A DNA stretch of 64,000 nt, taken from the NCBI GenBank assembly GCA_017535315.1, contig JAFXUD010000041.1, forward strand, positions 1 through 64,000, written 5' to 3'. Positions 1 through 64,000 of the stretch are shown here, piece after piece (the stretch's first letter is position 1; each line of letters starts with the position of its first letter). Origin of the DNA: Victivallales bacterium (GTDB lineage: Bacteria > Verrucomicrobiota > Lentisphaeria > Oligosphaerales > Oligosphaeraceae). The notes beneath the pieces were generated by a model. That model had not been told where the DNA came from. It made no database searches and worked only from the letters and a program-made list of their open reading frames with translations. Made by a program: the position numbers and the translations under genes.

Positions 1-154
1 ACGGCGTCCCGTCGTCGGATGGGGGTGTGGCGACGGCGTCCCGTCGTCGGATGGGGGTGTGGCGACGGCGTCCCGTCGTCGGATGGGGGTGTGGCGACGG
101 CGTCCCGTCGTCGGATGGGGGTGTGGCGACGACGTCCCGTCGTCGAATTGGAGC
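1..154. repeat. 32-bp tandem repeat, about 4.8 copies, cut by the window edge
   Basis: Four identical 32-bp units occupy 1-128. A fifth partial, diverged unit ends near 154. Each unit holds a CGACG...CGTCG dyad, so each could form a small hairpin. The array lies upstream of the cupin gene at 208 and probably continues to the left of the window. A reading frame through it would be Arg/Gly-rich low complexity, so I do not call a protein. Confidence 0.9.
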
Positions 155-207
155 TTTATTGCTAAAGCACCGCGATAAATCAACCATAAAAACAGTAAGG
201 AAAAATC

Positions 208-558
208 ATGATTCGCAAAGCTGGTTCATACGCGACAGAGGTTCGTGAAGCCATGAAGGGCGGTCCAGGGGCCGTCACGATGGAGCACTATTTCAAGAAG
301 GACGAGTTTGGGGGCACGCACGCCCGTGTCTGCTCGAAGCTCATTATCCCGCCAGGTGCAGGCATCGGTTTCCATGAGCATGTGACGGAAGACGAAGTCT
401 ATGTTGTTCTCAAGGGACGCGGCGAAGTCAATGACAATGGCACGATTGCTGAAATCGGCCCTGGGGATTCTGTTCTTACGGGCAAAGGCGCGGGGCATTG
501 CGTGAAATGCATCGGCAATGAAACCCTTGAAATCCTTGCCCTGGTGGTCACCTACTAA
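208..558 (+). CDS. small single-domain cupin protein
   Basis: This 116-aa protein is a single cupin beta-barrel. Cupin motif 1 is visible as H56-x-H58 with E63 and a following Gly. Motif 2 has H97 and ends near N104, so all expected metal ligands are present. Small stand-alone cupins serve as sugar isomerases, dioxygenases or ligand sensors, and the sequence does not settle the substrate. The start is supported by AAGG seven bases upstream of ATG 208. It is followed 14 bp later by a NUDIX hydrolase and then asparagine synthetase, possibly one transcript. Fold confidence is high; function is unknown. Confidence 0.85.
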   Translation: MIRKAGSYATEVREAMKGGPGAVTMEHYFKKDEFGGTHARVCSKLIIPPGAGIGFHEHVTEDEVYVVLKGRGEVNDNGTIAEIGPGDSVLTGKGAGHCVKCIGNETLEILALVVTY

Positions 559-572
559 AACTGCTTTTCAGT

Positions 573-1142
573 ATGATGGAAGCGCACGTCACGAAAGCCA
601 CTCCCCTGCATAGCGGACGTTTCATTCGCCTGGAGTTGATGGAATACGAGACCGCCAGCGGCAAGAAGTGCTTCTGGGAGGCGGCTCAGCGCAATACCAG
701 CAACACGGCGGCGCTTATGGTTGCCACGCTCAAGCCAAGTGGACGAGTGCTGCTGGTGCGCCAGTTCCGTCCGCCGCTCCAAGCCTATTCGCTGGAGTTT
801 CCAGCAGGATTGGTTGATCCAGGCGAGCAGTGTGCGGCGACGGCGGTGCGCGAACTCCTGGAGGAGACGGGGTACACTGGCAAGGTCATCTGGGAGACAG
901 GAGCCTGCGCCAGTTCCCCAGGCATCACGGGCGAACTGGTCTCCATGGTGTTCATGGAGGTGGATGAAACGCTTCCCGATAATAAACTCCATAGGCAAAA
1001 TCTCCAGGACAACGAAGAGATAGAGGTGCTTGCAGTGCCTTTGTCGCAGCTTTCCGAGGTTATTTCAGCCGCCTTGAAACGTGGCGATGTGGTCTGCAGC
1101 CGCCTGGCTCTCTGGGCGGCCTCGCAAGGGGCGCGCTGGTAG
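573..1142 (+). CDS. NUDIX hydrolase, ADP-ribose pyrophosphatase type
   Basis: This 189-aa protein has a complete Nudix box from G79 to G100: G-x5-E85-x7-R93-E94-L-x-E97-E98-x-G100. It therefore should hydrolyse a nucleoside diphosphate linked to another group, with Mg2+ held by the box glutamates. The preceding segment (FRPPLQAYSLEFPAG, about 65-79) resembles the ADP-ribose/NDP-sugar pyrophosphatase subfamily, where this stretch leads into the box. Two ATG codons are adjacent (573 and 576) with no strong ribosome binding site, so the start is uncertain by one codon. It is 14 bp after the cupin gene and 18 bp before asnB, which suggests co-transcription. The substrate is an inference. Confidence 0.85.
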   Translation: MMEAHVTKATPLHSGRFIRLELMEYETASGKKCFWEAAQRNTSNTAALMVATLKPSGRVLLVRQFRPPLQAYSLEFPAGLVDPGEQCAATAVRELLEETGYTGKVIWETGACASSPGITGELVSMVFMEVDETLPDNKLHRQNLQDNEEIEVLAVPLSQLSEVISAALKRGDVVCSRLALWAASQGARW

Positions 1143-1160
1143 GTACGGTATTTATAATCC

Positions 1161-3062
1161 ATGTGCGGAATATGCGGCATATTGGCACCAGATGGTGTGG
1201 ACAACGGAAAAGGCCGCATCGGCGACATGCTTACTGCCATGTCGCACCGCGGCCCTGATGGACGCGACATTGACAATCCATCCATTGTGCCTGAAGTGCT
1301 TCTGGGGCACGTCCGTCTATCCATCATTGCCCCAGGGGCAGCTGCATCGCAACCGATGACGGACGAGGGATCTGGCAATGTCATCACCTTCAATGGGGAA
1401 ATCTACAACTATCGCGAACTCCGTGAGGAGTTGAAGGGGCACGGTTGCCAGTTCCGAACGCAATCGGATACGGAGGTGCTTCTGAAGGCGTATGAGCATT
1501 GGGGGAGAGGGTGCCTTGTGCACCTGAACGGCATCTATGCCTTTGCCATCTGGGATTCTCGGAATGATGAGCTTTTTGCCGCACGGGATCCGCTGGGGGT
1601 AAAGCCCTTCTACTACGCATGGGGGAAGAAGTGTTTTGTCTTTGCCTCGGAGGTGCGTGCGCTTCTTGCTTCAGGACTGGTCGAACGGAGAGTTTCCCAC
1701 GACGGCCTTGATTCACTTCTGGCGTATGGCTCCGTGCAGGAGCCGTTCACGTTAGTGGAAGGAGTGCGCTCCCTGCCAGCGGGGGCGATGATTTGCCTCT
1801 CCAGAGATTTTCATTTGGAGGTGAAGGAAAGCAGCCTTGTTTCACCAGAACACGGGGCATTGCCTGAAGGGGAGATTCAGGAGCGCGTCTCGACTGCGCT
1901 GTCAGAGGCTGTGCGTCGGCAACTTCTCTCCGACGTTCCGCTTGGCGTTTTCCTGAGTGGCGGCATTGACAGTGCCGCCATCGCCACGCTGGCAGCACGG
2001 CAGAAAAGCAATTTGAGTGCCTTTACCGTTGTTTTCGACGAGCCAGACCTGGACGAGCGAGAGAGGGCGCGTAGTATGGCGAACCGTCTGGGGCTGGAGC
2101 ATCACGAACTGGAGTTGACCAGCGCGGAGATACGCGAGAACGCCATGCGCGCGCTGGATGCGCAGGATCAGCCGAGCATTGATGGTCTGAACACCTGGTT
2201 TGTCTCCAAACTGGTGCGGGATGCTGGCATCAAGGTCGCTCTTTCAGGGCTGGGAGGGGACGAGTTGTTTGCTGGCTATGGCGGTTTCTATAGGCCAAGG
2301 CGGCTGATGCGTTTGGCCTTTTTTATGCGGTTCATGCCTGCCTTCATGCGTAGGCTGTTGCAGGACAATGCGAAATCGGAAGCGGTTCAGAAACTGGCGT
2401 GGGCAGTTGATTTTCCGATTTCCCCTTATTTCCTGACGCGTCAGATCATGGGAGCGCGTATGCGCACTTGGCTTGAAGAGGGAGTGCGCTATCAGAAGTT
2501 TGTTTCTCCTTTTCCCCCACGGAATCCTTTCAATGGCTTTCCCTCGTGGATGCAGGAGAGTTTTCAGCCCCTTTGCCATCCTATTGAGACAGGGCAGGGG
2601 GGGGAAAATGATCTCATCAACTCCATATCCTATTGGGAGTTATCGACCTACATGCGCTCTACACTTCTCCGCGACGCGGACTGCATGGGCATGGCGCACG
2701 GTCTTGAAATCCGCGTGCCGCTTATTGACAGGGAACTTGTGGAGCTGCTCTTCAGGGTGCCAGGGATATTAAAACTGTCGCCTAAACTGCATAAGCCGTT
2801 GCTTGTCAACGGGGCTGGTCTGGATGTCAAAGAGGCGATGGCTCCCAAACGCGGCTTCAATATGCCAATCCAGCGCATCATGCAGGAGGTTTGTGCGGCA
2901 GAGGCAAAGGAACTTTTCCTTGCCAGCTCTAGCGATTGTTTTTCATCGCGCGCGCTTCAGGAGATTTGGACGCTTTATGCCAACGGTAGAATCGCCTGGC
3001 AAAGAATTTGGTGTATCTACGTTGCATTACGCTGGCTTGGAAAGATTTTAGAGCTTTCTTGA
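1161..3062 (+). CDS. asnB: asparagine synthetase, glutamine-hydrolysing
   Basis: This 633-aa protein begins MCGICGI, so the catalytic Cys2 of a class II glutamine amidotransferase is exposed after Met removal. The N-terminal half (about 1-230) hydrolyses glutamine. The C-terminal half has the ATP-pyrophosphatase loop SGGIDS from S266 and the downstream GLGGDELFAGY stretch typical of asparagine synthetases. It would make asparagine from aspartate, ATP and glutamine. Length fits the 600-650-aa bacterial class, whose members also occur in polysaccharide clusters where they amidate sugars or peptides. The neighbouring genes do not force that reading. The next gene starts 158 bp downstream behind its own promoter. 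Confidence 0.9.
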   Translation: MCGICGILAPDGVDNGKGRIGDMLTAMSHRGPDGRDIDNPSIVPEVLLGHVRLSIIAPGAAASQPMTDEGSGNVITFNGEIYNYRELREELKGHGCQFRTQSDTEVLLKAYEHWGRGCLVHLNGIYAFAIWDSRNDELFAARDPLGVKPFYYAWGKKCFVFASEVRALLASGLVERRVSHDGLDSLLAYGSVQEPFTLVEGVRSLPAGAMICLSRDFHLEVKESSLVSPEHGALPEGEIQERVSTALSEAVRRQLLSDVPLGVFLSGGIDSAAIATLAARQKSNLSAFTVVFDEPDLDERERARSMANRLGLEHHELELTSAEIRENAMRALDAQDQPSIDGLNTWFVSKLVRDAGIKVALSGLGGDELFAGYGGFYRPRRLMRLAFFMRFMPAFMRRLLQDNAKSEAVQKLAWAVDFPISPYFLTRQIMGARMRTWLEEGVRYQKFVSPFPPRNPFNGFPSWMQESFQPLCHPIETGQGGENDLINSISYWELSTYMRSTLLRDADCMGMAHGLEIRVPLIDRELVELLFRVPGILKLSPKLHKPLLVNGAGLDVKEAMAPKRGFNMPIQRIMQEVCAAEAKELFLASSSDCFSSRALQEIWTLYANGRIAWQRIWCIYVALRWLGKILELS

Positions 3063-3123
3063 GTTTTCTACACTCATGAGGAACAGAGTGTTTCTAAAAA
3101 ACTTGTTTGTCATAGGTAAAACC

Positions 3124-3163
3124 TGCAAATGCATTTGCATTTTTCCTGAATTGTATATATATT
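3124..3163 (+). promoter_or_regulatory. sigma-70-like promoter overlapped by a 16-bp perfect palindrome
   Basis: TTGCAT (3135-3140), a 17-bp spacer and TATATT (3158-3163) make a plausible housekeeping promoter for rpoZ at 3221. The perfect palindrome TGCAAATGCATTTGCA (3124-3139) covers most of the -35 hexamer, a usual position for a repressor operator. Both are read directly from sequence; a bound regulator is an inference. Confidence 0.5.
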
Positions 3164-3220
3164 AGTAGTTTGAATATTTTTGTTTCCATGAGGCGGTTTC
3201 AAGCAAAGTGAGGCAAGCTT

Positions 3221-3433
3221 ATGAATGAAGAATATCTGGCAAAAGCCAGGCAGAAGGTATCGGACGTGCGGATGTTCATCGTCGGCGTCTCCCGCCGTGC
3301 CAGCGAATTGGCAAAGGGGGCACGTCCCCTGATCAGACTTATTCCAGGCGAGGAAAACGACTGGCTGGATATTGCTCTGCAGGAAGTCGCCGAGGGGAAG
3401 GTCGTCATCACTCCTGGAACCTCCAAAAAGTGA
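3221..3433 (+). CDS. rpoZ: RNA polymerase omega subunit
   Basis: This 70-aa protein matches the omega subunit: a short N-terminal helix, the VSRRASEL segment for the conserved helix that grips the beta-prime subunit, then NDWLDIALQEVAEGKV, close to the family's ALREIAEGKI ending. Omega helps assemble and stabilise RNA polymerase. GTGAGG lies six bases before ATG 3221. The gene sits 69 bp upstream of adk, at the head of a block that also encodes rpoA, which fits an RNA-polymerase/translation cluster. The protein is short and lacks the acidic C-terminal tail seen in some species, so the call rests on the conserved core. Confidence 0.8.
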   Translation: MNEEYLAKARQKVSDVRMFIVGVSRRASELAKGARPLIRLIPGEENDWLDIALQEVAEGKVVITPGTSKK

Positions 3434-3502
3434 AAACAGGTCTGGCATTTGCCGATCATTTCAACTCGATAATTTTTCATTATTAACGTTAAGGATACAA
3501 AC

Positions 3503-4165
3503 ATGGCTGACGCATACATTTTCATCGGACCACCTGGAGCTGGAAAAGGTACACTGGGTGACATCTTCTGCGAAAAGACGGGCGTGATTCACGTCTCCAC
3601 GGGACAACTCCTTCGCGACGAGATGGCGGCTGGCTCTGATTTGGGAAAGCAGGTCAAGGACATCATCGCTGCAGGCAAGCTGGTCTCCGATGACATCGTT
3701 GCCGCTATGGTCAAAAACAGGCTTGCCAAGGCCGACATCAAGGCACATGGCTGTCTTCTGGACGGTTTCCCGCGCACCGTGCCGCAGGCCGAAACCCTCG
3801 AGAAAATCCTGGCCGACGGCGGCGACCGCATGGCGGCTGTGGTGCTCATCGAGGCTGACCGCAAGATGCTGATGGGGCGTTTGACCTCCCGTCGCATGTG
3901 CTCTAACAAGGAATGCGGCGCCATCTATAACGTCATCTCCCAGCCCCCGAAAAAAGAGGGCGTCTGCGACAAATGCGGCGCACCGCTTTACCAGCGTTCC
4001 GATGACACGGAGGCCACCGCCATCGACCGCCTCAAGGTCTATGAGGAGCAGACGGCTCCCCTGGTCGATTTCTATGCATCCAGAGGGCAGCTGGTGAAAA
4101 TCACCAGTGAAGACGCCCCCGCCGAGGAAAACTACAAGGCACTGGCAAAGGTTTTGGGGAAATAG
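3503..4165 (+). CDS. adk: adenylate kinase
   Basis: This 220-aa enzyme interconverts ATP + AMP and 2 ADP. The P-loop GPPGAGKGT is at residues 9-17 and the AMP-site motif DGFPRT at 87-92. The long LID domain carries four cysteines (C133, C138, C155, C158) in a Cys4 zinc-binding pattern, as in many Gram-positive and some other bacterial adenylate kinases. Length is normal for the long-LID form. AAGGA precedes the ATG at usual spacing. In many bacteria adk lies between secY and map; here map and infA follow but secY is not next to it. Confidence 0.96.
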   Translation: MADAYIFIGPPGAGKGTLGDIFCEKTGVIHVSTGQLLRDEMAAGSDLGKQVKDIIAAGKLVSDDIVAAMVKNRLAKADIKAHGCLLDGFPRTVPQAETLEKILADGGDRMAAVVLIEADRKMLMGRLTSRRMCSNKECGAIYNVISQPPKKEGVCDKCGAPLYQRSDDTEATAIDRLKVYEEQTAPLVDFYASRGQLVKITSEDAPAEENYKALAKVLGK

Positions 4166-4192
4166 CCCTGCGTCCCCTTGGGCGCGTAGATT

Positions 4193-4996
4193 ATGGTATT
4201 TGGTAGAATTAACATATACAGTGGCAAAGACCTGGACGGCATACGCCTTGCCGCGTATGCATCCGCCCAGGTGCTGGACCGAGTGGCAAATGCCGTCGTG
4301 CCAGGAATGACGACGGCGGAAATCGACATGCTGGCAGCGGAGTTCATCAAGGACACTGGCGGCAAGAGCTGCTTCCTTGGCTACCACGGCTATCCTGCCC
4401 ATATCTGCATCAGTATCAACAACGAGGTGGTGCATGGTATCGGCAGCCCCACGCGCATCGTCCAGCCAGGAGATCTGGTCAGCTTGGACGTCGGGGTGAC
4501 CGTTGGCGGATACTGCGGCGACAACGCTCGGACCGTCTGCGCTGGCCCCTTCTGCAGTGAACTGGGGCAACGGCTCATGGATACCACAAAAGCGGCCCTG
4601 GATGCTGGCATTGAACAGGCCGTCGAGGGAAACACCATCAACGACATCGGCCTTGCCATTGAGCAGGTTGTGCATCATGCGGGCTTCGAGGTTGTTCGTG
4701 ACATGGTCGGCCATGGCTGCGGGAAGAACATGCATGAGCCGCCCGAGGTGCCGAACTATTTCATCAGGGGGCGTTCCCCTGTCCTCAAGGAGGGCATGGT
4801 TCTCGCCATTGAGCCCATGGTCAATGCAGGGACCTGGAGAATTACCATCGACCGCAAGGATGGCTGGACTGTCCGTACAGCCGATGCCTCCCTTTCAGCG
4901 CATTTTGAAAACCAAATACTTGTAACCAAAGACAAACCGGAGATTCTTACGTGCCTAAACAATCCAAAGACAACATTACTCTTAAAGGAACGGTAA
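4193..4996 (+). CDS. map: methionine aminopeptidase type I, overlapping infA
   Basis: This 267-aa enzyme removes initiator methionine from nascent proteins. All five dinuclear metal ligands of the pita-bread fold are seen: D99, D110, H174, E207 and E239, plus the catalytic-site His of EVVHG (H81). It starts 27 bp after adk. Its last 15 codons run into infA, giving a 46-bp overlap in a different frame. Family members usually end soon after the ILVT strand, so the roughly 15 extra residues are probably unstructured and the overlap a compaction or coupling feature. No SecY gene accompanies it. Confidence 0.95.
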
Positions 4997-5175
4997 AAGA
5001 ACTGCTTCCCAACACCGAGTTCATCGTGACGCTTGAAAACGGACACGATATCCGTGCCTATATCAGCGGCAGGATGCGCATGCACTACATCCGTATCCTG
5101 CCAGGCGACCAGGTCACTGTCGAAATCTCGGCTTATGACCTGACGCGCGGACGCATCAACTACAGGCAGAAATAG
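4951..5175 (+). CDS. infA: translation initiation factor IF-1, GTG start
   Basis: This 74-aa protein is the S1/OB-fold initiation factor that sits in the ribosomal A site with IF-2 and IF-3. The family core is clear: [19 protein letters not shown], then a [10 protein letters not shown]-like strand ([10 protein letters not shown]), ending RGRINYRQK, close to the usual RGRITYR. The start is GTG 4951 with GGAG (4939-4942) inside the end of map, so its translation begins within the upstream gene and may be coupled to it. About 640 bp without a recognised gene follow before rpmJ, which is unusual because infA and rpmJ are normally almost adjacent. Confidence 0.95.
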
Positions 5176-5818
5176 AGCCGCCACCGTCTGGCTCAAGGAG
5201 CTGGACGGAGACAGACGATGCCTGAAGAGGTAATTCCATACCAAATTGATATGAGTCGCGTAGCGGCGGCAAGAGCATAGCCGTGGGTGGAGCGAGCACC
5301 TTTGGCGCGAGCGAAACCCACGGGCAGGCGATACCCCCAGTTTCTTTGCGTCCTGCCGCGTAGCGTAGCGGAGCGGCAGGACGCAGAAAGGCCAATGAGC
5401 ATTATCAATCGGTGAGGGATTGCCTGAAGAGTGCGTTTCAGCAACAAAAAAAGCGCGACCGTATTTGCAAAACAAACAAATAGGAGTATATTATATACTC
5501 CATTTTTGTCTATTAGCCATTATTGTGTCTGCAAAAATGGCGAATAGATGAAGGCCATGACAGTACTGGAGGAGTTGACCAGTAGGGATGGCCGAGAACT
5601 CTTTGACTATTCCACCCTTTTCGGCGGTCTCACCCTGAACCGCAGGAAAGTTGTCAAAGAAAGCCGTGGGTGCCAAACACCCTCGGCATGGGCAACGAGA
5701 TTCAGGGAATGCGTGCGCTGCGAAAGCAGTTCCGCATCGCAAGGGAGCTGGCCAGGCTAAGCAAGATTATTCTGGCGGGCGACCCCGTTAACATTGCAAA
5801 CAATTGGAATGTGAAACA
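5176..5818. other. 643-bp insertion-like spacer between infA and rpmJ
   Basis: This stretch holds a palindromic dispersed repeat (5277-5395), a perfect dyad GGAGTATA-TTA-TATACTCC (5483-5501), a second dyad CCATTTTTG...CAAAAATGG (about 5500-5540) and a short ORF relic (5548-5822). I see no further gene. The dyads immediately upstream of the ORF relic could be terminator-, operator- or element-end-like; none has a clear T-tract. In most bacteria this interval is only tens of bases, so the spacer looks like an insertion into the ribosomal block. Confidence 0.6.
5277..5395. repeat. palindromic dispersed repeat (REP-like), copy 1
   Basis: This element contains two nested dyads: CCGTGGGT...ACCCACGG, and a perfect 13-bp stem of TGCGTCCTGCCGC (5347-5359) with its complement (5373-5385). 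A 27-28-bp core starting AGCGAAACCCACGGGC (from 5310) is identical in a second element at 13069-13179. Left and right flanks are also related. No coding capacity is visible. Confidence 0.8.
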
Positions 5819-5822
5819 ATGA
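5548..5822 (+). pseudogene. short ORF pair, possible frameshifted gene relic
   Basis: A frame opening at ATG 5548 gives a plausible acidic/hydrophobic start (MKAMTVLEELTSRDGRELF) but degenerates after about 42 residues. A second frame opening at ATG 5688 encodes LRKQFRIARELARLSKII followed by [12 protein letters not shown], ends at 5822 and overlaps the rpmJ start by 4 bp. Joined by one frameshift near 5675 they would give about 90 residues. I do not recognise the family. It may be a decayed insertion or two unrelated small ORFs, so confidence is low. Confidence 0.3.
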
Positions 5823-5932
5823 AAGTCAGAGCTTCAGTAAAGAGAATGTGCAACAACTGCCGCATCGTGAAGCGCGCAGGTGTCATCAGGGTTATCTGCA
5901 AGAACAAGCGCCACAAACAGCGCCAGGGCTGA
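5819..5932 (+). CDS. rpmJ: 50S ribosomal protein L36
   Basis: This 37-aa protein is the smallest large-subunit ribosomal protein. It begins [11 protein letters not shown] and has the L36 zinc ribbon C11-x2-C14-x12-C27-x4-H32, so this is the zinc-binding (C+) form. It ends KRHKQRQG, as is typical. The start codon at 5819 overlaps the stop of the preceding ORF relic by four bases. It is followed 111 bp later by rpsM, as in most bacteria. Recognition is secure despite the small size because both the zinc ligands and the basic tail match. Confidence 0.95.
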
Positions 5933-6043
5933 GCAGGTTTCCTTGACTTGTTTTCTCACCAGTTTAACGATTAACAAGATGCCTGCAATGCACCCCTCTG
6001 CGAAGGAGTGGTGCACGACGGTAAATTAGCTAGGAACAGTAAA

Positions 6044-6460
6044 ATGCCCAAACTCCTCGGTATTGACATCCCGAACAACAAACACATCAACGTCTCCCTG
6101 ACATACCTCTACGGTATCGGCCCCGCGACCGCAGACAAAATCTGCGCCATGGCTGGCATCGACCCGATGCTCAAGGCTGGCGATTTGACTGACGCCAACA
6201 TTACGGCCATTCTGCAGATTCTGCAGGAACACTATATGGTTGAAGGTGACTTGCGCCGTCAGATTGCCCAGAACATCCGCCGCCTGACCGCCATCAACTG
6301 CTATCGTGGAATCCGCCATAAACGCAATCTTCCTGTTCGTGGACAGCGCACCAAAACCAATGCGCGTACCCGCAAAGGAACCAAAAAGACCGTCGGCGCA
6401 ATCCGTGACAGGTCCGAACGTAAGCAGGCCAACACCAACGCGGCTGCGAAGCAGGCGTAA
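6044..6460 (+). CDS. rpsM: 30S ribosomal protein S13
   Basis: This 138-aa protein binds the head of the small subunit and contacts P-site tRNA. It begins PKLLGIDIPNNKHI, has the helix-hairpin-helix TYLYGIGPATADKIC, then CYRGIRHKRNLPVRGQRT with the conserved basic tail. The frame is open upstream to 6008, but ATG 6044 is chosen because homology starts there and AGGAA precedes it. The C-terminus has an extra Ala/Asn-rich tail of about 15 residues. It is followed by rpsK. Confidence 0.96.
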   Translation: MPKLLGIDIPNNKHINVSLTYLYGIGPATADKICAMAGIDPMLKAGDLTDANITAILQILQEHYMVEGDLRRQIAQNIRRLTAINCYRGIRHKRNLPVRGQRTKTNARTRKGTKKTVGAIRDRSERKQANTNAAAKQA

Positions 6461-6557
6461 CAGCCAGGCCGCATAGGGTATCTGCAGGGCGCCCTTGCGC
6501 TATGCGGATATTGTGGAAAACAAAACAACCAATTCCCATCAGAGAGACTATAATCAA

Positions 6558-7001
6558 ATGGCAGATGAAACCACAGAAGTAAAGACCACCGAGACACCTG
6601 CGGAAGCAGCGCCAGTGGCGGATGTGAAGCGCAAAGCCAAGGGAGGACGCCTCGTCCTTGCTGGCATTGTTCACGTGGATTCAACTTTTAACAACACACG
6701 CGTCGCTATCAGTGACCAGAACGGAAACATTCTAAGCTGGTCAACGGGTGGCAAGCTCGGCTACAAGGGCTCGCGCAAAAGCACGGCTTTCGTGGCGCAG
6801 CTCATTGCAACAGACGCGGCGAAGAAGGCGATGGCCACATACGGGCTGAAGGAAGTCGAAGTCCGCATCAAGGGACCAGGCGCAGGCCGTGAATCGGCTG
6901 TCCGCGGCATTGCTGCCGCTGGACTGGAAATCACCGTCCTCAAAGATGTCACCCCGTTGCCCCACAACGGTTGCCGCCCGCCCAAACGCCGCAGAGTCTG
7001 A
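6558..7001 (+). CDS. rpsK: 30S ribosomal protein S11
   Basis: This 147-aa protein forms part of the platform of the small subunit near the mRNA exit. The core [19 protein letters not shown] and the ending [17 protein letters not shown] are typical of S11. An acidic/Ala-rich N-terminal extension (about 1-33) precedes the core. The frame is open to 6495 but ATG 6558, with AGAGAG upstream, fits better. rpsD, which usually follows rpsK in many phyla, is absent here and rpoA comes directly 66 bp later. Confidence 0.96.
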
Positions 7002-7067
7002 TGACTTCATAATGCTTTCTCGAATCCGTGCACTTTAAGCGCCTTTGAGCAGCCAAGGAGGTTATCA

Positions 7068-8129
7068 ATGAATGAGAAAAAAGGGTTTGAATGCCCCAAA
7101 GAAATTAAAGTAGTCGAGCAGACGCCCACATACGTCCGCATCAAGGCGGAGCCTTGGGAAAATGGCTATGGACATACAGTTGGCAATGCCATGCGCCGTG
7201 TCCTGCTTTCCTCGATGGAAGGCGTTGCGGTGACCAGTATCAAGATTGACGGTGTTTCACACGAATTCAGCTCCATTCCTGGAGTCATGGAAGACGTGAT
7301 GAAAATCGTCCTGAACGTCAAAAAACTGAAATTCAACTGCCAGGGAAGTCTCCCGATGACTTTGGAGTTGAAGGCCGATGAAGCTGGTGTTGTCACGGCG
7401 GCGAATATCCGTGAGGACGCGTTTGTTGACGTCATCAACAAAGACCAGGTCATCTGCACACTTGACAGGGATATGGACTTCCGCATGGAGTTGGTCATTG
7501 ACCGCGGTCGCGGATACAGGCCATCCGAAGAGAACAAGAGTTCCGACCAGGTTATCGGAACTATTCCCGTCGATAGCCTTTTCAGTCCCGTCGAGCGCGT
7601 CCGCTACGATGTGCAGGACTGCCGCGTCGGCCAGCATACCGACTATGACAGCCTGGAAATGGAGATTTGGACAGATGGGCGGATCCTGCCGCTTGAAGCC
7701 GTCAACAAGGCGGCTGAAATATTGCGGAGCATGTTCTCCGTCTTCCTGGTGCCAGATGCGGGCAGCGAGAACCAGCAGTTGCCGCCTTCCGCAGGGCTGA
7801 ACGAGGAGGAAAAGGAACTTCTGGAGAAGCTGAAACTGGAGGTTTCCACGCTGGAACTCTCCGTCAGGGCTGTCAATTGCCTGGAGTCCCAAAACATCAA
7901 GTATCTCGGCGGGCTGGTTGAGAAGTCTGAAAACCAGATGCTCAAATTCAAGAATTTCGGTCGCAAGTCCCTGTCTGAAATCAAAGAGAAGCTGCAGGCA
8001 ATGGGCTTGAGCCTTGAAATGAATCTGAGCGACAATCTGAAGGATGAGCTGCAACGCTTTATCTCAGAGAACGAAGTCGAAAAAGAACAAGCCGGGAAGA
8101 CCGACAAAGAACAGAGCAACGAGGAATAA
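7068..8129 (+). CDS. rpoA: RNA polymerase alpha subunit
   Basis: This 353-aa protein dimerises to nucleate RNA polymerase assembly and contacts promoter DNA and activators. The N-terminal assembly domain has ENGYGHTVGNAMRRVLLSS (about 28-46). After a flexible linker near 250 the C-terminal domain shows LELSVRAVNCLESQNI and GRKSLSEIKEKL, the two helix-hairpin-helix segments that bind UP elements. It ends with a charged Glu/Lys/Gln tail beyond the usual end. AAGGAGG is placed ideally before ATG 7068. It is 5 bp upstream of rplQ, as is nearly universal. Confidence 0.97.
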   Translation: MNEKKGFECPKEIKVVEQTPTYVRIKAEPWENGYGHTVGNAMRRVLLSSMEGVAVTSIKIDGVSHEFSSIPGVMEDVMKIVLNVKKLKFNCQGSLPMTLELKADEAGVVTAANIREDAFVDVINKDQVICTLDRDMDFRMELVIDRGRGYRPSEENKSSDQVIGTIPVDSLFSPVERVRYDVQDCRVGQHTDYDSLEMEIWTDGRILPLEAVNKAAEILRSMFSVFLVPDAGSENQQLPPSAGLNEEEKELLEKLKLEVSTLELSVRAVNCLESQNIKYLGGLVEKSENQMLKFKNFGRKSLSEIKEKLQAMGLSLEMNLSDNLKDELQRFISENEVEKEQAGKTDKEQSNEE

Positions 8130-8134
8130 GATAA

Positions 8135-8614
8135 ATGAGACATCGTAAACACACTTTCAAGGTCGGTCGCACAACGGCCCATCGCCATGCCATGCTTTCC
8201 AATGCCGTCTGCTCTCTGATTGAGCACGGACGCATCCAGACCACGTTGGTCAAGGCCAAGGAAATCCGCAGGCTTGCCGACCGCATGATTACATACGGTA
8301 AGGAAGGCAGCCTTCACAAGAGGCGTCTTGCCATTGCCGCTCTTCTCGGGCAGGTTGAAGTGGTTCATAAGCTGTTTGCCGATGTCGCTCCGCAGTTCAA
8401 GGAGCGCAATGGCGGCTATACCCGCATTATGAAGCTCGGTCCGCGCAGAGGTGACGGCGCCGAGATGTGCATCCTCGAGTTTGTCGAGTCCGACGAAGTC
8501 GTTGCGGCTGCCAAGGCTGCCGCTGAAGCTCCTGCGGCTGAAGAGGCTCCGAAGGCTGGAGAGGCTCCGAAGGCTGAAGAGGCTCCGAAGGCTGAAGAGG
8601 CTCCGAAGGCATAA
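8135..8614 (+). CDS. rplQ: 50S ribosomal protein L17 with acidic repeat tail
   Basis: This 159-aa protein is L17, which lines the peptide exit region of the large subunit. The core MRHRKHTFKVGRTTAHR and SLIEHGRIQTT segments are typical. Beyond the usual core of about 120 residues it adds an Ala/Glu/Pro/Lys tail made of repeated EEAPKA units, encoded by an 18-bp direct repeat (about 8542-8612). Such tails occur in some bacteria and are probably disordered. It is the last gene of the block and is followed by a strong terminator at 8675. Confidence 0.95.
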   Translation: MRHRKHTFKVGRTTAHRHAMLSNAVCSLIEHGRIQTTLVKAKEIRRLADRMITYGKEGSLHKRRLAIAALLGQVEVVHKLFADVAPQFKERNGGYTRIMKLGPRRGDGAEMCILEFVESDEVVAAAKAAAEAPAAEEAPKAGEAPKAEEAPKAEEAPKA

Positions 8615-8674
8615 GTTTGCTTGACATCATTGCCTGAAGCGGTATGAGTCTTCAGGCTTTTGCACGACATTTAT

Positions 8675-8707
8675 GGCGGCGGATACGTTAATCCGCCGCC
8701 TTTTTTT
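8675..8707 (+). terminator. rho-independent terminator of the ribosomal/rpoA block
   Basis: A perfect 10-bp stem GGCGGCGGAT (8675-8684) pairs with ATCCGCCGCC (8691-8700) around a 6-base loop and is followed by seven Ts (8701-8707). This also rules out the upstream ATG at 8673 as the start of the next gene. Confidence 0.93.
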
Positions 8708-8717
8708 CAACATAAAA

Positions 8718-11609
8718 ATGTCAACAGGATTCAATAAAATAGAAGAAAGAGAGTTATCGGCGCTTCGCGGAAAAGGGGTGCTTTTCAAGCATGCGTGCGG
8801 CCTGCAGCTTCTTTCTGTCGAGTGCGACGATGTGGAGAACATGTTCAGCGCGGGATTTTTGACTGTTCCCGTCGATGACACGGGCGTCACGCACATCATC
8901 GAGCACAGCGTGCTGGGTGGTTCCAGGCGCTATCCTGTCCGCGATCCATTCATGGAAATGTACAAGAGCAGCGTTGCAACCTTTATCAACGCGCTCACCT
9001 ATCACGATTACACCATCTATCCTGTTTCCAGTACAGTCTCGAAGGATTTCTTCAATCTTGCCTCCGTTTATTTTGATGCGGTCTTCAATCCGCTCCTGAC
9101 ACCTGACACCTTTTTGCAGGAAGGATGGCACTATGACTTCAGGAAACCAGGCTCTTTGAAGTCGAAACTGGTCTGCAACGGGGTTGTCCTGAATGAGATG
9201 ACAGGGGCCTTTGCGGATGTGGATGAGATGATTATTTGCGAGACAAACCGCCGCCTTTTTCCCTGTTCGTCCAGACGCTTCTATTCTGGTGGCCTGCCTG
9301 CGAAGATTCCAACCTTGAGCTACAAGCGCTTCAAGAACTACTACAAGTCCCATTATCATCCGTCCCTTGCAAAGCTTTTTTTATACGGCAATATCCCCAC
9401 CGATGAAAAACTGGATTTCTTGGAAAGGGAGCTTTCCAGCCTGAAAGTAACCCCTGTTCGCCCGATCTCCAAGAAAACAGTTCAGCCGCTGTGGAGCAGC
9501 CCAGTGCGCCGAACACTCCACTATACGCCCGTGATGGATGAAAACGATGGTTGCTCTCTGGCAATCTCCTTCTATTTGAACAGCGCCTGCGATCCTGTTC
9601 TTGACTTGGCCTTCGAGTTTCTGGACAATCTGCTTCTGGACAATGAATCTTCTCCTTTGTACAGGGCCATTATGGAATCTGGGCTCTGTGAGCGCCTTGG
9701 ACTTAGCGGCTATGACAACGAAACCCTGGAGACCTCCTTTGTGGTTGTCGCCAATGGTGTCGAACAGGCTAATCTACCCAAGATGGAGGCTCTTATCCTC
9801 CGCGCTCTCGAAGAATGTGCTGAAAACGGCTTTTCTGAAGAACATCTGGCAAGTGCCTTCGCGCAATTCAAAATGGAGCAGTCTGAAATCACCTCCTCCT
9901 TTGTCTATAACCAGATGGAAAAGGTCTATGACGCATGGTTCTACGGTTCCGATCCTTTCCTCTATCTCGACTATGCGGATACCATCGCCGAACTCGAACG
10001 GCGGATGAAAGACAGAAGATGGCTGCCTAGACTCATCCGCACATATCTCTGCGATAATCAGCATAAGCTGACAATGATCTTCATCCCCGACAAGCTCTCT
10101 GAAAAGCGACAGATGGCACGCATGGAGACAAGGCTGGCGAAAATCAAGGCAAAACTGAGCAAAGAACAACTGAAAGACATTGAAACGAACGCAGAGCGCT
10201 TTCGGAACGGTCAAATCGGAAACAGCAAGGAGGCGTTGGCAACGCTTCCCGTCCTGAATCTTGACGACATTCCAAAAGAGGCATTCGTCATTCCACGCAC
10301 TGCATCGCAACTCGAAAACGGGACGCGCTTTGTGGAGGTGGAGCAGTTTACCAATGGCGTGGCCTATCTCAAACTTGCCTTCCCGCTGGATGCCATGAAT
10401 TCCTTACAGCTGGAACATCTTCTCCCTGATTTCATCTCCCTTTTCACAAAGACGGGAACCCGAACACACAGCTACGACCAGATGGCCGAACGGCTTGCAG
10501 GGTGCGGCGGCAGCATTGTCCCTCTTCCCATGCTCTGGACGGATCTCGTTGATGGAGCCTCTTCAATGGCTGCCTTCAGCATCGAAGTCCGCGCCCTTGA
10601 GGAGTTTTTCCCCAAGGTGCTTGATATTCTACGTGAGTTTCTGCAAGAATCCATCTTGACCGAAACCGACTTCATACGCCGCAGAATGAAGCAGCTTTGG
10701 GCTGCCGCTCGGGATGGCATTATGAACCACGGTACCGCTTTGCTGGCTGCACGTTCGTTTTCAGGGCTTTCCCCCCATTCCATCCTTGGTGAAAAATGGA
10801 GTGGCATCACGGCACTTGAGGCTCAAAGGGAAAACGCCGAGAGTTTTCCCAGAACATGGCCAAAGACCAAAAGGGTTCTGGAGGGGATTCTGGAAGAATT
10901 GGGTAGCACCGTTCCGCGAATCGCCACTTTCAACGGCTCCCCTGAATCCCGCAAGGCGGCTCTTGCCTTTCTTGCCTCTTTCCAGGGGCGCCAAGGCTCT
11001 TTTGTCCTTCCAGACAGTTTGCTTCCAAAGGCAATTCTTCACAATGGCAGAAAGGAGAAAATCATCGTTTCTGGCGATGTCTCCACCTGCGTGAGGAGTT
11101 TCAAGGCGCCTTGCTTTGGCAATCCTCTTTCCATTCCACTGAACGTCTATGCCACTCTGCTGGACAATGGATATGCATGGGATGAACTGCGGAACAATGG
11201 GGGAGCGTATAGCGCAGCCATCACATACAAGGCTCTGCCAGGCGCATTTGTCTTCTCTACCTCTCAGGACCCATCCCCCGTGCGAAGTTTCCACGTTTTC
11301 GACTCCATTCCAAGTTTGAAACTGAATCTGACCCAGCGCGAATTGACCAATGCCATTCTTTCCACCATCAAGAGCAACCTTTCCCCTGTGCGGCCAGATG
11401 TTGCCTTTGCACACGCCCTGTTGCTTGAAATACACGGCATAACTGATGAACTTGTCAATGAGCGTTTTCACAAGTATCTGTCACTCACTCAAAAGGAAAT
11501 TACTGAAGCCGTGGAGCAGTTCTGGGGGGGATGCCCCGAACACAATGACGCGGCCATGGGTCCAGCCCATGAAATGAAAAAACTGGAGGGTAAAACCATC
11601 CGATGGTAA
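8718..11609 (+). CDS. M16C zinc metallopeptidase (presequence-protease type)
   Basis: This 963-aa protein is a full-length M16C peptidase, a clamshell of four homologous domains that degrades unfolded peptides. The inverted zinc motif H59-x2-E62-H63 lies in THIIEHSVLGG. The distal zinc ligand is E160 in VLNEMTGAF, and SYKRFKNYYKSHYHPS (about 200-215) is typical of PreP/insulinase proteins. No signal peptide is visible, so it is probably cytoplasmic. The open frame extends to ATG 8673, but that codon sits in the terminator stem of rplQ, so ATG 8718 is chosen. No clear Shine-Dalgarno is seen. dnaB follows 16 bp later. Confidence 0.9.
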   Translation: MSTGFNKIEERELSALRGKGVLFKHACGLQLLSVECDDVENMFSAGFLTVPVDDTGVTHIIEHSVLGGSRRYPVRDPFMEMYKSSVATFINALTYHDYTIYPVSSTVSKDFFNLASVYFDAVFNPLLTPDTFLQEGWHYDFRKPGSLKSKLVCNGVVLNEMTGAFADVDEMIICETNRRLFPCSSRRFYSGGLPAKIPTLSYKRFKNYYKSHYHPSLAKLFLYGNIPTDEKLDFLERELSSLKVTPVRPISKKTVQPLWSSPVRRTLHYTPVMDENDGCSLAISFYLNSACDPVLDLAFEFLDNLLLDNESSPLYRAIMESGLCERLGLSGYDNETLETSFVVVANGVEQANLPKMEALILRALEECAENGFSEEHLASAFAQFKMEQSEITSSFVYNQMEKVYDAWFYGSDPFLYLDYADTIAELERRMKDRRWLPRLIRTYLCDNQHKLTMIFIPDKLSEKRQMARMETRLAKIKAKLSKEQLKDIETNAERFRNGQIGNSKEALATLPVLNLDDIPKEAFVIPRTASQLENGTRFVEVEQFTNGVAYLKLAFPLDAMNSLQLEHLLPDFISLFTKTGTRTHSYDQMAERLAGCGGSIVPLPMLWTDLVDGASSMAAFSIEVRALEEFFPKVLDILREFLQESILTETDFIRRRMKQLWAAARDGIMNHGTALLAARSFSGLSPHSILGEKWSGITALEAQRENAESFPRTWPKTKRVLEGILEELGSTVPRIATFNGSPESRKAALAFLASFQGRQGSFVLPDSLLPKAILHNGRKEKIIVSGDVSTCVRSFKAPCFGNPLSIPLNVYATLLDNGYAWDELRNNGGAYSAAITYKALPGAFVFSTSQDPSPVRSFHVFDSIPSLKLNLTQRELTNAILSTIKSNLSPVRPDVAFAHALLLEIHGITDELVNERFHKYLSLTQKEITEAVEQFWGGCPEHNDAAMGPAHEMKKLEGKTIRW

Positions 11610-11625
11610 GGAGACAACCGTAATT

Positions 11626-13026
11626 ATGGAACAAATACATGACAATCAGAAAAAAGCAACCATTCCAATCATCAGCATTGACAAGCCGAAACCCAGCAAT
11701 ATAGAGGCGGAGGTTGGCGTTCTTGGCTCCATGTTCGTCAATCCCGAGGCCGTCAGCACCGCCTTGAGTGCACTGCGGTTTGACGATGCCTTCTTCAGAC
11801 CAGCCCATCAGATCATCTTCAACGCGATTATGGAGCTGAACATGGGCAAGAACGAGGCCGCAGTCGATCCCATTGTCCTTGCAGACCATTTGGAACGCAG
11901 CGGACAGTTAGAGACAATCGGCGGACGCTCCTACATCATGCAGTTGATGGATGCCGTCCCGACCGCCGCCAACATCGAGCACTACATCGAGATCGTCCGT
12001 CAAAATGCCATTCTCAGGCACGTCATCGCCGCTTGTTCCGAGGCAATAGGTCGCTGCTATGACTGCGAAGACGACGTCAATACCCTCCTTGACGGCATCG
12101 AGCAGTCCATCTTTGAAATCACGAGTCTCAACGAGACCAAGGATTTTATGACCATCTCCTCGCTCACCTCCGATGCCGTGTTCTATTTGGACAAGCTGAT
12201 GCGCGGCGAGAAGGAGGTGCTGGGGCTTTCCACTGGCTATGACTTTGACCGCATGATTACGGGCCTGAAGCCAGGCGAGCTTTTCGTGCTGGCTGCACGT
12301 CCCTCCATCGGCAAGACGGCGTTGGCCCTCAATATGGCGACCAACATCGCGCTGGGCAATCCTCCTGCCTCCATTGGCTTCTTCAGCCTGGAAATGCCTG
12401 CGCTTCAGCTGGTTTTGCGCATTATTTGCAGCCTGACTCGCATCAGTATGAACGACCTTCGCCACGGAAAGGTTTCGCCCTCGCAGTGGGCGGATGTCAT
12501 CAATGCCGTGGAGCAGTTGAAAAAGGCGCAGGTTGTCATCGACGATACGGGTGCAATCGACATTCTGGAGTTGCGTGCAAAGGCGCGCCGCATGAAGAAC
12601 AAGCACAACATCCAGGCGGTTTTCATCGACTACCTTCAGCTCATCAAGGCGCATACCAAGAGCAATGCCAGCCGTGAAAACGAAGTTGCCATGATTTCAG
12701 GTTCGCTGAAGGCAATGGCGAAGGAGCTGAATATCCCCGTGGTTGTGCTCGCGCAGCTCAACCGCCAGGCAGAGCAGGGGGAGAAGCCCAAACTCAGCAA
12801 CCTGCGCGAATCAGGTGCAATCGAGCAGGATGCCGACGTGGTTGCCATTCTGCACCGTGAACGTGAAAAACAGTATGAGCAGAATGCAGAGGATGACAAG
12901 CCGCTTCCCGCCGAAGTCATCATCGCGAAAAACCGCAACGGCGGCACAGGCACGCAGAATCTCCTCTTTTTCCCAAAATATACCCTCTTCGTCAATGCCG
13001 CTTCAACCGACGAGGTGCAAAGCTAA
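11626..13026 (+). CDS. dnaB: replicative DNA helicase
   Basis: This 466-aa protein is the hexameric helicase of the replication fork. The N-terminal helical domain (about 25-130) starts SNIEAEVGVLGSM, typical of DnaB. The RecA-like motor has Walker A ARPSIGKTAL with K230 and Walker B VFIDYLQLI. The SNLRESGAIEQDADVV segment supplies the motif 4 region and arginine finger area. No intein is present, although DnaB Walker A is a frequent intein site. AAGGAG precedes ATG 11626 at 11 bp. It follows the M16C gene closely, so both may share a transcript. Confidence 0.96.
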   Translation: MEQIHDNQKKATIPIISIDKPKPSNIEAEVGVLGSMFVNPEAVSTALSALRFDDAFFRPAHQIIFNAIMELNMGKNEAAVDPIVLADHLERSGQLETIGGRSYIMQLMDAVPTAANIEHYIEIVRQNAILRHVIAACSEAIGRCYDCEDDVNTLLDGIEQSIFEITSLNETKDFMTISSLTSDAVFYLDKLMRGEKEVLGLSTGYDFDRMITGLKPGELFVLAARPSIGKTALALNMATNIALGNPPASIGFFSLEMPALQLVLRIICSLTRISMNDLRHGKVSPSQWADVINAVEQLKKAQVVIDDTGAIDILELRAKARRMKNKHNIQAVFIDYLQLIKAHTKSNASRENEVAMISGSLKAMAKELNIPVVVLAQLNRQAEQGEKPKLSNLRESGAIEQDADVVAILHREREKQYEQNAEDDKPLPAEVIIAKNRNGGTGTQNLLFFPKYTLFVNAASTDEVQS

Positions 13027-13068
13027 GTTTTAGTGGTTAGTGGAAAAGCGCCGTAGGCGCGAAAGATT

Positions 13069-13179
13069 ATAGCCGTGGGTGAAGCGAAGCAGCGTTAGCG
13101 GCAAGCGAAACCCACGGGCAGGCGATACCCCTTGTTCCTTTGCGCCGTGCAGCGTAGCGAAGCGGAGCGGCAAGGCGCA
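13069..13179. repeat. palindromic dispersed repeat (REP-like), copy 2
   Basis: This is the second copy of the element at 5277-5395. It shares ATAGCCGTGGGTG at the left, the identical core beginning AGCGAAACCCACGGGC, and a GC-rich right arm with an AGCGTAGCG spacer. It lies directly after dnaB and may act as its 3' hairpin. Loop and right-arm sequences differ while pairing is kept, suggesting selection on structure or on mobility. Confidence 0.8.
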
Positions 13180-13240
13180 TTAGGGGGCGTGACCGCTTCC
13201 CCAGTATTGAAATATCTCACAGTTTTTTGTTTTTTGATTC

Positions 13241-13274
13241 TTGAAACTTGTTCATCATGGCGTATATTTATAAT
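13241..13274 (+). promoter_or_regulatory. candidate sigma-70 promoter for the M24-family gene
   Basis: TTGAAA (13241-13246), a 16-bp spacer and TATATT (13263-13268) are followed by an overlapping perfect TATAAT (13269-13274). The AT-rich context about 90 bp upstream of ATG 13364 supports a promoter. It was not tested against background frequency. Confidence 0.45.
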
Positions 13275-13363
13275 CGACGCAAGTGTAATATTTCCCAGGA
13301 TGTTGTCTTGATCAATTCTCCTGGGGGGCAGAATCATCTAATCACCAATTCAGGAGAAAAGTG

Positions 13364-14530
13364 ATGGCGAACATTCCAAAAGAAGAGTATTTTGATCGCA
13401 TTGCGAAATTCCAGGCGAGAATCAAGGAGGCGGGACTGGATGCCTGCCTGGTTCACGGCACGGAGTGTGATTTTGCGAACATCCGTTATCTGACCGAATA
13501 CTGGCCGACCTTCGAGCAGGCTGGCGTGTTTGTGCCTGCCGTTGGCAAGCCCATTCTGCTGATTGGCCCTGAAAGCGAAAAGTATGCGCATGGCCGCAAT
13601 GTTCTGCCTGATGTGATGATGATGCTGAACTACCGCGAATCCGCCGAACCCGATTATCCAGGCATTCCGCTGGCCACCTACGGCGATGTCGTGAAGGCCT
13701 CCATGGGGCGTCGCAAACTGAAGAAACTTGGTCTTGTCGGAACCGCTGTCATGACGAAGCCTACCTTGGACGCTGTCGCGGCGCAACTGCCTGGCGTCGA
13801 GGTCGTGGTGGCGGACGATGTGTTCCGTCCCTTGCGCTGGATTAAGAGCGAGAACGAGCTGGCCTGCCATCGCGCTGCCTTCAAGGTCTGCGAAAAGGCT
13901 GTCGAGGCCATCTTGAACGAGATGAAGCCTGGCATGACAGAACTCCAGGTCATCGGCATTGCACAGCGTGAAATCTACGCGAATGGCGGCGACTACGAAG
14001 GGCACAGCCTCTACTGCTTTGGCGGCGATCGCACCAGCAACGGCATCAGCCGTCCCACCTACGCCAAGATCAAGAAGAACGAGATTATCCAGCTGAACAT
14101 CGGCGCCCGTGTCCATGGCTACAGCTCCTCCATTGGACTGCCAGTGTGGTTCGGCAACATCCCGAAGCAGCAGTTGGCTCTGGTTGAGTTTGGCTTGGCC
14201 GCCCACAAGTACACCATCAAACTTATCAAGGCGGGCGCGGATGCCGCCAGCATCGCAAAGGACTACACGCAGTGGGGCATCGACCAGGGCTGGGGTGACT
14301 ATATGCTCTACGGCCCCGTCCACGGACTCGGCATCATGGAGACCGAAAGCCCCTGGATTGAGACTACCAGCAACTACAAATTGCAGCCCAACATGACCTA
14401 TCAGATCGATACCTTCTTCACTGGCGACGGCTATGGCCTCCGCTGGGAACGCGGTTGCATCGTCAAGGAAGGTGGCTGCGAAATCATGTCCAAGAAGTTC
14501 ATGTCAATGGACTACTGCAAGCTGGACTGA
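13364..14530 (+). CDS. M24 (creatinase/aminopeptidase-fold) protein lacking metal aspartates
   Basis: This 388-aa protein has the two-domain layout of Xaa-Pro peptidases and creatinase: an N-terminal domain (about 1-160) and a pita-bread catalytic domain. The ATG at 13364 is preferred over the adjacent GTG because AGGAG lies 7 bp upstream. Where peptidases have D...D on paired strands, this protein reads IIQLNIGARVHGYSSSIG, so both metal-binding Asp are missing. The GPVHGLGIME histidine region and an acidic WERGC segment remain. It may therefore be a metal-independent, creatinase/ectoine-hydrolase-like enzyme or a non-catalytic member. Its genomic context, alone beside pckG, gives no substrate. 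Confidence 0.8.
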   Translation: MANIPKEEYFDRIAKFQARIKEAGLDACLVHGTECDFANIRYLTEYWPTFEQAGVFVPAVGKPILLIGPESEKYAHGRNVLPDVMMMLNYRESAEPDYPGIPLATYGDVVKASMGRRKLKKLGLVGTAVMTKPTLDAVAAQLPGVEVVVADDVFRPLRWIKSENELACHRAAFKVCEKAVEAILNEMKPGMTELQVIGIAQREIYANGGDYEGHSLYCFGGDRTSNGISRPTYAKIKKNEIIQLNIGARVHGYSSSIGLPVWFGNIPKQQLALVEFGLAAHKYTIKLIKAGADAASIAKDYTQWGIDQGWGDYMLYGPVHGLGIMETESPWIETTSNYKLQPNMTYQIDTFFTGDGYGLRWERGCIVKEGGCEIMSKKFMSMDYCKLD

Positions 14531-14550
14531 TAGAAAACTAAAAAATTAAA

Positions 14551-14598
14551 GGACAGAAAGGGCCTAAACGTTCGTGAACGTTTAGGCCCTTTCTGTCC
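14551..14598. terminator. perfect 23-bp inverted repeat between converging genes
   Basis: A perfect 23-bp stem (14551-14573 with 14576-14598), starting GGACAGAAAGGGCC, surrounds a 2-base spacer (a physical loop would open a few pairs). It lies between the ends of the + strand M24 gene and the - strand pckG, so it could terminate both. The T-run is weak on each side, so it may instead be a mobile or structural palindrome. Confidence 0.6.
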
Positions 14599-14604
14599 TT
14601 GTAT

Positions 14605-14709
14605 CTGGGGCGCGATTAGCGTGCCCATTATGTAGCATGTAGAAGGGTGCGCTTCACGACGCACCCCAGTCGCGCAAAGCTTCTGGGGCGCGCGCAACGC
14701 GCCCATTCA
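14605..14709. repeat. cluster of short GC-rich hairpins, duplicated unit
   Basis: Two related units (14605-14630 and 14683-14709) start CTGGGGCGCG and end CGCCCATT or TGCCCATT, each able to fold. Between them is a third hairpin with stem GGGTGCG (14645-14651) and CGCACCC (14660-14666). They lie directly downstream of the 23-bp palindrome and just past the pckG stop codon. Confidence 0.6.
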
Positions 14710-14718
14710 TCGATATGT

Positions 14719-16512
14719 TTATGCGAGATTCTTCTTGAGGATGTCAAGCTGCTTGACCAGGGCCTTGGGCAGCTTTTTGCCGAACTTGGCGAAGTGGGCC
14801 TCAATCTGCGGGATGACGGCCTTCCAGCCTTCCTTGTCAACGCCAAAGAGGGCCTTGAGGTCTTCCTTGGGGATATTGAGTCCGCTGAGGTCGAATGCAC
14901 CGTCAGCAGGCAGGTTGCCGATGGCGGTCTTCTTTGCTTTGGCCGTGCCGTCGCAACGACCGAAGATCCACTTCAGGACGCGGCTGTTTTCGCCATAGCC
15001 AGGCCACATGAAGTGACCGTCTGCTCCGCGGCGGAACCAGTTGACGTAGAAAATCTTCGGAAGCTTGGCACCTTTGTGCTTCGCCATATCCAGCCAGTGT
15101 TGGAAGTAGTCGCCCATGTGGTAGCCGCAGAAGGGCAGCATCGCGAACGGGTCGAAGCGGAGCTGGCCAGCGCCGCCCAGAACGGCGGCGGTCATTTCGG
15201 AGGCCATCGTGGCGCCCAGGAACACGCCGTGCTCCCAGTCACGCGCCTCGTTCACCAGCGGAACCACGGTCTTGCGGCGACCGCCAAAGAGGAACGCGCT
15301 GATTGGCACGCCTTCGGGGTCTTCCCATTCGGGGGCGATAACGGGGCACTGGCTGGCGGGAGTGGTGAAGCGGGAGTTCTTGTGAGCTGCCACGCGGCCA
15401 CAGCCCTTGTTCCAGTCGCGGCGCTGCCAGTCAATCAGGTGGTCTGGGTCATCATCGTGGTCTTCCCACCACACGCCGCCGTCATCGGTCATGGCGGTGT
15501 TGGTGAAGATGGAGTTGCCGCGGTTGATGGTGCGCATGGCGTTGGGGTTGGACTTCATGGAGGTGCCAGGAGCCACGCCGAAGAAACCGTTTTCGGGGTT
15601 GATGGCATGCAGCATGCCGTCCTTCTCATTGAAGCGCATCCAGGCGATGTCATCGCCGATGGTCTGGACTTTCCAGCCAGGAATGGTGGGCTCCATCATG
15701 GCGAGGTTGGTTTTGCCGCAGGCCGACGGGAAGGCCGCCGCCACATATTTGACTTTGCCTTCGGGGGAGGTCAACTTAAGGATGAGCATGTGCTCGGCCA
15801 TCCAGCCTTCGCGACGCGCCTGGTTGGAGGCGATGCGCAGCGCGAAGCACTTCTTGCCCAGCAGGGCGTTGCCGCCGTAGCCAGAGCCGTAGGAGATGAT
15901 TTCGTCGGTTTCGGGGAAGTGAGTGATGTACTTCTTCTCGACGGGAGCGCTTGGCCACGGAATGTCCGCCGTGTCATCGGGCAGGGGGTAGCCGACGGAG
16001 TGGATGCACTTCACGAAGGGGGCGCCCGCCTCGATCTTGTCGATGATCTTGAAGCTGACGCGGGTCATGATCTTCATGGATTCGACAACGTATGGGGAAT
16101 CGGTGATTTCAATGCCGTATTTGGCGATCGGGGAATCAATGGGGCCCATGGAGAAGGGGATTACATAGAGGGTGCGTCCAACCATGCAGCCCTTGAAGAG
16201 CTTCTTGAACTCCGCCTTCATTTTGGCAGGGGCCATCCAGTGGTTGGTGGGGCCTGCGTCCTCTTCCTTCTTGGAGCAGATGTAGGTGCGTTCCTCGACG
16301 CGTGCCACGTCAGACTTGTCCGAACGGGCCATGTAGGAGTTGGCGGGCTTGGTGAGTTTGATGAAAGCGCCAGTCTTGACCATCTGGTCGGCGATTTCAT
16401 TGTACATCCATTCGGAGCCGTCGAAGAAGACGACTTTGTCGGGGGTGCAGAGGTCAATCCACTTTTGCAGCCAGGACTTGAGTTCAGGGGCTTTGATGTC
16501 GCTGATTTCCAT
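14719..16512 (-). CDS. pckG: phosphoenolpyruvate carboxykinase (GTP)
   Basis: This 597-aa enzyme interconverts oxaloacetate + GTP and PEP + CO2 + GDP, linking the TCA pool with gluconeogenesis or, in many gut anaerobes, fixing CO2 into oxaloacetate. The GTP-class P-loop [10 protein letters not shown] is at 261-270 with its characteristic active-site Cys265, and GDDIAWM at 287-293 supplies the metal-binding Asp. Length matches the GTP family rather than the shorter ATP family. It is transcribed away from yceD, from an overlapping divergent promoter region. Its 3' end faces the M24 gene across a perfect palindrome. No truncation is seen. Confidence 0.96.
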
Positions 16513-16602
16513 CGTGTAGAGTTTCCTTTTTGATGTTTTGGGCTTATTCGGGCGCTGTTTTTTGAAATTTCTTCTTGTTTGAACAATTCACGACCCAGCG
16601 CC

Positions 16603-16655
16603 TTGTCAAAATCACTCTTTGACTTATAATATATAGCTGTGATTTTTGTTTTCAA
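16603..16655. promoter_or_regulatory. overlapping divergent promoters for pckG and yceD operon
   Basis: On the + strand TTGTCA (16603-16608), 16 bp and TATAAT (16625-16630) form a near-consensus promoter for yceD-rpmF-plsX-fabD. On the - strand TTGAAA (complement of 16650-16655), 16 bp and TATATT (complement of 16628-16633) form a promoter for pckG. The two -10 boxes overlap, so the promoters should compete for polymerase. Confidence 0.6.
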
Positions 16656-16715
16656 GCGATGAGGCCGTATTCTTCAACGTGTTGAGGATGGCGGCTCATC
16701 TCGATGGAGTATTTT

Positions 16716-17216
16716 ATGGAACAGGAAAAAGCATCAACGCCCGCGCTGATCTGTCAAATCAGCAATCTGCCCGACGAGGGGATAGACCTGGAAGGGGATG
16801 TCTCCTTTGAGGAGCTGGATATCCAGTCGGACTACCGTTTTACACTGGACAGGCCCATGCACTATTGTCTGCATGTCAGCCTCGCCAAGCAGGATGTCGT
16901 CGTGACGGGACGCCTATCGGCGACCGTTACCGCCATCTGCGACCGCTGCGCGGAACCCGCAGACCTCCATCTGGAGGTAAATGACGTGCTGCATATGTAT
17001 AAAAACATCTTAGGACAGCCTATCGACTTGACGGAAGAGGTTAGAGAGGATATATTATTGGCTTTCCCGCAAAGTTTTCATTGCAGTGAAGATTGCAAGG
17101 GCATCTGTCCCACCTGCGGCAAGAACCTGAACGAGGGACCTTGCGGCTGTGGCAAAAAGGACGACGGCGATTCCAGGGAGAATCCGTGGAGTGCGCTGGA
17201 CAACCTGAAACTCTAG
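16716..17216 (+). CDS. yceD: YceD/DUF177 family protein
   Basis: This 166-aa protein belongs to the DUF177 family, which is almost always encoded next to rpmF and is linked to 23S rRNA/ribosome biogenesis in bacteria and plastids. The family pattern is visible: SATVTAICDRCAEP in the middle, and a C-terminal zinc-like SEDCKGICPTCGKNLNEGPC segment. ATG 16716 is chosen because GGAG lies six bases upstream; an in-frame ATG at 16704 lacks a good site. rpmF follows 37 bp later. Function at molecular level is known only by association. Confidence 0.88.
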   Translation: MEQEKASTPALICQISNLPDEGIDLEGDVSFEELDIQSDYRFTLDRPMHYCLHVSLAKQDVVVTGRLSATVTAICDRCAEPADLHLEVNDVLHMYKNILGQPIDLTEEVREDILLAFPQSFHCSEDCKGICPTCGKNLNEGPCGCGKKDDGDSRENPWSALDNLKL

Positions 17217-17253
17217 CGTTTTCATTTTTTCAAACCACATAGGAGTAATAACA

Positions 17254-17448
17254 ATGGCCGTTCAACAAAGTAAAGTCAGCAAGAGCAAAGTCCGCATTCG
17301 CAAGGCCGCCAACCGTTACGAAGGCGTCCAGGCCTCCACCTGCACGCAGTGTGGCGCCCCCTGCCTTCCTCATCGTGTCTGCAAAGCCTGCGGATACTAT
17401 GGTGGCAAGCAGGTTCTCACCATCAAAGAGAAGAAAGAACAGGCGTAA
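17254..17448 (+). CDS. rpmF: 50S ribosomal protein L32
   Basis: This 64-aa ribosomal protein begins MAVQQSKVSKSKVRIRKA, the usual basic start of L32. It carries a Cys4 zinc ribbon: C30-x2-C33 and C43-x2-C46, ending in HRVCKACGYYGGKQV. The position between yceD and plsX is the standard bacterial arrangement, which supports the call further. GGAG lies 10 bp upstream of the ATG. A 187-bp gap with a hairpin separates it from plsX, longer than usual. Confidence 0.96.
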   Translation: MAVQQSKVSKSKVRIRKAANRYEGVQASTCTQCGAPCLPHRVCKACGYYGGKQVLTIKEKKEQA

Positions 17449-17503
17449 TCGCCCTCTACGTTTGCCGTGCGTGGCCCATAGAGCTGGCATGGCAGATGTT
17501 GAA

Positions 17504-17548
17504 GCATTGCAAAGGACGGGGGGCATCACCCCACGTCCCCTGCAATGC
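17504..17548 (+). other. long imperfect hairpin between rpmF and plsX
   Basis: GCATTGC (17504-17510) pairs with GCAATGC (17542-17548). Inside, GGACG...CGTCC and GGGG...CCCC also pair around a short loop, giving a long rod. GTTTTGAG follows, so it could be a weak terminator or attenuator that lowers plsX-fabD expression relative to the ribosomal genes. That role is an inference. Confidence 0.5.
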
Positions 17549-17635
17549 GTTTTGAGTAGTGCATAAGTAGCCGCCTGTCCTTTTCCGCGCTTGTCGCACG
17601 GCGCGGGGGAAAACAATAGCTGTCGAGGAGTGTGA

Positions 17636-18664
17636 ATGGGTGCTGCTGGAATCAAAATAGCCGTGGACATTATGGGCGGCGACAATGCACCGACCTCCAT
17701 AATGGATGGTGTTGGCGAAGTTCTCCAGATGTACGGGGACAAGTATTACCTGTTACTGGTGGGCAAGGAGGCCTTGATTAAGGCAGAGCTTGAGCGTATT
17801 GGCTTTGCCGGTGACAGTCGTGTTGAAATCGTCAATGCGACTCAGGTTGTGGAGATGGGCGAGCACCCCGCCCAAGCTTACCGCAACAAGCGTGATTCCT
17901 CCATTTCCGTGTGTATGGAACTGGTGAGGAAAAAACTTGCGGAGGGGGTATTCAGCGCAGGTAGCACTGGTGCGGCGGTTACCTCCGCTTATTTCAAATG
18001 GCGTATGCTTCCAGGGATTGAACGTCCAGGCATCGCCACGTTGTTTCCCACTGAAAAAAAGCCGTTTTTACTGTTGGATTCGGGGGCGAATGTAGATTGC
18101 ACCCCTGTAAATCTTCTACATTATGCCTTGATGGGCAGTATTTACATGAACAATGCCCAGAAGCGCAAGAATCCGCGGGTGGGATTGCTGTGCAACGGGA
18201 CGGAAGAGGGCAAGGGCTGCAAGCTTGTGCAGGATGCCTACCAGCTTCTGGCACGCACGCAGGGCATCAATTTCATAGGCAATGTGGAAGGCCACGGACT
18301 GTTTTCTGGAGACGTGGATGTCGTTGTCTGCGATGGATTTGTCGGCAATGTCCTGCTTAAGAGCTGTGAACAGTTGGCCGTGGCCATGGGGCACATTGTC
18401 AAACGCGCCATCATGAGCAAGCTGCTTTGGAAGGTTGGCGCGCTTATGGCAAAAGGCGCCTTTGAGGATTTGAAGAAAGAGACCGATTACGCGGAGGTAG
18501 GCGGCGCGCCTCTTCTGGGTGTCTCTGGTGTCTGCATCATCGGGCACGGTATCTCCAATGCAAAGGCCGTGAGAAACGGCATACGCCAGGCTGGCGAAAT
18601 CATCAAGCAGCGTGTGAATGAGACCATTGCGGAGAAAGTTCGCGCACTCGAATTGAGCCATTAG
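17636..18664 (+). CDS. plsX: phosphate acyltransferase PlsX
   Basis: This 342-aa enzyme turns acyl-ACP into acyl-phosphate, the donor for PlsY in phospholipid synthesis. The start IKIAVDIMGGDNAPTSIMDG is the family signature, and ASVRKKLAEGVFSAGSTGAAV-like sequence (LVRKKLAEGVFSAGSTGAAV) and GNVEGHGLFSGDVDVVVCDG follow in the expected order. Length is typical. GAGGAG precedes ATG 17636. It lies between rpmF and fabD, the conserved yceD-rpmF-plsX-fabD order that couples ribosome and membrane synthesis. Confidence 0.96.
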   Translation: MGAAGIKIAVDIMGGDNAPTSIMDGVGEVLQMYGDKYYLLLVGKEALIKAELERIGFAGDSRVEIVNATQVVEMGEHPAQAYRNKRDSSISVCMELVRKKLAEGVFSAGSTGAAVTSAYFKWRMLPGIERPGIATLFPTEKKPFLLLDSGANVDCTPVNLLHYALMGSIYMNNAQKRKNPRVGLLCNGTEEGKGCKLVQDAYQLLARTQGINFIGNVEGHGLFSGDVDVVVCDGFVGNVLLKSCEQLAVAMGHIVKRAIMSKLLWKVGALMAKGAFEDLKKETDYAEVGGAPLLGVSGVCIIGHGISNAKAVRNGIRQAGEIIKQRVNETIAEKVRALELSH

Positions 18665-18747
18665 CGCTTGTCCTGGAAACAGTAGAGAAGATGCTTTCCT
18701 GGCAGTCTCTCCTTTCATGATCCCTCTGGCAAATGGAGTTTTTTTAG

Positions 18748-19635
18748 ATGGAACGATACGGATTCATATTTGCTGGGCAGGGAGCCCAGTATGCGGGCAT
18801 GGGGGCACGTGTGGCGGAGAACTCGCCTGCGGCAGCCACTGTTTTCAAGAAGGCCGATGAGGTTTTGGGATTCTCGATTTCCGATCTCTGCTTCAAGGGG
18901 ACGCTGGCGGATTTGACTCCGTGCGCGATGTGCCAGCCAGCCATTTACACGGTTTCCATGGCGTTTTATGAGGCCTATCGGGTGGAGCATCCTGATGTGA
19001 AGCCAGTGGTTTGCGGCGGTCTCAGCCTGGGGGAATATGCGGCGGCCTGCGTTGCTGGCGTGTTTGACTTTGAAACAGGTTTGAAGCTGGTGGCGGAACG
19101 CGGGCGTTTGATGGACAAATGCTGCCAGAATTATCCTGGCGGCATGGCCGCTGTCATCGGGGCGGACAGCAAGGATATCGAGGCCGTCTGCCAGGCGGCT
19201 GGCGTGGATGTGGCAAATTACAATTGTCCTGGTCAGATTGTCATCAGCGGTGAGAAGACGAAACTGGAAACAGCCTCGACCGCATTGTCGCCGCTTGCGA
19301 AGCGCGTGATTCCATTGACGGTCGCGGGGGCCTACCATTCACGGCTGATGAATGAGGCGGCAAATGAGTTTGGCAGGATTTTGGATGCCATAGGGATGTC
19401 GGCACCCCGTTGTGGTTTCGTGCAGAATGTCACGGGCGGGACGGTTGATTCGCCTGACGAAATCCGTTCCAATCTGAAGGCGCAGGTGGCTTCCAGTGTG
19501 CGCTGGGAGCAATGCGCTCGCACGATGATGGAATCGTGTACCCGTTTCCTGGAGTTTGGGCCAGGTAGCGTTTTGAGTGGTTTTGCGAAGCGCATCAGCC
19601 GCGATTTTCCCGCTGAACCCGCCATCGTGGAATAG
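18748..19635 (+). CDS. fabD: malonyl-CoA:ACP transacylase
   Basis: This 295-aa enzyme loads malonyl groups on acyl carrier protein for fatty acid synthesis. The nucleophile elbow is GLSLGE with Ser93, the substrate-binding Arg lies in ERGRLMD (R118), and the catalytic His is H197 in AGAYHS. It starts with FIFAGQGAQYAGMG, the usual oxyanion-hole segment. GGAG sits upstream of ATG 18748. It closes the lipid cluster; no fabG/acpP/fabF follows in this window, where many bacteria continue the fab operon. The next gene is an unrelated secreted protein 23 bp later. Confidence 0.95.
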   Translation: MERYGFIFAGQGAQYAGMGARVAENSPAAATVFKKADEVLGFSISDLCFKGTLADLTPCAMCQPAIYTVSMAFYEAYRVEHPDVKPVVCGGLSLGEYAAACVAGVFDFETGLKLVAERGRLMDKCCQNYPGGMAAVIGADSKDIEAVCQAAGVDVANYNCPGQIVISGEKTKLETASTALSPLAKRVIPLTVAGAYHSRLMNEAANEFGRILDAIGMSAPRCGFVQNVTGGTVDSPDEIRSNLKAQVASSVRWEQCARTMMESCTRFLEFGPGSVLSGFAKRISRDFPAEPAIVE

Positions 19636-19658
19636 TCTGAATAATCAAGGGGTGGACT

Positions 19659-22600
19659 ATGAAAAAGAGTTTGTTTTGGCTTTTTGTGGTGTGCGTCGCT
19701 GCCGTCGGGCAGGATTTTGCCTTTAAGAAAGGGCTTCCTGGTTGGACGGCGCGGAATGACTACAAGGCACGCATTTTCGAGGACACAGTCGAAAAACTCT
19801 CGGACTACTGCTCCGTGCGTCTGGAAGGACCTGCAAGGCTCGAACAGATGATTGAAATCGATGAGGATGGCGATTACGAACTCAGTTTCTATATCAAGGG
19901 CAAGGATATTGGCGACGGAAAAGGGCAGGGCGCGCGATTCGTCCTCCATGGAGACAAAGCCTGGCAACGTGTGGTCGCCAACCAGGCGGGCGCCCAGGAA
20001 ACAGGCACTTTCGACTGGAAGCGCGGCACTGGCCGCTTCAATGCAAAACGTCTGAGAAGCAGGAAGATCAACCTGGAACTCACGTTGCTGTGCCCAGGCA
20101 CCGTCTGGTTCGACAATATCACCATCCGCAAACTGCCTTCGGATGCCAAGGCAACCTTCAGGCAGGCTCTTGACCAGCAGATCACGAAGGCCCTCTTCTA
20201 CCCCGATGGAATCACTGGCTTCTTCGAGCCAGGCGAGGCTGTCTCGATGCACCTGGACCTGGAGGGGCAGGGGAGGGCGACCTACACCGTGAACGTGAAA
20301 AAATGCAATGTTCTAGACAATTCAGATTCAGATGCCTCCATCCTGAAGGAGCCCATCACGGGAGAGTTTGAGCTGCCAGGCACCGCCAACATCCAGCTCC
20401 CTGGGCAGGAGTCGGGCTACTATGTCGCGGAGGCCTCCATTCAGGTGAACGGACGAGAATCCTATTATATCCAGAGTGCCTTCGCCGTGACTCCGCAGTT
20501 TGACAAGCGCGACGAGTTCTTCCAGTTCGGGTATGGTGTCTTTCAAGACATGTTCGACAACTACAAACGTGTTGGGGGTGGCGCCATCAGCATGAAGATC
20601 TTTATGAACTTCCTTGACACGAAAGGTGCCGAGTCCGAGGCCGAGAGAAATTACAACCACTATAAGCCGCTAATTGAAGGCAACGATTATAAGCTCTCCT
20701 TCTGCATGGGAGCCAGCATACGGCGGGATAGCATTTCCGCTGAGGATTTTGCCAACGGCCTGCCCTTGCTGAAGGAAGAGAACCTGCGCAGACGCCGCGA
20801 GCTGGCGCAGAGGCTCGCCACCATGACCAAGGGGCGCGTCCACGAGTGGAGCGTACAGTCCGAGGTACCTTCCAATGCCACAATGGACAAGTACGCTGGC
20901 ACCTGGACCGAGGCGATGTTCAACCAGATGGTGATTGGGCGTGTGGTGAACCGCGCCGTGAAGCAGATTGACCCAACCATCGAATTCTGGTGCGGTGGCA
21001 ACAACGTCCAAAACCGAATCGCCCCCATCGAAACGATTCTCTTCAAGGATTTGATAAAAGATTTCGACGGCTATGCGATTGATGCCTACACGGGCAACTG
21101 GAACATGCTGCTGGGAAGCTACATGCTCCCAGAGACCAGCTTGGCCTCCTTCTATCAGGAGGCTTCGGACCTGGCGGCCAGCCTCGGCAAAAGCCCTGTC
21201 ATCAAGAACGAGGAGACGGGGTATGCTATCAATTTCGGCGCCGCATACGACAAAGGACTGGCGGTCGAGCAGGCCTGCTTGACTGCACGCACCATCATCA
21301 TCACGAAGGCAGGGCCTGTGCGCTCCTTCGAATTGCACTGCCCCACGCGCAGAACCGCATACGGCCCCAACGACGACGGCGAGATGTGCATGAGCACCAT
21401 CTGGAAGCCCATCAAGGTCGGGGCCCAATATAGGGACGTTCCACTGCCAGGCGGCGCCATGTATGCGACGATTGCCCATCAGCTTTCCTTCGCTTCTTTC
21501 CTGAAGGAGCTGGCAGTCGATAATTGCCATGTCTGCCTTTTCCGCAAGGAGGACGGCTCTACGCTGGCGACTGTCTGGACCACCGACGCTCCTGTCGAGA
21601 TTGGCCTTTCACTGGGGGAGGATGCCCTGCTGACCAGCATGGTCGGCTTCGAGACATCGTTGCAAAAGGGGAGTACCAAGCTTCGCGTCACCCAGGCTCC
21701 GCTCTATCTGACGATTCGCGGTAATGCGGATGCATTGGCTGCCAACCTGGAGAGGGCCCTAACGGCGGCCTTGCCGCAGTTGCGCGTGGCGGCCACGCTG
21801 GAGGACGAGGGGCACGTCAAGCTTTTCGCCACCAACTTGACGGGCAAGACCCTGGAGGGCGAAATCCAACTGGAGGGCGGCAAGTCGGAGAAGGTGAAGT
21901 TTCTGCCTGGCAAGGTCAACAAAGTCGTTGTCCCGCTTGCCAAGAGCATTCAGGTCGTTTGCAGTGGCATGACCTATCCCGTTGTCCCGCAGGGGAGCAC
22001 CATCCACGTGCAACGCGTGAAATCGAAGCCTGTGCTGGACGGCACGGGGGCCTGGCTGGCAGGGTTGCCGCGCGGCGAGCTCCGCTATCCCGATGACATC
22101 TACCCGAAGGAGGCCCTGCACCCCGAACGCTGCTACTTCAAGACCTCCTTCAACCCCAATGGCCACAACTTCGCCGTTGATTACTGGCTGGGCTATGACG
22201 ACGAATACTTCTACCTGGCGGCTAAGGCGGATGATCCCCACCATGTCCAGACCGCCTTCGGCAACTACATCTGGCGTGGCGACAGCCTCCAGTGGGCCTT
22301 CGCCACCACCGACACCATCCCCAAGGCGGTGCTGCCCAAGGGCTCGAACGACAAGAGCGGCGTTACCCTCTTCAACTACGGGCTGGCCTTGACGAAGGAC
22401 GGCGTGGAGTGTTACCGTTTTCTCGGTGCGGCTGGCCCCAGGCACTTTCCATGCAAGGTGACGCGCACAGGTGACGAGACCTTCTACGAGGTCGCCATTC
22501 CCTGGAAGGAGCTGGAGTATTCGCCTGCCAGCGGCAAGCGCATCGCCTTCAGTTTCATCGTCTTTGACCGCAACTCCGAGGCGGAGGTCTCCGCACCCTA

Positions 22601-22676
22601 CCACATTGGCCTGACGCGCGGCATCGCGGGCGGGGCGGATGCAAGCCTCTACAAAGTCATTGTCTTCGAGGATTAA
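19659..22676 (+). CDS. large secreted glycoside-hydrolase-like protein with CBM-type domains
   Basis: This 1005-aa protein starts with a Sec signal peptide (LFWLFVVCVAAVG), so it is exported. From about 18-165 it looks like a CBM4/9-type beta-sandwich, followed by a second sandwich to about 285. The region around 290-650 is TIM-barrel-like. Candidate catalytic acids are E402 (VQSEVP) and E518/E519 (IKNEETG), spaced as in clan GH-A/GH39-like retaining glycosidases. About 790-1005 resembles the CBM9-like domain seen in secreted glycosidases (YWLGYDDEYFYLAAKADD). The exact family is not assignable by eye. It is 23 bp after fabD and 5 bp before the DtxR-like gene, so it may be co-transcribed with that regulator. 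Confidence 0.65.
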   Translation: MKKSLFWLFVVCVAAVGQDFAFKKGLPGWTARNDYKARIFEDTVEKLSDYCSVRLEGPARLEQMIEIDEDGDYELSFYIKGKDIGDGKGQGARFVLHGDKAWQRVVANQAGAQETGTFDWKRGTGRFNAKRLRSRKINLELTLLCPGTVWFDNITIRKLPSDAKATFRQALDQQITKALFYPDGITGFFEPGEAVSMHLDLEGQGRATYTVNVKKCNVLDNSDSDASILKEPITGEFELPGTANIQLPGQESGYYVAEASIQVNGRESYYIQSAFAVTPQFDKRDEFFQFGYGVFQDMFDNYKRVGGGAISMKIFMNFLDTKGAESEAERNYNHYKPLIEGNDYKLSFCMGASIRRDSISAEDFANGLPLLKEENLRRRRELAQRLATMTKGRVHEWSVQSEVPSNATMDKYAGTWTEAMFNQMVIGRVVNRAVKQIDPTIEFWCGGNNVQNRIAPIETILFKDLIKDFDGYAIDAYTGNWNMLLGSYMLPETSLASFYQEASDLAASLGKSPVIKNEETGYAINFGAAYDKGLAVEQACLTARTIIITKAGPVRSFELHCPTRRTAYGPNDDGEMCMSTIWKPIKVGAQYRDVPLPGGAMYATIAHQLSFASFLKELAVDNCHVCLFRKEDGSTLATVWTTDAPVEIGLSLGEDALLTSMVGFETSLQKGSTKLRVTQAPLYLTIRGNADALAANLERALTAALPQLRVAATLEDEGHVKLFATNLTGKTLEGEIQLEGGKSEKVKFLPGKVNKVVVPLAKSIQVVCSGMTYPVVPQGSTIHVQRVKSKPVLDGTGAWLAGLPRGELRYPDDIYPKEALHPERCYFKTSFNPNGHNFAVDYWLGYDDEYFYLAAKADDPHHVQTAFGNYIWRGDSLQWAFATTDTIPKAVLPKGSNDKSGVTLFNYGLALTKDGVECYRFLGAAGPRHFPCKVTRTGDETFYEVAIPWKELEYSPASGKRIAFSFIVFDRNSEAEVSAPYHIGLTRGIAGGADASLYKVIVFED

Positions 22677-22681
22677 CGAAT

Positions 22682-23386
22682 ATGAACGCCAGAACAAGCA
22701 AGAACGCGATGAATCTGTCGGAGAGCCTGGAGGATTACCTGGAGGCCATCGCAGAGCTGATTGCCATTGAAGGCCACGCGCACACGAAGGCCATTGCGGA
22801 GAAGCTCAACGTCAAGATGCCTTCCGTGACGGGTGCGATTCGCCAGTTGAAGGCACTGAACTACATCATCTACAACAGCCATTGCCCCGTGATGCTGACT
22901 GAAGAGGGGAAGGCCATCGCCGAGGACGTGATTCACCGTCACAAGGTGCTGAAGGAGTTCTTCGCGAGGGTGCTGGGGCTCCCTGTTGCCAAGGCCTCCG
23001 ATGCGGCCTGCCACATCGAGCATGTCGTCGATGCGGATGCCATCCGCCGCTTTGTGATTTTCTCGGAGGCGATTGAGCATCGCAGTGATGCGGAGAAGCT
23101 GCGCACCTATCTCTCTGAGGCGATGTCGAACCTAGAGGCACAGGACGGGGCTACGCTGTCCGTCCTTTCCGAGTTCAAGGTGGGCGACACCGTGAAGGTG
23201 CAGCGCTTCGGACGCAATCTGACCGATATGACAAAAATCGCCATCTCCATTGGAGACCTACTCACCATCGAAGGTGTCTCACTGGACAAGACCTCCCTGC
23301 GACTTTCCAGGGAAGGTGTCCCGTTGGAACTCCCCATCAGCATTGCTGAAAACATCTGGGTGGTGCCCGTGACAGACACTATTTAA
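22682..23386 (+). CDS. DtxR/MntR-family metal-dependent regulator
   Basis: This 234-aa protein has the DtxR architecture. An N-terminal winged helix starts NLSESLEDYLEAIAELI, with HTKAIAEKLNVKMPSVTGAI as its HTH. The metal-binding dimerisation region includes EDVIHRHKVLKEFFARVLGL and AACHIEHVVD. A C-terminal FeoA/SH3-like domain is near 160-230 (FKVGDTVKVQRFG). Members repress iron or manganese uptake genes when loaded with Fe2+ or Mn2+. No transporter gene is adjacent, so the regulon lies elsewhere. It converges with the next gene: their stop codons are only 12 bp apart, with no obvious terminator between them. Confidence 0.88.
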   Translation: MNARTSKNAMNLSESLEDYLEAIAELIAIEGHAHTKAIAEKLNVKMPSVTGAIRQLKALNYIIYNSHCPVMLTEEGKAIAEDVIHRHKVLKEFFARVLGLPVAKASDAACHIEHVVDADAIRRFVIFSEAIEHRSDAEKLRTYLSEAMSNLEAQDGATLSVLSEFKVGDTVKVQRFGRNLTDMTKIAISIGDLLTIEGVSLDKTSLRLSREGVPLELPISIAENIWVVPVTDTI

Positions 23387-23398
23387 GGCTGGCAGAAT

Positions 23399-25339
23399 TT
23401 AGTGCCTAATACCAGCAGGAAGGGCAAAGCGCGGCATTTCGAAATGCTCTGGTCCGTTTGCCCGATGCGCCTCGCCATTCTGCACTTTGATGGGTTCTGG
23501 AAGCTTGAAAACGCATCGCCCCAGGGGTTCTTGGAGTTCGCTCATGCCGTCGCAGTCGATGGTAATCTCGTAAATGCCGTCGGGGACATTCTCGAAAGAG
23601 GCGCGCAGGCATGCGTAATTCTGCGTATAGACAATGCTTGTTTTGTGTGTTGGAGCCTCGCTGTTTTCAGGACTTAGGAGCATCGTGAGTTGTGAATGAG
23701 GCGTAATCCAGAAGTTTTCAAGTACAAGTTTGTTGTCTGCAAAACGTTCTCGAAAGTTCAGAAAAAGTGTGTTTTTTACCGTAGGTTCTTCTATTGGTTT
23801 CCATGGGGGAAAATCAAGGTAGCGTATCTGCTCTCGGCGGAGTGAGCCGTCGCCTGCAACAGGTGGTTGGTCGAACAAAGACGGCATCTCTGTTTCAATG
23901 CCGTATTCCTTCAAGATGGTACCTGCGATATCCGAGACCTGGCAGGGAATGGAGTTGAAGAGCAGGTTGTCGTGGCGCTCGTTCCTGCGCTTGATGAACG
24001 CGATGTTGTGGATGTCGTATTTTTCCGTGTGGTCCCCTACAAGCACAATCGTCGAATTGTCATAAATGCCCAGTTTTTTCATCTGCGTGACAAGCAACTC
24101 AAAGTTTTTAAGGCTTCCACGCAACTGGCGGTACTTCATGCTGCGTTTATTCCGTTTCAGGTTTTCGTCTGTGAGGACGATTTCATGTGCCCCTTGCAGA
24201 TGCAGGTACTTGAATATGGCGTCCTTTTCTCCCAGACAGGACTCCGTTTGCAGTTTTCGATAAAAAACTTGGTCAAAGGTTTCATTGTCATTGTGCTTGA
24301 GAGGTTTCTCAAAGGTCATGAAGGGAAGGTCGTCTTTGTCACGCCACAGCGGCTTCAGGAAGATGGGCACCATTTTCTTGAGCTGGAAATGGACTATTTT
24401 GGTGAAGGAGGCCCGTCTATAGGCGACATGCGCAGGGATGGAGTTGTCGATGACCTCTGGCGAATAGCTGATGGTTGGAAGAAGAAAAGGATAGCCTTCA
24501 ACACGGAATCCCTTTCTTTTCAAGGCTTTAAAAAGAGAGGAATCCTGTGCGAAAACCCGTGTGATATAGTCGCTGTGGTTGTCATCGGCTGGGATGCGCA
24601 GTGACTTTCTGGGGAAGTTGATGCCCGTCACCATCGCGGGAACCGCATACATTGTCCAGGGGAGCGGGCTGATCATCCTGTCAAAGCAGGTGAAGTCATG
24701 CAGGGCCTCCTTAAGGTCTGGGTATTTCTCCAGGACCTCCTTGCAAATCCCCTCTCCCATGCAGTCAACCACGAGGATAATCACATTCTCCTTCCTGCCG
24801 AAGACAAATTGGTCCTTTTCACTTATGGCGTACTCCTTGAAGTTGTAATGCGGCTCCTCGAATTTTGTCACCGCCGACAGTAGAACGCAACCCTGGGTCA
24901 GAAGGATGATGCAGGAAAGCTTGACGGTGTGCCTTTCAATTTGACGATGCAGGAACCAGGCGCACATGAATGGCACCGCCCACAGCGCAAGCAGGATGAC
25001 GGCCAAAAACAGGAATTCCCAGGCAAACCAGGAGGCGGGAGTGTAATTGAGGAAGAAAGACGACCAGATATGATACTGAAGAAATAGGTCGATGCTCAAG
25101 GCCAGAAGTATGCCTGGCATATAGGAGATCGCCTTGCCATTGGCAAGGCTCAACAACGCAGCGGTGCCAATGGCCAATGCCAGGTACACGAGCCCAAAGA
25201 AGAGCAGGGTGCCTCCAAGGCCAACCGTGAATTGGTCTGGATTGTCCAAGTAGATAAGCAACCCCGACGTGCAGATGAACGAAAAGAGCGCAGTAGTGCC
25301 CCAGATGAGGCGCGAAAAGCGTTTGAAGAATGCTTTCAT
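23399..25339 (-). CDS. membrane-anchored alkaline-phosphatase-superfamily transferase/hydrolase
   Basis: This 646-aa protein has about five N-terminal membrane helices (10-155) and then a periplasmic alkaline-phosphatase-fold domain. D192 (ILVVDCMGEG) is a first metal ligand. T229 (SPLPWTMYAVPAMVTG) sits at the nucleophile position, as in phosphoethanolamine and glycerol-phosphate transferases that use Thr. LVGDHTEKYD provides the second metal motif. It is likely to add or remove a phospho-group on a surface glycan or lipid; the substrate is not identifiable. It ends a three-gene minus operon 20 bp after the methyltransferase. Confidence 0.75.
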   Translation of the reverse strand: MKAFFKRFSRLIWGTTALFSFICTSGLLIYLDNPDQFTVGLGGTLLFFGLVYLALAIGTAALLSLANGKAISYMPGILLALSIDLFLQYHIWSSFFLNYTPASWFAWEFLFLAVILLALWAVPFMCAWFLHRQIERHTVKLSCIILLTQGCVLLSAVTKFEEPHYNFKEYAISEKDQFVFGRKENVIILVVDCMGEGICKEVLEKYPDLKEALHDFTCFDRMISPLPWTMYAVPAMVTGINFPRKSLRIPADDNHSDYITRVFAQDSSLFKALKRKGFRVEGYPFLLPTISYSPEVIDNSIPAHVAYRRASFTKIVHFQLKKMVPIFLKPLWRDKDDLPFMTFEKPLKHNDNETFDQVFYRKLQTESCLGEKDAIFKYLHLQGAHEIVLTDENLKRNKRSMKYRQLRGSLKNFELLVTQMKKLGIYDNSTIVLVGDHTEKYDIHNIAFIKRRNERHDNLLFNSIPCQVSDIAGTILKEYGIETEMPSLFDQPPVAGDGSLRREQIRYLDFPPWKPIEEPTVKNTLFLNFRERFADNKLVLENFWITPHSQLTMLLSPENSEAPTHKTSIVYTQNYACLRASFENVPDGIYEITIDCDGMSELQEPLGRCVFKLPEPIKVQNGEAHRANGPEHFEMPRFALPAGIRH

Positions 25340-25359
25340 ATATATCTATCTTCGACTTA

Positions 25360-26706
25360 TTATGAAGCAAGCTCAATGAGAGAGCGTCCCGATTCGGGTA
25401 TGGGGATGACCTTGCAGAAGGCGTATTGGGTTTGAAAAGCCGCGCAGAGATTCTCCAGCGTCCAGTCCTGATAAATCTGTTCCCGTCCTCTAGTCAGTTG
25501 CTGGACTTGGATGTCGTCCAGCGGGATAAACTCGACTAGCGCACAGGGGGCCAACTTTGAAAAGAGGGCAACAATCTGTCCGATTGACCAGTTACCCGTG
25601 ATGCGAAGATGGTGAATCAGGGCCAGCCCCATTACTATGTCAGCTTTGGTGCGGCTGAAAAACGAGCTGCGCTCTTCGTTGAGAACGCCGAGGTCGGGCG
25701 ACGGATTGTTCAAATCCAGCAGCACGGGCTGCAGGTTGGTGTCAAGCCCTCTGCCTATCCGATAAAGCTCCTCCACGGCTCTGCCGTCGAAGTCCGCCGC
25801 AAGGACAAGTTCAAAGAACTCGGCGGCGATCTGGGAGAAAAGGCCGCAGTTTGCACCCAGGTCAACAGCTGAACGGCCTTTGTGTTTTTCGCAGAACTCT
25901 CTGACTGCTTGGCGTTTGAAGGCGAAGCTGGTGTCCAAGTAGCTGGTTTTGCTATAGTAGTCGGCCCATAGAGTGCATTGTTTTGGGGGCTTCAGAGAGG
26001 AAAGAAGAGTGTGGAGTTCATGTATCAAGGCGAGGAGCCTTGCCTTGGGCAGTGCTGTCTTGTGGCTTGGTTTTCTGCTCAAGGAGTAGCGCTGTTCCAT
26101 GAGCGCATGAAGGTGAATGTGGATTAGGGGATTGATTTGGAGCCAAGTATGCCAGGGAAGTAGTCGGGATGCAAAATCCAGCGGAATGCCGTCAACATTT
26201 TCGCGTAACAGCTCCAGGCAACGCAAATCCACCTTCTGCATCAGAAGCAGCGGGGCGAGAAAATGCATCACGAACTGCCGATAGGCGCGCCAGGGCGTTC
26301 CTTCCTGATATAGCTCGAAAGAGGTATGGTCGAGAAAAATGGGATGGCATCGCTGGAAGGCGACATTAAAGGCCGTTGCATCCTTTAGAATCATTCCTTT
26401 GTCCAGTGCCTCCAGCATCAGCTTCAAAGTCAGGATTCCCGCATCTCGCAGTTGGCTGAAGCACCATTCGTAAGGGTAGGAGATGTATGGGAGTCTGTTC
26501 AGGTGAAGCACGAAACCTTCGGCATTTGACGTGTGACGGCTGAAAGCAACGATTTTTCCGTCTTCCATCAGACGCTGTGCCAGACCACTTTCTGTGAACC
26601 GCTCGAAGCTGGCGGCGCCAGGCGGGAGGAGTTGTCTGAACAGCTCTCCGTCCTGCTCGAAAACATACCCCGCTGGGTCGCGGAATGATGAGGGCAGTTG
26701 GCTCAT
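25360..26706 (-). CDS. SAM-dependent methyltransferase with kinase-like N-terminal region
   Basis: This 448-aa protein has a class I methyltransferase domain at about 255-440 with SAM-binding motif I VDLGANCGLF at 281-290. The first 250 residues are related to the N-terminal part of NoeA-type proteins. They carry LKDATAFNVAF (107-117) followed by IFLDHTSFE (123-131), which resembles the catalytic-loop and metal-binding Asp pattern of protein-kinase-like folds. The ATG overlaps the stop of the upstream 52-aa gene by 4 bp (ATGA), implying translational coupling. With its neighbours it probably decorates a surface polymer. That role is an inference from context. Confidence 0.75.
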   Translation of the reverse strand: MSQLPSSFRDPAGYVFEQDGELFRQLLPPGAASFERFTESGLAQRLMEDGKIVAFSRHTSNAEGFVLHLNRLPYISYPYEWCFSQLRDAGILTLKLMLEALDKGMILKDATAFNVAFQRCHPIFLDHTSFELYQEGTPWRAYRQFVMHFLAPLLLMQKVDLRCLELLRENVDGIPLDFASRLLPWHTWLQINPLIHIHLHALMEQRYSLSRKPSHKTALPKARLLALIHELHTLLSSLKPPKQCTLWADYYSKTSYLDTSFAFKRQAVREFCEKHKGRSAVDLGANCGLFSQIAAEFFELVLAADFDGRAVEELYRIGRGLDTNLQPVLLDLNNPSPDLGVLNEERSSFFSRTKADIVMGLALIHHLRITGNWSIGQIVALFSKLAPCALVEFIPLDDIQVQQLTRGREQIYQDWTLENLCAAFQTQYAFCKVIPIPESGRSLIELAS

Positions 26707-26861
26707 TGGTGTGGCAATTTTGTCTTCTGGCTTTCCTGGATTGCCTTTTGGGGCTTGCCTTTCACCAGGGAGAGGATGTTCCTGAAAAAGAACAACACGG
26801 TGAAGAAAGTGGCGGCTATGACCTGAAGAAGCATGCTCCCTGTTCCAGCATCAATGTACAT
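26703..26861 (-). CDS. 52-aa single-pass membrane peptide (MYIDAGTG family)
   Basis: This small protein begins MYIDAGTGSMLLQVIAA and continues into one hydrophobic helix (about 10-30), then a short basic/polar tail. Small proteins starting MYIDPGTGS are recurrent in bacteria near polysaccharide-modification genes, and this fits that pattern. The frame is open upstream to 27074 through a tandem repeat, but homology begins at ATG 26861 and AAGGA lies just before it. Its stop overlaps the methyltransferase start by 4 bp. A role as membrane partner of the downstream enzymes is an inference. Confidence 0.7.
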   Translation of the reverse strand: MYIDAGTGSMLLQVIAATFFTVLFFFRNILSLVKGKPQKAIQESQKTKLPHQ

Positions 26862-26925
26862 GGCTTTTCCTTGATGAATCGTGGTATTCTGCGGAGAAAA
26901 CGCTTTGTTCTCCCAAAGGGGTCTT

Positions 26926-27006
26926 TCTTCTAGGCTTTCTAGATTATCTAGTTCATCTAGATTGTCTAGTTCATCTAGATTGTCTAGTTCATCTAGACTG
27001 TCTAGC
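26926..27006. repeat. 9-bp-phased TCTAG tandem array (nine units)
   Basis: Nine consecutive 9-mers, each ending in a CTAG step, fill 26926-27006. The regular part alternates TTGTCTAGT and TCATCTAGA, so it reads as an 18-bp repeat. It lies upstream of the 52-aa membrane-peptide gene, about 65 bp from its start, and could be in its 5' leader. CTAG is usually rare in bacterial genomes, which makes the density notable. Confidence 0.9.
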
Positions 27007-27112
27007 CAAAATCTATCCTTTTGGGGAACATTGTATAAAAAAACTTGTCTATGATTTATGCAAATTAAACGCAAAGAACAAATGTTTATTGTATCAAAGT
27101 TTTTTGAAAAAT

Positions 27113-27219
27113 GCTATGTTCCCTAAAAGGGGGTGTTTAGCGTAGGCCGCGAAGCGGCCAGCGCCCGCAAGGGCGCAACAAAAAACGTTGCCGTTACCTA
27201 CCCTCATGGGGAACATAGC
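27113..27219. repeat. inverted-repeat element enclosing two perfect hairpins
   Basis: Outer arms GCTATGTTCCC (27113-27123) and GGGAACATAGC (27209-27219) are perfect complements, with weaker pairing beyond. Inside are GGCCGC-GAA-GCGGCC (27145-27159) and GCGCCC-GCAA-GGGCGC (27161-27176), the latter with a GNRA-type loop. No ORF is present. It is consistent with a REP/MITE-like element between divergent genes. Confidence 0.75.
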
Positions 27220-27251
27220 GTTTGGAAAAAAAGAAAACATTGGTTTCTGAT

Positions 27252-27281
27252 TTGAAAAAGCTCTCAAAGCAAGCATAGTAT
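27252..27281 (+). promoter_or_regulatory. candidate promoter for the beta-helix gene
   Basis: TTGAAA (27252-27257), 18 bp and TAGTAT (27276-27281) lie about 55 bp upstream of ATG 27337, just outside the inverted-repeat element. The match is moderate and untested. Confidence 0.35.
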
Positions 27282-27336
27282 TTTAAAGGTTTCGCAATTT
27301 CTTCAAATGTAAACATAGGAGCCAGGAGGCTTGATA

Positions 27337-28425
27337 ATGGCGGCATTCGGTTTCAATGTATTGGATTTTGGCGCGAAGGGCGACGGTCTCACGGACGATA
27401 CCCAGGCGATTCAAAGCGCCATCGACTACTGCGCAAAACGCGGTGGCGGGCGCATCTGCTTCCCATACACACCGAGAGGCTACCGCATTGCCTCACCCGC
27501 ACACGAAAGCTACAATGGAAGGGCCTTAAGAGCGCAGTTGGTTGTGCCGCCTGGACCTCACAATATCTACCTTGAGGGCGAGATGCCGTGCCGTCTGCTG
27601 AACGCCTATATCGTCAGGCAGATGGACTGCAGCAAGCTCTTCAAGCCCACGCAGTTTGGGAATCTTCGCAACGACAACACCTTCCTCTTCTCCGATTGGC
27701 AGGCCCCTGAGGTGCATGACCCGAAGGAGCGTCCCTATGCCATCCTTGCCGCGCCCGAAGGTGATTCCTGCAAGGGCCATTTCAGTGTGGCAAACTTCTC
27801 CATCGCCAATTTGGAATTCCGCGTACATCTTGACCACGGGAAGATGTACCCGACGCAGAGCGCCGTCAACCTGCAGAACATCTCGCGCACCCACGTGGCG
27901 GATTCGCAGTTCTGTCTGGACGACAATGTCGGCGACTCCTTGCTTGGCAAGGAACTGCAGCCGAATCCCTGTCATACGGTGGGTCTGATGATGTCAGGCG
28001 ACCAGAACGACAACAACACGCTGCGCAGCGTTGCCGTGCAGGGCTTCCGCTATGGCTTTGTGCTGAGCGAGCATGTGATTGCAGACTATCTCTATATCCA
28101 CAACTGCGAGGAGGGTGTCACTTTCCATGACTCCTCGCACTTGACCGTCATCAACCACATCACCGCGCAGCACAACAGGCGCATTGTGACAACGACCACC
28201 ACGGAACTTTTCGGGCACGCCAAAGGGGTGTGCGCCGTGGAAATTGGCAGCATCAATTTCGAGTCGGGACGCGGACTTAAGCCCGCTGTCGATGCACTGG
28301 AGTACGGCGTCTATGACCCCGAGAACCGTCTGCGCGGCTATGCGAAGTGGTTCCAGCCATGGGGAGACCAGCAGTTCCCCATCTGTGGAGCCGCCAATTT
28401 CCACGTCACGCATTTCGGGGACTAG
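27337..28425 (+). CDS. right-handed beta-helix protein, pectate-lyase-3-like
   Basis: This 362-aa protein opens FNVLDFGAKGDGLTDDTQAI and continues with SAIDYCAKRGGGRICFP, the signature of the pectate-lyase-3/GH55-type N-terminal coil. That coil is followed by repeated beta-helix rungs with Asn/Asp-rich turns (for example SHLTVINHITAQHN). Members act on polygalacturonate or related glycans, or serve as non-enzymatic helices. No signal peptide is seen, so the protein may be cytoplasmic and act on imported oligosaccharides. ATG 27337 is preferred to the upstream TTG because AGGAGG lies 7 bp before it. A hairpin array follows the stop codon. Confidence 0.75.
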   Translation: MAAFGFNVLDFGAKGDGLTDDTQAIQSAIDYCAKRGGGRICFPYTPRGYRIASPAHESYNGRALRAQLVVPPGPHNIYLEGEMPCRLLNAYIVRQMDCSKLFKPTQFGNLRNDNTFLFSDWQAPEVHDPKERPYAILAAPEGDSCKGHFSVANFSIANLEFRVHLDHGKMYPTQSAVNLQNISRTHVADSQFCLDDNVGDSLLGKELQPNPCHTVGLMMSGDQNDNNTLRSVAVQGFRYGFVLSEHVIADYLYIHNCEEGVTFHDSSHLTVINHITAQHNRRIVTTTTTELFGHAKGVCAVEIGSINFESGRGLKPAVDALEYGVYDPENRLRGYAKWFQPWGDQQFPICGAANFHVTHFGD

Positions 28426-28435
28426 TAACTTAAAA

Positions 28436-28518
28436 GGGACAGGAGGAACGGGAGAGACGGGAGCGACAGCGAAATGGCATTAGGGACTTCATGATGTCGC
28501 TCCCGTCTCTCCCGTCCC
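28436..28518 (+). repeat. GGGACGGGA-type 9-mer array folded as a long hairpin
   Basis: Starting about 10 bp after the stop codon of the beta-helix gene, 9-mers GGGACAGGA, GGAACGGGA, GAGACGGGA and GCGACAGCG run 28436-28471. A complementary block occupies 28495-28518; 23 of 24 positions pair with 28445-28468 across a 26-bp loop. It could end transcription, although no T-tract follows. Confidence 0.85.
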
Positions 28519-28614
28519 ATTAGATGTTGTCGAAAAATGATATTCTTTGCAACAGTCTCCCTTCTCTAGACGATGTAATTGCCACAGGACGAGAAACAAC
28601 CAGGAGAATACAAC

Positions 28615-31600
28615 ATGGGTATTTTAGTTTTACTTCTTTGTCTCATAGCCACTGTAACAACTGGACAGAACATGATTATTCCAAGACCTCCCCGTCCTAT
28701 TCCGCCGCTTCCGCCAATTGTCATCAAGCTGCCAGTCATTGACAACATCCTGCCTGTGCAGGTGACGGATGTGGAGATTGAGGCGAATGTGGACGGCGTC
28801 CTCACCGAGACCAAGGTGTCGATGACGCTGCACAACCCCAACGGACGCGTTTTGGAGGGGGAATTGAACTTCCCGTTGCCCACGGGAGCGACGGTTGCGG
28901 GCTATGCGCTTGATGTGAATGGAAAGATGGTTGATGGCGTCATCGTGGAGAAGGAGAAGGCGCGTGCCGTCTTCGACGAGGTCGTGCGGCAGGGCGTTGA
29001 CCCAGGGCTGGCCGAGCAGGTCGGCGGCAACATGTTCCGCACGAAGGTCTATCCCATCAACGCAAATGGCGACAGGCGCGTGAGTGTGCGCTATGTTGGC
29101 ACCACGCTCTCCGTCAATGAGGGCGGGACACGCGCCTCCTACTATGTGCAGCCGCTGAACTTTCCTGACAAGCTCAGCAGTTTCAAACTCAAACTGAATG
29201 TGGCGGCGGCCATCCAACCCCCGAAGGTGGTGGCTGGTTCCCTCAGCAATCTGGAATTCCAGAAGTGGAAGACCGTCTATACTGCCAGCACGGAACTGAA
29301 GGATATCGCCTTGACGGAGGACCTCTATGTCGCCGTCATGACCAGGCCCGACGAATCCTTCTTGCACCAGAAGGCCAGCGACGGCGATGACTACTTCGCC
29401 TACAGCTACACGGTCGAGGCTGCCAGCCTGAAGAACAGCCTGCCTCGCTCGCAGGAGCCCGTGATTCTCTGGGACGCATCCATGTCCCGCGAAAAGTCCG
29501 ACCATGCCCCAGAACTGGCGTTCATCCAAGCTGCCTTCGGACAGGCGAAGAAGTTGACCCTCATCACCTTCCGCAACGCGCCCGAAGCTCCAGTCGTCTT
29601 TGCATCGGCGGCGGAATTGACCAAGGCGTTGGAAGTTGTCATCTACGACGGTGCGACCAACCTCGCAGCCGCTGTCGCCGCTATTCCTGAAAAGTCGGAG
29701 GCATACCTCTTCTCCGATGGCCTGGACAACTTTTCGATGGAGGCGGCTTCCGCCAAGGCCTCACGCTTCTGCGCTTTCACGTCGGACAAGCAGTTGAACG
29801 CCTCCTCCCTCAAGGCTCTGGTCGGCAATGGCTTGTTCATGGACTTGCGTAGCCTCTCGACGGAGGATGCCGTCAAACTATTGGATATCCCGCGTCCCTT
29901 CCTTGCCTCTGCCGCCTGCGATGGCGCGAAGCTGCCAGAGGTTGCTTGGCAATTTGATGACGACCGCCTCTCTGTGGCGGGCAAGCTCCCAGCTGGCGGC
30001 AAGAAGCTCGCCTTTGAGCTCTCCATCGCGGGCACGGCTGTGCGCCGTGAGGTAGCTGTTTCAGATGAAAACGGTCTGGAGGAAGGCACGCTGCTGCGCA
30101 CGAACTACGGCCAGCTCAAAATCGCGGAGCTCCTCGCCTCCGACGCACCTTCGCAGGAGGTCACGGCGGCTGGCAAGCTCTTTGGCCTTGTCACGCCAGG
30201 TACCTCGCTGTTGGTGCTGGACAATCTGTCGCAATACCTCCGCTACAACATTCGTCCGCCTGAATCCCTGCTTGAGATGCGCGCGCAGTACGATGCGCAG
30301 CATAAGGAGGAGAAGAACAGTCAGTGGGGCGAATCCTTCAGACTCCAGGAGAAGCCCATCGAAACCGTGCTGAATCTGTGGAAGAACCTGAAGGCATGGT
30401 ATGACAAGGAGTACCCGAAGGTGGCTAAAGTTAGCGGGCAGACCAGGGGCGAACCCGAGGCTGAGGGTGCGGCTGGCGGCAGGGGAGGCGTGTTTCGCAA
30501 TCTCTTCCGAAGATCCTCGCGTAATGAAGAAGCCCGAGGCGTGGCGGAGGATGGAATGGTTGCCGAAGAAGCACCAGCGATGGCGGTGGCAGGCGCACCA
30601 GCGCCAATGATGGCAGGCGCACCTGCGGCTGTGGCAAAGGCTGCTTCCGCTGAAGACGGTGGCTCTGGTGGCGTGAAGACAGTCTTGCAGGCGTGGAATC
30701 CCAAGACCCCGTACATCGATGCCTTGAAGGAGGCAGGCAAGAACGCCTACCAGGCTTATCTTGGACAACGCAAGGACTATGGCGCCTCCGCTGGTTTCTA
30801 TATGGACTGTGCTGACTTCTTCGAGAAGGCAGGCGACAGGAAAATCGCTCTTCGCGTTCTCTCCAATTTGGCGGAGATGGATTTGGAGAACAAGCAGGTG
30901 TTGCGCATTTTGGGCTACAAACTGCGCTTCTGGGGCGAGCTGGAGGCCTCTGTTGCCGTCTTCAAGGCGGTGCTGAAACTGGCTCCTGAGGAGCCCCAGT
31001 CCTACCGCGACCTGGCCCTCGTTCTGGACGACCTGGAACGTTTCCAGGAGGCCATCGATATGATGCTCAATGTGGTCAAATACAGGTTCGACGGTCGATT
31101 CCCTGAAATCGAGGTCATCGCTCTGACCGAAATCAACCGCATGATTCTTCGTGCCGAGCGCAAGGGTATCGCCATCAAGAACGTCGATAAGCAGTTCATC
31201 AAGCCTATCCAGACCGACATACGCGTCGTCATCAATTGGGACACCGACATGAGCGACATGGACTTGTGGGTGACCGACACCTTCGGCGAGAAGTGCTTCT
31301 ACAGCCACCGCTTTACCTCCACAGGCGGCAGGAACTCCTGTGACTTCACGCAAGGGTATGGTCCCGAGGAGTTCATGATCCGCAACGCCGTCAAGGGCAA
31401 GTATCACGTCCAGACCGACTACTACGGGACAAGCACCCAGAAGGTGCTCGGCGCCGTTACCCTCTATGCTGAGGTTTATACGAACTATGGGCGCACAGAT
31501 GAGAGCAGGCAGTTCCTCGCCTATCGTCTGGATTCGCGCAAGCAGGTCATTGATGTTGCCTTCATCGACCACGACGGTGTCAGCAAGCCTGGGCAGTACG

Positions 31601-31773
31601 ACAAACCCTTCCAGTACCAGGTGAAGAAGGGCGACACGTTGACCTCCATCGCAAAACATTTCTACGGCGATGAGGGCTATGTGGACGACATCGTCGCCGC
31701 CAATCCAGGCATGAAGAAGGACGGCATCCTGAAAATCGGCGCCATCATCACGCTGCCTGCTACAAGGAAGTGA
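28615..31773 (+). CDS. secreted VIT/VWA-like protein with TPR, DUF2135 and LysM domains
   Basis: This 1052-aa protein has an N-terminal signal peptide (LVLLLCLIATVTTG) and a Pro-rich linker. A VIT domain spans about 45-175 (ELNFPLPTGATVAGYALDVN). A VWA-like region follows with a MIDAS motif D287-A-S289-M-S291. After an Ala/Gly/Pro-rich low-complexity linker (about 625-700), TPR-like helices run to about 860. A DUF2135/YfaP-like domain (TDMSDMDLWVTD) precedes a C-terminal LysM (YQVKKGDTLTSIAKHFYG). The LysM would anchor it to peptidoglycan in the periplasm. ATG 28615 with AGGAG upstream is chosen over 28579. Its function is unknown; metal-dependent adhesion is an inference. Confidence 0.8.
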   Translation: MGILVLLLCLIATVTTGQNMIIPRPPRPIPPLPPIVIKLPVIDNILPVQVTDVEIEANVDGVLTETKVSMTLHNPNGRVLEGELNFPLPTGATVAGYALDVNGKMVDGVIVEKEKARAVFDEVVRQGVDPGLAEQVGGNMFRTKVYPINANGDRRVSVRYVGTTLSVNEGGTRASYYVQPLNFPDKLSSFKLKLNVAAAIQPPKVVAGSLSNLEFQKWKTVYTASTELKDIALTEDLYVAVMTRPDESFLHQKASDGDDYFAYSYTVEAASLKNSLPRSQEPVILWDASMSREKSDHAPELAFIQAAFGQAKKLTLITFRNAPEAPVVFASAAELTKALEVVIYDGATNLAAAVAAIPEKSEAYLFSDGLDNFSMEAASAKASRFCAFTSDKQLNASSLKALVGNGLFMDLRSLSTEDAVKLLDIPRPFLASAACDGAKLPEVAWQFDDDRLSVAGKLPAGGKKLAFELSIAGTAVRREVAVSDENGLEEGTLLRTNYGQLKIAELLASDAPSQEVTAAGKLFGLVTPGTSLLVLDNLSQYLRYNIRPPESLLEMRAQYDAQHKEEKNSQWGESFRLQEKPIETVLNLWKNLKAWYDKEYPKVAKVSGQTRGEPEAEGAAGGRGGVFRNLFRRSSRNEEARGVAEDGMVAEEAPAMAVAGAPAPMMAGAPAAVAKAASAEDGGSGGVKTVLQAWNPKTPYIDALKEAGKNAYQAYLGQRKDYGASAGFYMDCADFFEKAGDRKIALRVLSNLAEMDLENKQVLRILGYKLRFWGELEASVAVFKAVLKLAPEEPQSYRDLALVLDDLERFQEAIDMMLNVVKYRFDGRFPEIEVIALTEINRMILRAERKGIAIKNVDKQFIKPIQTDIRVVINWDTDMSDMDLWVTDTFGEKCFYSHRFTSTGGRNSCDFTQGYGPEEFMIRNAVKGKYHVQTDYYGTSTQKVLGAVTLYAEVYTNYGRTDESRQFLAYRLDSRKQVIDVAFIDHDGVSKPGQYDKPFQYQVKKGDTLTSIAKHFYGDEGYVDDIVAANPGMKKDGILKIGAIITLPATRK

Positions 31774-31810
31774 ATTGCTAATTACTAATTGCTAATTACT
31801 AATTGCTAAT
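31774..31810 (+). repeat. heptamer tandem repeat TAATTGC/TAATTAC
   Basis: About five 7-bp units alternate TAATTGC and TAATTAC directly after the stop codon of the VIT gene. They run into the ATG of marC, whose first bases (TAATGGG) are a variant of the unit. The complete intergenic space is therefore this array. It resembles the short heptamer repeats described in cyanobacteria. Confidence 0.85.
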
Positions 31811-32441
31811 GGGCATTTCTTTTCCAACGCTTTTGGCGAACACGCTCTACTTGCTGGCTGTGCTGAATCCAGTCAGCAAGGTGCTTTTCCTCTCCGCCTA
31901 TGAACCGCCTTTGAGGCAGCGAGAGATAACGCAGCTCTCCTGGCGTGCCTCGCTGGCGGCGTTCCTGATTCTGCTGCTGGTTTCGGCGGCAGGGGAGTTG
32001 ATTCTCGGGAGGGTGTTTCACATCAGCATCTATTCGCTGCGTGTGACGGGCGGTCTCATTCTTTTCGCCATCGGCTGGATTGCCATCCGCGAGGGACGTT
32101 TTTCTGACCGCAAGATGCATCAGAACTTCCTGCCTGAAAACCTGACGGAAATCTCGCTGGTTCCTCTGGCCGCCCCCTTGATTGCGGGGCCTGGGACCAT
32201 CACCGTCTGCATATCTGGCACCGCCGAGCATGGCTTCATCGCTACCGCGCTTGCCTTGGCCTTGGCGCTGAGCGTCAACTTCATATTGATGCTTTTCTCC
32301 TCTCCCATTAACCGTGTCCTGAGCCGTCTTCACCTGCGGGGCCCGCTTATCCGCCTGACGGGATTGGTCATCGCCGCAACAGCCATGCAAATGGTGCTCG
32401 ACGGTCTGCGCCAGGCATGGCCCGTGCTGGGAGAGCCGTGA
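31809..32441 (+). CDS. MarC-family integral membrane protein
   Basis: This 210-aa protein has six predicted membrane helices and the MarC family features: NTLYLLAVLNPVSKVLFLSAY near the N-terminus and TGGLILFAIGWIAIREG, followed by VPLAAPLIAGPGTITVCI. Function of the family is not firmly established; members have been called UPF0056 or NAAT transporters and were once linked to multiple antibiotic resistance. An upstream TTG at 31803 is in frame, but ATG 31809 is more likely. It has no visible Shine-Dalgarno because a heptamer repeat fills the 35 bp from the previous stop, so it may depend on reinitiation. Confidence 0.85.
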   Translation: MGISFPTLLANTLYLLAVLNPVSKVLFLSAYEPPLRQREITQLSWRASLAAFLILLLVSAAGELILGRVFHISIYSLRVTGGLILFAIGWIAIREGRFSDRKMHQNFLPENLTEISLVPLAAPLIAGPGTITVCISGTAEHGFIATALALALALSVNFILMLFSSPINRVLSRLHLRGPLIRLTGLVIAATAMQMVLDGLRQAWPVLGEP

Positions 32442-32492
32442 AGTAAACTGTTTTTTTTACATAATAAGCTTTTTTAACAAAGGAACACAACC

Positions 32493-33692
32493 ATGATTGA
32501 AATCACGAGCCATCGTCAAGGGGCGATTCTGAACCACAACCACGGTGTCGAGACCGCAAACAGCCTGAAAATCACGCTTGAAGGCATCTCAGAGACGGGG
32601 CTGCCCGTCAAAATCAACGGCAAGCCTGCCGAGATGGAGGGGCGAAACTTCTCTGCGGAAATTGAGCTGACGAAGAAGTACAATGAGGTGACGGCCTCGG
32701 TGCTGACCCCGTATGGCATCTATTCGCAGTCACTGACCCTTGTGTGGGACAAAGCCTCCTACCGCCGTTATTCAAGCTATATCGACGACCATAGCTTCCT
32801 CTTCACAGAGCTCACGCGTCAGCGTCCGAAGCACGCCTTCGACCACTTCTACCTGGCGGGACTCAAGAAAATCCATGATGAAACAGGCTATGAAGTCACG
32901 CTTAACTGCTTCTTCCGCAACGACCACGACAAGGACGGCTATACGCTTGACCAGATGCCTGACATCTGGAAATCCGAGTTCGAGGCAAACTCCGACTGGC
33001 TGAAATTCTCCTTCCACTCCTACAGCGAATTTCCCGACCGCCCCTATCTGGAGGCCTCTGCCGAGGAGTTCGGGCGCGACTACGACTTGGTGAAGAACGA
33101 AATCATCCGTTTCGCGGGTGAAAACGCCTTCATTCCGCCAGTGGTCATCCACTGGGGCAACATCCATCCATCCGTGGCGGCGGAGGTCATCCGTCGTGGC
33201 ACCCGCTGCTACTCGGCGGCGTTCCGCGCGCGCGTCATGGGTGGTCCCAGCCTGAGCGACCGCATGAAGGGTGGAGATATGAGCAAAGTGCAGTCACGCT
33301 CTCTTTCGGGCGTTGACATGGCCTCGCCTACAGAGGGGCTCAAGGTGCACTACGAGCATCCCGAAGAGTCTGACTATGTTAGGAATACCCACAGGCCCTA
33401 CTACGACCCGTCATTGGGTGTCATCTTCTTCCGCGGGGTTCTCTGCGGCAATCTAACCCCCATCACGGAGGTACCCAAGAAGATGGAACACGCCTTTAAT
33501 GCGTGCAAGAAGTATGGTGTCGAGGCCTTTGACTTCGGGAGCCACGAGCAATACACCTTTCCGAGCTACCCGAACTATATCCCCGACCACCTGGACCGCA
33601 TCGCGCTGGCCGCGCGGCTCTTCACGGAAAACGGCTTCAAGCCCTGCTTTTTCAACCATGGGCTTCTTGGAAACACCGCCTGGGGGGACTAA
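32493..33692 (+). CDS. polysaccharide-deacetylase-like protein of unknown specificity
   Basis: This 399-aa protein has an N-terminal beta-rich domain (about 1-90) and a catalytic-looking alpha/beta domain. FRNDHDKDGY, FSFHSYSEFPDRPY and VIHWGNIHPSVAAE place acidic and histidine residues where carbohydrate esterase 4/NodB-like barrels have metal ligands, but the classic TFDD motif is not evident. No signal peptide is seen. It starts 51 bp after marC and stops 9 bp before nagA, so it probably acts with the amino-sugar deacetylase. I would call the fold tentative and the substrate unknown. Confidence 0.5.
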   Translation: MIEITSHRQGAILNHNHGVETANSLKITLEGISETGLPVKINGKPAEMEGRNFSAEIELTKKYNEVTASVLTPYGIYSQSLTLVWDKASYRRYSSYIDDHSFLFTELTRQRPKHAFDHFYLAGLKKIHDETGYEVTLNCFFRNDHDKDGYTLDQMPDIWKSEFEANSDWLKFSFHSYSEFPDRPYLEASAEEFGRDYDLVKNEIIRFAGENAFIPPVVIHWGNIHPSVAAEVIRRGTRCYSAAFRARVMGGPSLSDRMKGGDMSKVQSRSLSGVDMASPTEGLKVHYEHPEESDYVRNTHRPYYDPSLGVIFFRGVLCGNLTPITEVPKKMEHAFNACKKYGVEAFDFGSHEQYTFPSYPNYIPDHLDRIALAARLFTENGFKPCFFNHGLLGNTAWGD

Positions 33693-33701
33693 GCGTCAAT
33701 T

Positions 33702-34844
33702 ATGCAAAAACTCACTGGAAACATCGTCACCACGGAGGCGACTTTCTACGGATGCCTGACGTGGAACGACGAGGGCATCATCACTGCGGTCGAGCGTTTG
33801 GGAGAATTCCTACCAGGTGCCGACTGGATTCTCGCGGGCTTCATCGACCTCCATCTTCATGGTCTCGGTCCGTACAGCGCGGAGACCGAGGAGGGGATGC
33901 GTGGCATGGCGGCCTTTGCGCCGACCGTCGGCACGACGATACTCTGCCCGACCCTTTCCTGCGCCCCAGAAGAGATGATGCTTGACCAGTTGCGCATCAT
34001 TGCGCGGCTGGTGAAGCAGGGCACGCCTGGCGCGCGCATTGCGGGCACGCATTCCGAAGGTCCATGGCTGAACCCCATCTATAAGGGCGGCATGATTCAC
34101 GAGTATATCCGCACGGCGACCTTGCGGGAGGCGCAGGCCTTTCTGGAGGCGGCGGATGGCACGCTCAAACTGCTGACCCTTGCACCCGAGATGCCTGGTG
34201 CGCTGGAGGTCGTCCGCTTTCTGGTTTCGCAAGGCGTAGCGGTTTCCGCAGGGCATACAGGGTTGCCGACGTGGTTCTACGAGGAGGCCATCCAGGCGGG
34301 TGTCTCACAGTTCTGCCATCTTTTTGACGCGTATGCATGCCCTGTCTCCCACGAGGGGGTGCGTCAGCCTGCCTTAACGGATCTGGCCATCATCGACGAC
34401 CGCGTCATGAAGGAGCTCATCGTCGATGGGATGCACGTACCGCCAGAACTGGTGCAACTGGTGCGGCGTGGCGCAGACGCAGACCACATCGTCGCCATTA
34501 CGGACGCTATGCAGGGCGCTGGCCTGAAAGAGGGGCATTTCGTCGATTACGGGGTGCCCTACACCATCCGCGAGGGCGAGCTGGCGCGTCGGGATTCCGA
34601 CGGCGCCATCATTGGCTCCTCCCTCTCCATGAACCTCGCCTTCCGCAACTTGACGCAGCGCTTCGGCTTCACCCCTTCCGAGGCGACGAAGCTCCTCTCC
34701 GCCAACCAGGCGAAAATCCTTGGCTTTGCAGAAAAGACAGGTCGCCTGGCAGTCGGACTTTGGGCCGACATTGCCGTGCTTGCCAACGACAGCAAAACCG
34801 TCAAGGCCTGTTTTGTCAAAGGCAAGGGGACGGTGTCTTGCTAA
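33702..34844 (+). CDS. nagA: N-acetylglucosamine-6-phosphate deacetylase-like amidohydrolase
   Basis: This 380-aa protein matches NagA along its length: AGFIDLHLHGLGPYSAE, the metal-binding Glu in GTHSEGPWLNP, GVAVSAGHTGLP, CHLFDAYACPVSHEG, VDGMHVPPEL and the catalytic Asp of VAITDAMQGAG. NagA removes acetate from GlcNAc-6-P in amino-sugar catabolism. Compared with canonical NagA the HLFNAM motif reads HLFDAY and the first motif HLH replaces a more usual QVNG form. A relative acting on another N-acetylated sugar is therefore possible. It directly follows the deacetylase-like gene. Confidence 0.82.
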   Translation: MQKLTGNIVTTEATFYGCLTWNDEGIITAVERLGEFLPGADWILAGFIDLHLHGLGPYSAETEEGMRGMAAFAPTVGTTILCPTLSCAPEEMMLDQLRIIARLVKQGTPGARIAGTHSEGPWLNPIYKGGMIHEYIRTATLREAQAFLEAADGTLKLLTLAPEMPGALEVVRFLVSQGVAVSAGHTGLPTWFYEEAIQAGVSQFCHLFDAYACPVSHEGVRQPALTDLAIIDDRVMKELIVDGMHVPPELVQLVRRGADADHIVAITDAMQGAGLKEGHFVDYGVPYTIREGELARRDSDGAIIGSSLSMNLAFRNLTQRFGFTPSEATKLLSANQAKILGFAEKTGRLAVGLWADIAVLANDSKTVKACFVKGKGTVSC

Positions 34845-34862
34845 GCTTTAACAAATTTTGAA

Positions 34863-35139
34863 GGGACAGGAGGGACGGGAGAGACGGGAGGGACGAGGAG
34901 GGCACAGGAAAGAGCTTGCCTGGAGCGGGAGTGATATGGCACACGCCCTCCTCGTCGCTCAAGTCCCTCCCGTCGCTCCTGTCCCTTGAAAATCTGTTTC
35001 CCTCACTCAGGCCAGCTTCCCCCCCTGTGCCCTCCTCGTCGCTCCTGTCCCTCCCGTCTCTCAAGTCCCTTCAAGGCCAGCTTCCCCCCCCTGTGCCCTC
35101 CTCGTCGCTCAAGTCCCTCCCGTCTCTCAAGTCCCTTTA
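34863..35139 (+). repeat. GGGACGGGA-type 9-mer array with inverted and duplicated blocks
   Basis: After the nagA stop, 9-mers GGGACAGGA, GGGACGGGA, GAGACGGGA and GGGACGAGG run from 34863. The complementary form (TCCCTCCCGTC...) follows from about 34948. A 65-bp unit starting GGCCAGCTTCC then appears twice in direct orientation (35010-35074 and 35075-35139). No gene is recognised in 34845-35249; apparent ORFs here are Ser/Leu/Pro repeats caused by the array. Confidence 0.9.
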
Positions 35140-35249
35140 GAGTTTATTTCAGGTAATTACACGCAAAATCGACTTGTTATTTTGCGCAAGGCTATTACAG
35201 TATAATCCAGTGTTTTTTTTCAACCAATTAACCATCTGGAGCAGAAACG

Positions 35250-36323
35250 ATGAAAGTTGGCATTTTAGGATTGGCCCACGGGCACGTCAACACCTACACA
35301 GGCTATTGGAAAGAACATCCAGAACTGGACATCCAGGTGGTTCGCGCCTGGGACCATGACGAGGCGCGCCTGAATGCCGCCGCCGAGAGATTCGGCTTCG
35401 AAAAGGGAATGTGCCCGCACTGCGTGGTGGGCGATCCCGAAATTGAGGGCGTCATCATTGGCGCGGAGACAGTTTACCACGCCGACATGGTTGAGGTCGC
35501 CGCCGAAGCTGGCAAGAAAATCGTCGTGCAGAAGCCCTTGGCGCTGACCATGGAGCAGGCTGACCGCATCGTCGCCGCCGTCAAGAAATACAATGTGCCC
35601 TTCACGATGGCCTGGCAGATGCACGTTGACCCCCAGAACCTGAAGATGAAGGAGATGATGGAAAACGGGACGCTCGGCAAAATCCACCAATTCCAGCGCC
35701 GCCATAACCTCGGCATCTGTATCGGCAAGAAGGACCCGAAGGAGCTTTGGCACCTGACGCCCTCCCTGAACCGCGATATCTGGGCGGACGATTCCGCGCA
35801 CCCCATCGACCTCATCCACTGGCTCTTCGGCATGCCTGAATCCGTGACCGCCGAGGTGGAAACCTTCGGCAACCCGAATATCGTAAACGACAACGGCATC
35901 GCCATCTTCCGCTACCCTGGCGGCCCCCTCGTTGAGGTCTGCTGCTCATTCATCTGCGCAGGCGCGGAGAAGACCACGGAAATCATGGGCGAGAAAGGCT
36001 ATCTTGTGCAGTGCTACGGCGACGCCGTCACCTGCTCGATGCCACGCGATGAAAACGCCCCAGGCATGAGGTTCTACGATGCCATCGAGAAGAAGTGGTC
36101 GGTCATCGACATCCCCTCGCCGCACTCCCAGGGCGAGCGGCTGAAGAACCTTTGCAAGCCTCTCTCCGAGTTCCTGCACGGGACAGGCCCCGCCATCCAG
36201 ACGGCGGAGGATGCACGCGATTCGCTGCGTCTCGTGCTGGCCACATACGTCTCCTGCACGGAAGGGCGCCGCGTCTCCCCCGACGACCCCGCCATCGCGA
36301 AAATCGGCGTGCCGAAGGACTGA
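35250..36323 (+). CDS. Gfo/Idh/MocA-family oxidoreductase
   Basis: This 357-aa NAD(P)-dependent dehydrogenase-like protein has an N-terminal Rossmann fold (VGILGLAHGHVNTYTGYW) and the family's active-site Lys-Pro motif, here VQKPLALTMEQADRI rather than EKP. The C-terminal half is the alpha/beta substrate domain, with the DSAHPIDLIHWLFGMPE segment near the expected catalytic His. Family members oxidise or epimerise sugars and cyclitols. It lies between the NagA-like gene and the sulfatase-fold gene, with a second family member downstream, so it likely serves glycan catabolism. The exact substrate is unknown. Confidence 0.88.
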   Translation: MKVGILGLAHGHVNTYTGYWKEHPELDIQVVRAWDHDEARLNAAAERFGFEKGMCPHCVVGDPEIEGVIIGAETVYHADMVEVAAEAGKKIVVQKPLALTMEQADRIVAAVKKYNVPFTMAWQMHVDPQNLKMKEMMENGTLGKIHQFQRRHNLGICIGKKDPKELWHLTPSLNRDIWADDSAHPIDLIHWLFGMPESVTAEVETFGNPNIVNDNGIAIFRYPGGPLVEVCCSFICAGAEKTTEIMGEKGYLVQCYGDAVTCSMPRDENAPGMRFYDAIEKKWSVIDIPSPHSQGERLKNLCKPLSEFLHGTGPAIQTAEDARDSLRLVLATYVSCTEGRRVSPDDPAIAKIGVPKD

Positions 36324-36324
36324 A

Positions 36325-36512
36325 GGGTAGGTCTTCTAGGGTAGGTCTGCTAGGGTAGGTCTGCTAGGGTAGGTCTGCTAGGGTAGGTCTGCTAGGGTAG
36401 GTCCGCTAGGGTAGGTCTGCTAGGGTAGGTCTGCTAGGGCTACTAGGATAAGTCTGCTAAGTCTTCTAGGTCTTCTAGGGGGTAGGTCTGCTAGGGTAGG
36501 TCTGCTAGGTCT
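36325..36512 (+). repeat. GTAGGTCTGCTAGG tandem array (14 bp = 9 + 5)
   Basis: The array starts 2 bp after the stop codon at 36323. Its main unit is 14 bp, separable into GTCTGCTAG (9 bp) and GGTAG (5 bp). Stretches near 36440-36480 drop the 5-mer and run as pure 9-mers (GTCTGCTAA, GTCTTCTAG). The same sequence family, in the same orientation relative to transcription, occurs at 43476-43834. Confidence 0.93.
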
Positions 36513-36599
36513 AAGCTTTTTTCATAAGTAACATCTGTCGGCAATCCTGCGATGCCGTCAGGGCAATTACAGGTACGCAGGAAAAGGAGAAAAAGAATA

Positions 36600-38147
36600 A
36601 TGGCGGCAACAAAGAAACCAGCAACCAAGAAGGCGGCATCAGCAAAAGAGGCAAAGGCTCCAGCAAAGAAGCCTGCGCCCGCAGCAGAAAAGTCAGCTAC
36701 ACCTGTTGCGGCGGTCAGGACTGCACCCGCAGTGGCGAAGGCGGCTGCACCCAAGAAGCCGAACCTGATTCTCATCGGCATCGACTCCTTGATTTCCACC
36801 CACATGAGCTGCTATGGCTACAAGAAGCTGACCACTCCCCATATCGACAAGTTTGCCGAAGGCGGCACGCTGTTTGAGAATCTCTTCTCACCGCATATCC
36901 CCACCACCCCAGGTTACGCTTCCATGGTCACGGGACTTGACTGCTTTGGCACCAACACTGTTGCTCTTCGTCACAAGGGAGAGATTGAGGGTGAGACACT
37001 GGCGGAGATTCTCGGCAAGGCTGGCTATGAGACCACCAGCGTCGGCTTTCAGGGCAACCCCGCTTCACGCGGCTACCAGAATTACCTCACCTACCACAAC
37101 TGGGGCTCCATCAATGAGGGGCGCCTCCCGAAGGCGCAGAACCTGAACGCTGTGGCGCTGCCCGAGCTGCGCCGCCTGGCGGCGGGCGACAAGCCCTTCT
37201 TCCTTTTCCTGCGCCACATGGACCCGCACTCCCCTTATCTGCCCCCCGCACCATTTGATCGGATGTTCTATGAAGGGAATGAATTCGACAAGAAGAATCG
37301 TTCCATGGAACCTGTCTTTGCCTTCAAGCCCTTTGCGGATTACTTCCGTTCCTGGATGCCCTACAGCGAGGTGACCAAGGACTACATCACTGACAAGGAC
37401 TATGTCATCGCCCAGTACGACGGCGCTGTCGCCTATATGGATGCCTGTATCCAGAACATCTTCACCACCATCAGCGAGCTTGGGCTGGATGACAACACGG
37501 TGGTCGTCATCAACTCCGACCACGGCGAGACCCTCTACGACCACGACTGCTACTTCGACCACCACAGCATCTACGATAACACGCTGCGTGTCCCGACCAT
37601 CATCAAGTACCCAGGTCACATTCCCGCTGGACTGCGCGTGAAGGGCTATTGCCAGCACAAGGACCTGCTTCCCACCCTGGCGGAACTGATGGGCTTCAAG
37701 CTCCCGACGGAAGTCGATGGCGAGAGCCTGATGCAGCTGGTGCGCGGCGAGAAGGCAAATCTCAGCTCCGAATTCTACATCACGGAATGCACCTGGATGC
37801 GCAAGCATGGCTGGCGCACCCCGCACTGGAAGCTAATCCGCGCCCTGGAGCCTGATTTCCACTTCAAGCCCGCCGTGGAGCTCTACGACCTCCTCCTTGA
37901 CCCCGAGGAGAACCATAATGTGGCGAACGAGAACCCCGAAATCGTCAAGGCCCTGACCAAGCGCATGGAGAACTGGATTGCCAAGCGCGAGGCGGAGACG
38001 GGGCGCAAAGACCCGATGTTCACGCAGGAGTGCTGGCATGGCGCGAAGGAGGTCGGCCCTGCCTTCAAGTCCAGCTCGCAGGCCTACAACACCCTCCACA
38101 TTGGAGATCCCAAGCAGGCGGCGCAACTTCAGGAGAAGAAGGGTTGA
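36600..38147 (+). CDS. sulfatase-fold enzyme with Ala/Lys-rich N-terminal tail
   Basis: This 515-aa protein has an alkaline-phosphatase/sulfatase domain from about residue 54. Asp62 (ILIGIDSLIS) is a metal ligand, TTPGYASMVTG (102-112) is the nucleophile region and INSDHGETLYDH the second metal site. Where sulfatases have C/S-x-P-x-R, this reads T102-T-P104-G-Y106, so formylglycine cannot form and Thr is the likely nucleophile, as in phosphodiesterase relatives. Residues 1-53 are almost only Ala, Lys and Pro, like a histone-H1 tail, with no signal peptide. ATG 36600 has AAGGAG upstream. It is 5 bp before a dehydrogenase gene. Confidence 0.8.
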   Translation: MAATKKPATKKAASAKEAKAPAKKPAPAAEKSATPVAAVRTAPAVAKAAAPKKPNLILIGIDSLISTHMSCYGYKKLTTPHIDKFAEGGTLFENLFSPHIPTTPGYASMVTGLDCFGTNTVALRHKGEIEGETLAEILGKAGYETTSVGFQGNPASRGYQNYLTYHNWGSINEGRLPKAQNLNAVALPELRRLAAGDKPFFLFLRHMDPHSPYLPPAPFDRMFYEGNEFDKKNRSMEPVFAFKPFADYFRSWMPYSEVTKDYITDKDYVIAQYDGAVAYMDACIQNIFTTISELGLDDNTVVVINSDHGETLYDHDCYFDHHSIYDNTLRVPTIIKYPGHIPAGLRVKGYCQHKDLLPTLAELMGFKLPTEVDGESLMQLVRGEKANLSSEFYITECTWMRKHGWRTPHWKLIRALEPDFHFKPAVELYDLLLDPEENHNVANENPEIVKALTKRMENWIAKREAETGRKDPMFTQECWHGAKEVGPAFKSSSQAYNTLHIGDPKQAAQLQEKKG

Positions 38148-38152
38148 GCACT

Positions 38153-39160
38153 ATGCCGTTACGAGTAGCAGTCATCGGCTGCGGCCCCATCGGGAACCGT
38201 CACGCCGACTTGTACAAAGCGGATGAATTGGCTGACCTGGTGGCGGTCTGTGACATACGGCCTGACAGGCTGGAGCCCTCCGCCGCCAGGCTGGGTGTCA
38301 AGGGATACGGCGATGTGCCGACCATGCTTGCCGCGGAGAAGCCTGATCTGGTCAGTGTGGCCACGGGCGGCACGGAGTACGGTAGCGACCACTATCTGCC
38401 CACCATCCAGGCGCTGGAGGCGGGCTGCCACGTTCTCTGCGAAAAGCCCATCTGCAACACCATACCCGAGGCGCGAAAGATGGTGGAGTGCGCCAAACGC
38501 AACCGCCGCTGCTTTGCCATCGACTTCAACCACCGCTTCACGGAGGCCGCCAAGGTGGCCACCAAGTGGGTGCAGGACGGCCTCATCGGCACGCAGCTCT
38601 TCATCAACATGTCCATGTGGATCAAGAACCCGAACGAGAGTTCTCCGTTCTACATGATCAAGGCGCTGAATCCCCACTCGGTGGATGTGATGCGGCACTT
38701 CGGCGGGGACATCACCGCCGTGCAGGCCTTCTGCACACGCGCACCTGGACGCCGCATCTGGACGACGATGAGCCTGAACGTGAAATTCAAGAGCGGGGCC
38801 GTCGGCCACCTTTCCGCCAGCTATGACATTGAGCGCGGCCATCCAATGGAGCGCTGCGAGGTGGCGGGCATCAAGGGACGCTTTGTGCTGGAGGACATGT
38901 GGCGCGAGGCCACGCTCTACCCTGCTGGCAACCCCATCAAGCAGGTTTACACCAACCCCGTCTTCGGCGGGCACAGGGACTTTGTCGATACCTTCCGCAA
39001 CCGCATCCACGCCTTCCTGGAGCAGGTTTCCAATGGAACCGCACCTGAAGAGATCGACGGTTCGGGCAGGGATGGCCTCGCAGCGCAGACAGTGCTTCAG
39101 TGCGCCATCGACTCCCTTAACACCGAGACGATTGTCCACGTCCCCGAAATCGACATCTGA
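38153..39160 (+). CDS. Gfo/Idh/MocA-family oxidoreductase, second copy
   Basis: This 335-aa protein has the N-terminal NAD(P)-binding motif VAVIGCGPIGNRHADLY and the catalytic motif CEKPICNTIPEARKM. A C-terminal sugar-binding domain contains NPHSVDVMRHFGGDI. It is distinct from the copy at 35250. The frame is open to 38030 inside the sulfatase-fold gene, but homology begins at ATG 38153, 5 bp after that gene's stop. With the upstream sulfatase-fold enzyme it forms a tight two-gene unit, suggesting sequential action on one sugar derivative. Confidence 0.9.
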   Translation: MPLRVAVIGCGPIGNRHADLYKADELADLVAVCDIRPDRLEPSAARLGVKGYGDVPTMLAAEKPDLVSVATGGTEYGSDHYLPTIQALEAGCHVLCEKPICNTIPEARKMVECAKRNRRCFAIDFNHRFTEAAKVATKWVQDGLIGTQLFINMSMWIKNPNESSPFYMIKALNPHSVDVMRHFGGDITAVQAFCTRAPGRRIWTTMSLNVKFKSGAVGHLSASYDIERGHPMERCEVAGIKGRFVLEDMWREATLYPAGNPIKQVYTNPVFGGHRDFVDTFRNRIHAFLEQVSNGTAPEEIDGSGRDGLAAQTVLQCAIDSLNTETIVHVPEIDI

Positions 39161-39272
39161 GGTTTTGCACGGGGTGCTCCGCGCTCCGCAGGGTGTGCCC
39201 GTCGGGTTTTGCACGGGGCGTTCCGCGCCCTGCAGGGTTCGCCTGTCGGGTTTTGCACCAGGTGCTCCCTGG
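39161..39272 (+). repeat. 44-bp tandem repeat, 2.5 copies
   Basis: Units at 39161-39204 and 39205-39248, plus a partial unit to 39272, all begin GGTTTTGCACGGGG or a close variant and differ at several positions. The array starts at the base after the stop codon of the dehydrogenase gene and reaches exactly to the end of the converging UvrA-like gene. It thus fills the whole gap. Confidence 0.85.
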
Positions 39273-41750
39273 CTACAAAAACTTCGCTGTGATGCTTTCG
39301 GGGCAGGATTTGATCTGTTCCAGCGTCCCCGTTGCCACGATTCTGCCGCCGTCGGAGCCTCCGCCTGGGCCAATGTCGATGATATAGTCCGCGTTGCGAA
39401 TGAGGTCCAGGTCGTGTTCAATGACGATGACCGTGGCGCCGTTCTGGATGAGCCGTTCGAAGACGGCCAGCAGTGTGCGGACATCAAGCGGGTGCAGCCC
39501 GATGGTTGGCTCGTCGAATACAAAAAGGGAATCGCCCTGCGTCAGGCCCATTTCACAGCAGAGCTTCAGCCGCTGGGCCTCGCCGCCAGAAAGGCTGGGT
39601 GTCTCTTCGCCGAGCGTCAGGTAGCCTAGACCGAGTTCATGCAGCACCTTCAGGCGCTGATGGACGCTTCGCAGCTCCTTGCAGAACTCCATGGCGCGGG
39701 TGACGTCCATGTCCATAAGCTCTGGCAGGGAATGGCTTTCCCCTGATTTGCTTGTGTAGCGGATTTCCTGCGCAATCTTCGCATAGCGGGAACCGCGGCA
39801 GTCGGGGCAGGGGATATCCACATCGGGCAGGAACTGGACATCCAGGCTGATCTCCCCTGTGCCGTCGCAGGTCGGGCAGCGCAGGTTTCCCGTGTTATAG
39901 GAGAAATCGCCTGCCTTGAGATTGCGCGCCTTCGCGTCCAAGGTGCGGGCGAAGACCTTCCGCAGTTCGTCATGGACATTCGCGTAGGTGGCGACGGTCG
40001 AACGGACATTGTTGCCGATGGGCGTCGCGTCAATCAATTTCACCTGCCTGATGTCGTCCGCCTGGATGGAGTACACGTGGGATGGCAGTTTCGTTCCTGC
40101 GATGGCGGCTTCCAGGGCAGGAATCAGGCTTTCAAGAATCAGGGTGGTTTTGCCTGAACCCGACACGCCAGTCACGGCAGTCAACCGTCCCTTGGGGATG
40201 GTCACTTCCAGGGGCTTCACCGTGTGGATTGGCCCCGTGGAAAGGGTGATTCTGCCAAAGGAAAACAACTCCTGTTCAGGAATGTGGGGCCTGACGTTCA
40301 CATCTGCCTTGCCTGAAAGAAATGGTCCTATCTGTGAGGAGCCATTGTTGGAAATCTCCTCGATACTCCCTTCTGCAACAACTCGTCCCCCCTCCGCGCC
40401 AGCCTTGGGCCCCATTTCGATGAGCCAGTCGGCCTCCTTCAGTATCTGCGTGTCGTGATCGACAAGGACGACGGAGTTGCCGTCGGCAATCAAGTCGCGC
40501 ATGACGCTGGTCAGGCCGACGATGTTGGAGGGATGCAGCCCGATGGATGGTTCGTCCAACACATATAGCACGCCAGTTGTGCGGTTGCGGATGGCGCGCG
40601 CCAGTTGCATTCTCTGCCGTTCCCCTGTGGAAAGGGTGCTGGAGGCGCGGTCCAATGCAAGGTAGCCCAGACCCAGTTCCATCAGTCGTCCTGCCGCCGA
40701 AAGGAAGGATTCGCAGATGCTTTCCGCCATGGGGCGCATGGGCTCGGGCAGCGAGGCGGGAACGCCCTTCACCCAGGGGACCAGTTCCGCAAGGGTCATC
40801 TGAGTGGCCTGCGCAAGGGAGATGCCACGAAGCCTCGGGGCGCGCGCCGCCTCGGAGAGGCGTGTGCCGCCGCAGTCGGGGCAGGGGTCTTCCCGCAGGA
40901 ACTTCGCCACACGCTTCATGCCCGCCTCGTCCTTCACCTTGGCAAGGGCGTTCTCCACTGTATGAATGGCGCTGTAGTAGGTGAAGTCCAGCTCCCCTGC
41001 ATCCTGCGTGTGCTTGGACTTGTAGAAAATGTGCTTCTTGACGGCAGGGCCGTCATAGACAATCTCCTTTTCCGCATCCGTCAGGTCGCGGAAGGGAATG
41101 TCCGTGCGTACGCCCATGGCGCGGCAGACATCGATCATGAGCGACCACATCAGCGAGTTCCACGGCGCGACCGCGCCTTGGTCGATGGTGAGCGATTCGT
41201 CAGGGACCAGGGTCGCCCTGTCAACGCTGCGCACAGTTCCCGTGCCGTCGCATTTGCGGCAGGCTCCCTGGCTGTTGAAGGCGAGCTCCTCTGCTCCTGG
41301 GGCATAGAACCTGGCTCCGCATTCTGGGCAGACCAGTTCCTGCTCGGCGGCGACGGCCAACGTGGGCGGGAGGTAGTGCCCGTTGGGACAGCGATGGCTG
41401 GCTAGCCGTGAGAACATGAGACGCAGGGAGTTCAAAAGCTCTGTGCCAGTGCCGAAGGTGCTGCGGATACCAGGCACGCCTGGACGCTGGTGCAGCGCAA
41501 GTGACGCGGGGACGTGCAGGATGTCATCCACCTGCGCCCTTGCCGCCTGCGTCATGCGGCGGCGAGTGTAGGTCGAGAGGGCTTCCAGGTACCGACGGGA
41601 ACCTTCCGCATAGAGGACGCCCAGGGCCAACGAGGATTTGCCCGAACCCGAAACGCCTGCGATGCCGACGATTCTGTTGAGCGGAATATCCACGTCGATG
41701 TTCTTGAGATTGTGGACCCTTGCCCCGCGTACCAGTATCTTGTCTATCAT
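39273..41750 (-). CDS. UvrA-like ABC ATPase lacking the UvrB-binding domain
   Basis: This 825-aa protein has two ABC ATPase modules of the UvrA type: Walker A GVSGSGKSSL (K38) and a second GVSGSGKTTL, signature LSTGERQRM in the first half and LSGGEAQRL in the second. Zinc-finger motifs CPDCGGTR, CPTCDGTG and CPDCRGSRY are kept. Compared with the roughly 940-aa UvrA, the stretch after RSTFGTGTEL...CPNGH goes almost directly to CPECG, so the UvrB-interaction domain appears absent, as in UvrA2/drug-resistance paralogues. It probably binds damaged or drug-modified DNA without UvrB. Its start overlaps lnt by 4 bp. Confidence 0.85.
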   Translation of the reverse strand: MIDKILVRGARVHNLKNIDVDIPLNRIVGIAGVSGSGKSSLALGVLYAEGSRRYLEALSTYTRRRMTQAARAQVDDILHVPASLALHQRPGVPGIRSTFGTGTELLNSLRLMFSRLASHRCPNGHYLPPTLAVAAEQELVCPECGARFYAPGAEELAFNSQGACRKCDGTGTVRSVDRATLVPDESLTIDQGAVAPWNSLMWSLMIDVCRAMGVRTDIPFRDLTDAEKEIVYDGPAVKKHIFYKSKHTQDAGELDFTYYSAIHTVENALAKVKDEAGMKRVAKFLREDPCPDCGGTRLSEAARAPRLRGISLAQATQMTLAELVPWVKGVPASLPEPMRPMAESICESFLSAAGRLMELGLGYLALDRASSTLSTGERQRMQLARAIRNRTTGVLYVLDEPSIGLHPSNIVGLTSVMRDLIADGNSVVLVDHDTQILKEADWLIEMGPKAGAEGGRVVAEGSIEEISNNGSSQIGPFLSGKADVNVRPHIPEQELFSFGRITLSTGPIHTVKPLEVTIPKGRLTAVTGVSGSGKTTLILESLIPALEAAIAGTKLPSHVYSIQADDIRQVKLIDATPIGNNVRSTVATYANVHDELRKVFARTLDAKARNLKAGDFSYNTGNLRCPTCDGTGEISLDVQFLPDVDIPCPDCRGSRYAKIAQEIRYTSKSGESHSLPELMDMDVTRAMEFCKELRSVHQRLKVLHELGLGYLTLGEETPSLSGGEAQRLKLCCEMGLTQGDSLFVFDEPTIGLHPLDVRTLLAVFERLIQNGATVIVIEHDLDLIRNADYIIDIGPGGGSDGGRIVATGTLEQIKSCPESITAKFL

Positions 41751-43468
41751 GCCGTTGCTGTGTTTTTCTTATTTTTGCCCTTTATGGCATTCAACAGTTG
41801 GTTTTTCTGAAGAAGGGTGAGGGTGGCGAGCCAGACAAGCATGGAGAGGGAGACGAATGTGCAAAGCCCCGCGAAAATGTCGCCGTGTTTTGTGTAGAAG
41901 GTCGTGCCCCAGTTCTCATAGATGGGGAGGTCGTATGCCTGAAAATCGCGCGTGAAAGGGGAGCCGTCCTTTGCAGTGATTTGCCCCAGTACATTTCCGT
42001 CTGGGGTGATGAGGCAAGTATGGCTGTTGTTGCCTGAACGGAGGAAAGGTCTTCTGTTTTCAATGGCACGGAAGATGACGTGGCTGGCGTGCTGTTCCGC
42101 GCCACAGCTCTTGTTGTACCAGGCATCGTTTGTGATGGTGCAGAGCAGGTTGGCACCTTGGTGGGTGAATTCACGGCTGATTTCGGGGAAGGCGTCCTCA
42201 AAGCAGATGTTGATGCCTGCCTTTGCACCTTTGGGAAGTTCGATGAGATGGAAAGACTTGCCTGGGGTCAGGTCGCGTCCCATGCCGATCATCTCCCGCA
42301 GCCAGGGGAGCTGGTCGCCGAAGGGGGTGTATTCACCAAAGGGGACGCAATGGACTTTGTCATAGTAGTCAAGCACCGCCATATTGGCGTCCAGGAGGTA
42401 GGCGGAGTTGAAGAGGCTGCTTTCCTCCTGCGCATTTCCCTGTATCTGCTTGAGGGTGCCCAGAAGCAGGGGCTTTTTAATCTGGGCAAGCAAGTGGGAG
42501 AGCATGGCGTGGTAGGGCGGGTAGTCCATGTCTGCAGGGACGGCGCTTTCTGGCCAAACAATCAAATCCAGGTCGGGGTGATCCTGAACAGCTTTTAGGG
42601 ATAAATCCCTGTAGGTGGTGATCGCCTCGTTGAACTGCTCCTCGGTCCAGACCCTGCATTGGGGGATGTTTCCCTGGATGGCCGCGATGCGGATGGTTGG
42701 CGTGTTTTCAGGCGGGAGGGTGGAGGGTCTGGCATTGAAGATGCAGACAGGAACCAACGCCAAGGTAATCAGCATGAGATGCCAGGGGAAGGCACGCTTC
42801 TGTGGATTGATGAAAAAACGCAGTTGTCTGCTGATTTCTGCAGCCAGAACGCAGTTGACGAGGACGATGATGAAGGAGATGCCATAGACGCCTGTGTATT
42901 GCGAGAGGGCGACGACGGAAAGGCGTTTGTATTGGGAGACGCCCAGCATGTTCCATGGGAAGCCTGTGAGGAGTTTCGCGCGCAGGTATTCTGTCGCCAC
43001 CCAGAGTGCGGACAGCAGAAGTGCCTGCAGGATGAGCTGCCATTCCGTCTTGATGAAGAGCGGGCCTGCGCCTGGAAACGAGGCCGTCTTCTCATCTTTG
43101 AGGCGGTAGTTCAGCGAACTGGCGACGAGATACCAGAGCATGGGGAAGAGGGCACACCAGATGGCAAGAAGCCAGCCCGCACCGAAGCCGACTTCGTTCA
43201 GCCATCGGAGATTCAGGGCAAAATGCACATAGCCGAAAATATAGCCGACCGCCAGGGTCTGCCCCAGGCTACGGGGTGTCGGCATGAGCAGGATGGGAAT
43301 CATCCCCACCCATGCAAGCAGATTCCAGCCTGGCGACGGAAAGGCGAGGCTCATCAGTATTCCCGAGAGAATCGCCGCAAATGCACGCCACAAAAACGCG
43401 CTTCGGTTCAGGCGACTTAGATTTTGGGGATTCACTGCAGGAGCAGCATTTTTCGACTTGGATTTCAT
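41747..43468 (-). CDS. lnt: apolipoprotein N-acyltransferase
   Basis: This 573-aa inner-membrane enzyme adds the third acyl chain to bacterial lipoproteins. An N-terminal membrane domain of about six to seven helices (25-250) is followed by a periplasmic nitrilase domain with the catalytic triad E307 (WPESAVPAD), K371 (YDKVHCVPFGEY) and C422 (GINICFEDAFP). A final helix lies near the C-terminus. Its presence implies an outer membrane with lipoproteins. It overlaps the UvrA-like gene by 4 bp. The leader immediately upstream is the end of a repeat array, so the ribosome binding site is weak (AGG in the last repeat unit). Confidence 0.93.
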   Translation of the reverse strand: MKSKSKNAAPAVNPQNLSRLNRSAFLWRAFAAILSGILMSLAFPSPGWNLLAWVGMIPILLMPTPRSLGQTLAVGYIFGYVHFALNLRWLNEVGFGAGWLLAIWCALFPMLWYLVASSLNYRLKDEKTASFPGAGPLFIKTEWQLILQALLLSALWVATEYLRAKLLTGFPWNMLGVSQYKRLSVVALSQYTGVYGISFIIVLVNCVLAAEISRQLRFFINPQKRAFPWHLMLITLALVPVCIFNARPSTLPPENTPTIRIAAIQGNIPQCRVWTEEQFNEAITTYRDLSLKAVQDHPDLDLIVWPESAVPADMDYPPYHAMLSHLLAQIKKPLLLGTLKQIQGNAQEESSLFNSAYLLDANMAVLDYYDKVHCVPFGEYTPFGDQLPWLREMIGMGRDLTPGKSFHLIELPKGAKAGINICFEDAFPEISREFTHQGANLLCTITNDAWYNKSCGAEQHASHVIFRAIENRRPFLRSGNNSHTCLITPDGNVLGQITAKDGSPFTRDFQAYDLPIYENWGTTFYTKHGDIFAGLCTFVSLSMLVWLATLTLLQKNQLLNAIKGKNKKNTATA

Positions 43469-43475
43469 GGCAAAA

Positions 43476-43834
43476 AGACCTAGCAGACCACCTACCCTAG
43501 AAGACCTACCCCCTAGAAGACTTAGAAGACTTATCCTAGTAGCCCTAGCAGACCTACCCTAGCAGACCTACCCTAGCAGACCTACCCTAGCAGACCTACC
43601 CTAGCAGACCTACCCTAGAAGACCTACCCCCTAGAAGACTTAGAAGACTTAGCAGACTTATCCTAGTAGCCCTAGCAGACCTATCCTAGAAGACTTACCC
43701 CCTAGAAGACTTAGAAGACTTAGAAGACTTAGAAGACTTATCCTAGTAGCCCTAGCAGACCTATCCTAGAAGACCTACCCTAGCAGACCTATCCTAGAAG
43801 ACCTACCCTAGCAGACCTACCCTAGGAGACCTAC
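43476..43834 (-). repeat. CTAG-rich 9/14-bp tandem array filling a whole intergenic gap
   Basis: Read in the direction of transcription (minus), the array starts at the TAG stop codon of the TolB-like gene (43831-43833). It consists of GTAGGTCTGCTAGG units mixed with pure 9-mers (AAGTCTTCT, AAGTCTGCT and variants) and ends 7 nt before the lnt start codon. It is about 359 bp and belongs to the same family as 36325-36512. No gene is present in it. Confidence 0.93.
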
Positions 43835-45069
43835 TTTCCCCCCTGCAAACTATTCCCCAGTTCGGCGATGATGATAGAAGAGGAGGTGCTGTTCACGCTG
43901 TGCTGTTTGTGCAGGATGAAGGCGAAAGTGTTCTTTCGGGTTGGATGGCATTTGATCATGCCGACGTAGCATTTGCATCCAGCGTACTGGCTATTACCGC
44001 GCACGTTGAAGTTGGTGAGTTGGCGTTTATCCCTGCCATCGGCGTTCATGATCCAGATTTCGGAGAGCATTTCGTTTTGCCACTGGTTGCCACCGATGCC
44101 CAGATAGGGGATGTCGTACGAGCCGCTGCAGCTCCAGAGGATCTTCTTGCCCGTGGCGGAGAAGGTGGCGTAGCGGTTCCAGGTTTCTGGTCTATTTGTC
44201 AGGAGGGTAGTTTTGTTGGTTTCCAGGGAGTAGGTTCCCAGGTCCATGTTGTACCACTCATTGATGTTTTTGCGGGTGCCCGCGAAAAGGAGTGTCTTTC
44301 CGTCAGGGGAGAAGCCGTAGCTTTCCGCGAAGGAGGTGTCGAGCTGATCGGAGGCGATTTGCCTGGCATTGTCAAGGCGTGGGACGTCGGATGCGAAGCT
44401 GAATTGGGCGAGCATCAGGGTGCGCTTGCCCATGATTCCCTTGTCGGAGCTGGTGTTTTCGCAGGCTGTCCAGAAAAGCTGTGTGCCATCGGGGGAGAAC
44501 TGCGGCATTACGGCGCCGCGGATGAGTTTCGCCGTGGAGACGTAGGTTGTCAGTGGCCAGTAGATGTTTGAACGTATCTCCGCCAGGCAGAGGTTGGTGC
44601 AGAAGCCATATCCAGGGAGGGAGCGCTTGAATTCGTTGATGCCGAGGTCCTGTCCGCTGAAGACATAGTATTTGCCGTTGGGGTGGAAGGCGGGGTTGGC
44701 GTTGTTGAGGCGCGTGTTGGTTTTATCGCGGGTATGGGTAAGGTATTTCACCTTGGGCGTCCCTTTGAGGGCGCTGCTCAGGTCTGCGATGGCGAAGTAT
44801 TGATTGATGCCCTGGTAGTCGATGAACAGCTTGGTGCCCGTGCTGTCCCAGGCAATGCTTTCGATGTTGCGTGGAAAGATTTTGGAGTTGCTTTTGACGG
44901 ATGCGTCGAAAATGGTTTGCATGTTGGCAATTGTCACACGGCTGTTTGGAATTGCCTCGATGTCGGAGTTGTTTTCGGCGGGTGCCGCGAAAAGCGAAAA
45001 GCAAAGCCCTGTCATCAGAAGAAATGAGGCTGCGTGGAGGGCAGGATTGGTTGTGAAGTGTTTTTTCAT
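43831..45069 (-). CDS. secreted TolB-like beta-propeller protein
   Basis: This 412-aa protein starts with a signal peptide (AASFLLMTGLCFSLFA), so it is exported. The rest reads as PD40/WD40-like blades with recurrent FSPDGKTLLFAGT-type strands: NPAFHPNGKYYVFSG, MPQFSPDGTQLFWT, YGFSPDGKTLLFAG and FSATGKKILWSCSG, plus IWIMNADGRDKRQLTNF. Such propellers bind protein or carbohydrate partners. No TolA/TolQ/TolR genes are nearby, so this is not TolB of the Tol-Pal system. Its stop codon is the first base triplet of a repeat array, and a different 9-mer array separates it from the ceramidase-like gene upstream. Confidence 0.75.
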   Translation of the reverse strand: MKKHFTTNPALHAASFLLMTGLCFSLFAAPAENNSDIEAIPNSRVTIANMQTIFDASVKSNSKIFPRNIESIAWDSTGTKLFIDYQGINQYFAIADLSSALKGTPKVKYLTHTRDKTNTRLNNANPAFHPNGKYYVFSGQDLGINEFKRSLPGYGFCTNLCLAEIRSNIYWPLTTYVSTAKLIRGAVMPQFSPDGTQLFWTACENTSSDKGIMGKRTLMLAQFSFASDVPRLDNARQIASDQLDTSFAESYGFSPDGKTLLFAGTRKNINEWYNMDLGTYSLETNKTTLLTNRPETWNRYATFSATGKKILWSCSGSYDIPYLGIGGNQWQNEMLSEIWIMNADGRDKRQLTNFNVRGNSQYAGCKCYVGMIKCHPTRKNTFAFILHKQHSVNSTSSSIIIAELGNSLQGGK

Positions 45070-45147
45070 CTATTTTCCTCCTTTTTGCATTGTCATTCTC
45101 TTCGACAGGTGAAATGAATCATTGTTTCAGGCTGTGGTGATTTTGGG

Positions 45148-45227
45148 GGGCTTCTGTCCCTCGCAGAAGCCCCCGTCCCTCCCAGAAGCCTCGTCCCTCC
45201 TGTCTCTCCCGTCCCTCTTGTCCCTTT
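45148..45227 (-). repeat. GGGACGGGA-type 9-mer array with terminal hairpin
   Basis: On the minus strand the sequence right after the stop codon of the ceramidase-like gene reads AAGGGACAAGAGGGACGG, GAGACAGGAGGGACGAGG and so on. It is the same type and orientation as the arrays after the genes ending at 28425 and 34844. It ends in a perfect 9-bp hairpin GGGCTTCTG/CAGAAGCCC (45148-45172). Confidence 0.88.
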
Positions 45228-46541
45228 TTACAGCTTCCTCAAGTTTCTGAAGTTGGCGTCGGCGATCATCTGTCCCAGGGCGGGCGTGGAGCGGACGCTG
45301 ACCACGGGTGTCGCCTCGTAGCCGCCGCGCATGAAGGCCTCGTAGGTCGGGATGTAGCCGACGGCGTCGTCGCACAGTTCCGCGATGAAGGTGTACTTGA
45401 AGGGGGACCATTTCTTGATTTCCAGGCCCCATTCCACGAAGTATTCGCCTGGTGCGCCGCAGAAGACGGCATCGCCGATGCGCATGGTCTGGACTTCGCG
45501 CTTGATGCTGCCCTCGTCGGAGTAGTTCTCGGAGCGCTTGATGAGCGCCTGCTCAAAGGCGTTTGGTTCCTTCTTGGACTTTGCGGAGGCGAGCCTCATC
45601 TGATAGACGGGATCGCTCTTCGGGAACATGGGAACATCCAGGATTTCGCTGACGGTATCGACCTTGATGGACTTCGATGGGCGAGCCTTCTCGATGATGG
45701 TCATCGCCTTGCCTGCGAACGCGCGGCCCAGTTGCTCCGATTTCCAGACGCCTTTCCTGGGGTAGGGGTCGTCCTCCAGGTAGGGGACGTGGTTGATGTT
45801 GCCGCACGCACCCTGCACATAGAGGCAGATGAGGGCGTCGCCGTAGATGGCGCGCAGCGTCTTCTGCATGACCGCTGGGAAGTCGGCGGAAATCTTGTTG
45901 CCGCCCGTGACGTCGATGTGGACGCTGTAGTTGCAGATGACCAGGAAGGGCTTGCCTTCCAGGGTTTCCTTGAACACCAGGGCGCCGAAGGTACTGTCGG
46001 TCGGGCCCGCGAAGCCTTCTGCGGTTACTCCCTCGCTGGAGGAGGGGCCGAATTGCTCGGTGGAGTTGCTCATGCGGAAACGGCGGTTGTAGGCCAGTCC
46101 CTGCTCATGCTCGGTGCCGATGCATAGATAGGCGGGACGCTGGGTTTTCGCGGCCTTGATGGCGGCATCGGCGATGCGCTGCGGCAGGCCCGCCAGATAC
46201 TCCTCGTTGGCCTCCGTCACGCCCTTTGTCGGGACGCGGATCTCGGGACCTGTGTGCGTATGGGTGGAGCAGATCATCACGCGCTCGGGCTTGATGCCCG
46301 TGGCTTCGCTGATGATGGCGCGTGCCTTGTTGCAGACGGCCGCCGTCATGGTGATGAGGTCACAGGTGATGAGGACGCAGCGCGCATCCCCTTCGCCCAG
46401 CACGACCGCCTTGGCCATCAGATTGGAGATGATGCCGTCCGAAACGCGCCTGTTGAAGTAGCCTGCCAATTGCGTGCCGATGGGCGGCGTGATGTCGTTT
46501 TCTGCTGTACCCGTGAGAATTGTCTTGATTTCCTCTGCCAT
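45228..46541 (-). CDS. neutral/alkaline ceramidase-like hydrolase, paralogue A
   Basis: This 437-aa protein matches the N-terminal catalytic domain of the neutral ceramidase family (PF04734 type). It has GTAENDITPPIGTQLAGYF at the start, the zinc motif CSTHTHTGPE, a second His in NYSVHIDVTGG, the serine-containing ISADFPAVM and GACGNINHV. Bacterial short members without the C-terminal domain are mostly uncharacterised and may hydrolyse other amides or esters. No signal peptide is visible, unlike secreted ceramidases. AAGGAG precedes the start. A paralogue is encoded at 49172-50494 in the same direction, with a DapA-like and a MATE gene between them. Confidence 0.8.
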   Translation of the reverse strand: MAEEIKTILTGTAENDITPPIGTQLAGYFNRRVSDGIISNLMAKAVVLGEGDARCVLITCDLITMTAAVCNKARAIISEATGIKPERVMICSTHTHTGPEIRVPTKGVTEANEEYLAGLPQRIADAAIKAAKTQRPAYLCIGTEHEQGLAYNRRFRMSNSTEQFGPSSSEGVTAEGFAGPTDSTFGALVFKETLEGKPFLVICNYSVHIDVTGGNKISADFPAVMQKTLRAIYGDALICLYVQGACGNINHVPYLEDDPYPRKGVWKSEQLGRAFAGKAMTIIEKARPSKSIKVDTVSEILDVPMFPKSDPVYQMRLASAKSKKEPNAFEQALIKRSENYSDEGSIKREVQTMRIGDAVFCGAPGEYFVEWGLEIKKWSPFKYTFIAELCDDAVGYIPTYEAFMRGGYEATPVVSVRSTPALGQMIADANFRNLRKL

Positions 46542-46564
46542 GTGATTGCTCCTTTGTGGTTTAT

Positions 46565-46660
46565 CGCTTCAAGCGTTTCAATCGTTTCAGTGCTTAAGTT
46601 GCTTCAATCACTTCTATCCATTTCTCTCGTCCCTCCAGTCGCTCCCGTCCCTCCAGTCCC
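46565..46660 (-). repeat. 9-mer array switching from GTTTCAATC-type to GTCCCTCCA-type
   Basis: From about 46565 to 46620 the units are GTTTCAATC-like (GTTTCAGTG, CTTCAATCA). From about 46628 they become GTCCCTCCA, GTCGCTCCC and GTCCCTCCA without losing the 9-bp phase. On the minus strand the second part begins at the TAA stop of the DapA-like gene (TAAGGGACTGGAGGGACG). Two unit families share one phase. Confidence 0.8.
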
Positions 46661-47731
46661 TTAGCTTAGCCATTCTTCCTTGTGTGCTGCGACGAAGGCG
46701 TCGTCGTTAAGGTGCGGGTAGGCGGCGTGGACGCGCGCGATCTCCTCTGCTTGTCCAGGGGACATGGTTTCGTTGGGGTCGAGGCACCAGATGCCAGGCA
46801 GCAGTCCCTGCTGGTGGAGGATGTGGTGGAGGCCTGCGATGCATCCCTTGAAGGCGTTGGCTGTGTCGAAGAAAGCGGCGTTGCAGTCGGTGACCTCCAT
46901 CGCCTTCTGCATGAGGGCGACGGGGATGGGCTGCCCAGAGTCCGCGATGGTGCGGCATTCGTTGAAAAGCTCCACGGCCTTTTTGACCCAGACGCTCCAG
47001 TGCCCCAGCAGTCCGCCGCGTATGCGCATGGTTTTCAGCCCCTTGGCGGTTGCGATCCTGTACGGGGTGATGAGGTCGAGGACGATGTTGTCGTCGTTGC
47101 CTGTATAGAGGGTGATGTCGTCGCGCCCCGTTTCTGCCACGGCGCGGACCACATCGAAGGTCATATAGCGGTTGAAGGGCGCCATCTTGATGGCGGCGAC
47201 GTTCTCAATTTCCGCGAAGCCGCGCCAGAATTCGTAGGGCAGGGGCCTGCCGCCCACGGCGGGCTGGAGGTAGAAGCCGATGAGCGGCATCACTTCGGCG
47301 ACCTTGCGGCAGTGCTCGATCATTTCAGGTATGGTGGCCTCCTTCATGGCGGCGAGGCTGAGCAGGCAGGCATGGTAGCCAGCTTCTTCCGCAAACTGCG
47401 CCTCGGCGACAGCCTGTTCGGTCTTTCCACAGACACCGCACACCTTCACGTTGGGCTTGCCTGTCGCCGCCGCCACCTCGTCCATCGTCTCGGCGACGAG
47501 TTTCAGGACGGGTTTGAAGAGCCCGATCTTGGGATCGCGAATCTGGAACTGGGTGGTATGCACGCCCGCCGCGACGCCACCCGTGCCCGCCGCCAGGTAG
47601 TATTTGACCAGAGCGCGCTGGTGCTTTTCGGAGAGTTTGCGCTCGCTGTTCAACGCCAGCGGCATGGCGGGGATGACGGTGCCGCCGAAAAGTAGCTCTG
47701 CCACGGCTTTTGGAAGATTCTTCTTGTTCAT
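46661..47731 (-). CDS. DapA-family (Schiff-base aldolase/lyase) protein
   Basis: This 356-aa protein belongs to the dihydrodipicolinate synthase/N-acetylneuraminate lyase family. It has a TIM barrel with the catalytic Tyr in GFYLQPAVGG and the Schiff-base Lys in VAAIKMAPFNRY. It is longer than typical DapA (about 290 aa), with extra C-terminal residues. A biosynthetic DapA is unlikely because no lysine-pathway gene is nearby. An aldolase for a sugar acid or other amide-derived product is more plausible in this cluster. AAGGATC precedes the start codon. The stop codon leads straight into a 9-mer array. Confidence 0.82.
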   Translation of the reverse strand: MNKKNLPKAVAELLFGGTVIPAMPLALNSERKLSEKHQRALVKYYLAAGTGGVAAGVHTTQFQIRDPKIGLFKPVLKLVAETMDEVAAATGKPNVKVCGVCGKTEQAVAEAQFAEEAGYHACLLSLAAMKEATIPEMIEHCRKVAEVMPLIGFYLQPAVGGRPLPYEFWRGFAEIENVAAIKMAPFNRYMTFDVVRAVAETGRDDITLYTGNDDNIVLDLITPYRIATAKGLKTMRIRGGLLGHWSVWVKKAVELFNECRTIADSGQPIPVALMQKAMEVTDCNAAFFDTANAFKGCIAGLHHILHQQGLLPGIWCLDPNETMSPGQAEEIARVHAAYPHLNDDAFVAAHKEEWLS

Positions 47732-47763
47732 GATTGGTGATCCTTCAAGTGTCTATGGTTATT

Positions 47764-49146
47764 TCAGTGGGATGTTTTTTTGGCTTCCAGCCTGTCCAGC
47801 TTCTTCATCTCATGCAGGTACATGATGAAGGCGAGCAAGCCGCCAAGGGTGTCGGAGACAGGGCCGCTCCACCAGATGCCGTTGAAGCCGATGAGGCGTG
47901 GCATGACAATCAGCACGGGCAGCAGGAAGATAACCTGGCGCGTCAGGCTGAAGAAGAGGGAGAGCCTCGCATTGCCGATGGACTGGAAGTAGTTGGAGGT
48001 GATCATGCCGACCGCGATGAAGGTGAAGCCCAATGAGGCGGCGCGCATCACGTAGCTCGCGATGCGGATGAGCTCCTCGTCTTTGGTGAAGCAGGCGGCG
48101 AAGAGGGGGGCCAGGCAGAGGAGCAGCAGGGCGCTGGCCAGGTTGAGTCCCGTGCCCAGTCCCAGCGCCAGTTTGTATGCCTTTTTGACGCGTTTGTAGA
48201 TTGCCGCGCCGAAGTTGTAGCCGACGATCGGCTGCATCCCCTGCATGACGCCGAAGGTGGGCATCAGAAGGCACATCATCACCGTGTTGGTGATGCCGAA
48301 CGCCGCGATGCCGTAGGTCGCCTGCTGGGAGCTCTCCGCAAAGTGCTTGCAACTGTGGTTGTAGAGGATGACCACCGCGCTGTGGACGAACTGCATCAGG
48401 CACGGCGCCATCCCGATGGAGATGACGCGCCAGAACAGCTTCGGGTAGATGCGGATGTACTTGAAACGCAGTTTCAGCACCCCCTGTTTGAGCCCGAAGT
48501 GCAGCAGCACCCACGAGGAACTGCACAGCATGGCGATCACGGTCGCGTAGGCTGCTCCCGCGATTCCCATCTTGAAGCCGAAGATGAAAATCGGGTCCAG
48601 GATGATGTTCAGGACGGCGCCAAGCGCGATGATGTACATGCACTTGTTCGCGTTTCCCTCGGAGCGGATGATGTTGCTCATACCGAAGCTGATGTGCTGA
48701 AATACATTTCCCCACAGGATGATGGAGAGGTATTCGTGCGCGTAGGGTATCGCCTCGGGGGTGCCGCCGAAGAGGATGAGTATCTTGTCCAGGAAGACGA
48801 GGAAGAGGGTTTGGAAGGTGATGACGAAGAGCAGGAACATCGCGACAGCCTGCCCGACCACCTTTTCCGCGTCATCCACATCCTTCTTCCCTAGCAGGAG
48901 CGAGACGATGGCGGAGGAGCCCTGGCCGACCATCATCCCGAACGCCATCAGGATGATCATGATGGGGAAGGTCAGAGAGAGCCCCGCCTGCGCGTTCGCG
49001 CCCACTCCGCGTCCGATGTACAACCTGTCAACGATGTTGTACAGGCAGTTGATGAAGGTGGAGATGACGGCGGGCGTCGCAAAACGCAGCAGCAGTTTCG
49101 GAATCGGGTCGCGCCCGATGAAATCGGATGAGTGTACGGAGGCCAT
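47764..49146 (-). CDS. MATE-family efflux transporter
   Basis: This 460-aa protein has twelve predicted membrane helices in two similar halves, with family hallmarks such as FATPAVISTFINCLYNIVDR near the N-terminus and VGQGSSAIVSLLLGKKD following. MATE proteins export cationic drugs or metabolites using Na+ or H+. Its stop is 32 bp before the DapA-like gene start and it begins 25 bp after the stop of ceramidase-like paralogue B. It therefore looks embedded in one transcription unit and may export a product or competitor compound of that pathway. That link is an inference. Confidence 0.9.
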   Translation of the reverse strand: MASVHSSDFIGRDPIPKLLLRFATPAVISTFINCLYNIVDRLYIGRGVGANAQAGLSLTFPIMIILMAFGMMVGQGSSAIVSLLLGKKDVDDAEKVVGQAVAMFLLFVITFQTLFLVFLDKILILFGGTPEAIPYAHEYLSIILWGNVFQHISFGMSNIIRSEGNANKCMYIIALGAVLNIILDPIFIFGFKMGIAGAAYATVIAMLCSSSWVLLHFGLKQGVLKLRFKYIRIYPKLFWRVISIGMAPCLMQFVHSAVVILYNHSCKHFAESSQQATYGIAAFGITNTVMMCLLMPTFGVMQGMQPIVGYNFGAAIYKRVKKAYKLALGLGTGLNLASALLLLCLAPLFAACFTKDEELIRIASYVMRAASLGFTFIAVGMITSNYFQSIGNARLSLFFSLTRQVIFLLPVLIVMPRLIGFNGIWWSGPVSDTLGGLLAFIMYLHEMKKLDRLEAKKTSH

Positions 49147-49171
49147 TAGGATCTAGTTCGTGCGTGAAAGG

Positions 49172-50494
49172 TCAGATCATCTCCCAGAGAGAGGCGACAG
49201 CGGCATCCGCCCAGGCCTGGCCCGTTCCCTTGGGGGCGCGGACATGGCGGCAGAGGCGCGTCTCGTAGCTGCCCTCGTCCAGCGCCTGGTCGGTGGCGGT
49301 GTAGCCGTTGTAGCCGTTGGCGAGGCCGACGGTCATCGTGTGCGGGAAGGGGGAGCGCGCCTTGATGTCCAGCCCGAACTCCACGAACACCTCGCCGTTG
49401 AGGGCGGCGATGGCGGTGTTGCCGATGTGCATCGTCTGCACGAGGATGTCGTATTCCTGCGGCAAATCCTGCATCAGGACGAACTCCCGCGCGTAGATCC
49501 ATTCGTTGAAATTGGACTGGTCGCAGGAGAAGTAGAGCTTCTTCGCCTTTCCCAACTCCTCTGGTGTAGTGGTGCGGGCCTTGAAGGGAACCCAGCTGTT
49601 GCGCCCCTCAACCTTGCCTTCAGATGCAAACTCCTTCTCATTGATGCTGCTCCAGACGCGCCAGGTCTCGGCCGCCACGATGTTGGCGATGCGTTGCTGT
49701 TTGTAGTATGGCCCCATTTCGGCTGGCTCGACGCGTACCTCGGGGGTGTTCCAATCGACGTTGTTGATGTTGCCCTGGCAACCGTTGGCGAGGATGACCA
49801 TGAAGTTTTCACCTGCGATGCGCTGAAGGGCCTTGGAGTAGTCTTCGAAATAGTCCGCCGAGATGGAGCAGCCCATGGCGTTTCCGATGTAGTGAAGCGA
49901 GAGATTGGCATAGACCGCGATGGGCTGCCTCGTTCCCTTCTCGCGGATGATGAGCAGCCCGAGCTGCGGGTCGGTTGGGCCTGCGGGGCAGATGACGTCT
50001 GGCGAGTTCTTGGGTGGGTTCATGCGGAAAGAGCCGTCCTTCATGCGTCCGCGGCGGTTATGGCACTCCGCCGTGCAGTCGCCGCAGGTGTAGGCGATTT
50101 CAGCGGCTCGCATGTTGGCGATGGAGGCTCGCGCCGCCTCCAGTATCTTTTCTGGCAGGGCGTTGATGTAGGTGATCTGCGGAGGTGTCCCCAAAAGACC
50201 CGAAATCGACGGGCCTGTGTGTGTATGCACGGCTGAGATGATGATGTTCTGCACGGGGATGCCCGTGTTCTTGCAGATGAGTTCCTTCGCCTTTACACAG
50301 ACGTAATCTGGCACGCCCAGCAGATGCAGGCAGATGAGAAGAACGGTGTTTTCTCCGTCTGAAATAGCTATGGATTTGGCATAGAGGTGATCGTGTATGG
50401 CGGTGGCGATGCGGTCGCTGAAATAGCCCGTGACATGGCATCCCACGTTCGGCGTGATGTCCGACATACCTGTGCCTGCTCTGTATCTGCCCAT
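49172..50494 (-). CDS. neutral/alkaline ceramidase-like hydrolase, paralogue B
   Basis: This 440-aa protein is a paralogue of the one at 45228. The equivalent motifs are GTGMSDITPNVGCHVTGYF, the zinc motif ISAVHTHTGPS, NLSLHYIGNAMG, SISADYFED and NGCQGNINNV. The frame is open to 50632, but ATG 50494 has AAGGAG at good spacing and homology begins there. No signal peptide is seen. Divergence from paralogue A is considerable, which suggests separate substrates rather than a recent duplication. It is the first gene of the minus-strand run, behind a 9-mer hairpin array and the IS-like element. Confidence 0.8.
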   Translation of the reverse strand: MGRYRAGTGMSDITPNVGCHVTGYFSDRIATAIHDHLYAKSIAISDGENTVLLICLHLLGVPDYVCVKAKELICKNTGIPVQNIIISAVHTHTGPSISGLLGTPPQITYINALPEKILEAARASIANMRAAEIAYTCGDCTAECHNRRGRMKDGSFRMNPPKNSPDVICPAGPTDPQLGLLIIREKGTRQPIAVYANLSLHYIGNAMGCSISADYFEDYSKALQRIAGENFMVILANGCQGNINNVDWNTPEVRVEPAEMGPYYKQQRIANIVAAETWRVWSSINEKEFASEGKVEGRNSWVPFKARTTTPEELGKAKKLYFSCDQSNFNEWIYAREFVLMQDLPQEYDILVQTMHIGNTAIAALNGEVFVEFGLDIKARSPFPHTMTVGLANGYNGYTATDQALDEGSYETRLCRHVRAPKGTGQAWADAAVASLWEMI

Positions 50495-50582
50495 GGTCTT
50501 CTCCTTTTTTGAGGTGTGAGTGTTTTTTCTTTTACCAATTATAATATAAGGTGCGAAAGCTGGATTGCAAGTGTGCGGGGGC

Positions 50583-50686
50583 CTTGAAGGGACGGGAACG
50601 ACGAGGAGAGACGGGAGCGACGATGAGGGCACGGGAGGGAAAACCAGTTTTTCAAGTCCCTCCCGTCCCTCAAGTCCCTTGAAAGT
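50583..50686. repeat. GGGACGGGA-type 9-mer hairpin array
   Basis: AAGGGACGGGAACGACGAGG and further 9-mers (AGAGACGGG, AGCGACGAT) on the left are followed, after AAAACCAGTTTTT, by the complementary block CAAGTCCCTCCCGTCCC and CAAGTCCCTTG. The two blocks can pair. It lies between ceramidase-like paralogue B (about 90 bp upstream of its start) and the left inverted repeat of the IS-like element. Confidence 0.85.
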
Positions 50687-50690
50687 TTTT

Positions 50691-51282
50691 TAATGCCTAT
50701 TTGTAAAACAACAAAAAAAAGCTATATTACCCCCTATGCTGAATACCATCTTAAGACCAAGGAATCCACGACATGCCAAGTAAAAAGTATGAGATCAAGC
50801 TGTCGCAGCAGGCCCGCGAAGAGCTGATGCGAATATCGTCTGCAGGCAGAAACACGCCGCAGGCCATCAAAAACGCGCTAGTGCTTCTGGGGGTTGACCG
50901 CGGACGCGCCGCAGGTCGCCGCCATACGGATGAAAGCATTGCCGACATCCTCGACATTGATCGAAGCCGTATATATAGGGTAAAGCGCGACTACCTGCGA
51001 GGTTCCATCGACACGGCGCTAAATGGCGAGATATCAAGGCGAGGGCATCGGCGCCGTTCGCTCGACGCAAGCCAGGTGAAGACGCTTCTGGCCATGTATG
51101 ACGAGACTCCCGCTGGTGGTGCCTCGCGCTGGAGCGCCATGGCCCTGGCCACCGAACTGGCCAGACGCGGGGTCGTGCGGTCGGTTTCCCGCTCCACGGT
51201 GTCGAAGACGCTTCGCGAGAATGGTGTCTGGCTGAATAAAACCTACTCGAAAAGATGATTGTTGTTTTACAAATAAGCAATA
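50691..51282 (+). mobile_element. IS630/Tc1-type miniature element with intact terminal inverted repeats
   Basis: The 24-bp ends (50691-50714 and 51259-51282) are inverted copies with 22 of 24 matches, sharing TATTTGTAAAACAACA. Each end is bordered by a TA dinucleotide, the target duplicated by IS630/Tc1-mariner elements. The only gene inside is the helix-turn-helix ORF 50773-51258; there is no room for the DDE catalytic half. It is therefore a non-autonomous derivative, about 592 bp long. Confidence 0.8.
50773..51258 (+). CDS. IS630-type transposase, DNA-binding N-terminal half only
   Basis: This 161-aa protein resembles the N-terminal part of IS630 transposases. It starts KYEIKLSQQAREELMRI, as many IS630 ORFs do, then has a helix-turn-helix segment (ESIADILDIDRSRIYRVKRD, about 53-72) and a second winged-helix/HTH segment near 105-155 (SVSRSTVSKTLRENGVWL). 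The DDE domain that normally follows is missing. The stop codon lies just before the right inverted repeat, so the ORF ends inside the element. It could bind the element ends without cutting, act as a repressor, or be mobilised by a full copy elsewhere. Confidence 0.8.
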   Translation: MPSKKYEIKLSQQAREELMRISSAGRNTPQAIKNALVLLGVDRGRAAGRRHTDESIADILDIDRSRIYRVKRDYLRGSIDTALNGEISRRGHRRRSLDASQVKTLLAMYDETPAGGASRWSAMALATELARRGVVRSVSRSTVSKTLRENGVWLNKTYSKR

Positions 51283-51702
51283 TGAGAAAAAGAGCTTCTC
51301 TCAGGGTTTGGATGCAAAAACTTTTCGGAGATTCATTTTTGAGATCATGTCTTGTCTCCCAGGCCATGATGGTCTGGCTCTGTCTTGCCAGGAAGGTATC
51401 CAAGACAATGATGGCATGGCTGTTCCCTATGGGAGATGAAGAGATTGCTTTCTCGAGAACGATGGTGTGGTCAGACCGATCTGGGGTGTCATCGAAAGCA
51501 CCTTTTAAAGACGTTTCTACCCCTAGTGTCTTCAAGATATCAAAAGACACTAGAGCCGTCATTGGAACAACTTCAGACGAAAAAAAAGTCACAAAAATCG
51601 AATTATTTTTGACTTTTTCTTTCGTATTTTTGAGAATATGCATTATGTTTACCTATTGTACCATTAAAATCGCGGGAAAATGCGCGAATTTTTGTTTAAA
51701 AA
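51283..51702. other. AT-rich spacer between the IS-like element and the giant gene
   Basis: No gene is recognised. Open frames exist on both strands (for example 51255-51767 + and part of 50867-51643 -), but neither shows a known family. A 10-bp dyad CTAGTGTCTT (51523-51532)/AAGACACTAG (51544-51553) with an 11-base loop is present, without a T-tract. Base composition becomes strongly AT-rich after about 51580, typical of a promoter region. Confidence 0.5.
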
Positions 51703-51770
51703 TTGGCATGAATCCTGCAATAAATAATTCGGGAAATTGCGCGATGCATTTTCCGAAACTGGCATGAAAA
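51670..51770. repeat. degenerate direct repeat over the giant-gene promoter
   Basis: Two related segments (51670-51713 and 51728-51770) each contain a CGGGAAA-type start, TGCGCGA, and end in TGGCATGAA. The first TGGCATG is part of the candidate sigma-54 site. The second lacks a matching GC box. The duplication may mark tandem regulator sites; that is an inference. Confidence 0.5.
51703..51718 (+). promoter_or_regulatory. candidate sigma-54 (-24/-12) promoter of the giant gene
   Basis: TTGGCATGAATCCTGC has the invariant GG and GC spaced by exactly 10 bases and matches the consensus TTGGCACGNNNNTTGC at all fixed positions but two. It lies about 100 bp upstream of the giant gene start in an AT-rich spacer. 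An activator gene is not seen in the window. Confidence 0.55.
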
Positions 51771-51814
51771 AATCAAATTAAAATAAAAAAACAACAACGA
51801 AAAGTGAGATGAAC

Positions 51815-54800
51815 ATGAAAAAAGAAAACATCGAAAAGCGGTTCCAGGCATCTGACAAAAAGGGGGCTGGTTCTCTCATGTCATTCGTCGGAAAGACGTT
51901 GTGGGGGCTGGCGGTAATATTGGCCGCTGGCGCCTGGGCAGCAACGAAAGATGGCACGGTCACGGCAACCTACTGGACGACAACGTACACGGATCCAACA
52001 AGCACGCTGAGCAACAACCAGGCCATCTACGGCGGCTCGCAACCTACCGTCATCATGAAGTTCTCCAGCACGATTAGCCAACAAACGGGAACATTCAAAG
52101 GCACGTACGATGATTCCATGTCGGGTAACTATACCCTTACGGCTCCAGGTGGCCAACCATTCGCCTCTGCAGGCACGAACTATGATGGAAGTCACTGGGC
52201 AACTGGTTCCTGGTTGTCAACCCACACTTCGATTCATTCTACTACCACGACATTCAATGCCAGTGGGGATTACGCCAGCTCCAACCACAGCTGGCGTGAC
52301 AACTCCTTGTCATTCACGGTTCTTCTCAATGATGCAAACGTGAAGGTGGAACCAACGCTCATCAAAAGCGTCCAGCTCTGGAAATCGCGTGTTTGCAGCA
52401 CATTCGAACATAGAATGCTGATAAGCGGGACGAGCACGTCGAATCCCATGGCAGAGACGCGTGGCATTGTTCTGGTTCAGCAGATTTTGAACAGCGGATC
52501 GGACACAGAATATACGTTCAATATTCCCAGCGATGTCCGCGAGACCACGCATAACGACGCTATTCAGAGTAATACGACGTACTATTTTGTGACCATCAAG
52601 ACGAGGGACGACATTTCTGGGAATAATAAATGGAATGAAGGAGGAGAATTAAATACCCAAAAAGTGCTTGATTTCAAGTGGAGACGTAGTGAATATTACA
52701 GTAACACAAACACCACCACTGGATATGCCAGAGCGACGGACGAAAGGTCAATTTCCCCCAGTGTCCTGACATTTGAGTCATGCGTCTATGATATCCTTCC
52801 TTACGAAGATTATACGAGCATTTACACTAGTTCTCTTAATGATTTTGACCCGATGTTCGGAATTATTAAGATAGGTCCTGGGAACAATGGATATCCTCCA
52901 GCCCAGCCTCCTGAGTTCACAAACTCGCAGATTAAATTCGTCACGGTGAATGGCGTAAATTACTATGAGGATACCTTTGAACAAACCGATGATGCACAAA
53001 GCATATTTTGGGCGACAGGGGCGGCGCAGAAGACTCTGATGCCACTGGACGAGCCTTTTGCTGTCCTGGGCATCAATCTGGCTGGTACGACTGGTGACGA
53101 AAGCTCTTCCTCAAATACAGATTATCTGATGCAGGTTGATGTCCGCATCACTGTTCCCGCAAATTCGAGTTTCGACCCCAGGGTCGATCTCTCCACAAGT
53201 CTCCAGGTCAAAAAAGGACACCAGAACATATCCATATTCAAAGACACGAACAACAACGGATTCTTCGACGAGGCGGACAAGGCAAGCGGACAGATTGAAC
53301 TGAAATATGATTTCATGTCAGGCGAAGTCAGTAATTCCGTCTGGACGAAGTCAGGCAACAACTACACGACAACGCTGATTCCCAAGGGCAAAGCAACACT
53401 CGAGAAGACCCAGAACGGAATATCCAAGTTCTTTATCTGCGTCTGCTCGAATCCCTCGGGGCCTGGCGTCACACACCAGCCTCACTATGGCAGCGACTTC
53501 ACGATGAAAATTACATCCGTCCAGACCTTCCGCCAGGCTGGAAAAGATATTAATAAGGTTGATGCTAATGGCGACTATGAGGATTTCGTGTCCGAATTTG
53601 GCTATACCCTTGGCACTGGCTACGACTCGCTGAACTCCGTCAACAATAATTATAATGACGTGACAAGCCGTCCTGTCGCGGTTGGACTCGAAGTTTCCAA
53701 GTATGTCGATGACCACATCGACTCGTCGTTGGATCCCGTTCTTCCCGACCCGCTTGAAGCGGATGGCATGCCCGTTCCCGTCCTCGCCATCAACATGGTG
53801 GGAAGCCCGAATACAAATGTCAACGAAAAACTGCACAGCGTGAAGGTCAGGTTCTCAAGCAGCGGCTTCAATCCAGACAAGCATATAGCACCGCTTACGG
53901 GCGACGCCCTCTCTGGCGTCAGCATCTGGAAAGACAATAAGGAAAAGGATTCAGATGGCTTTTTGGGGGTATTCGATCCTAGGATTGGGTTGAGTCCGTC
54001 AGATCCTTTTGGCGGGCAGTCAAACTCGGATACCGTCGTCGAACTCTCTCCCGACTGCCTGAAGTGGTACTTCCATAACGGTTCGACCAACATCGATTCC
54101 GAATGGGATGGGACGCAGTCAATCGCTGCCTCAGGTGACTATTTCTTTGTCCTTCTTAAATTCAAGAAGGCCATCGACCTCTATGAGAATGATGACTACT
54201 TTGACAAGTCCTATACAGGATATACAACCGACGCCTTGGGCCACAGCGGAGACCGCAAGAAAGGCAAATGGCGTGGCCGCGACTATTTCATATGCATACG
54301 CGGTGCGGGCGAAGGTCGCGACTACATGTCATCCGAGAATCGCGGTCTTGACTACAATGATGCCTTTGGCGTCAGTATCAAGCCAAGCGAAGACCTGCTC
54401 TTTGGATATGGCGAGAACGCCGTTGACCCGACAAAGCTTTCTGGCATAGTGTCAACCAATGTCAAGGGTACAATGCCAGTCTTTTTTGTCGAGCCTAACA
54501 CCACTGGCACGTATGACATCAAGGGCAAGACGGCTCTGCTGGGATTCTCCGTTGTTGCTCCAACGAACGACTATTCTTTCGATCATTTTGCGTTTCAGAT
54601 CATTGACATGAACAACACCTTCGCGCTGTCGGACTTTGTCGATTTGGCCGACACAGGAAGCACCTGCGGTATCTCCCTGTGGAGGGACAATGGCGATGGA
54701 CGCTTTGATGAAACAACAGACCAGAGAATCAACACCCGAACCGTCAATGGCGACGACCTTCCGAAAATCTCCACAATGACATGGTTGCAAAATGGCAAGC

Positions 54801-57800
54801 TCCACATGATTGAGTTGAACCTGGACAGGACCTCGGTCGGCAGACTTCCCACAACCGACGAGGGGCGCAAGGCGGATTTCTTCCTGGTCTTCCAGCCAAC
54901 GAAGAACGTCACGATCGGCGATGCTCTTACACTCCAGATATTCGGCAGCGACCTGCTAGGCACACGCGATGACACCATCAGCTTCTGCCAATTCTCCACA
55001 GGTAACAGGCTAACCAATCCTGATGGTTCAACTCGGACGACCCCAGGCACATACAAGCGTTTCCGCAGCAAGACATACGTCGCCGCCGAGGCTCCCGAGG
55101 ATATCGCCTCCATCGACACGGATAATGACGGCATTCCAGACTGGTTTGAATACACCTATTTTGGCAACCTCGACACGGCTGGCCCTGGCAACGTCGATGG
55201 GTACACCGACTTTGACAACGACGGTTTGAACGACTACTACGAGTACCTTTCCAAGACAAGCCCGCTTGAGAAGGACACCGACCATGATGGTGTCAACGAT
55301 CCTGATGAGGATTTTGATTCTGATGGCCTTACAAACCTGGAGGAGCAGCATTGGAGGACAGATCCATGGGTCGGGGATTATGATAATGATGGAATCCTGG
55401 ATGGTGCCGAGGTAACAGGTGGAACCAGCCCGAAGCACAGCATGAGTCCAGGATACAATGCCGCCTTGGATGCCTCAAAGATTTCAAACGCGGGAATCAT
55501 TGTGCCGTTCACGAGGGATGAGAATGTAGAAGGCATGTCGGTCTGGACAGTCCAGGTCATGTTCAACTCGAACAATCAGCCCTTGAGTGGTACACTGTTT
55601 GAGAAGACTCTTAGCAATGGAAACGTTTCATTTAGGGTACGTCTTGACGAGAATATATTAAATGTATATGCGGATTGCTATGGCGGCACGAATACAGGCA
55701 CGGATAATAGCACAATTGCTGGCAGGATAATTGGCAGAATTCAATATCCAGTTCCAGTGCCAGTCGATGACGAATGGCACCAGGTCTCCGTGACGTGGGA
55801 CGGCGGGGCCTCCTCGATGCGCCTTGTCGTGGACGGCATTTCGCAGCATGTTGTAGCCTGCCAGTTCGCGCCAGTCAACGACTGGTCTGAAATCGTCGAT
55901 GACACGCAAACGACAAACGGGCCTGGACAATCGAACAACGTGGTGAACAAAGTCCACAGGGAGTTCACCTTCACGATGTTGAAGCCAGTAACTGATTTTG
56001 ATCCACCAGCTGTTGTTGACAGCAACTGGCCATCAGGAGTCCTCTTTGATGAAATCCGCATCTGGAACCGCTCCCTCAGCACGTCGCAGATCTGCGACAC
56101 GATGAGATCGCTTGTCGGGAAGGACAATACGGGGCTCATGCGCTGCTTCCGCTTTGACGACGGCGGTACTACCATTGAGGATTTTGCGCATCCAGGTCCT
56201 GTTTCATACGATGAAAACAATGCCGAGGCCGTTAATGATTTCATTGAGAAAAACACCTATCCAGGCACGCCCGAGTTCAGAGGGTATGCCCTGAGGGAGG
56301 GCTTTGCCACCGATTGGTGCAGTTCGAACAATGGCGTCCATCTCTATGGAATCGATGATGAGGACGGTGACGGGATGCCCGACTGGTATGAGTTCTATCA
56401 CAACGTGAACTCGCCGACCAGCGATGCTGACAATGATGGCCTGGTCAATCTTTACGAGTATCTCTGCGGAACCGACCCGAATGTTAACAATGACGACTAT
56501 GAGGCAGCCTGCATCGCTGGCGGCATGTCCAACGGCGAGAAGCAGCTCTATGGCCTTGATCCGAGACTCGAAGATTCCGATGGCGACGGTGTTTCCGACT
56601 ACAACGAAATCAGCGGAGGCGTTGCAACTGTTTATGCTAATAATGTAAGAGACGGGAAATATATCACTGATCCGCTCGCGCCGCTCAACAACGAGCAGCC
56701 ACCGACGCTCAAGCATATCCAGCTTGATGGCAGCAATGCGACGGGATTGGTCATCAAAGCAAACGAGATATCCAAGTATGCGCTGTCTGATTGGACGTTG
56801 AGCGCATGGGTCAAGCCCGCAGCCATTGATCAGACATCCCAGATAATCACCAGGCGCGTCTCCGAACAGGCCATCAACTACGAACTCGGCATCGCCGCAG
56901 GCATCCCATACGCCAAATTCGTTGACGCGAACGGCAGGGAGCTCCAGGTGCCCGAAGACACCACCTTGACCACAGCACTGAACCTCGTCGCGAATGAGTG
57001 GACCCATATTGCCGCGACATACGAGAGCAAGACACGCAACATGACGCTGTACATCAACGGCATGCCAGTAGCCCAGGTGACTGGCCGCGCCAATCTCGAA
57101 TGCCCTGCGTATGGCGATGGCGTCATTGGTGACGCATTTGTTGGCGCAAGCATGTCCATCGGCGCAAGTTTCAACGGTCTTCTCGATAATGTGAACATCT
57201 ACGCGAACGCCCTGACTGCCGAGGAGATCGCGGCCAGCTTCCGTACGCCTGCACAGACAAATCAGGGCAGGGCAAATCCGTATTACCGCGAGCAAGCGGA
57301 TGCTACTGAAGCCGCTGTATATGCCGCGAACATGACCACCTCCATAGCAAGCCTTCTGGAACCCGAGCATGCCGCCGACAGGCTTATCATCAGGTTCTCT
57401 GACGACGTCTCCGAGAGCATGATCAACGCTGCCAGTCGCCAGTATGGCATAACGGTTCTGAAGAAGTTTGAGAATACAGGGGCCTATCTTATCAAAGTCC
57501 CGAAGACGCTTGATCTCGCCAAAGGCATTGAAGAATTACGTAAGTACAACGCAGTCAAATACATCGTTCCCGACTATGTGGTGACAATGAACGCCAAGCC
57601 GAACGACCCAGATTATTCCAAGCTCTGGGGACTCAACAACGATGGAAAGAATGGCGGAACGCCTGGCGTTGACATCGGTGCAGAGGATATCTGGGATGTG
57701 ACGAAAGGAAGCCGCGACATTGTTGTCGCGGTCGTTGACACGGGTATCGACTACACCCACCCCGATCTTAAAGACAACCTCTGGACGAACAAGGGCGAAA

Positions 57801-60800
57801 TCCCCGACAATGGCAAGGACGATGATGGTAACGGCATTATCGACGACTACTACGGTATCTGTGCAAAGAATGCGGGAACGATAACTGGCAATCCCATGGA
57901 TGATGACAACCATGGAACACACTGTGCAGGAACGATTGGTGCGGTCGGCAACAATGGGAAAGGTGTCACAGGCGTCAATTGGGAAGTCAAGATCATGGGA
58001 CTTAAGGGCTTGCATCCAGTTCCAGGACAAAATGCAAGCGGTTATATTTCAGATATCGTCTCGTGCATTGAATATGCAATCAAACACAAGGCGAATGTCA
58101 TAAGTTTGAGCCTTGGCGGTCCTGGATTCAATGCCGCTTACTACGACATGCTGAACAGGGCAAGAAGTGCGGGCATTCTGGTTGTGGCTGCTGCTGGTAA
58201 TGAAGGAAGGAACAATGATGATACTCCGAATTATCCAAGTGACTACAGCCTCGACAACATCATAGGCGTTGCCGCCATGGATTCCAATGGAAAGCCCGCT
58301 TCTTTCACCAACTGGAGCGCGACCTCCATCGATGTTGCCGCACCTGGCGTTAACATCTACAGCACGCTTCCTGGTGGAGGATACGGCAACATGAGCGGCA
58401 CTTCCATGGCGACACCGCATGTCTCTGGACTGGCGGCGTTGCTGATGTCTGCATATCCGAGTGCGAACTACGCGCTTATTCGCGATGCCATCCTCAAGGG
58501 CGGCATCAAGCTCGTTGGCTGGGAGGCGAAGCCTATCGCCACCATGGCGCGCGTCAGTCTGCCTGGTTCGGTTGAGTATCTGAACCAGAATGTTGGCGGT
58601 CTCGTGGCAAGTTTCCGCGGAAATGGCGTCAATACCACAATAGGATGCGTGTTTGATTTGACCGAGAACGAATTTGGCGCTGGCGTTGCTGCATTGGATG
58701 GCAACATTCCTGGCATGAAGGAAGAAGGTGGTAATTGGGTTCCGAACATCCGCAAGGCCGCGACTGGAGTTTTTGCGACAGCCCCTGCTGATTCCTTTGC
58801 TGAGTTCTCTGGCGACTCGGACGGCGATGGTATGCCCGACTGGTATGAAGTGGCGGTCGGCCATGACCCGAATACTGCCGATGGCGAGGATGATGAGGAC
58901 AAAGACAGGCTTACAAACTACTTCGAATTCCTGGCTGGTACCTCGCCCTGGATGCAGAGGACGGACGGAACGACTGTTGACCGTGAACGGAATGTGAGTT
59001 TCACAACCGAAATCAACTATAAAAAGGCGCAGGAGATGAAGTTCCATCCTCTCACCGAAAGCAATGCGGATTACACAGGCTGGGATACAGATGATGACGG
59101 TATTTCGGATGTCGATGAAATTGGCTATGGTGCAGCAGTAGAGACCAGCCTCCCCGCCAATTCGCTTTCCCCGTATGGGGACAAGGTGTTGAGAATCAGT
59201 GCTGACGACAGCTACCTTGAAATTCCCAATACAATAGACTATGCCCTTACAGAGAACTGGACGATTGACTTGTGGGTCAAGATTGACAGCACTCTCGACG
59301 GTGATGCCATACTTGTTCGCCGCTTCATTGACACTGAACTGGCAGGAAGCGCCACTGACATGCTAACGAACTATGAGGTCGGGCTGAGGAAAGAATCCGA
59401 GGGATGGCGTCCATACGTCAGGTTTGAATCCGAGGATGGCGAGCGCATCTGCAACGCAAGCGTTATTGTGCAGGCCAATACCTTGACGCATATTGGGGCA
59501 AGCTATAACTCCACCAGCAATGAGATGAGCCTTGTCATTGACAACAACTTCAAGACAACCGTTGACTGCATGGGATACAAGTTGCCCGATGTCATGGGAA
59601 TCAGCCACGTCAGGGTTGGCGAAGGATTCCGTGGTGAGATCGATGCCGTCCGCATTTGGAAAACGGCAGCGGATAATTTCAACAACTACACGGGCGCTGC
59701 CCAGGATGCGATTGCGGGCACAGTCCCCGATGGACTCGTTGCCAGTTTCACCTTCGATGATGGCGGCGATTCCGCCCAGAACTTCGCGGTTGCGAAGGAA
59801 GATTGGAAGACTGTCTGGATTAACGCGGCGACTCTGGTTGGCACTGGAATAGCAATGGTTCCCGTAACCACCACTGCGCCCATAGACGATGAACAGGAGG
59901 ATAGCGACGAGGACGGAATGCCCGACTACTGGGAGAGGCAGTACTTCGGCGACCTGACGACGGCTGACAGCTATCTGCGTCGTGGCGGAACCAACACCGA
60001 CTTCGACGGCGATGGTCTCAACGATCTCTATGAATACTGGTCCCACACCAACCCGACCATCAAGCAGACAGACGGCACGACCGACGACGGCAATGCCGAC
60101 TATGACCATGACTCTGTCTCCAACCTTGACGAACAGTATTTCTTTACCAGGCCCGACATGATGGATACTGATGACGACGGTGTCAATGATGGAGTCGAAC
60201 TCGGATTTGTTGATACCGAGCCCAATTTCGGCTTCGAGGTCAGCTCACCTCTGGACTCGCTTGAACAGACAGTTCTAGATGCGTTAGGTCATGTTGCCGT
60301 TGACGACAACGGTGACGTTATTGGACTTGCCACTCAGGAGGAGATTGAACGCGTCTTCCGCATGGACGGAACCAACAGCATGACCGTCAAGGACAACGGC
60401 GCGCACAGCGGAGAGAACCTCTCGTTCGCATTCGTCTTGACGGCATATATGTCGGATAATGGTAAGACTGAGTTTACGAACAGCGCTCTGCCTACGACAG
60501 ACACGGTCTTCCTGAGGCGCTCTGTCAAGGTCGGTGAACGCGAACTCATCAACTACAGGTTCACGGTCAGCTCCAAGGCGATTAAGTTCCAGTTCGCGCA
60601 GAATGCGACAGTTCCACGCTTTATCGCTGTTTCATACGCGCCCGAAGAGGGTATCCAGGCTGGTGTCCCGTACTATGTCAGCGCGGTGGCAAACCTCACA
60701 GCAGGAACACCTGCCATAACCTTGAAGGTTGCCACAAAGGTCGCAGGATCGGATACATACGACAATGTGACGAATGTGACCAATTTCAGTTCACTTAATC

Positions 60801-63800
60801 CCGCAACCATTAGCGGTGACGAAGGCACCCTTACCCTTGGATTTGAATCTAGCGGAAATCTCGTCCTCGATGTCGATAATCTTGCAATCTGGAATTATGC
60901 TCGGGCCATCACGGCGATTGACCCGACAGTCGAAGGTTTTGATCCGACAACTGAAAACCTGTCCACTGGGCGGTACGTCTCCTTCTTCAGGTTCGATGAC
61001 GGTGGCGTGACAGCCGAAGACTTCGGCTATGAGTCGGATTGGATGAACTCCTGGAAGCATGCGGGTGTCCTGAGCACGCCGTCCGTACCAGTTGCCGACG
61101 GCACGATTGGAAAAGGCATGATAAGAATCAATGGTGGCGGCTCGACTTCCATAGACGACAATTTCGATGCTGATGACGACGGCATTCCAGATTCCCAGGA
61201 GTCGATTGGCAACATCGATGACGGCCGTGTCACTACCGATCCCAGCAATCCCTACGACCCGCTTGTCAATCGTGCACTCGACCTTACTGCCGTTGGTAGC
61301 TATCTCATTGTAGAGAACTTCACTGGCAATAACATGACGACTCCCGATAATGGAACCGATCCTCTTCCCATTTATGAGAACAACGGTTTCACCATCGAAT
61401 TGTGGTACAACATTAAAGACGCAGCTGTCACAACAGGCCCGCTCGTCCAGAAGACCAATGCAGACACGGAAAGCGGAGTGCCTGGCGACTTCTGGTTCGG
61501 TCTTGTGAACGGCTACCTCACCTTGAGATACCGTAACATCGGCAAGCAGGTGACAACGGCTACATTCACGGCCAAAGCATTCAATGCTATCAACAGCTGG
61601 ATTCATGCGGCTGTCTCTGTCCATATCGACCCTGTGAACCAGGATGCAATGCTCGTCAATTTCCTGGTCTATGCCGATGGCATGGAGTACAGTTCTGCGA
61701 CTATGCAGATGCTGGGTGTCAATGACGCCTATCCAAACAACTACTCTGGCAGGCTTGACACAGAGTCGCTTCCAGGTTCACTGGTAATCGGTTGTGTTCC
61801 TTCTCCTGTCGTTATTGACGATGACCCGAATGGGCATATCAACATGACTGTTGACGAAGTCCGTATCTGGAAGGGTGCTCGCACCGACACACAGATCGCC
61901 ACCAACCGCAATCGCATCCTAACAGATGCCGACGCTGGCAATGTCTCGCTTGGGAAGGACAACTGGACGAGCCTTGCCGCATACTTCCGTTTCGACGACG
62001 GTGGTAACAAGGCGTACTACTACACCAAGGCCACGAATGTCACCAACAAGGAATGGGCAACAGGTGGTACGCTCGTATCAGCCAGATTCGTTGACATCAG
62101 CTCCAACAGGAATCCCGCGAATCCGAATGACCCATTGCTTGGCGTACCAGCCCAAGCCCAGCTTTACGGCTCATTTGCATATCTCTATGGCGACACCGAT
62201 GAAGATGGCATACCCGACATCTGGGAACTCATCCATTTCAAGAAACTTACAACTGCTGGCCCTGGCGATATCGACCACTACACCGACACCGATGGCGATG
62301 GAATCAACGACTACTACGAGTATCTTACTGGACGCAACCCGCTCGAGAAGGACGATCCCGTAGAGTATGATACAGACGAGGACGAAGATACCCTGACCCT
62401 TCTCGTGGAGCAGAGGTTTGGAACCAATCCATTCAACGCGGATTCAGACGATGACGGCGTCAATGATAACGAAGAGATTGAAGATTGGGGTACCGACAGA
62501 CATTCATATGTCACCAACCCGAACTTCAGCATTGCTCACTACGGAAACAACACGAGGACACCGAACTGGGCACTTGACCTCAGCCTGGTTTCTGATACCT
62601 TCAAAGGCTTCAACGCCCCGAAGACAGACCGCTTTGTCTCTTACAACAACTCGTATGCAATTGAGGCGTGGTTCAAGTCCGCCGCTGCTGCAGAAGCACT
62701 TGCGACTGAGACTGGCGTCATCGCCACTTTGATTGCGCCAAGTATAACAAGTCCAACGGATCCAGTTGAAGCCGAAGAACTTCTGACCTTGGGAATTAAC
62801 GCAGGAACTCCATATGCAAAAGTCAAAGACGAACGGGTAGTCTTCAGCGAAGCACTCAAGGGTGGCGAGTGGACCCATCTGGCGGCCGTTTACAACTACA
62901 AGGAAGGAACAGTCTCCATTTACAAGAATGGGCTTTTGGTCATGACTGACGATGTTACAGACAGGCCGAAGACCGATTACAATAGAGGCATCAATGTCAT
63001 CATCGCTGGCGATGGAACGAATCCGTTGAGTGGCGGTCTCCTGGACGAGGTCCGCATCTTCAACACCTATCGCACCGAGGACAGCATCCGCAAGCAGATG
63101 AAGCTGGCGAGCGACACGCACACAATTGGCCTTGCCGCCTACTATCGTTTCGATGATTGTGGCCTGACGGTTGAGGACTACATGCATCCGTATCCCGCCG
63201 TACTCGGCGAAGACCCCTTTGAATACTCGCTCAGGGGTGAAGGCGGTTCAACATCCGAATGGCTGTCGGCAAGTGACATCGCTGATCCAGAGGGCATTGG
63301 CCTGCAGAACGACCCCGAAGGTACGGTTCCGAACTGGTGGACGAGGATGTACAAGACACCGTATGAACTTGGCTTGACCGAGTTCAAGGGCCATGTCTAT
63401 GAATTGAAGACAGATAAATTGAGTTGGGAAGCAGCCGATAAGGAGGCGGAAGATGCAGGCGGAAAGCTTCCAATCATCTCTTCCCAGGCTGAAAATGATT
63501 TCATTGCCAATTCCGTGTTGAAGAATCAGAGAGGCGCATTGATTGGATTGAGCGACAGAGCGATTGAAGGCACGTTCATCTGGGCGGACGGTACGTCGCT
63601 TGCCGCATCCAGTTATGCAAACTGGTCAACGAAGGCCGTCGGTGGCACCACAAATGAACCGAATAACAACACGCTGGTCGGTAACAACACGGATGAGGAC
63701 AGCGCGATGATTGTCGGCGCAGGTAAGACAAACTATCGTCTTGTTGTCGGCTACTGGAACGACTGCGCGGATAGCTCAACAGACTATGACAGTTACATCA

Positions 63801-64000
63801 TTGAATATTCCAACTACTTGAGTTGCAATAAGGAACAGGATAAGGACTGGGATGGCGATGGCGTCAGCAACTATTATGAGTACCTCATCGGCCTGAATCC
63901 TTTGAATTCAGAAACTGTTGCTGGTACAAATGATGGAAAACGTGATGAAGACCGTGACGCTTTGACAAATGCAGACGAAACAAGATATGGAACCGATATG
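51815..64000 (+). CDS. giant secreted subtilisin with LamG-like, TSP3-like and C-type-lectin modules (partial)
   Basis: One frame stays open for more than 4,060 codons to the window edge. A hydrophobic segment (28-43, cleavage likely after AWA) follows an unusually long polar N-region, so the protein is exported. Calcium-loop D-x-D-x-D-G blocks recur near 1098, 1512, 2334, 2694, 3114, 3461 and 4009, alternating with LamG-like sandwiches, five of which end in a FDDGG/FDDCG motif. A fervidolysin-like propeptide (about 1852-1929) precedes an S8 domain with D1975, H2033, oxyanion N2129 and S2197. A C-type-lectin-like domain spans about 3856-4001. ATG 51815 is preferred to 51809 because AGTGAG is 6 bp away. 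The N-terminal 1,050 residues are unrecognised. Confidence 0.85.
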   Translation, partial: MKKENIEKRFQASDKKGAGSLMSFVGKTLWGLAVILAAGAWAATKDGTVTATYWTTTYTDPTSTLSNNQAIYGGSQPTVIMKFSSTISQQTGTFKGTYDDSMSGNYTLTAPGGQPFASAGTNYDGSHWATGSWLSTHTSIHSTTTTFNASGDYASSNHSWRDNSLSFTVLLNDANVKVEPTLIKSVQLWKSRVCSTFEHRMLISGTSTSNPMAETRGIVLVQQILNSGSDTEYTFNIPSDVRETTHNDAIQSNTTYYFVTIKTRDDISGNNKWNEGGELNTQKVLDFKWRRSEYYSNTNTTTGYARATDERSISPSVLTFESCVYDILPYEDYTSIYTSSLNDFDPMFGIIKIGPGNNGYPPAQPPEFTNSQIKFVTVNGVNYYEDTFEQTDDAQSIFWATGAAQKTLMPLDEPFAVLGINLAGTTGDESSSSNTDYLMQVDVRITVPANSSFDPRVDLSTSLQVKKGHQNISIFKDTNNNGFFDEADKASGQIELKYDFMSGEVSNSVWTKSGNNYTTTLIPKGKATLEKTQNGISKFFICVCSNPSGPGVTHQPHYGSDFTMKITSVQTFRQAGKDINKVDANGDYEDFVSEFGYTLGTGYDSLNSVNNNYNDVTSRPVAVGLEVSKYVDDHIDSSLDPVLPDPLEADGMPVPVLAINMVGSPNTNVNEKLHSVKVRFSSSGFNPDKHIAPLTGDALSGVSIWKDNKEKDSDGFLGVFDPRIGLSPSDPFGGQSNSDTVVELSPDCLKWYFHNGSTNIDSEWDGTQSIAASGDYFFVLLKFKKAIDLYENDDYFDKSYTGYTTDALGHSGDRKKGKWRGRDYFICIRGAGEGRDYMSSENRGLDYNDAFGVSIKPSEDLLFGYGENAVDPTKLSGIVSTNVKGTMPVFFVEPNTTGTYDIKGKTALLGFSVVAPTNDYSFDHFAFQIIDMNNTFALSDFVDLADTGSTCGISLWRDNGDGRFDETTDQRINTRTVNGDDLPKISTMTWLQNGKLHMIELNLDRTSVGRLPTTDEGRKADFFLVFQPTKNVTIGDALTLQIFGSDLLGTRDDTISFCQFSTGNRLTNPDGSTRTTPGTYKRFRSKTYVAAEAPEDIASIDTDNDGIPDWFEYTYFGNLDTAGPGNVDGYTDFDNDGLNDYYEYLSKTSPLEKDTDHDGVNDPDEDFDSDGLTNLEEQHWRTDPWVGDYDNDGILDGAEVTGGTSPKHSMSPGYNAALDASKISNAGIIVPFTRDENVEGMSVWTVQVMFNSNNQPLSGTLFEKTLSNGNVSFRVRLDENILNVYADCYGGTNTGTDNSTIAGRIIGRIQYPVPVPVDDEWHQVSVTWDGGASSMRLVVDGISQHVVACQFAPVNDWSEIVDDTQTTNGPGQSNNVVNKVHREFTFTMLKPVTDFDPPAVVDSNWPSGVLFDEIRIWNRSLSTSQICDTMRSLVGKDNTGLMRCFRFDDGGTTIEDFAHPGPVSYDENNAEAVNDFIEKNTYPGTPEFRGYALREGFATDWCSSNNGVHLYGIDDEDGDGMPDWYEFYHNVNSPTSDADNDGLVNLYEYLCGTDPNVNNDDYEAACIAGGMSNGEKQLYGLDPRLEDSDGDGVSDYNEISGGVATVYANNVRDGKYITDPLAPLNNEQPPTLKHIQLDGSNATGLVIKANEISKYALSDWTLSAWVKPAAIDQTSQIITRRVSEQAINYELGIAAGIPYAKFVDANGRELQVPEDTTLTTALNLVANEWTHIAATYESKTRNMTLYINGMPVAQVTGRANLECPAYGDGVIGDAFVGASMSIGASFNGLLDNVNIYANALTAEEIAASFRTPAQTNQGRANPYYREQADATEAAVYAANMTTSIASLLEPEHAADRLIIRFSDDVSESMINAASRQYGITVLKKFENTGAYLIKVPKTLDLAKGIEELRKYNAVKYIVPDYVVTMNAKPNDPDYSKLWGLNNDGKNGGTPGVDIGAEDIWDVTKGSRDIVVAVVDTGIDYTHPDLKDNLWTNKGEIPDNGKDDDGNGIIDDYYGICAKNAGTITGNPMDDDNHGTHCAGTIGAVGNNGKGVTGVNWEVKIMGLKGLHPVPGQNASGYISDIVSCIEYAIKHKANVISLSLGGPGFNAAYYDMLNRARSAGILVVAAAGNEGRNNDDTPNYPSDYSLDNIIGVAAMDSNGKPASFTNWSATSIDVAAPGVNIYSTLPGGGYGNMSGTSMATPHVSGLAALLMSAYPSANYALIRDAILKGGIKLVGWEAKPIATMARVSLPGSVEYLNQNVGGLVASFRGNGVNTTIGCVFDLTENEFGAGVAALDGNIPGMKEEGGNWVPNIRKAATGVFATAPADSFAEFSGDSDGDGMPDWYEVAVGHDPNTADGEDDEDKDRLTNYFEFLAGTSPWMQRTDGTTVDRERNVSFTTEINYKKAQEMKFHPLTESNADYTGWDTDDDGISDVDEIGYGAAVETSLPANSLSPYGDKVLRISADDSYLEIPNTIDYALTENWTIDLWVKIDSTLDGDAILVRRFIDTELAGSATDMLTNYEVGLRKESEGWRPYVRFESEDGERICNASVIVQANTLTHIGASYNSTSNEMSLVIDNNFKTTVDCMGYKLPDVMGISHVRVGEGFRGEIDAVRIWKTAADNFNNYTGAAQDAIAGTVPDGLVASFTFDDGGDSAQNFAVAKEDWKTVWINAATLVGTGIAMVPVTTTAPIDDEQEDSDEDGMPDYWERQYFGDLTTADSYLRRGGTNTDFDGDGLNDLYEYWSHTNPTIKQTDGTTDDGNADYDHDSVSNLDEQYFFTRPDMMDTDDDGVNDGVELGFVDTEPNFGFEVSSPLDSLEQTVLDALGHVAVDDNGDVIGLATQEEIERVFRMDGTNSMTVKDNGAHSGENLSFAFVLTAYMSDNGKTEFTNSALPTTDTVFLRRSVKVGERELINYRFTVSSKAIKFQFAQNATVPRFIAVSYAPEEGIQAGVPYYVSAVANLTAGTPAITLKVATKVAGSDTYDNVTNVTNFSSLNPATISGDEGTLTLGFESSGNLVLDVDNLAIWNYARAITAIDPTVEGFDPTTENLSTGRYVSFFRFDDGGVTAEDFGYESDWMNSWKHAGVLSTPSVPVADGTIGKGMIRINGGGSTSIDDNFDADDDGIPDSQESIGNIDDGRVTTDPSNPYDPLVNRALDLTAVGSYLIVENFTGNNMTTPDNGTDPLPIYENNGFTIELWYNIKDAAVTTGPLVQKTNADTESGVPGDFWFGLVNGYLTLRYRNIGKQVTTATFTAKAFNAINSWIHAAVSVHIDPVNQDAMLVNFLVYADGMEYSSATMQMLGVNDAYPNNYSGRLDTESLPGSLVIGCVPSPVVIDDDPNGHINMTVDEVRIWKGARTDTQIATNRNRILTDADAGNVSLGKDNWTSLAAYFRFDDGGNKAYYYTKATNVTNKEWATGGTLVSARFVDISSNRNPANPNDPLLGVPAQAQLYGSFAYLYGDTDEDGIPDIWELIHFKKLTTAGPGDIDHYTDTDGDGINDYYEYLTGRNPLEKDDPVEYDTDEDEDTLTLLVEQRFGTNPFNADSDDDGVNDNEEIEDWGTDRHSYVTNPNFSIAHYGNNTRTPNWALDLSLVSDTFKGFNAPKTDRFVSYNNSYAIEAWFKSAAAAEALATETGVIATLIAPSITSPTDPVEAEELLTLGINAGTPYAKVKDERVVFSEALKGGEWTHLAAVYNYKEGTVSIYKNGLLVMTDDVTDRPKTDYNRGINVIIAGDGTNPLSGGLLDEVRIFNTYRTEDSIRKQMKLASDTHTIGLAAYYRFDDCGLTVEDYMHPYPAVLGEDPFEYSLRGEGGSTSEWLSASDIADPEGIGLQNDPEGTVPNWWTRMYKTPYELGLTEFKGHVYELKTDKLSWEAADKEAEDAGGKLPIISSQAENDFIANSVLKNQRGALIGLSDRAIEGTFIWADGTSLAASSYANWSTKAVGGTTNEPNNNTLVGNNTDEDSAMIVGAGKTNYRLVVGYWNDCADSSTDYDSYIIEYSNYLSCNKEQDKDWDGDGVSNYYEYLIGLNPLNSETVAGTNDGKRDEDRDALTNADETRYGTDM

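Follow-up and report, generated by a model that had tools for sequence, protein, structure and literature searches.

The window, by which we mean the whole 64,000-nucleotide stretch analyzed here, carries on its minus strand a set of three genes encoding a small membrane peptide (SP), a kinase-like/methyltransferase fusion (MT), and a membrane enzyme of the alkaline phosphatase superfamily (AP), and this set belongs with NoeA/NoeB of Sinorhizobium meliloti. The three families are found together in relatives from approximately two dozen phyla, as judged by record title. By analogy with characterized enzymes we tentatively read the trio as a NoeA/NoeB-type module for glycan decoration, which would add phosphate and methyl groups to a glycan or lipid-linked glycan.

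Gene layout and features of the three proteins

The three open reading frames were confirmed as originally described (Table 1), with 4 bp shared by SP and MT and 20 bp separating MT from AP. An in-frame TTG lies upstream of the SP ATG, at 27074; it is the less likely start because it would add a low-complexity run to the peptide. The nearest named relatives are from the Lentisphaerota. The locus in one relative, G008, has the coordinates of that of Oligosphaera ethanolica, and the window genome probably belongs to this family. All three genes occur a second time in the same genome, ordered SP-AP-MT.

Table 1. Coordinates of the SP-MT-AP genes and their features in the window.
Feature	Position	Strand	Basis
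SP, 52-aa membrane peptide MYIDAGTGSMLLQ...	26703..26861	-	ORF; SP-profile member, 51.6 bits
SP conserved motif YIDAGTGSMLLQ, residues 2-13	26823..26858	-	Conservation among SP-profile hits
AAGGA, ribosome-binding-like, 7-11 nt before SP ATG	26868..26872	-	Read from sequence
MT, kinase-like/methyltransferase fusion, 448 aa	25360..26706	-	ORF, 64-member alignment, model pLDDT 93.4
MT residues 1-242, predicted protein-kinase-fold domain	25981..26706	-	Model pLDDT 94.2; fold-search kinases
MT residues 108-131, catalytic loop D109..N114 and metal D126	26314..26385	-	Invariant in 64/64
MT residues 243-448, class I SAM-dependent methyltransferase domain	25363..25980	-	Fold search; family models in relatives
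AP, membrane alkaline-phosphatase-superfamily enzyme, 646 aa, NoeB-like	23399..25339	-	Sub-threshold Pfam Sulfatase; PDB profile search
AP residues 11-161, five predicted membrane spans	24857..25309	-	Hydropathy
AP residues ~185-490, catalytic domain (D192, T229, H380, H385, D436, H437)	23870..24787	-	Conserved columns

The original prediction likened the segments KDATAFN (MT residues 108-114) and LDHTSFE (125-131) to the catalytic loop and metal site of a protein kinase, a resemblance borne out at the level of fold and by the conservation of the residues concerned. An alignment of 64 MT members, in which 62 of the 80 relatives fetched joined the window protein and its paralogue, had a mean column identity of 58%; invariant throughout it are R24, YPYEWCF (77-83), D109, N114, D126, W139, and Q144. 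MT returned nothing useful when searched as a single sequence against Pfam, NCBIfam, and PDB. Since fold searches with the whole protein were filled by its methyltransferase domain, and hence were uninformative on the N-terminal part, residues 1-242 were modeled alone from the 64 sequences (pTM 0.91), and the prediction was a kinase fold, not a non-kinase one. The best 50 Foldseek matches listed were all protein kinases (best E 2.6e-5), with TM scores by query length of 0.32-0.46 for the kinase matches listed; the best 50 listed by VIA were kinases, pseudokinases, or kinase-homology chains (Z 9.2-10.0, rmsd 3.7-5.0, 181-205 residues aligned). The match is modest (Z approximately 10, TM below 0.5), and a sequence profile of the kinase domain matched no chain in PDB. 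As modeled, residues 1-242 are a clear but divergent two-lobed kinase fold possessing the D..N pair and the metal-binding Asp.

In the model, R24 is part of the strand preceding the first helix; this is the place of the kinase Lys according to the assignment made in PMC9758233 for the Lani_1194 family of Legionella. The latter is described there as kinase-like, with Arg for K72 and no ion-pair Glu found. This Arg, which presumably stands where kinases normally have Lys, and the lack of a recognized ion-pair Glu leave the kinase activity of MT in doubt, and it is conceivable, if rather doubtful, that the N-terminal domain is a pseudokinase or a kinase-fold enzyme of other chemistry (e.g., AMP transfer), with the methyltransferase alone modifying the glycan. 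The invariance of R24 and the failure of the kinase-domain profile to match any PDB sequence fit a pseudokinase, whereas the retention of D109, N114, and D126 in 64/64 members, and also in NoeA, would be unusual for a dead kinase.

The methyltransferase identity of MT also held: a fold search, together with the family models of its relatives, identifies the C-terminus as a class I methyltransferase. Methyltransf_23 was recognized at E<=0.1 in 51 of the 64 members; the window MT itself had no family-model match at that threshold. D282, N286, G288, D307, H365, H366, E392, and D398 are invariant throughout the alignment. Fold matches to the whole protein included WbdD (4azs; Foldseek E 3.5e-6), MePCE (6dcc; Z 17.8, rmsd 3.2, 185 residues aligned), BCDIN3D, and DhpI. 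A specific kinship with phosphate methyltransferases was considered and set aside, since CmoA, ToxA, and others tie with these and the resemblance is non-discriminating. A defense role was also considered; PADLOC returned one weak match of MT, to mad2 (E 4e-4, residues 212-374).

For the third gene a membrane phosphotransferase had been proposed, and an enzyme of this type is supported by the conserved nucleophile Thr and by the profile relatives of AP. The Pfam Sulfatase model matched the window AP below its cut-off (E 5.8e-4); six of seven AP-family relatives scanned passed the cut-off, the seventh (L055) having no match. Among 68 AP sequences the nucleophile column contains Thr in 61 (T229 in the window) and Ser in five, and D, H, H, D, and H are conserved alongside it. 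Hydropathy indicates five membrane spans in the window AP and in 25 of 43 aligned members, the others having four (12 members), three (3), or seven or eight (3). Against PDB the AP profile found sulfatases at the top (6s21, E 6.4e-15), LtaS at 4.8e-6, and EptC weakly at 0.016. A formylglycine sulfatase was rejected because Thr stands in the place of the Cys (or Ser) that is modified, and LtaS itself (NCBIfam NF053595) was rejected at 16.6 bits versus a cut-off of 970. From the replacement of Cys by Thr, together with the membrane spans, we favor a phosphotransferase or phosphodiesterase as the probable identity of AP.

The SP profile gave 76 hits; a regular expression recognized the motif in 73 of these, and the remaining three, whose motif letters differ, were set aside. 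Within the motif, Y, D, and the second G are present in 73/73 and Q in 72/73, while Ala immediately precedes the motif Tyr in 53/73 and Ala is found two residues earlier in 40/73, an AxA arrangement suggestive of a signal-peptidase-like site. Clustering and the profile reveal that a signal peptide precedes the motif in most SP relatives; the window SP is a short form lacking the signal peptide, with Met where others have Ala and the same end remaining. A strict regular expression with Met at the start matched in only 3 of 82 loci. The peptide has a single hydrophobic span followed by a basic stretch, from which we surmise that its N-terminus is probably outside and its tail inside. None of MYIDPGTGS, YIDPGTGS, or YLDPGTGS was found in the literature searched.

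Co-occurrence of the three families

The genes had been described as a coupled trio, and co-occurrence of their families is strong both in loci and across genomes. The SP profile, which is partly circular in having been seeded from 51 of these loci, marked SP in 74 of 82 MT loci; in 68 of the 82 it immediately precedes MT on the same strand, at a distance of <=145 nt. In four of the eight loci without SP, MT starts <300 bp from a contig end (L027, L043, L060, L079); the fifth, L002, is a short locus, and the longer L083 supplied its SP; SP is missing from L012, L018, and L021. AP was detected at E<=1e-8 in 72 of the 82 loci with a profile likewise seeded from them, and directly downstream of MT on the same strand in approximately 50. 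Neither profile produced a hit in the reversed loci, and this, with the shared grouping across phyla, indicates that the trio is more than chance. Among MT-locus neighbors (95 genes, with no background compared), the largest counts belong to glycosyltransferases, methyltransferases, and sugar-nucleotide families. Phage records yielded no match.

Across 59 genomes of relatives MT is present in 12, AP in 14, and SP in 15. All 12 MT genomes possess SP and 10 possess AP (Fisher 4e-10 and 9e-7, respectively, over the 59 genomes with kinship ignored); MT and AP adjoin in seven of the 10 having both. The association outlasts the loss of adjacency, as seen in G005 and G015, where SP, MT, and AP are on different contigs, and in G012, where SP adjoins AP and MT is elsewhere. 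AP without MT was found in G010, G019, G022, and G023 (genomes 64-85% complete), in the first two of which SP is beside AP. Conversely, G057 and G058 have MT without a model-matched AP; the latter has two SP genes, and each is immediately followed by a large membrane ORF in which sulfatase-like motifs were recognized by eye and no Pfam model matched.

Among 288 genomes of the phylum MT occurs in 20, SP in 22, and both in 19 (Fisher 1e-25), that is, SP is found in 19/20 genomes with MT versus 3/268 without; the exception is G317. Of 25 places where SP occurs, 15 are beside MT and four beside AP (one on the other strand). The rest are the G058 pair, two lone genes (G005, G015), and two cases involving CDP-glycerol: in G052, SP is fused to a CDP-glycerol glycerophosphotransferase-family protein (32.1 bits, cut-off 22.1), and in G141 it lies beside a sub-threshold relative of that family (19.5 bits).

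Proposed function

The likeliest role of the module is the addition of phosphate and methyl groups to a glycan that is secreted or lies at the cell surface, and for its activity, substrate, order of steps, topology, and the role of SP we infer the following. Cytoplasmic MT would phosphorylate a glycan or lipid-linked glycan before export by means of its divergent kinase domain, after which its methyltransferase domain would methylate the phosphorylated glycan, as WbdD does at the mannan end. SP, lying in the membrane with its N-terminus outside and basic tail inside, would gather the module enzymes there, and at the outer face membrane-anchored AP, with its Thr nucleophile, might transfer, complete, or trim a phosphate-containing group.

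Decoration of a glycan is suggested by the kinase fold with its invariant D109, N114, and D126, the methyltransferase HH, the Thr-nucleophile AP with LtaS as a relative, and the co-occurrence of SP, MT, and AP. It is also suggested by the WbdD analogy, the glycan-type neighbors, nodL beside noeA, and the links of SP to phosphate-transfer enzymes. Against it, the nearest solved relatives of AP by score are sulfatases, the Z scores and conserved HH do not fix the substrate, no glycan gene directly flanks the window copy, the kinase fold match is modest, and the resemblance to phosphate methyltransferases is non-specific.

The arrangements of SP bear on a second alternative, which we regard as unlikely: that what the module makes or alters is a substituent either of polyol-phosphate (teichoic-acid-like) type or derived from phospholipid, with AP a transferase in the manner of LtaS or EptA and MT priming the acceptor. 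Such a role would suit SP beside AP in genomes without MT, the CDP-glycerol cases, and the presence of LtaS among the AP profile hits; yet the score of AP is far beneath that required by the LtaS model, and the CDP-glycerol cases are only two of 25 SP places. A third, that SP is itself the substrate, its exposed invariant end being phosphorylated, methylated, or covalently attached to glycan by its partners, is quite improbable: in its favor, the short end that directly follows a signal-peptidase-like site is extremely conserved; against it, the motif is probably outside and MT probably cytoplasmic, and the fusion of an SP segment to a presumably cytosolic enzyme suggests an anchor.

Returning to glycan decoration, a broader role for SP (Y[LI]DPGTGS) may be entertained, somewhat speculatively. 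It could serve bacteria at large as a portable docking tag or membrane anchor, bringing several phosphate-handling glycan enzymes of unrelated kinds (kinase-methyltransferase, NoeB-type phosphotransferase, CDP-glycerol transferase) to a single lipid-linked substrate; it would then be the overlooked fourth gene of the S. meliloti nod operon, needed for NoeA/NoeB function.

Comparison with known systems

In LtaS and EptA, N-terminal membrane spans are followed by a domain of the alkaline phosphatase superfamily whose nucleophile position is occupied by Thr. AP shares these three features with LtaS and EptA/EptC and differs from LtaS in falling far below the cut-off of its model. WbdD of E. coli O9a consists of a methyltransferase (1-210), a kinase (211-459), and then a coiled coil, and its H132/H133 are required for methylation (PMC3482155). 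Like WbdD, MT combines a kinase fold and a class I methyltransferase in one protein and possesses HH and D..N..D, the spacing of D109-N114-D126 being 5 and 12 versus 5 and 13 for D351-N356-D369 of WbdD (PMC3482155). HH365-366 aligns with H132/H133 weakly in the family-profile alignment, the MT profile having no significant sequence match to WbdD (E 0.14). The domain order is reversed in MT, which has no coiled coil, and this rules out membership in the WbdD family.

The family of MT was described in 2022 as the Lani_1194/NoeA kinase family (PMC9758233), the Legionella protein itself being treated as a possible effector. According to that paper a fused methyltransferase is present in 94% of approximately 2,000 homologues, Lani_1193 and Lani_1195 are neighbors in 65% and 38% of 816 neighborhoods, and NoeA and NoeB are listed as homologues, NoeB with an alkaline-phosphatase fold. 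MT shares with this family the kinase-like domain and methyltransferase, NoeA as a homologue, and a neighbor (Lani_1195) of alkaline-phosphatase fold; its R24 may correspond to the Arg for Lys. The kinase and AP parts of our finding are thus already in print in PMC9758233, whose text, where consulted, does not describe the SP motif. Apparently new are this motif, the connection of SP with CDP-glycerol-transferase-like enzymes, and the persistence of co-occurrence where the genes are not linked.

A tblastn search of plasmid records with MT gave 65 matches, mostly to S. meliloti; those listed from this species show 33-34% identity over 98-99% of the query and are NoeA where annotated. NoeA scores 410 bits with the MT family profile and keeps 40 of 43 conserved MT residues tested, including R24, D/N/D, and HH, while the AP profile matches NoeB at E 6e-24. 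Both are products of host-range genes of an alfalfa symbiont. In CP140882.1, nodL is followed by a 71-aa "hypothetical protein", recognized as SP (E 3.9e-14), and then by noeA and noeB; a Rhizobium plasmid has the same order. The window set stands alone with no nod genes seen, whereas the pSymA set of S. meliloti, in the nodL-noeA-noeB operon, lies beside nodL and host-range genes; the SP-MT-AP order and the full-length match of MT to NoeA are common to both. The nodL operon modifies a secreted lipo-oligosaccharide, and PMC9048898 presents noeA and noeB as host-range nodulation genes for whose products Nod factor modification is only hypothesized; a truncated noeA is reported in a nodulation-deficient S. 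meliloti strain (PMC4053727). Once noeA and noeB are tied to a module of many phyla that comprises a kinase fold, a methyltransferase, and a conserved small peptide, a concrete reaction can be suggested for them, namely the addition of phosphate and methyl to a glycan, and SP is an extra gene that work on the nodL-noeA-noeB operon may have missed.

A second gene set and the array upstream of the small peptide gene

The genome that carries the window holds another complete set of the three genes, those for the small membrane peptide (SP), the alkaline-phosphatase-superfamily enzyme (AP) and the kinase-like/methyltransferase fusion (MT), on contig C49 (L083), where the gene order is changed to SP-AP-MT; the two MT copies share 64% identity. 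Upstream of SP in the window, an 18-bp unit is repeated in tandem over 3.8 copies with 96% matches; this array is in frame with a TTG upstream of SP. No such array was seen in the SP upstream regions of the two same-genus loci inspected, L089 and L090.

Coordinates of the features described
Locus	Position	Strand	Feature
Window	23399-23870		AP C-terminal extension
Window	26938-27005		Tandem array
Window	36528-38144	+	Sulfatase-type ORF
L083	10975-14221		SP-AP-MT set
L098	1056-2300		Protein with fused SP motif
L106	1399-2857		SP and overlapping gene
L064	11556-11792		AYIDPNTGG subtype
L051	968-1210		AYIDPNTGG subtype
L086	4760-4975		SP-family ORF

AP and sulfatase-type proteins

Beyond its catalytic domain AP possesses a C-terminal extension, which is also found in the relatives L003 and L005 and in few other members of the AP alignment. 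The window contains a further sulfatase-type ORF, matched weakly by the AP profile (E 8e-8).

SP in other gene settings

In a same-class genome (L098), a CDP-glycerol glycerophosphotransferase-family protein carries a fused SP motif segment. In L106, SP lies immediately 5′ of, and overlaps, a gene whose match to this family is sub-threshold. A second SP subtype, AYIDPNTGG, occurs at two loci, in one of which (L064) it adjoins further sulfatase-type genes. In Sinorhizobium meliloti (L086) an SP-family small ORF, annotated as "hypothetical protein," is situated between nodL and noeA.
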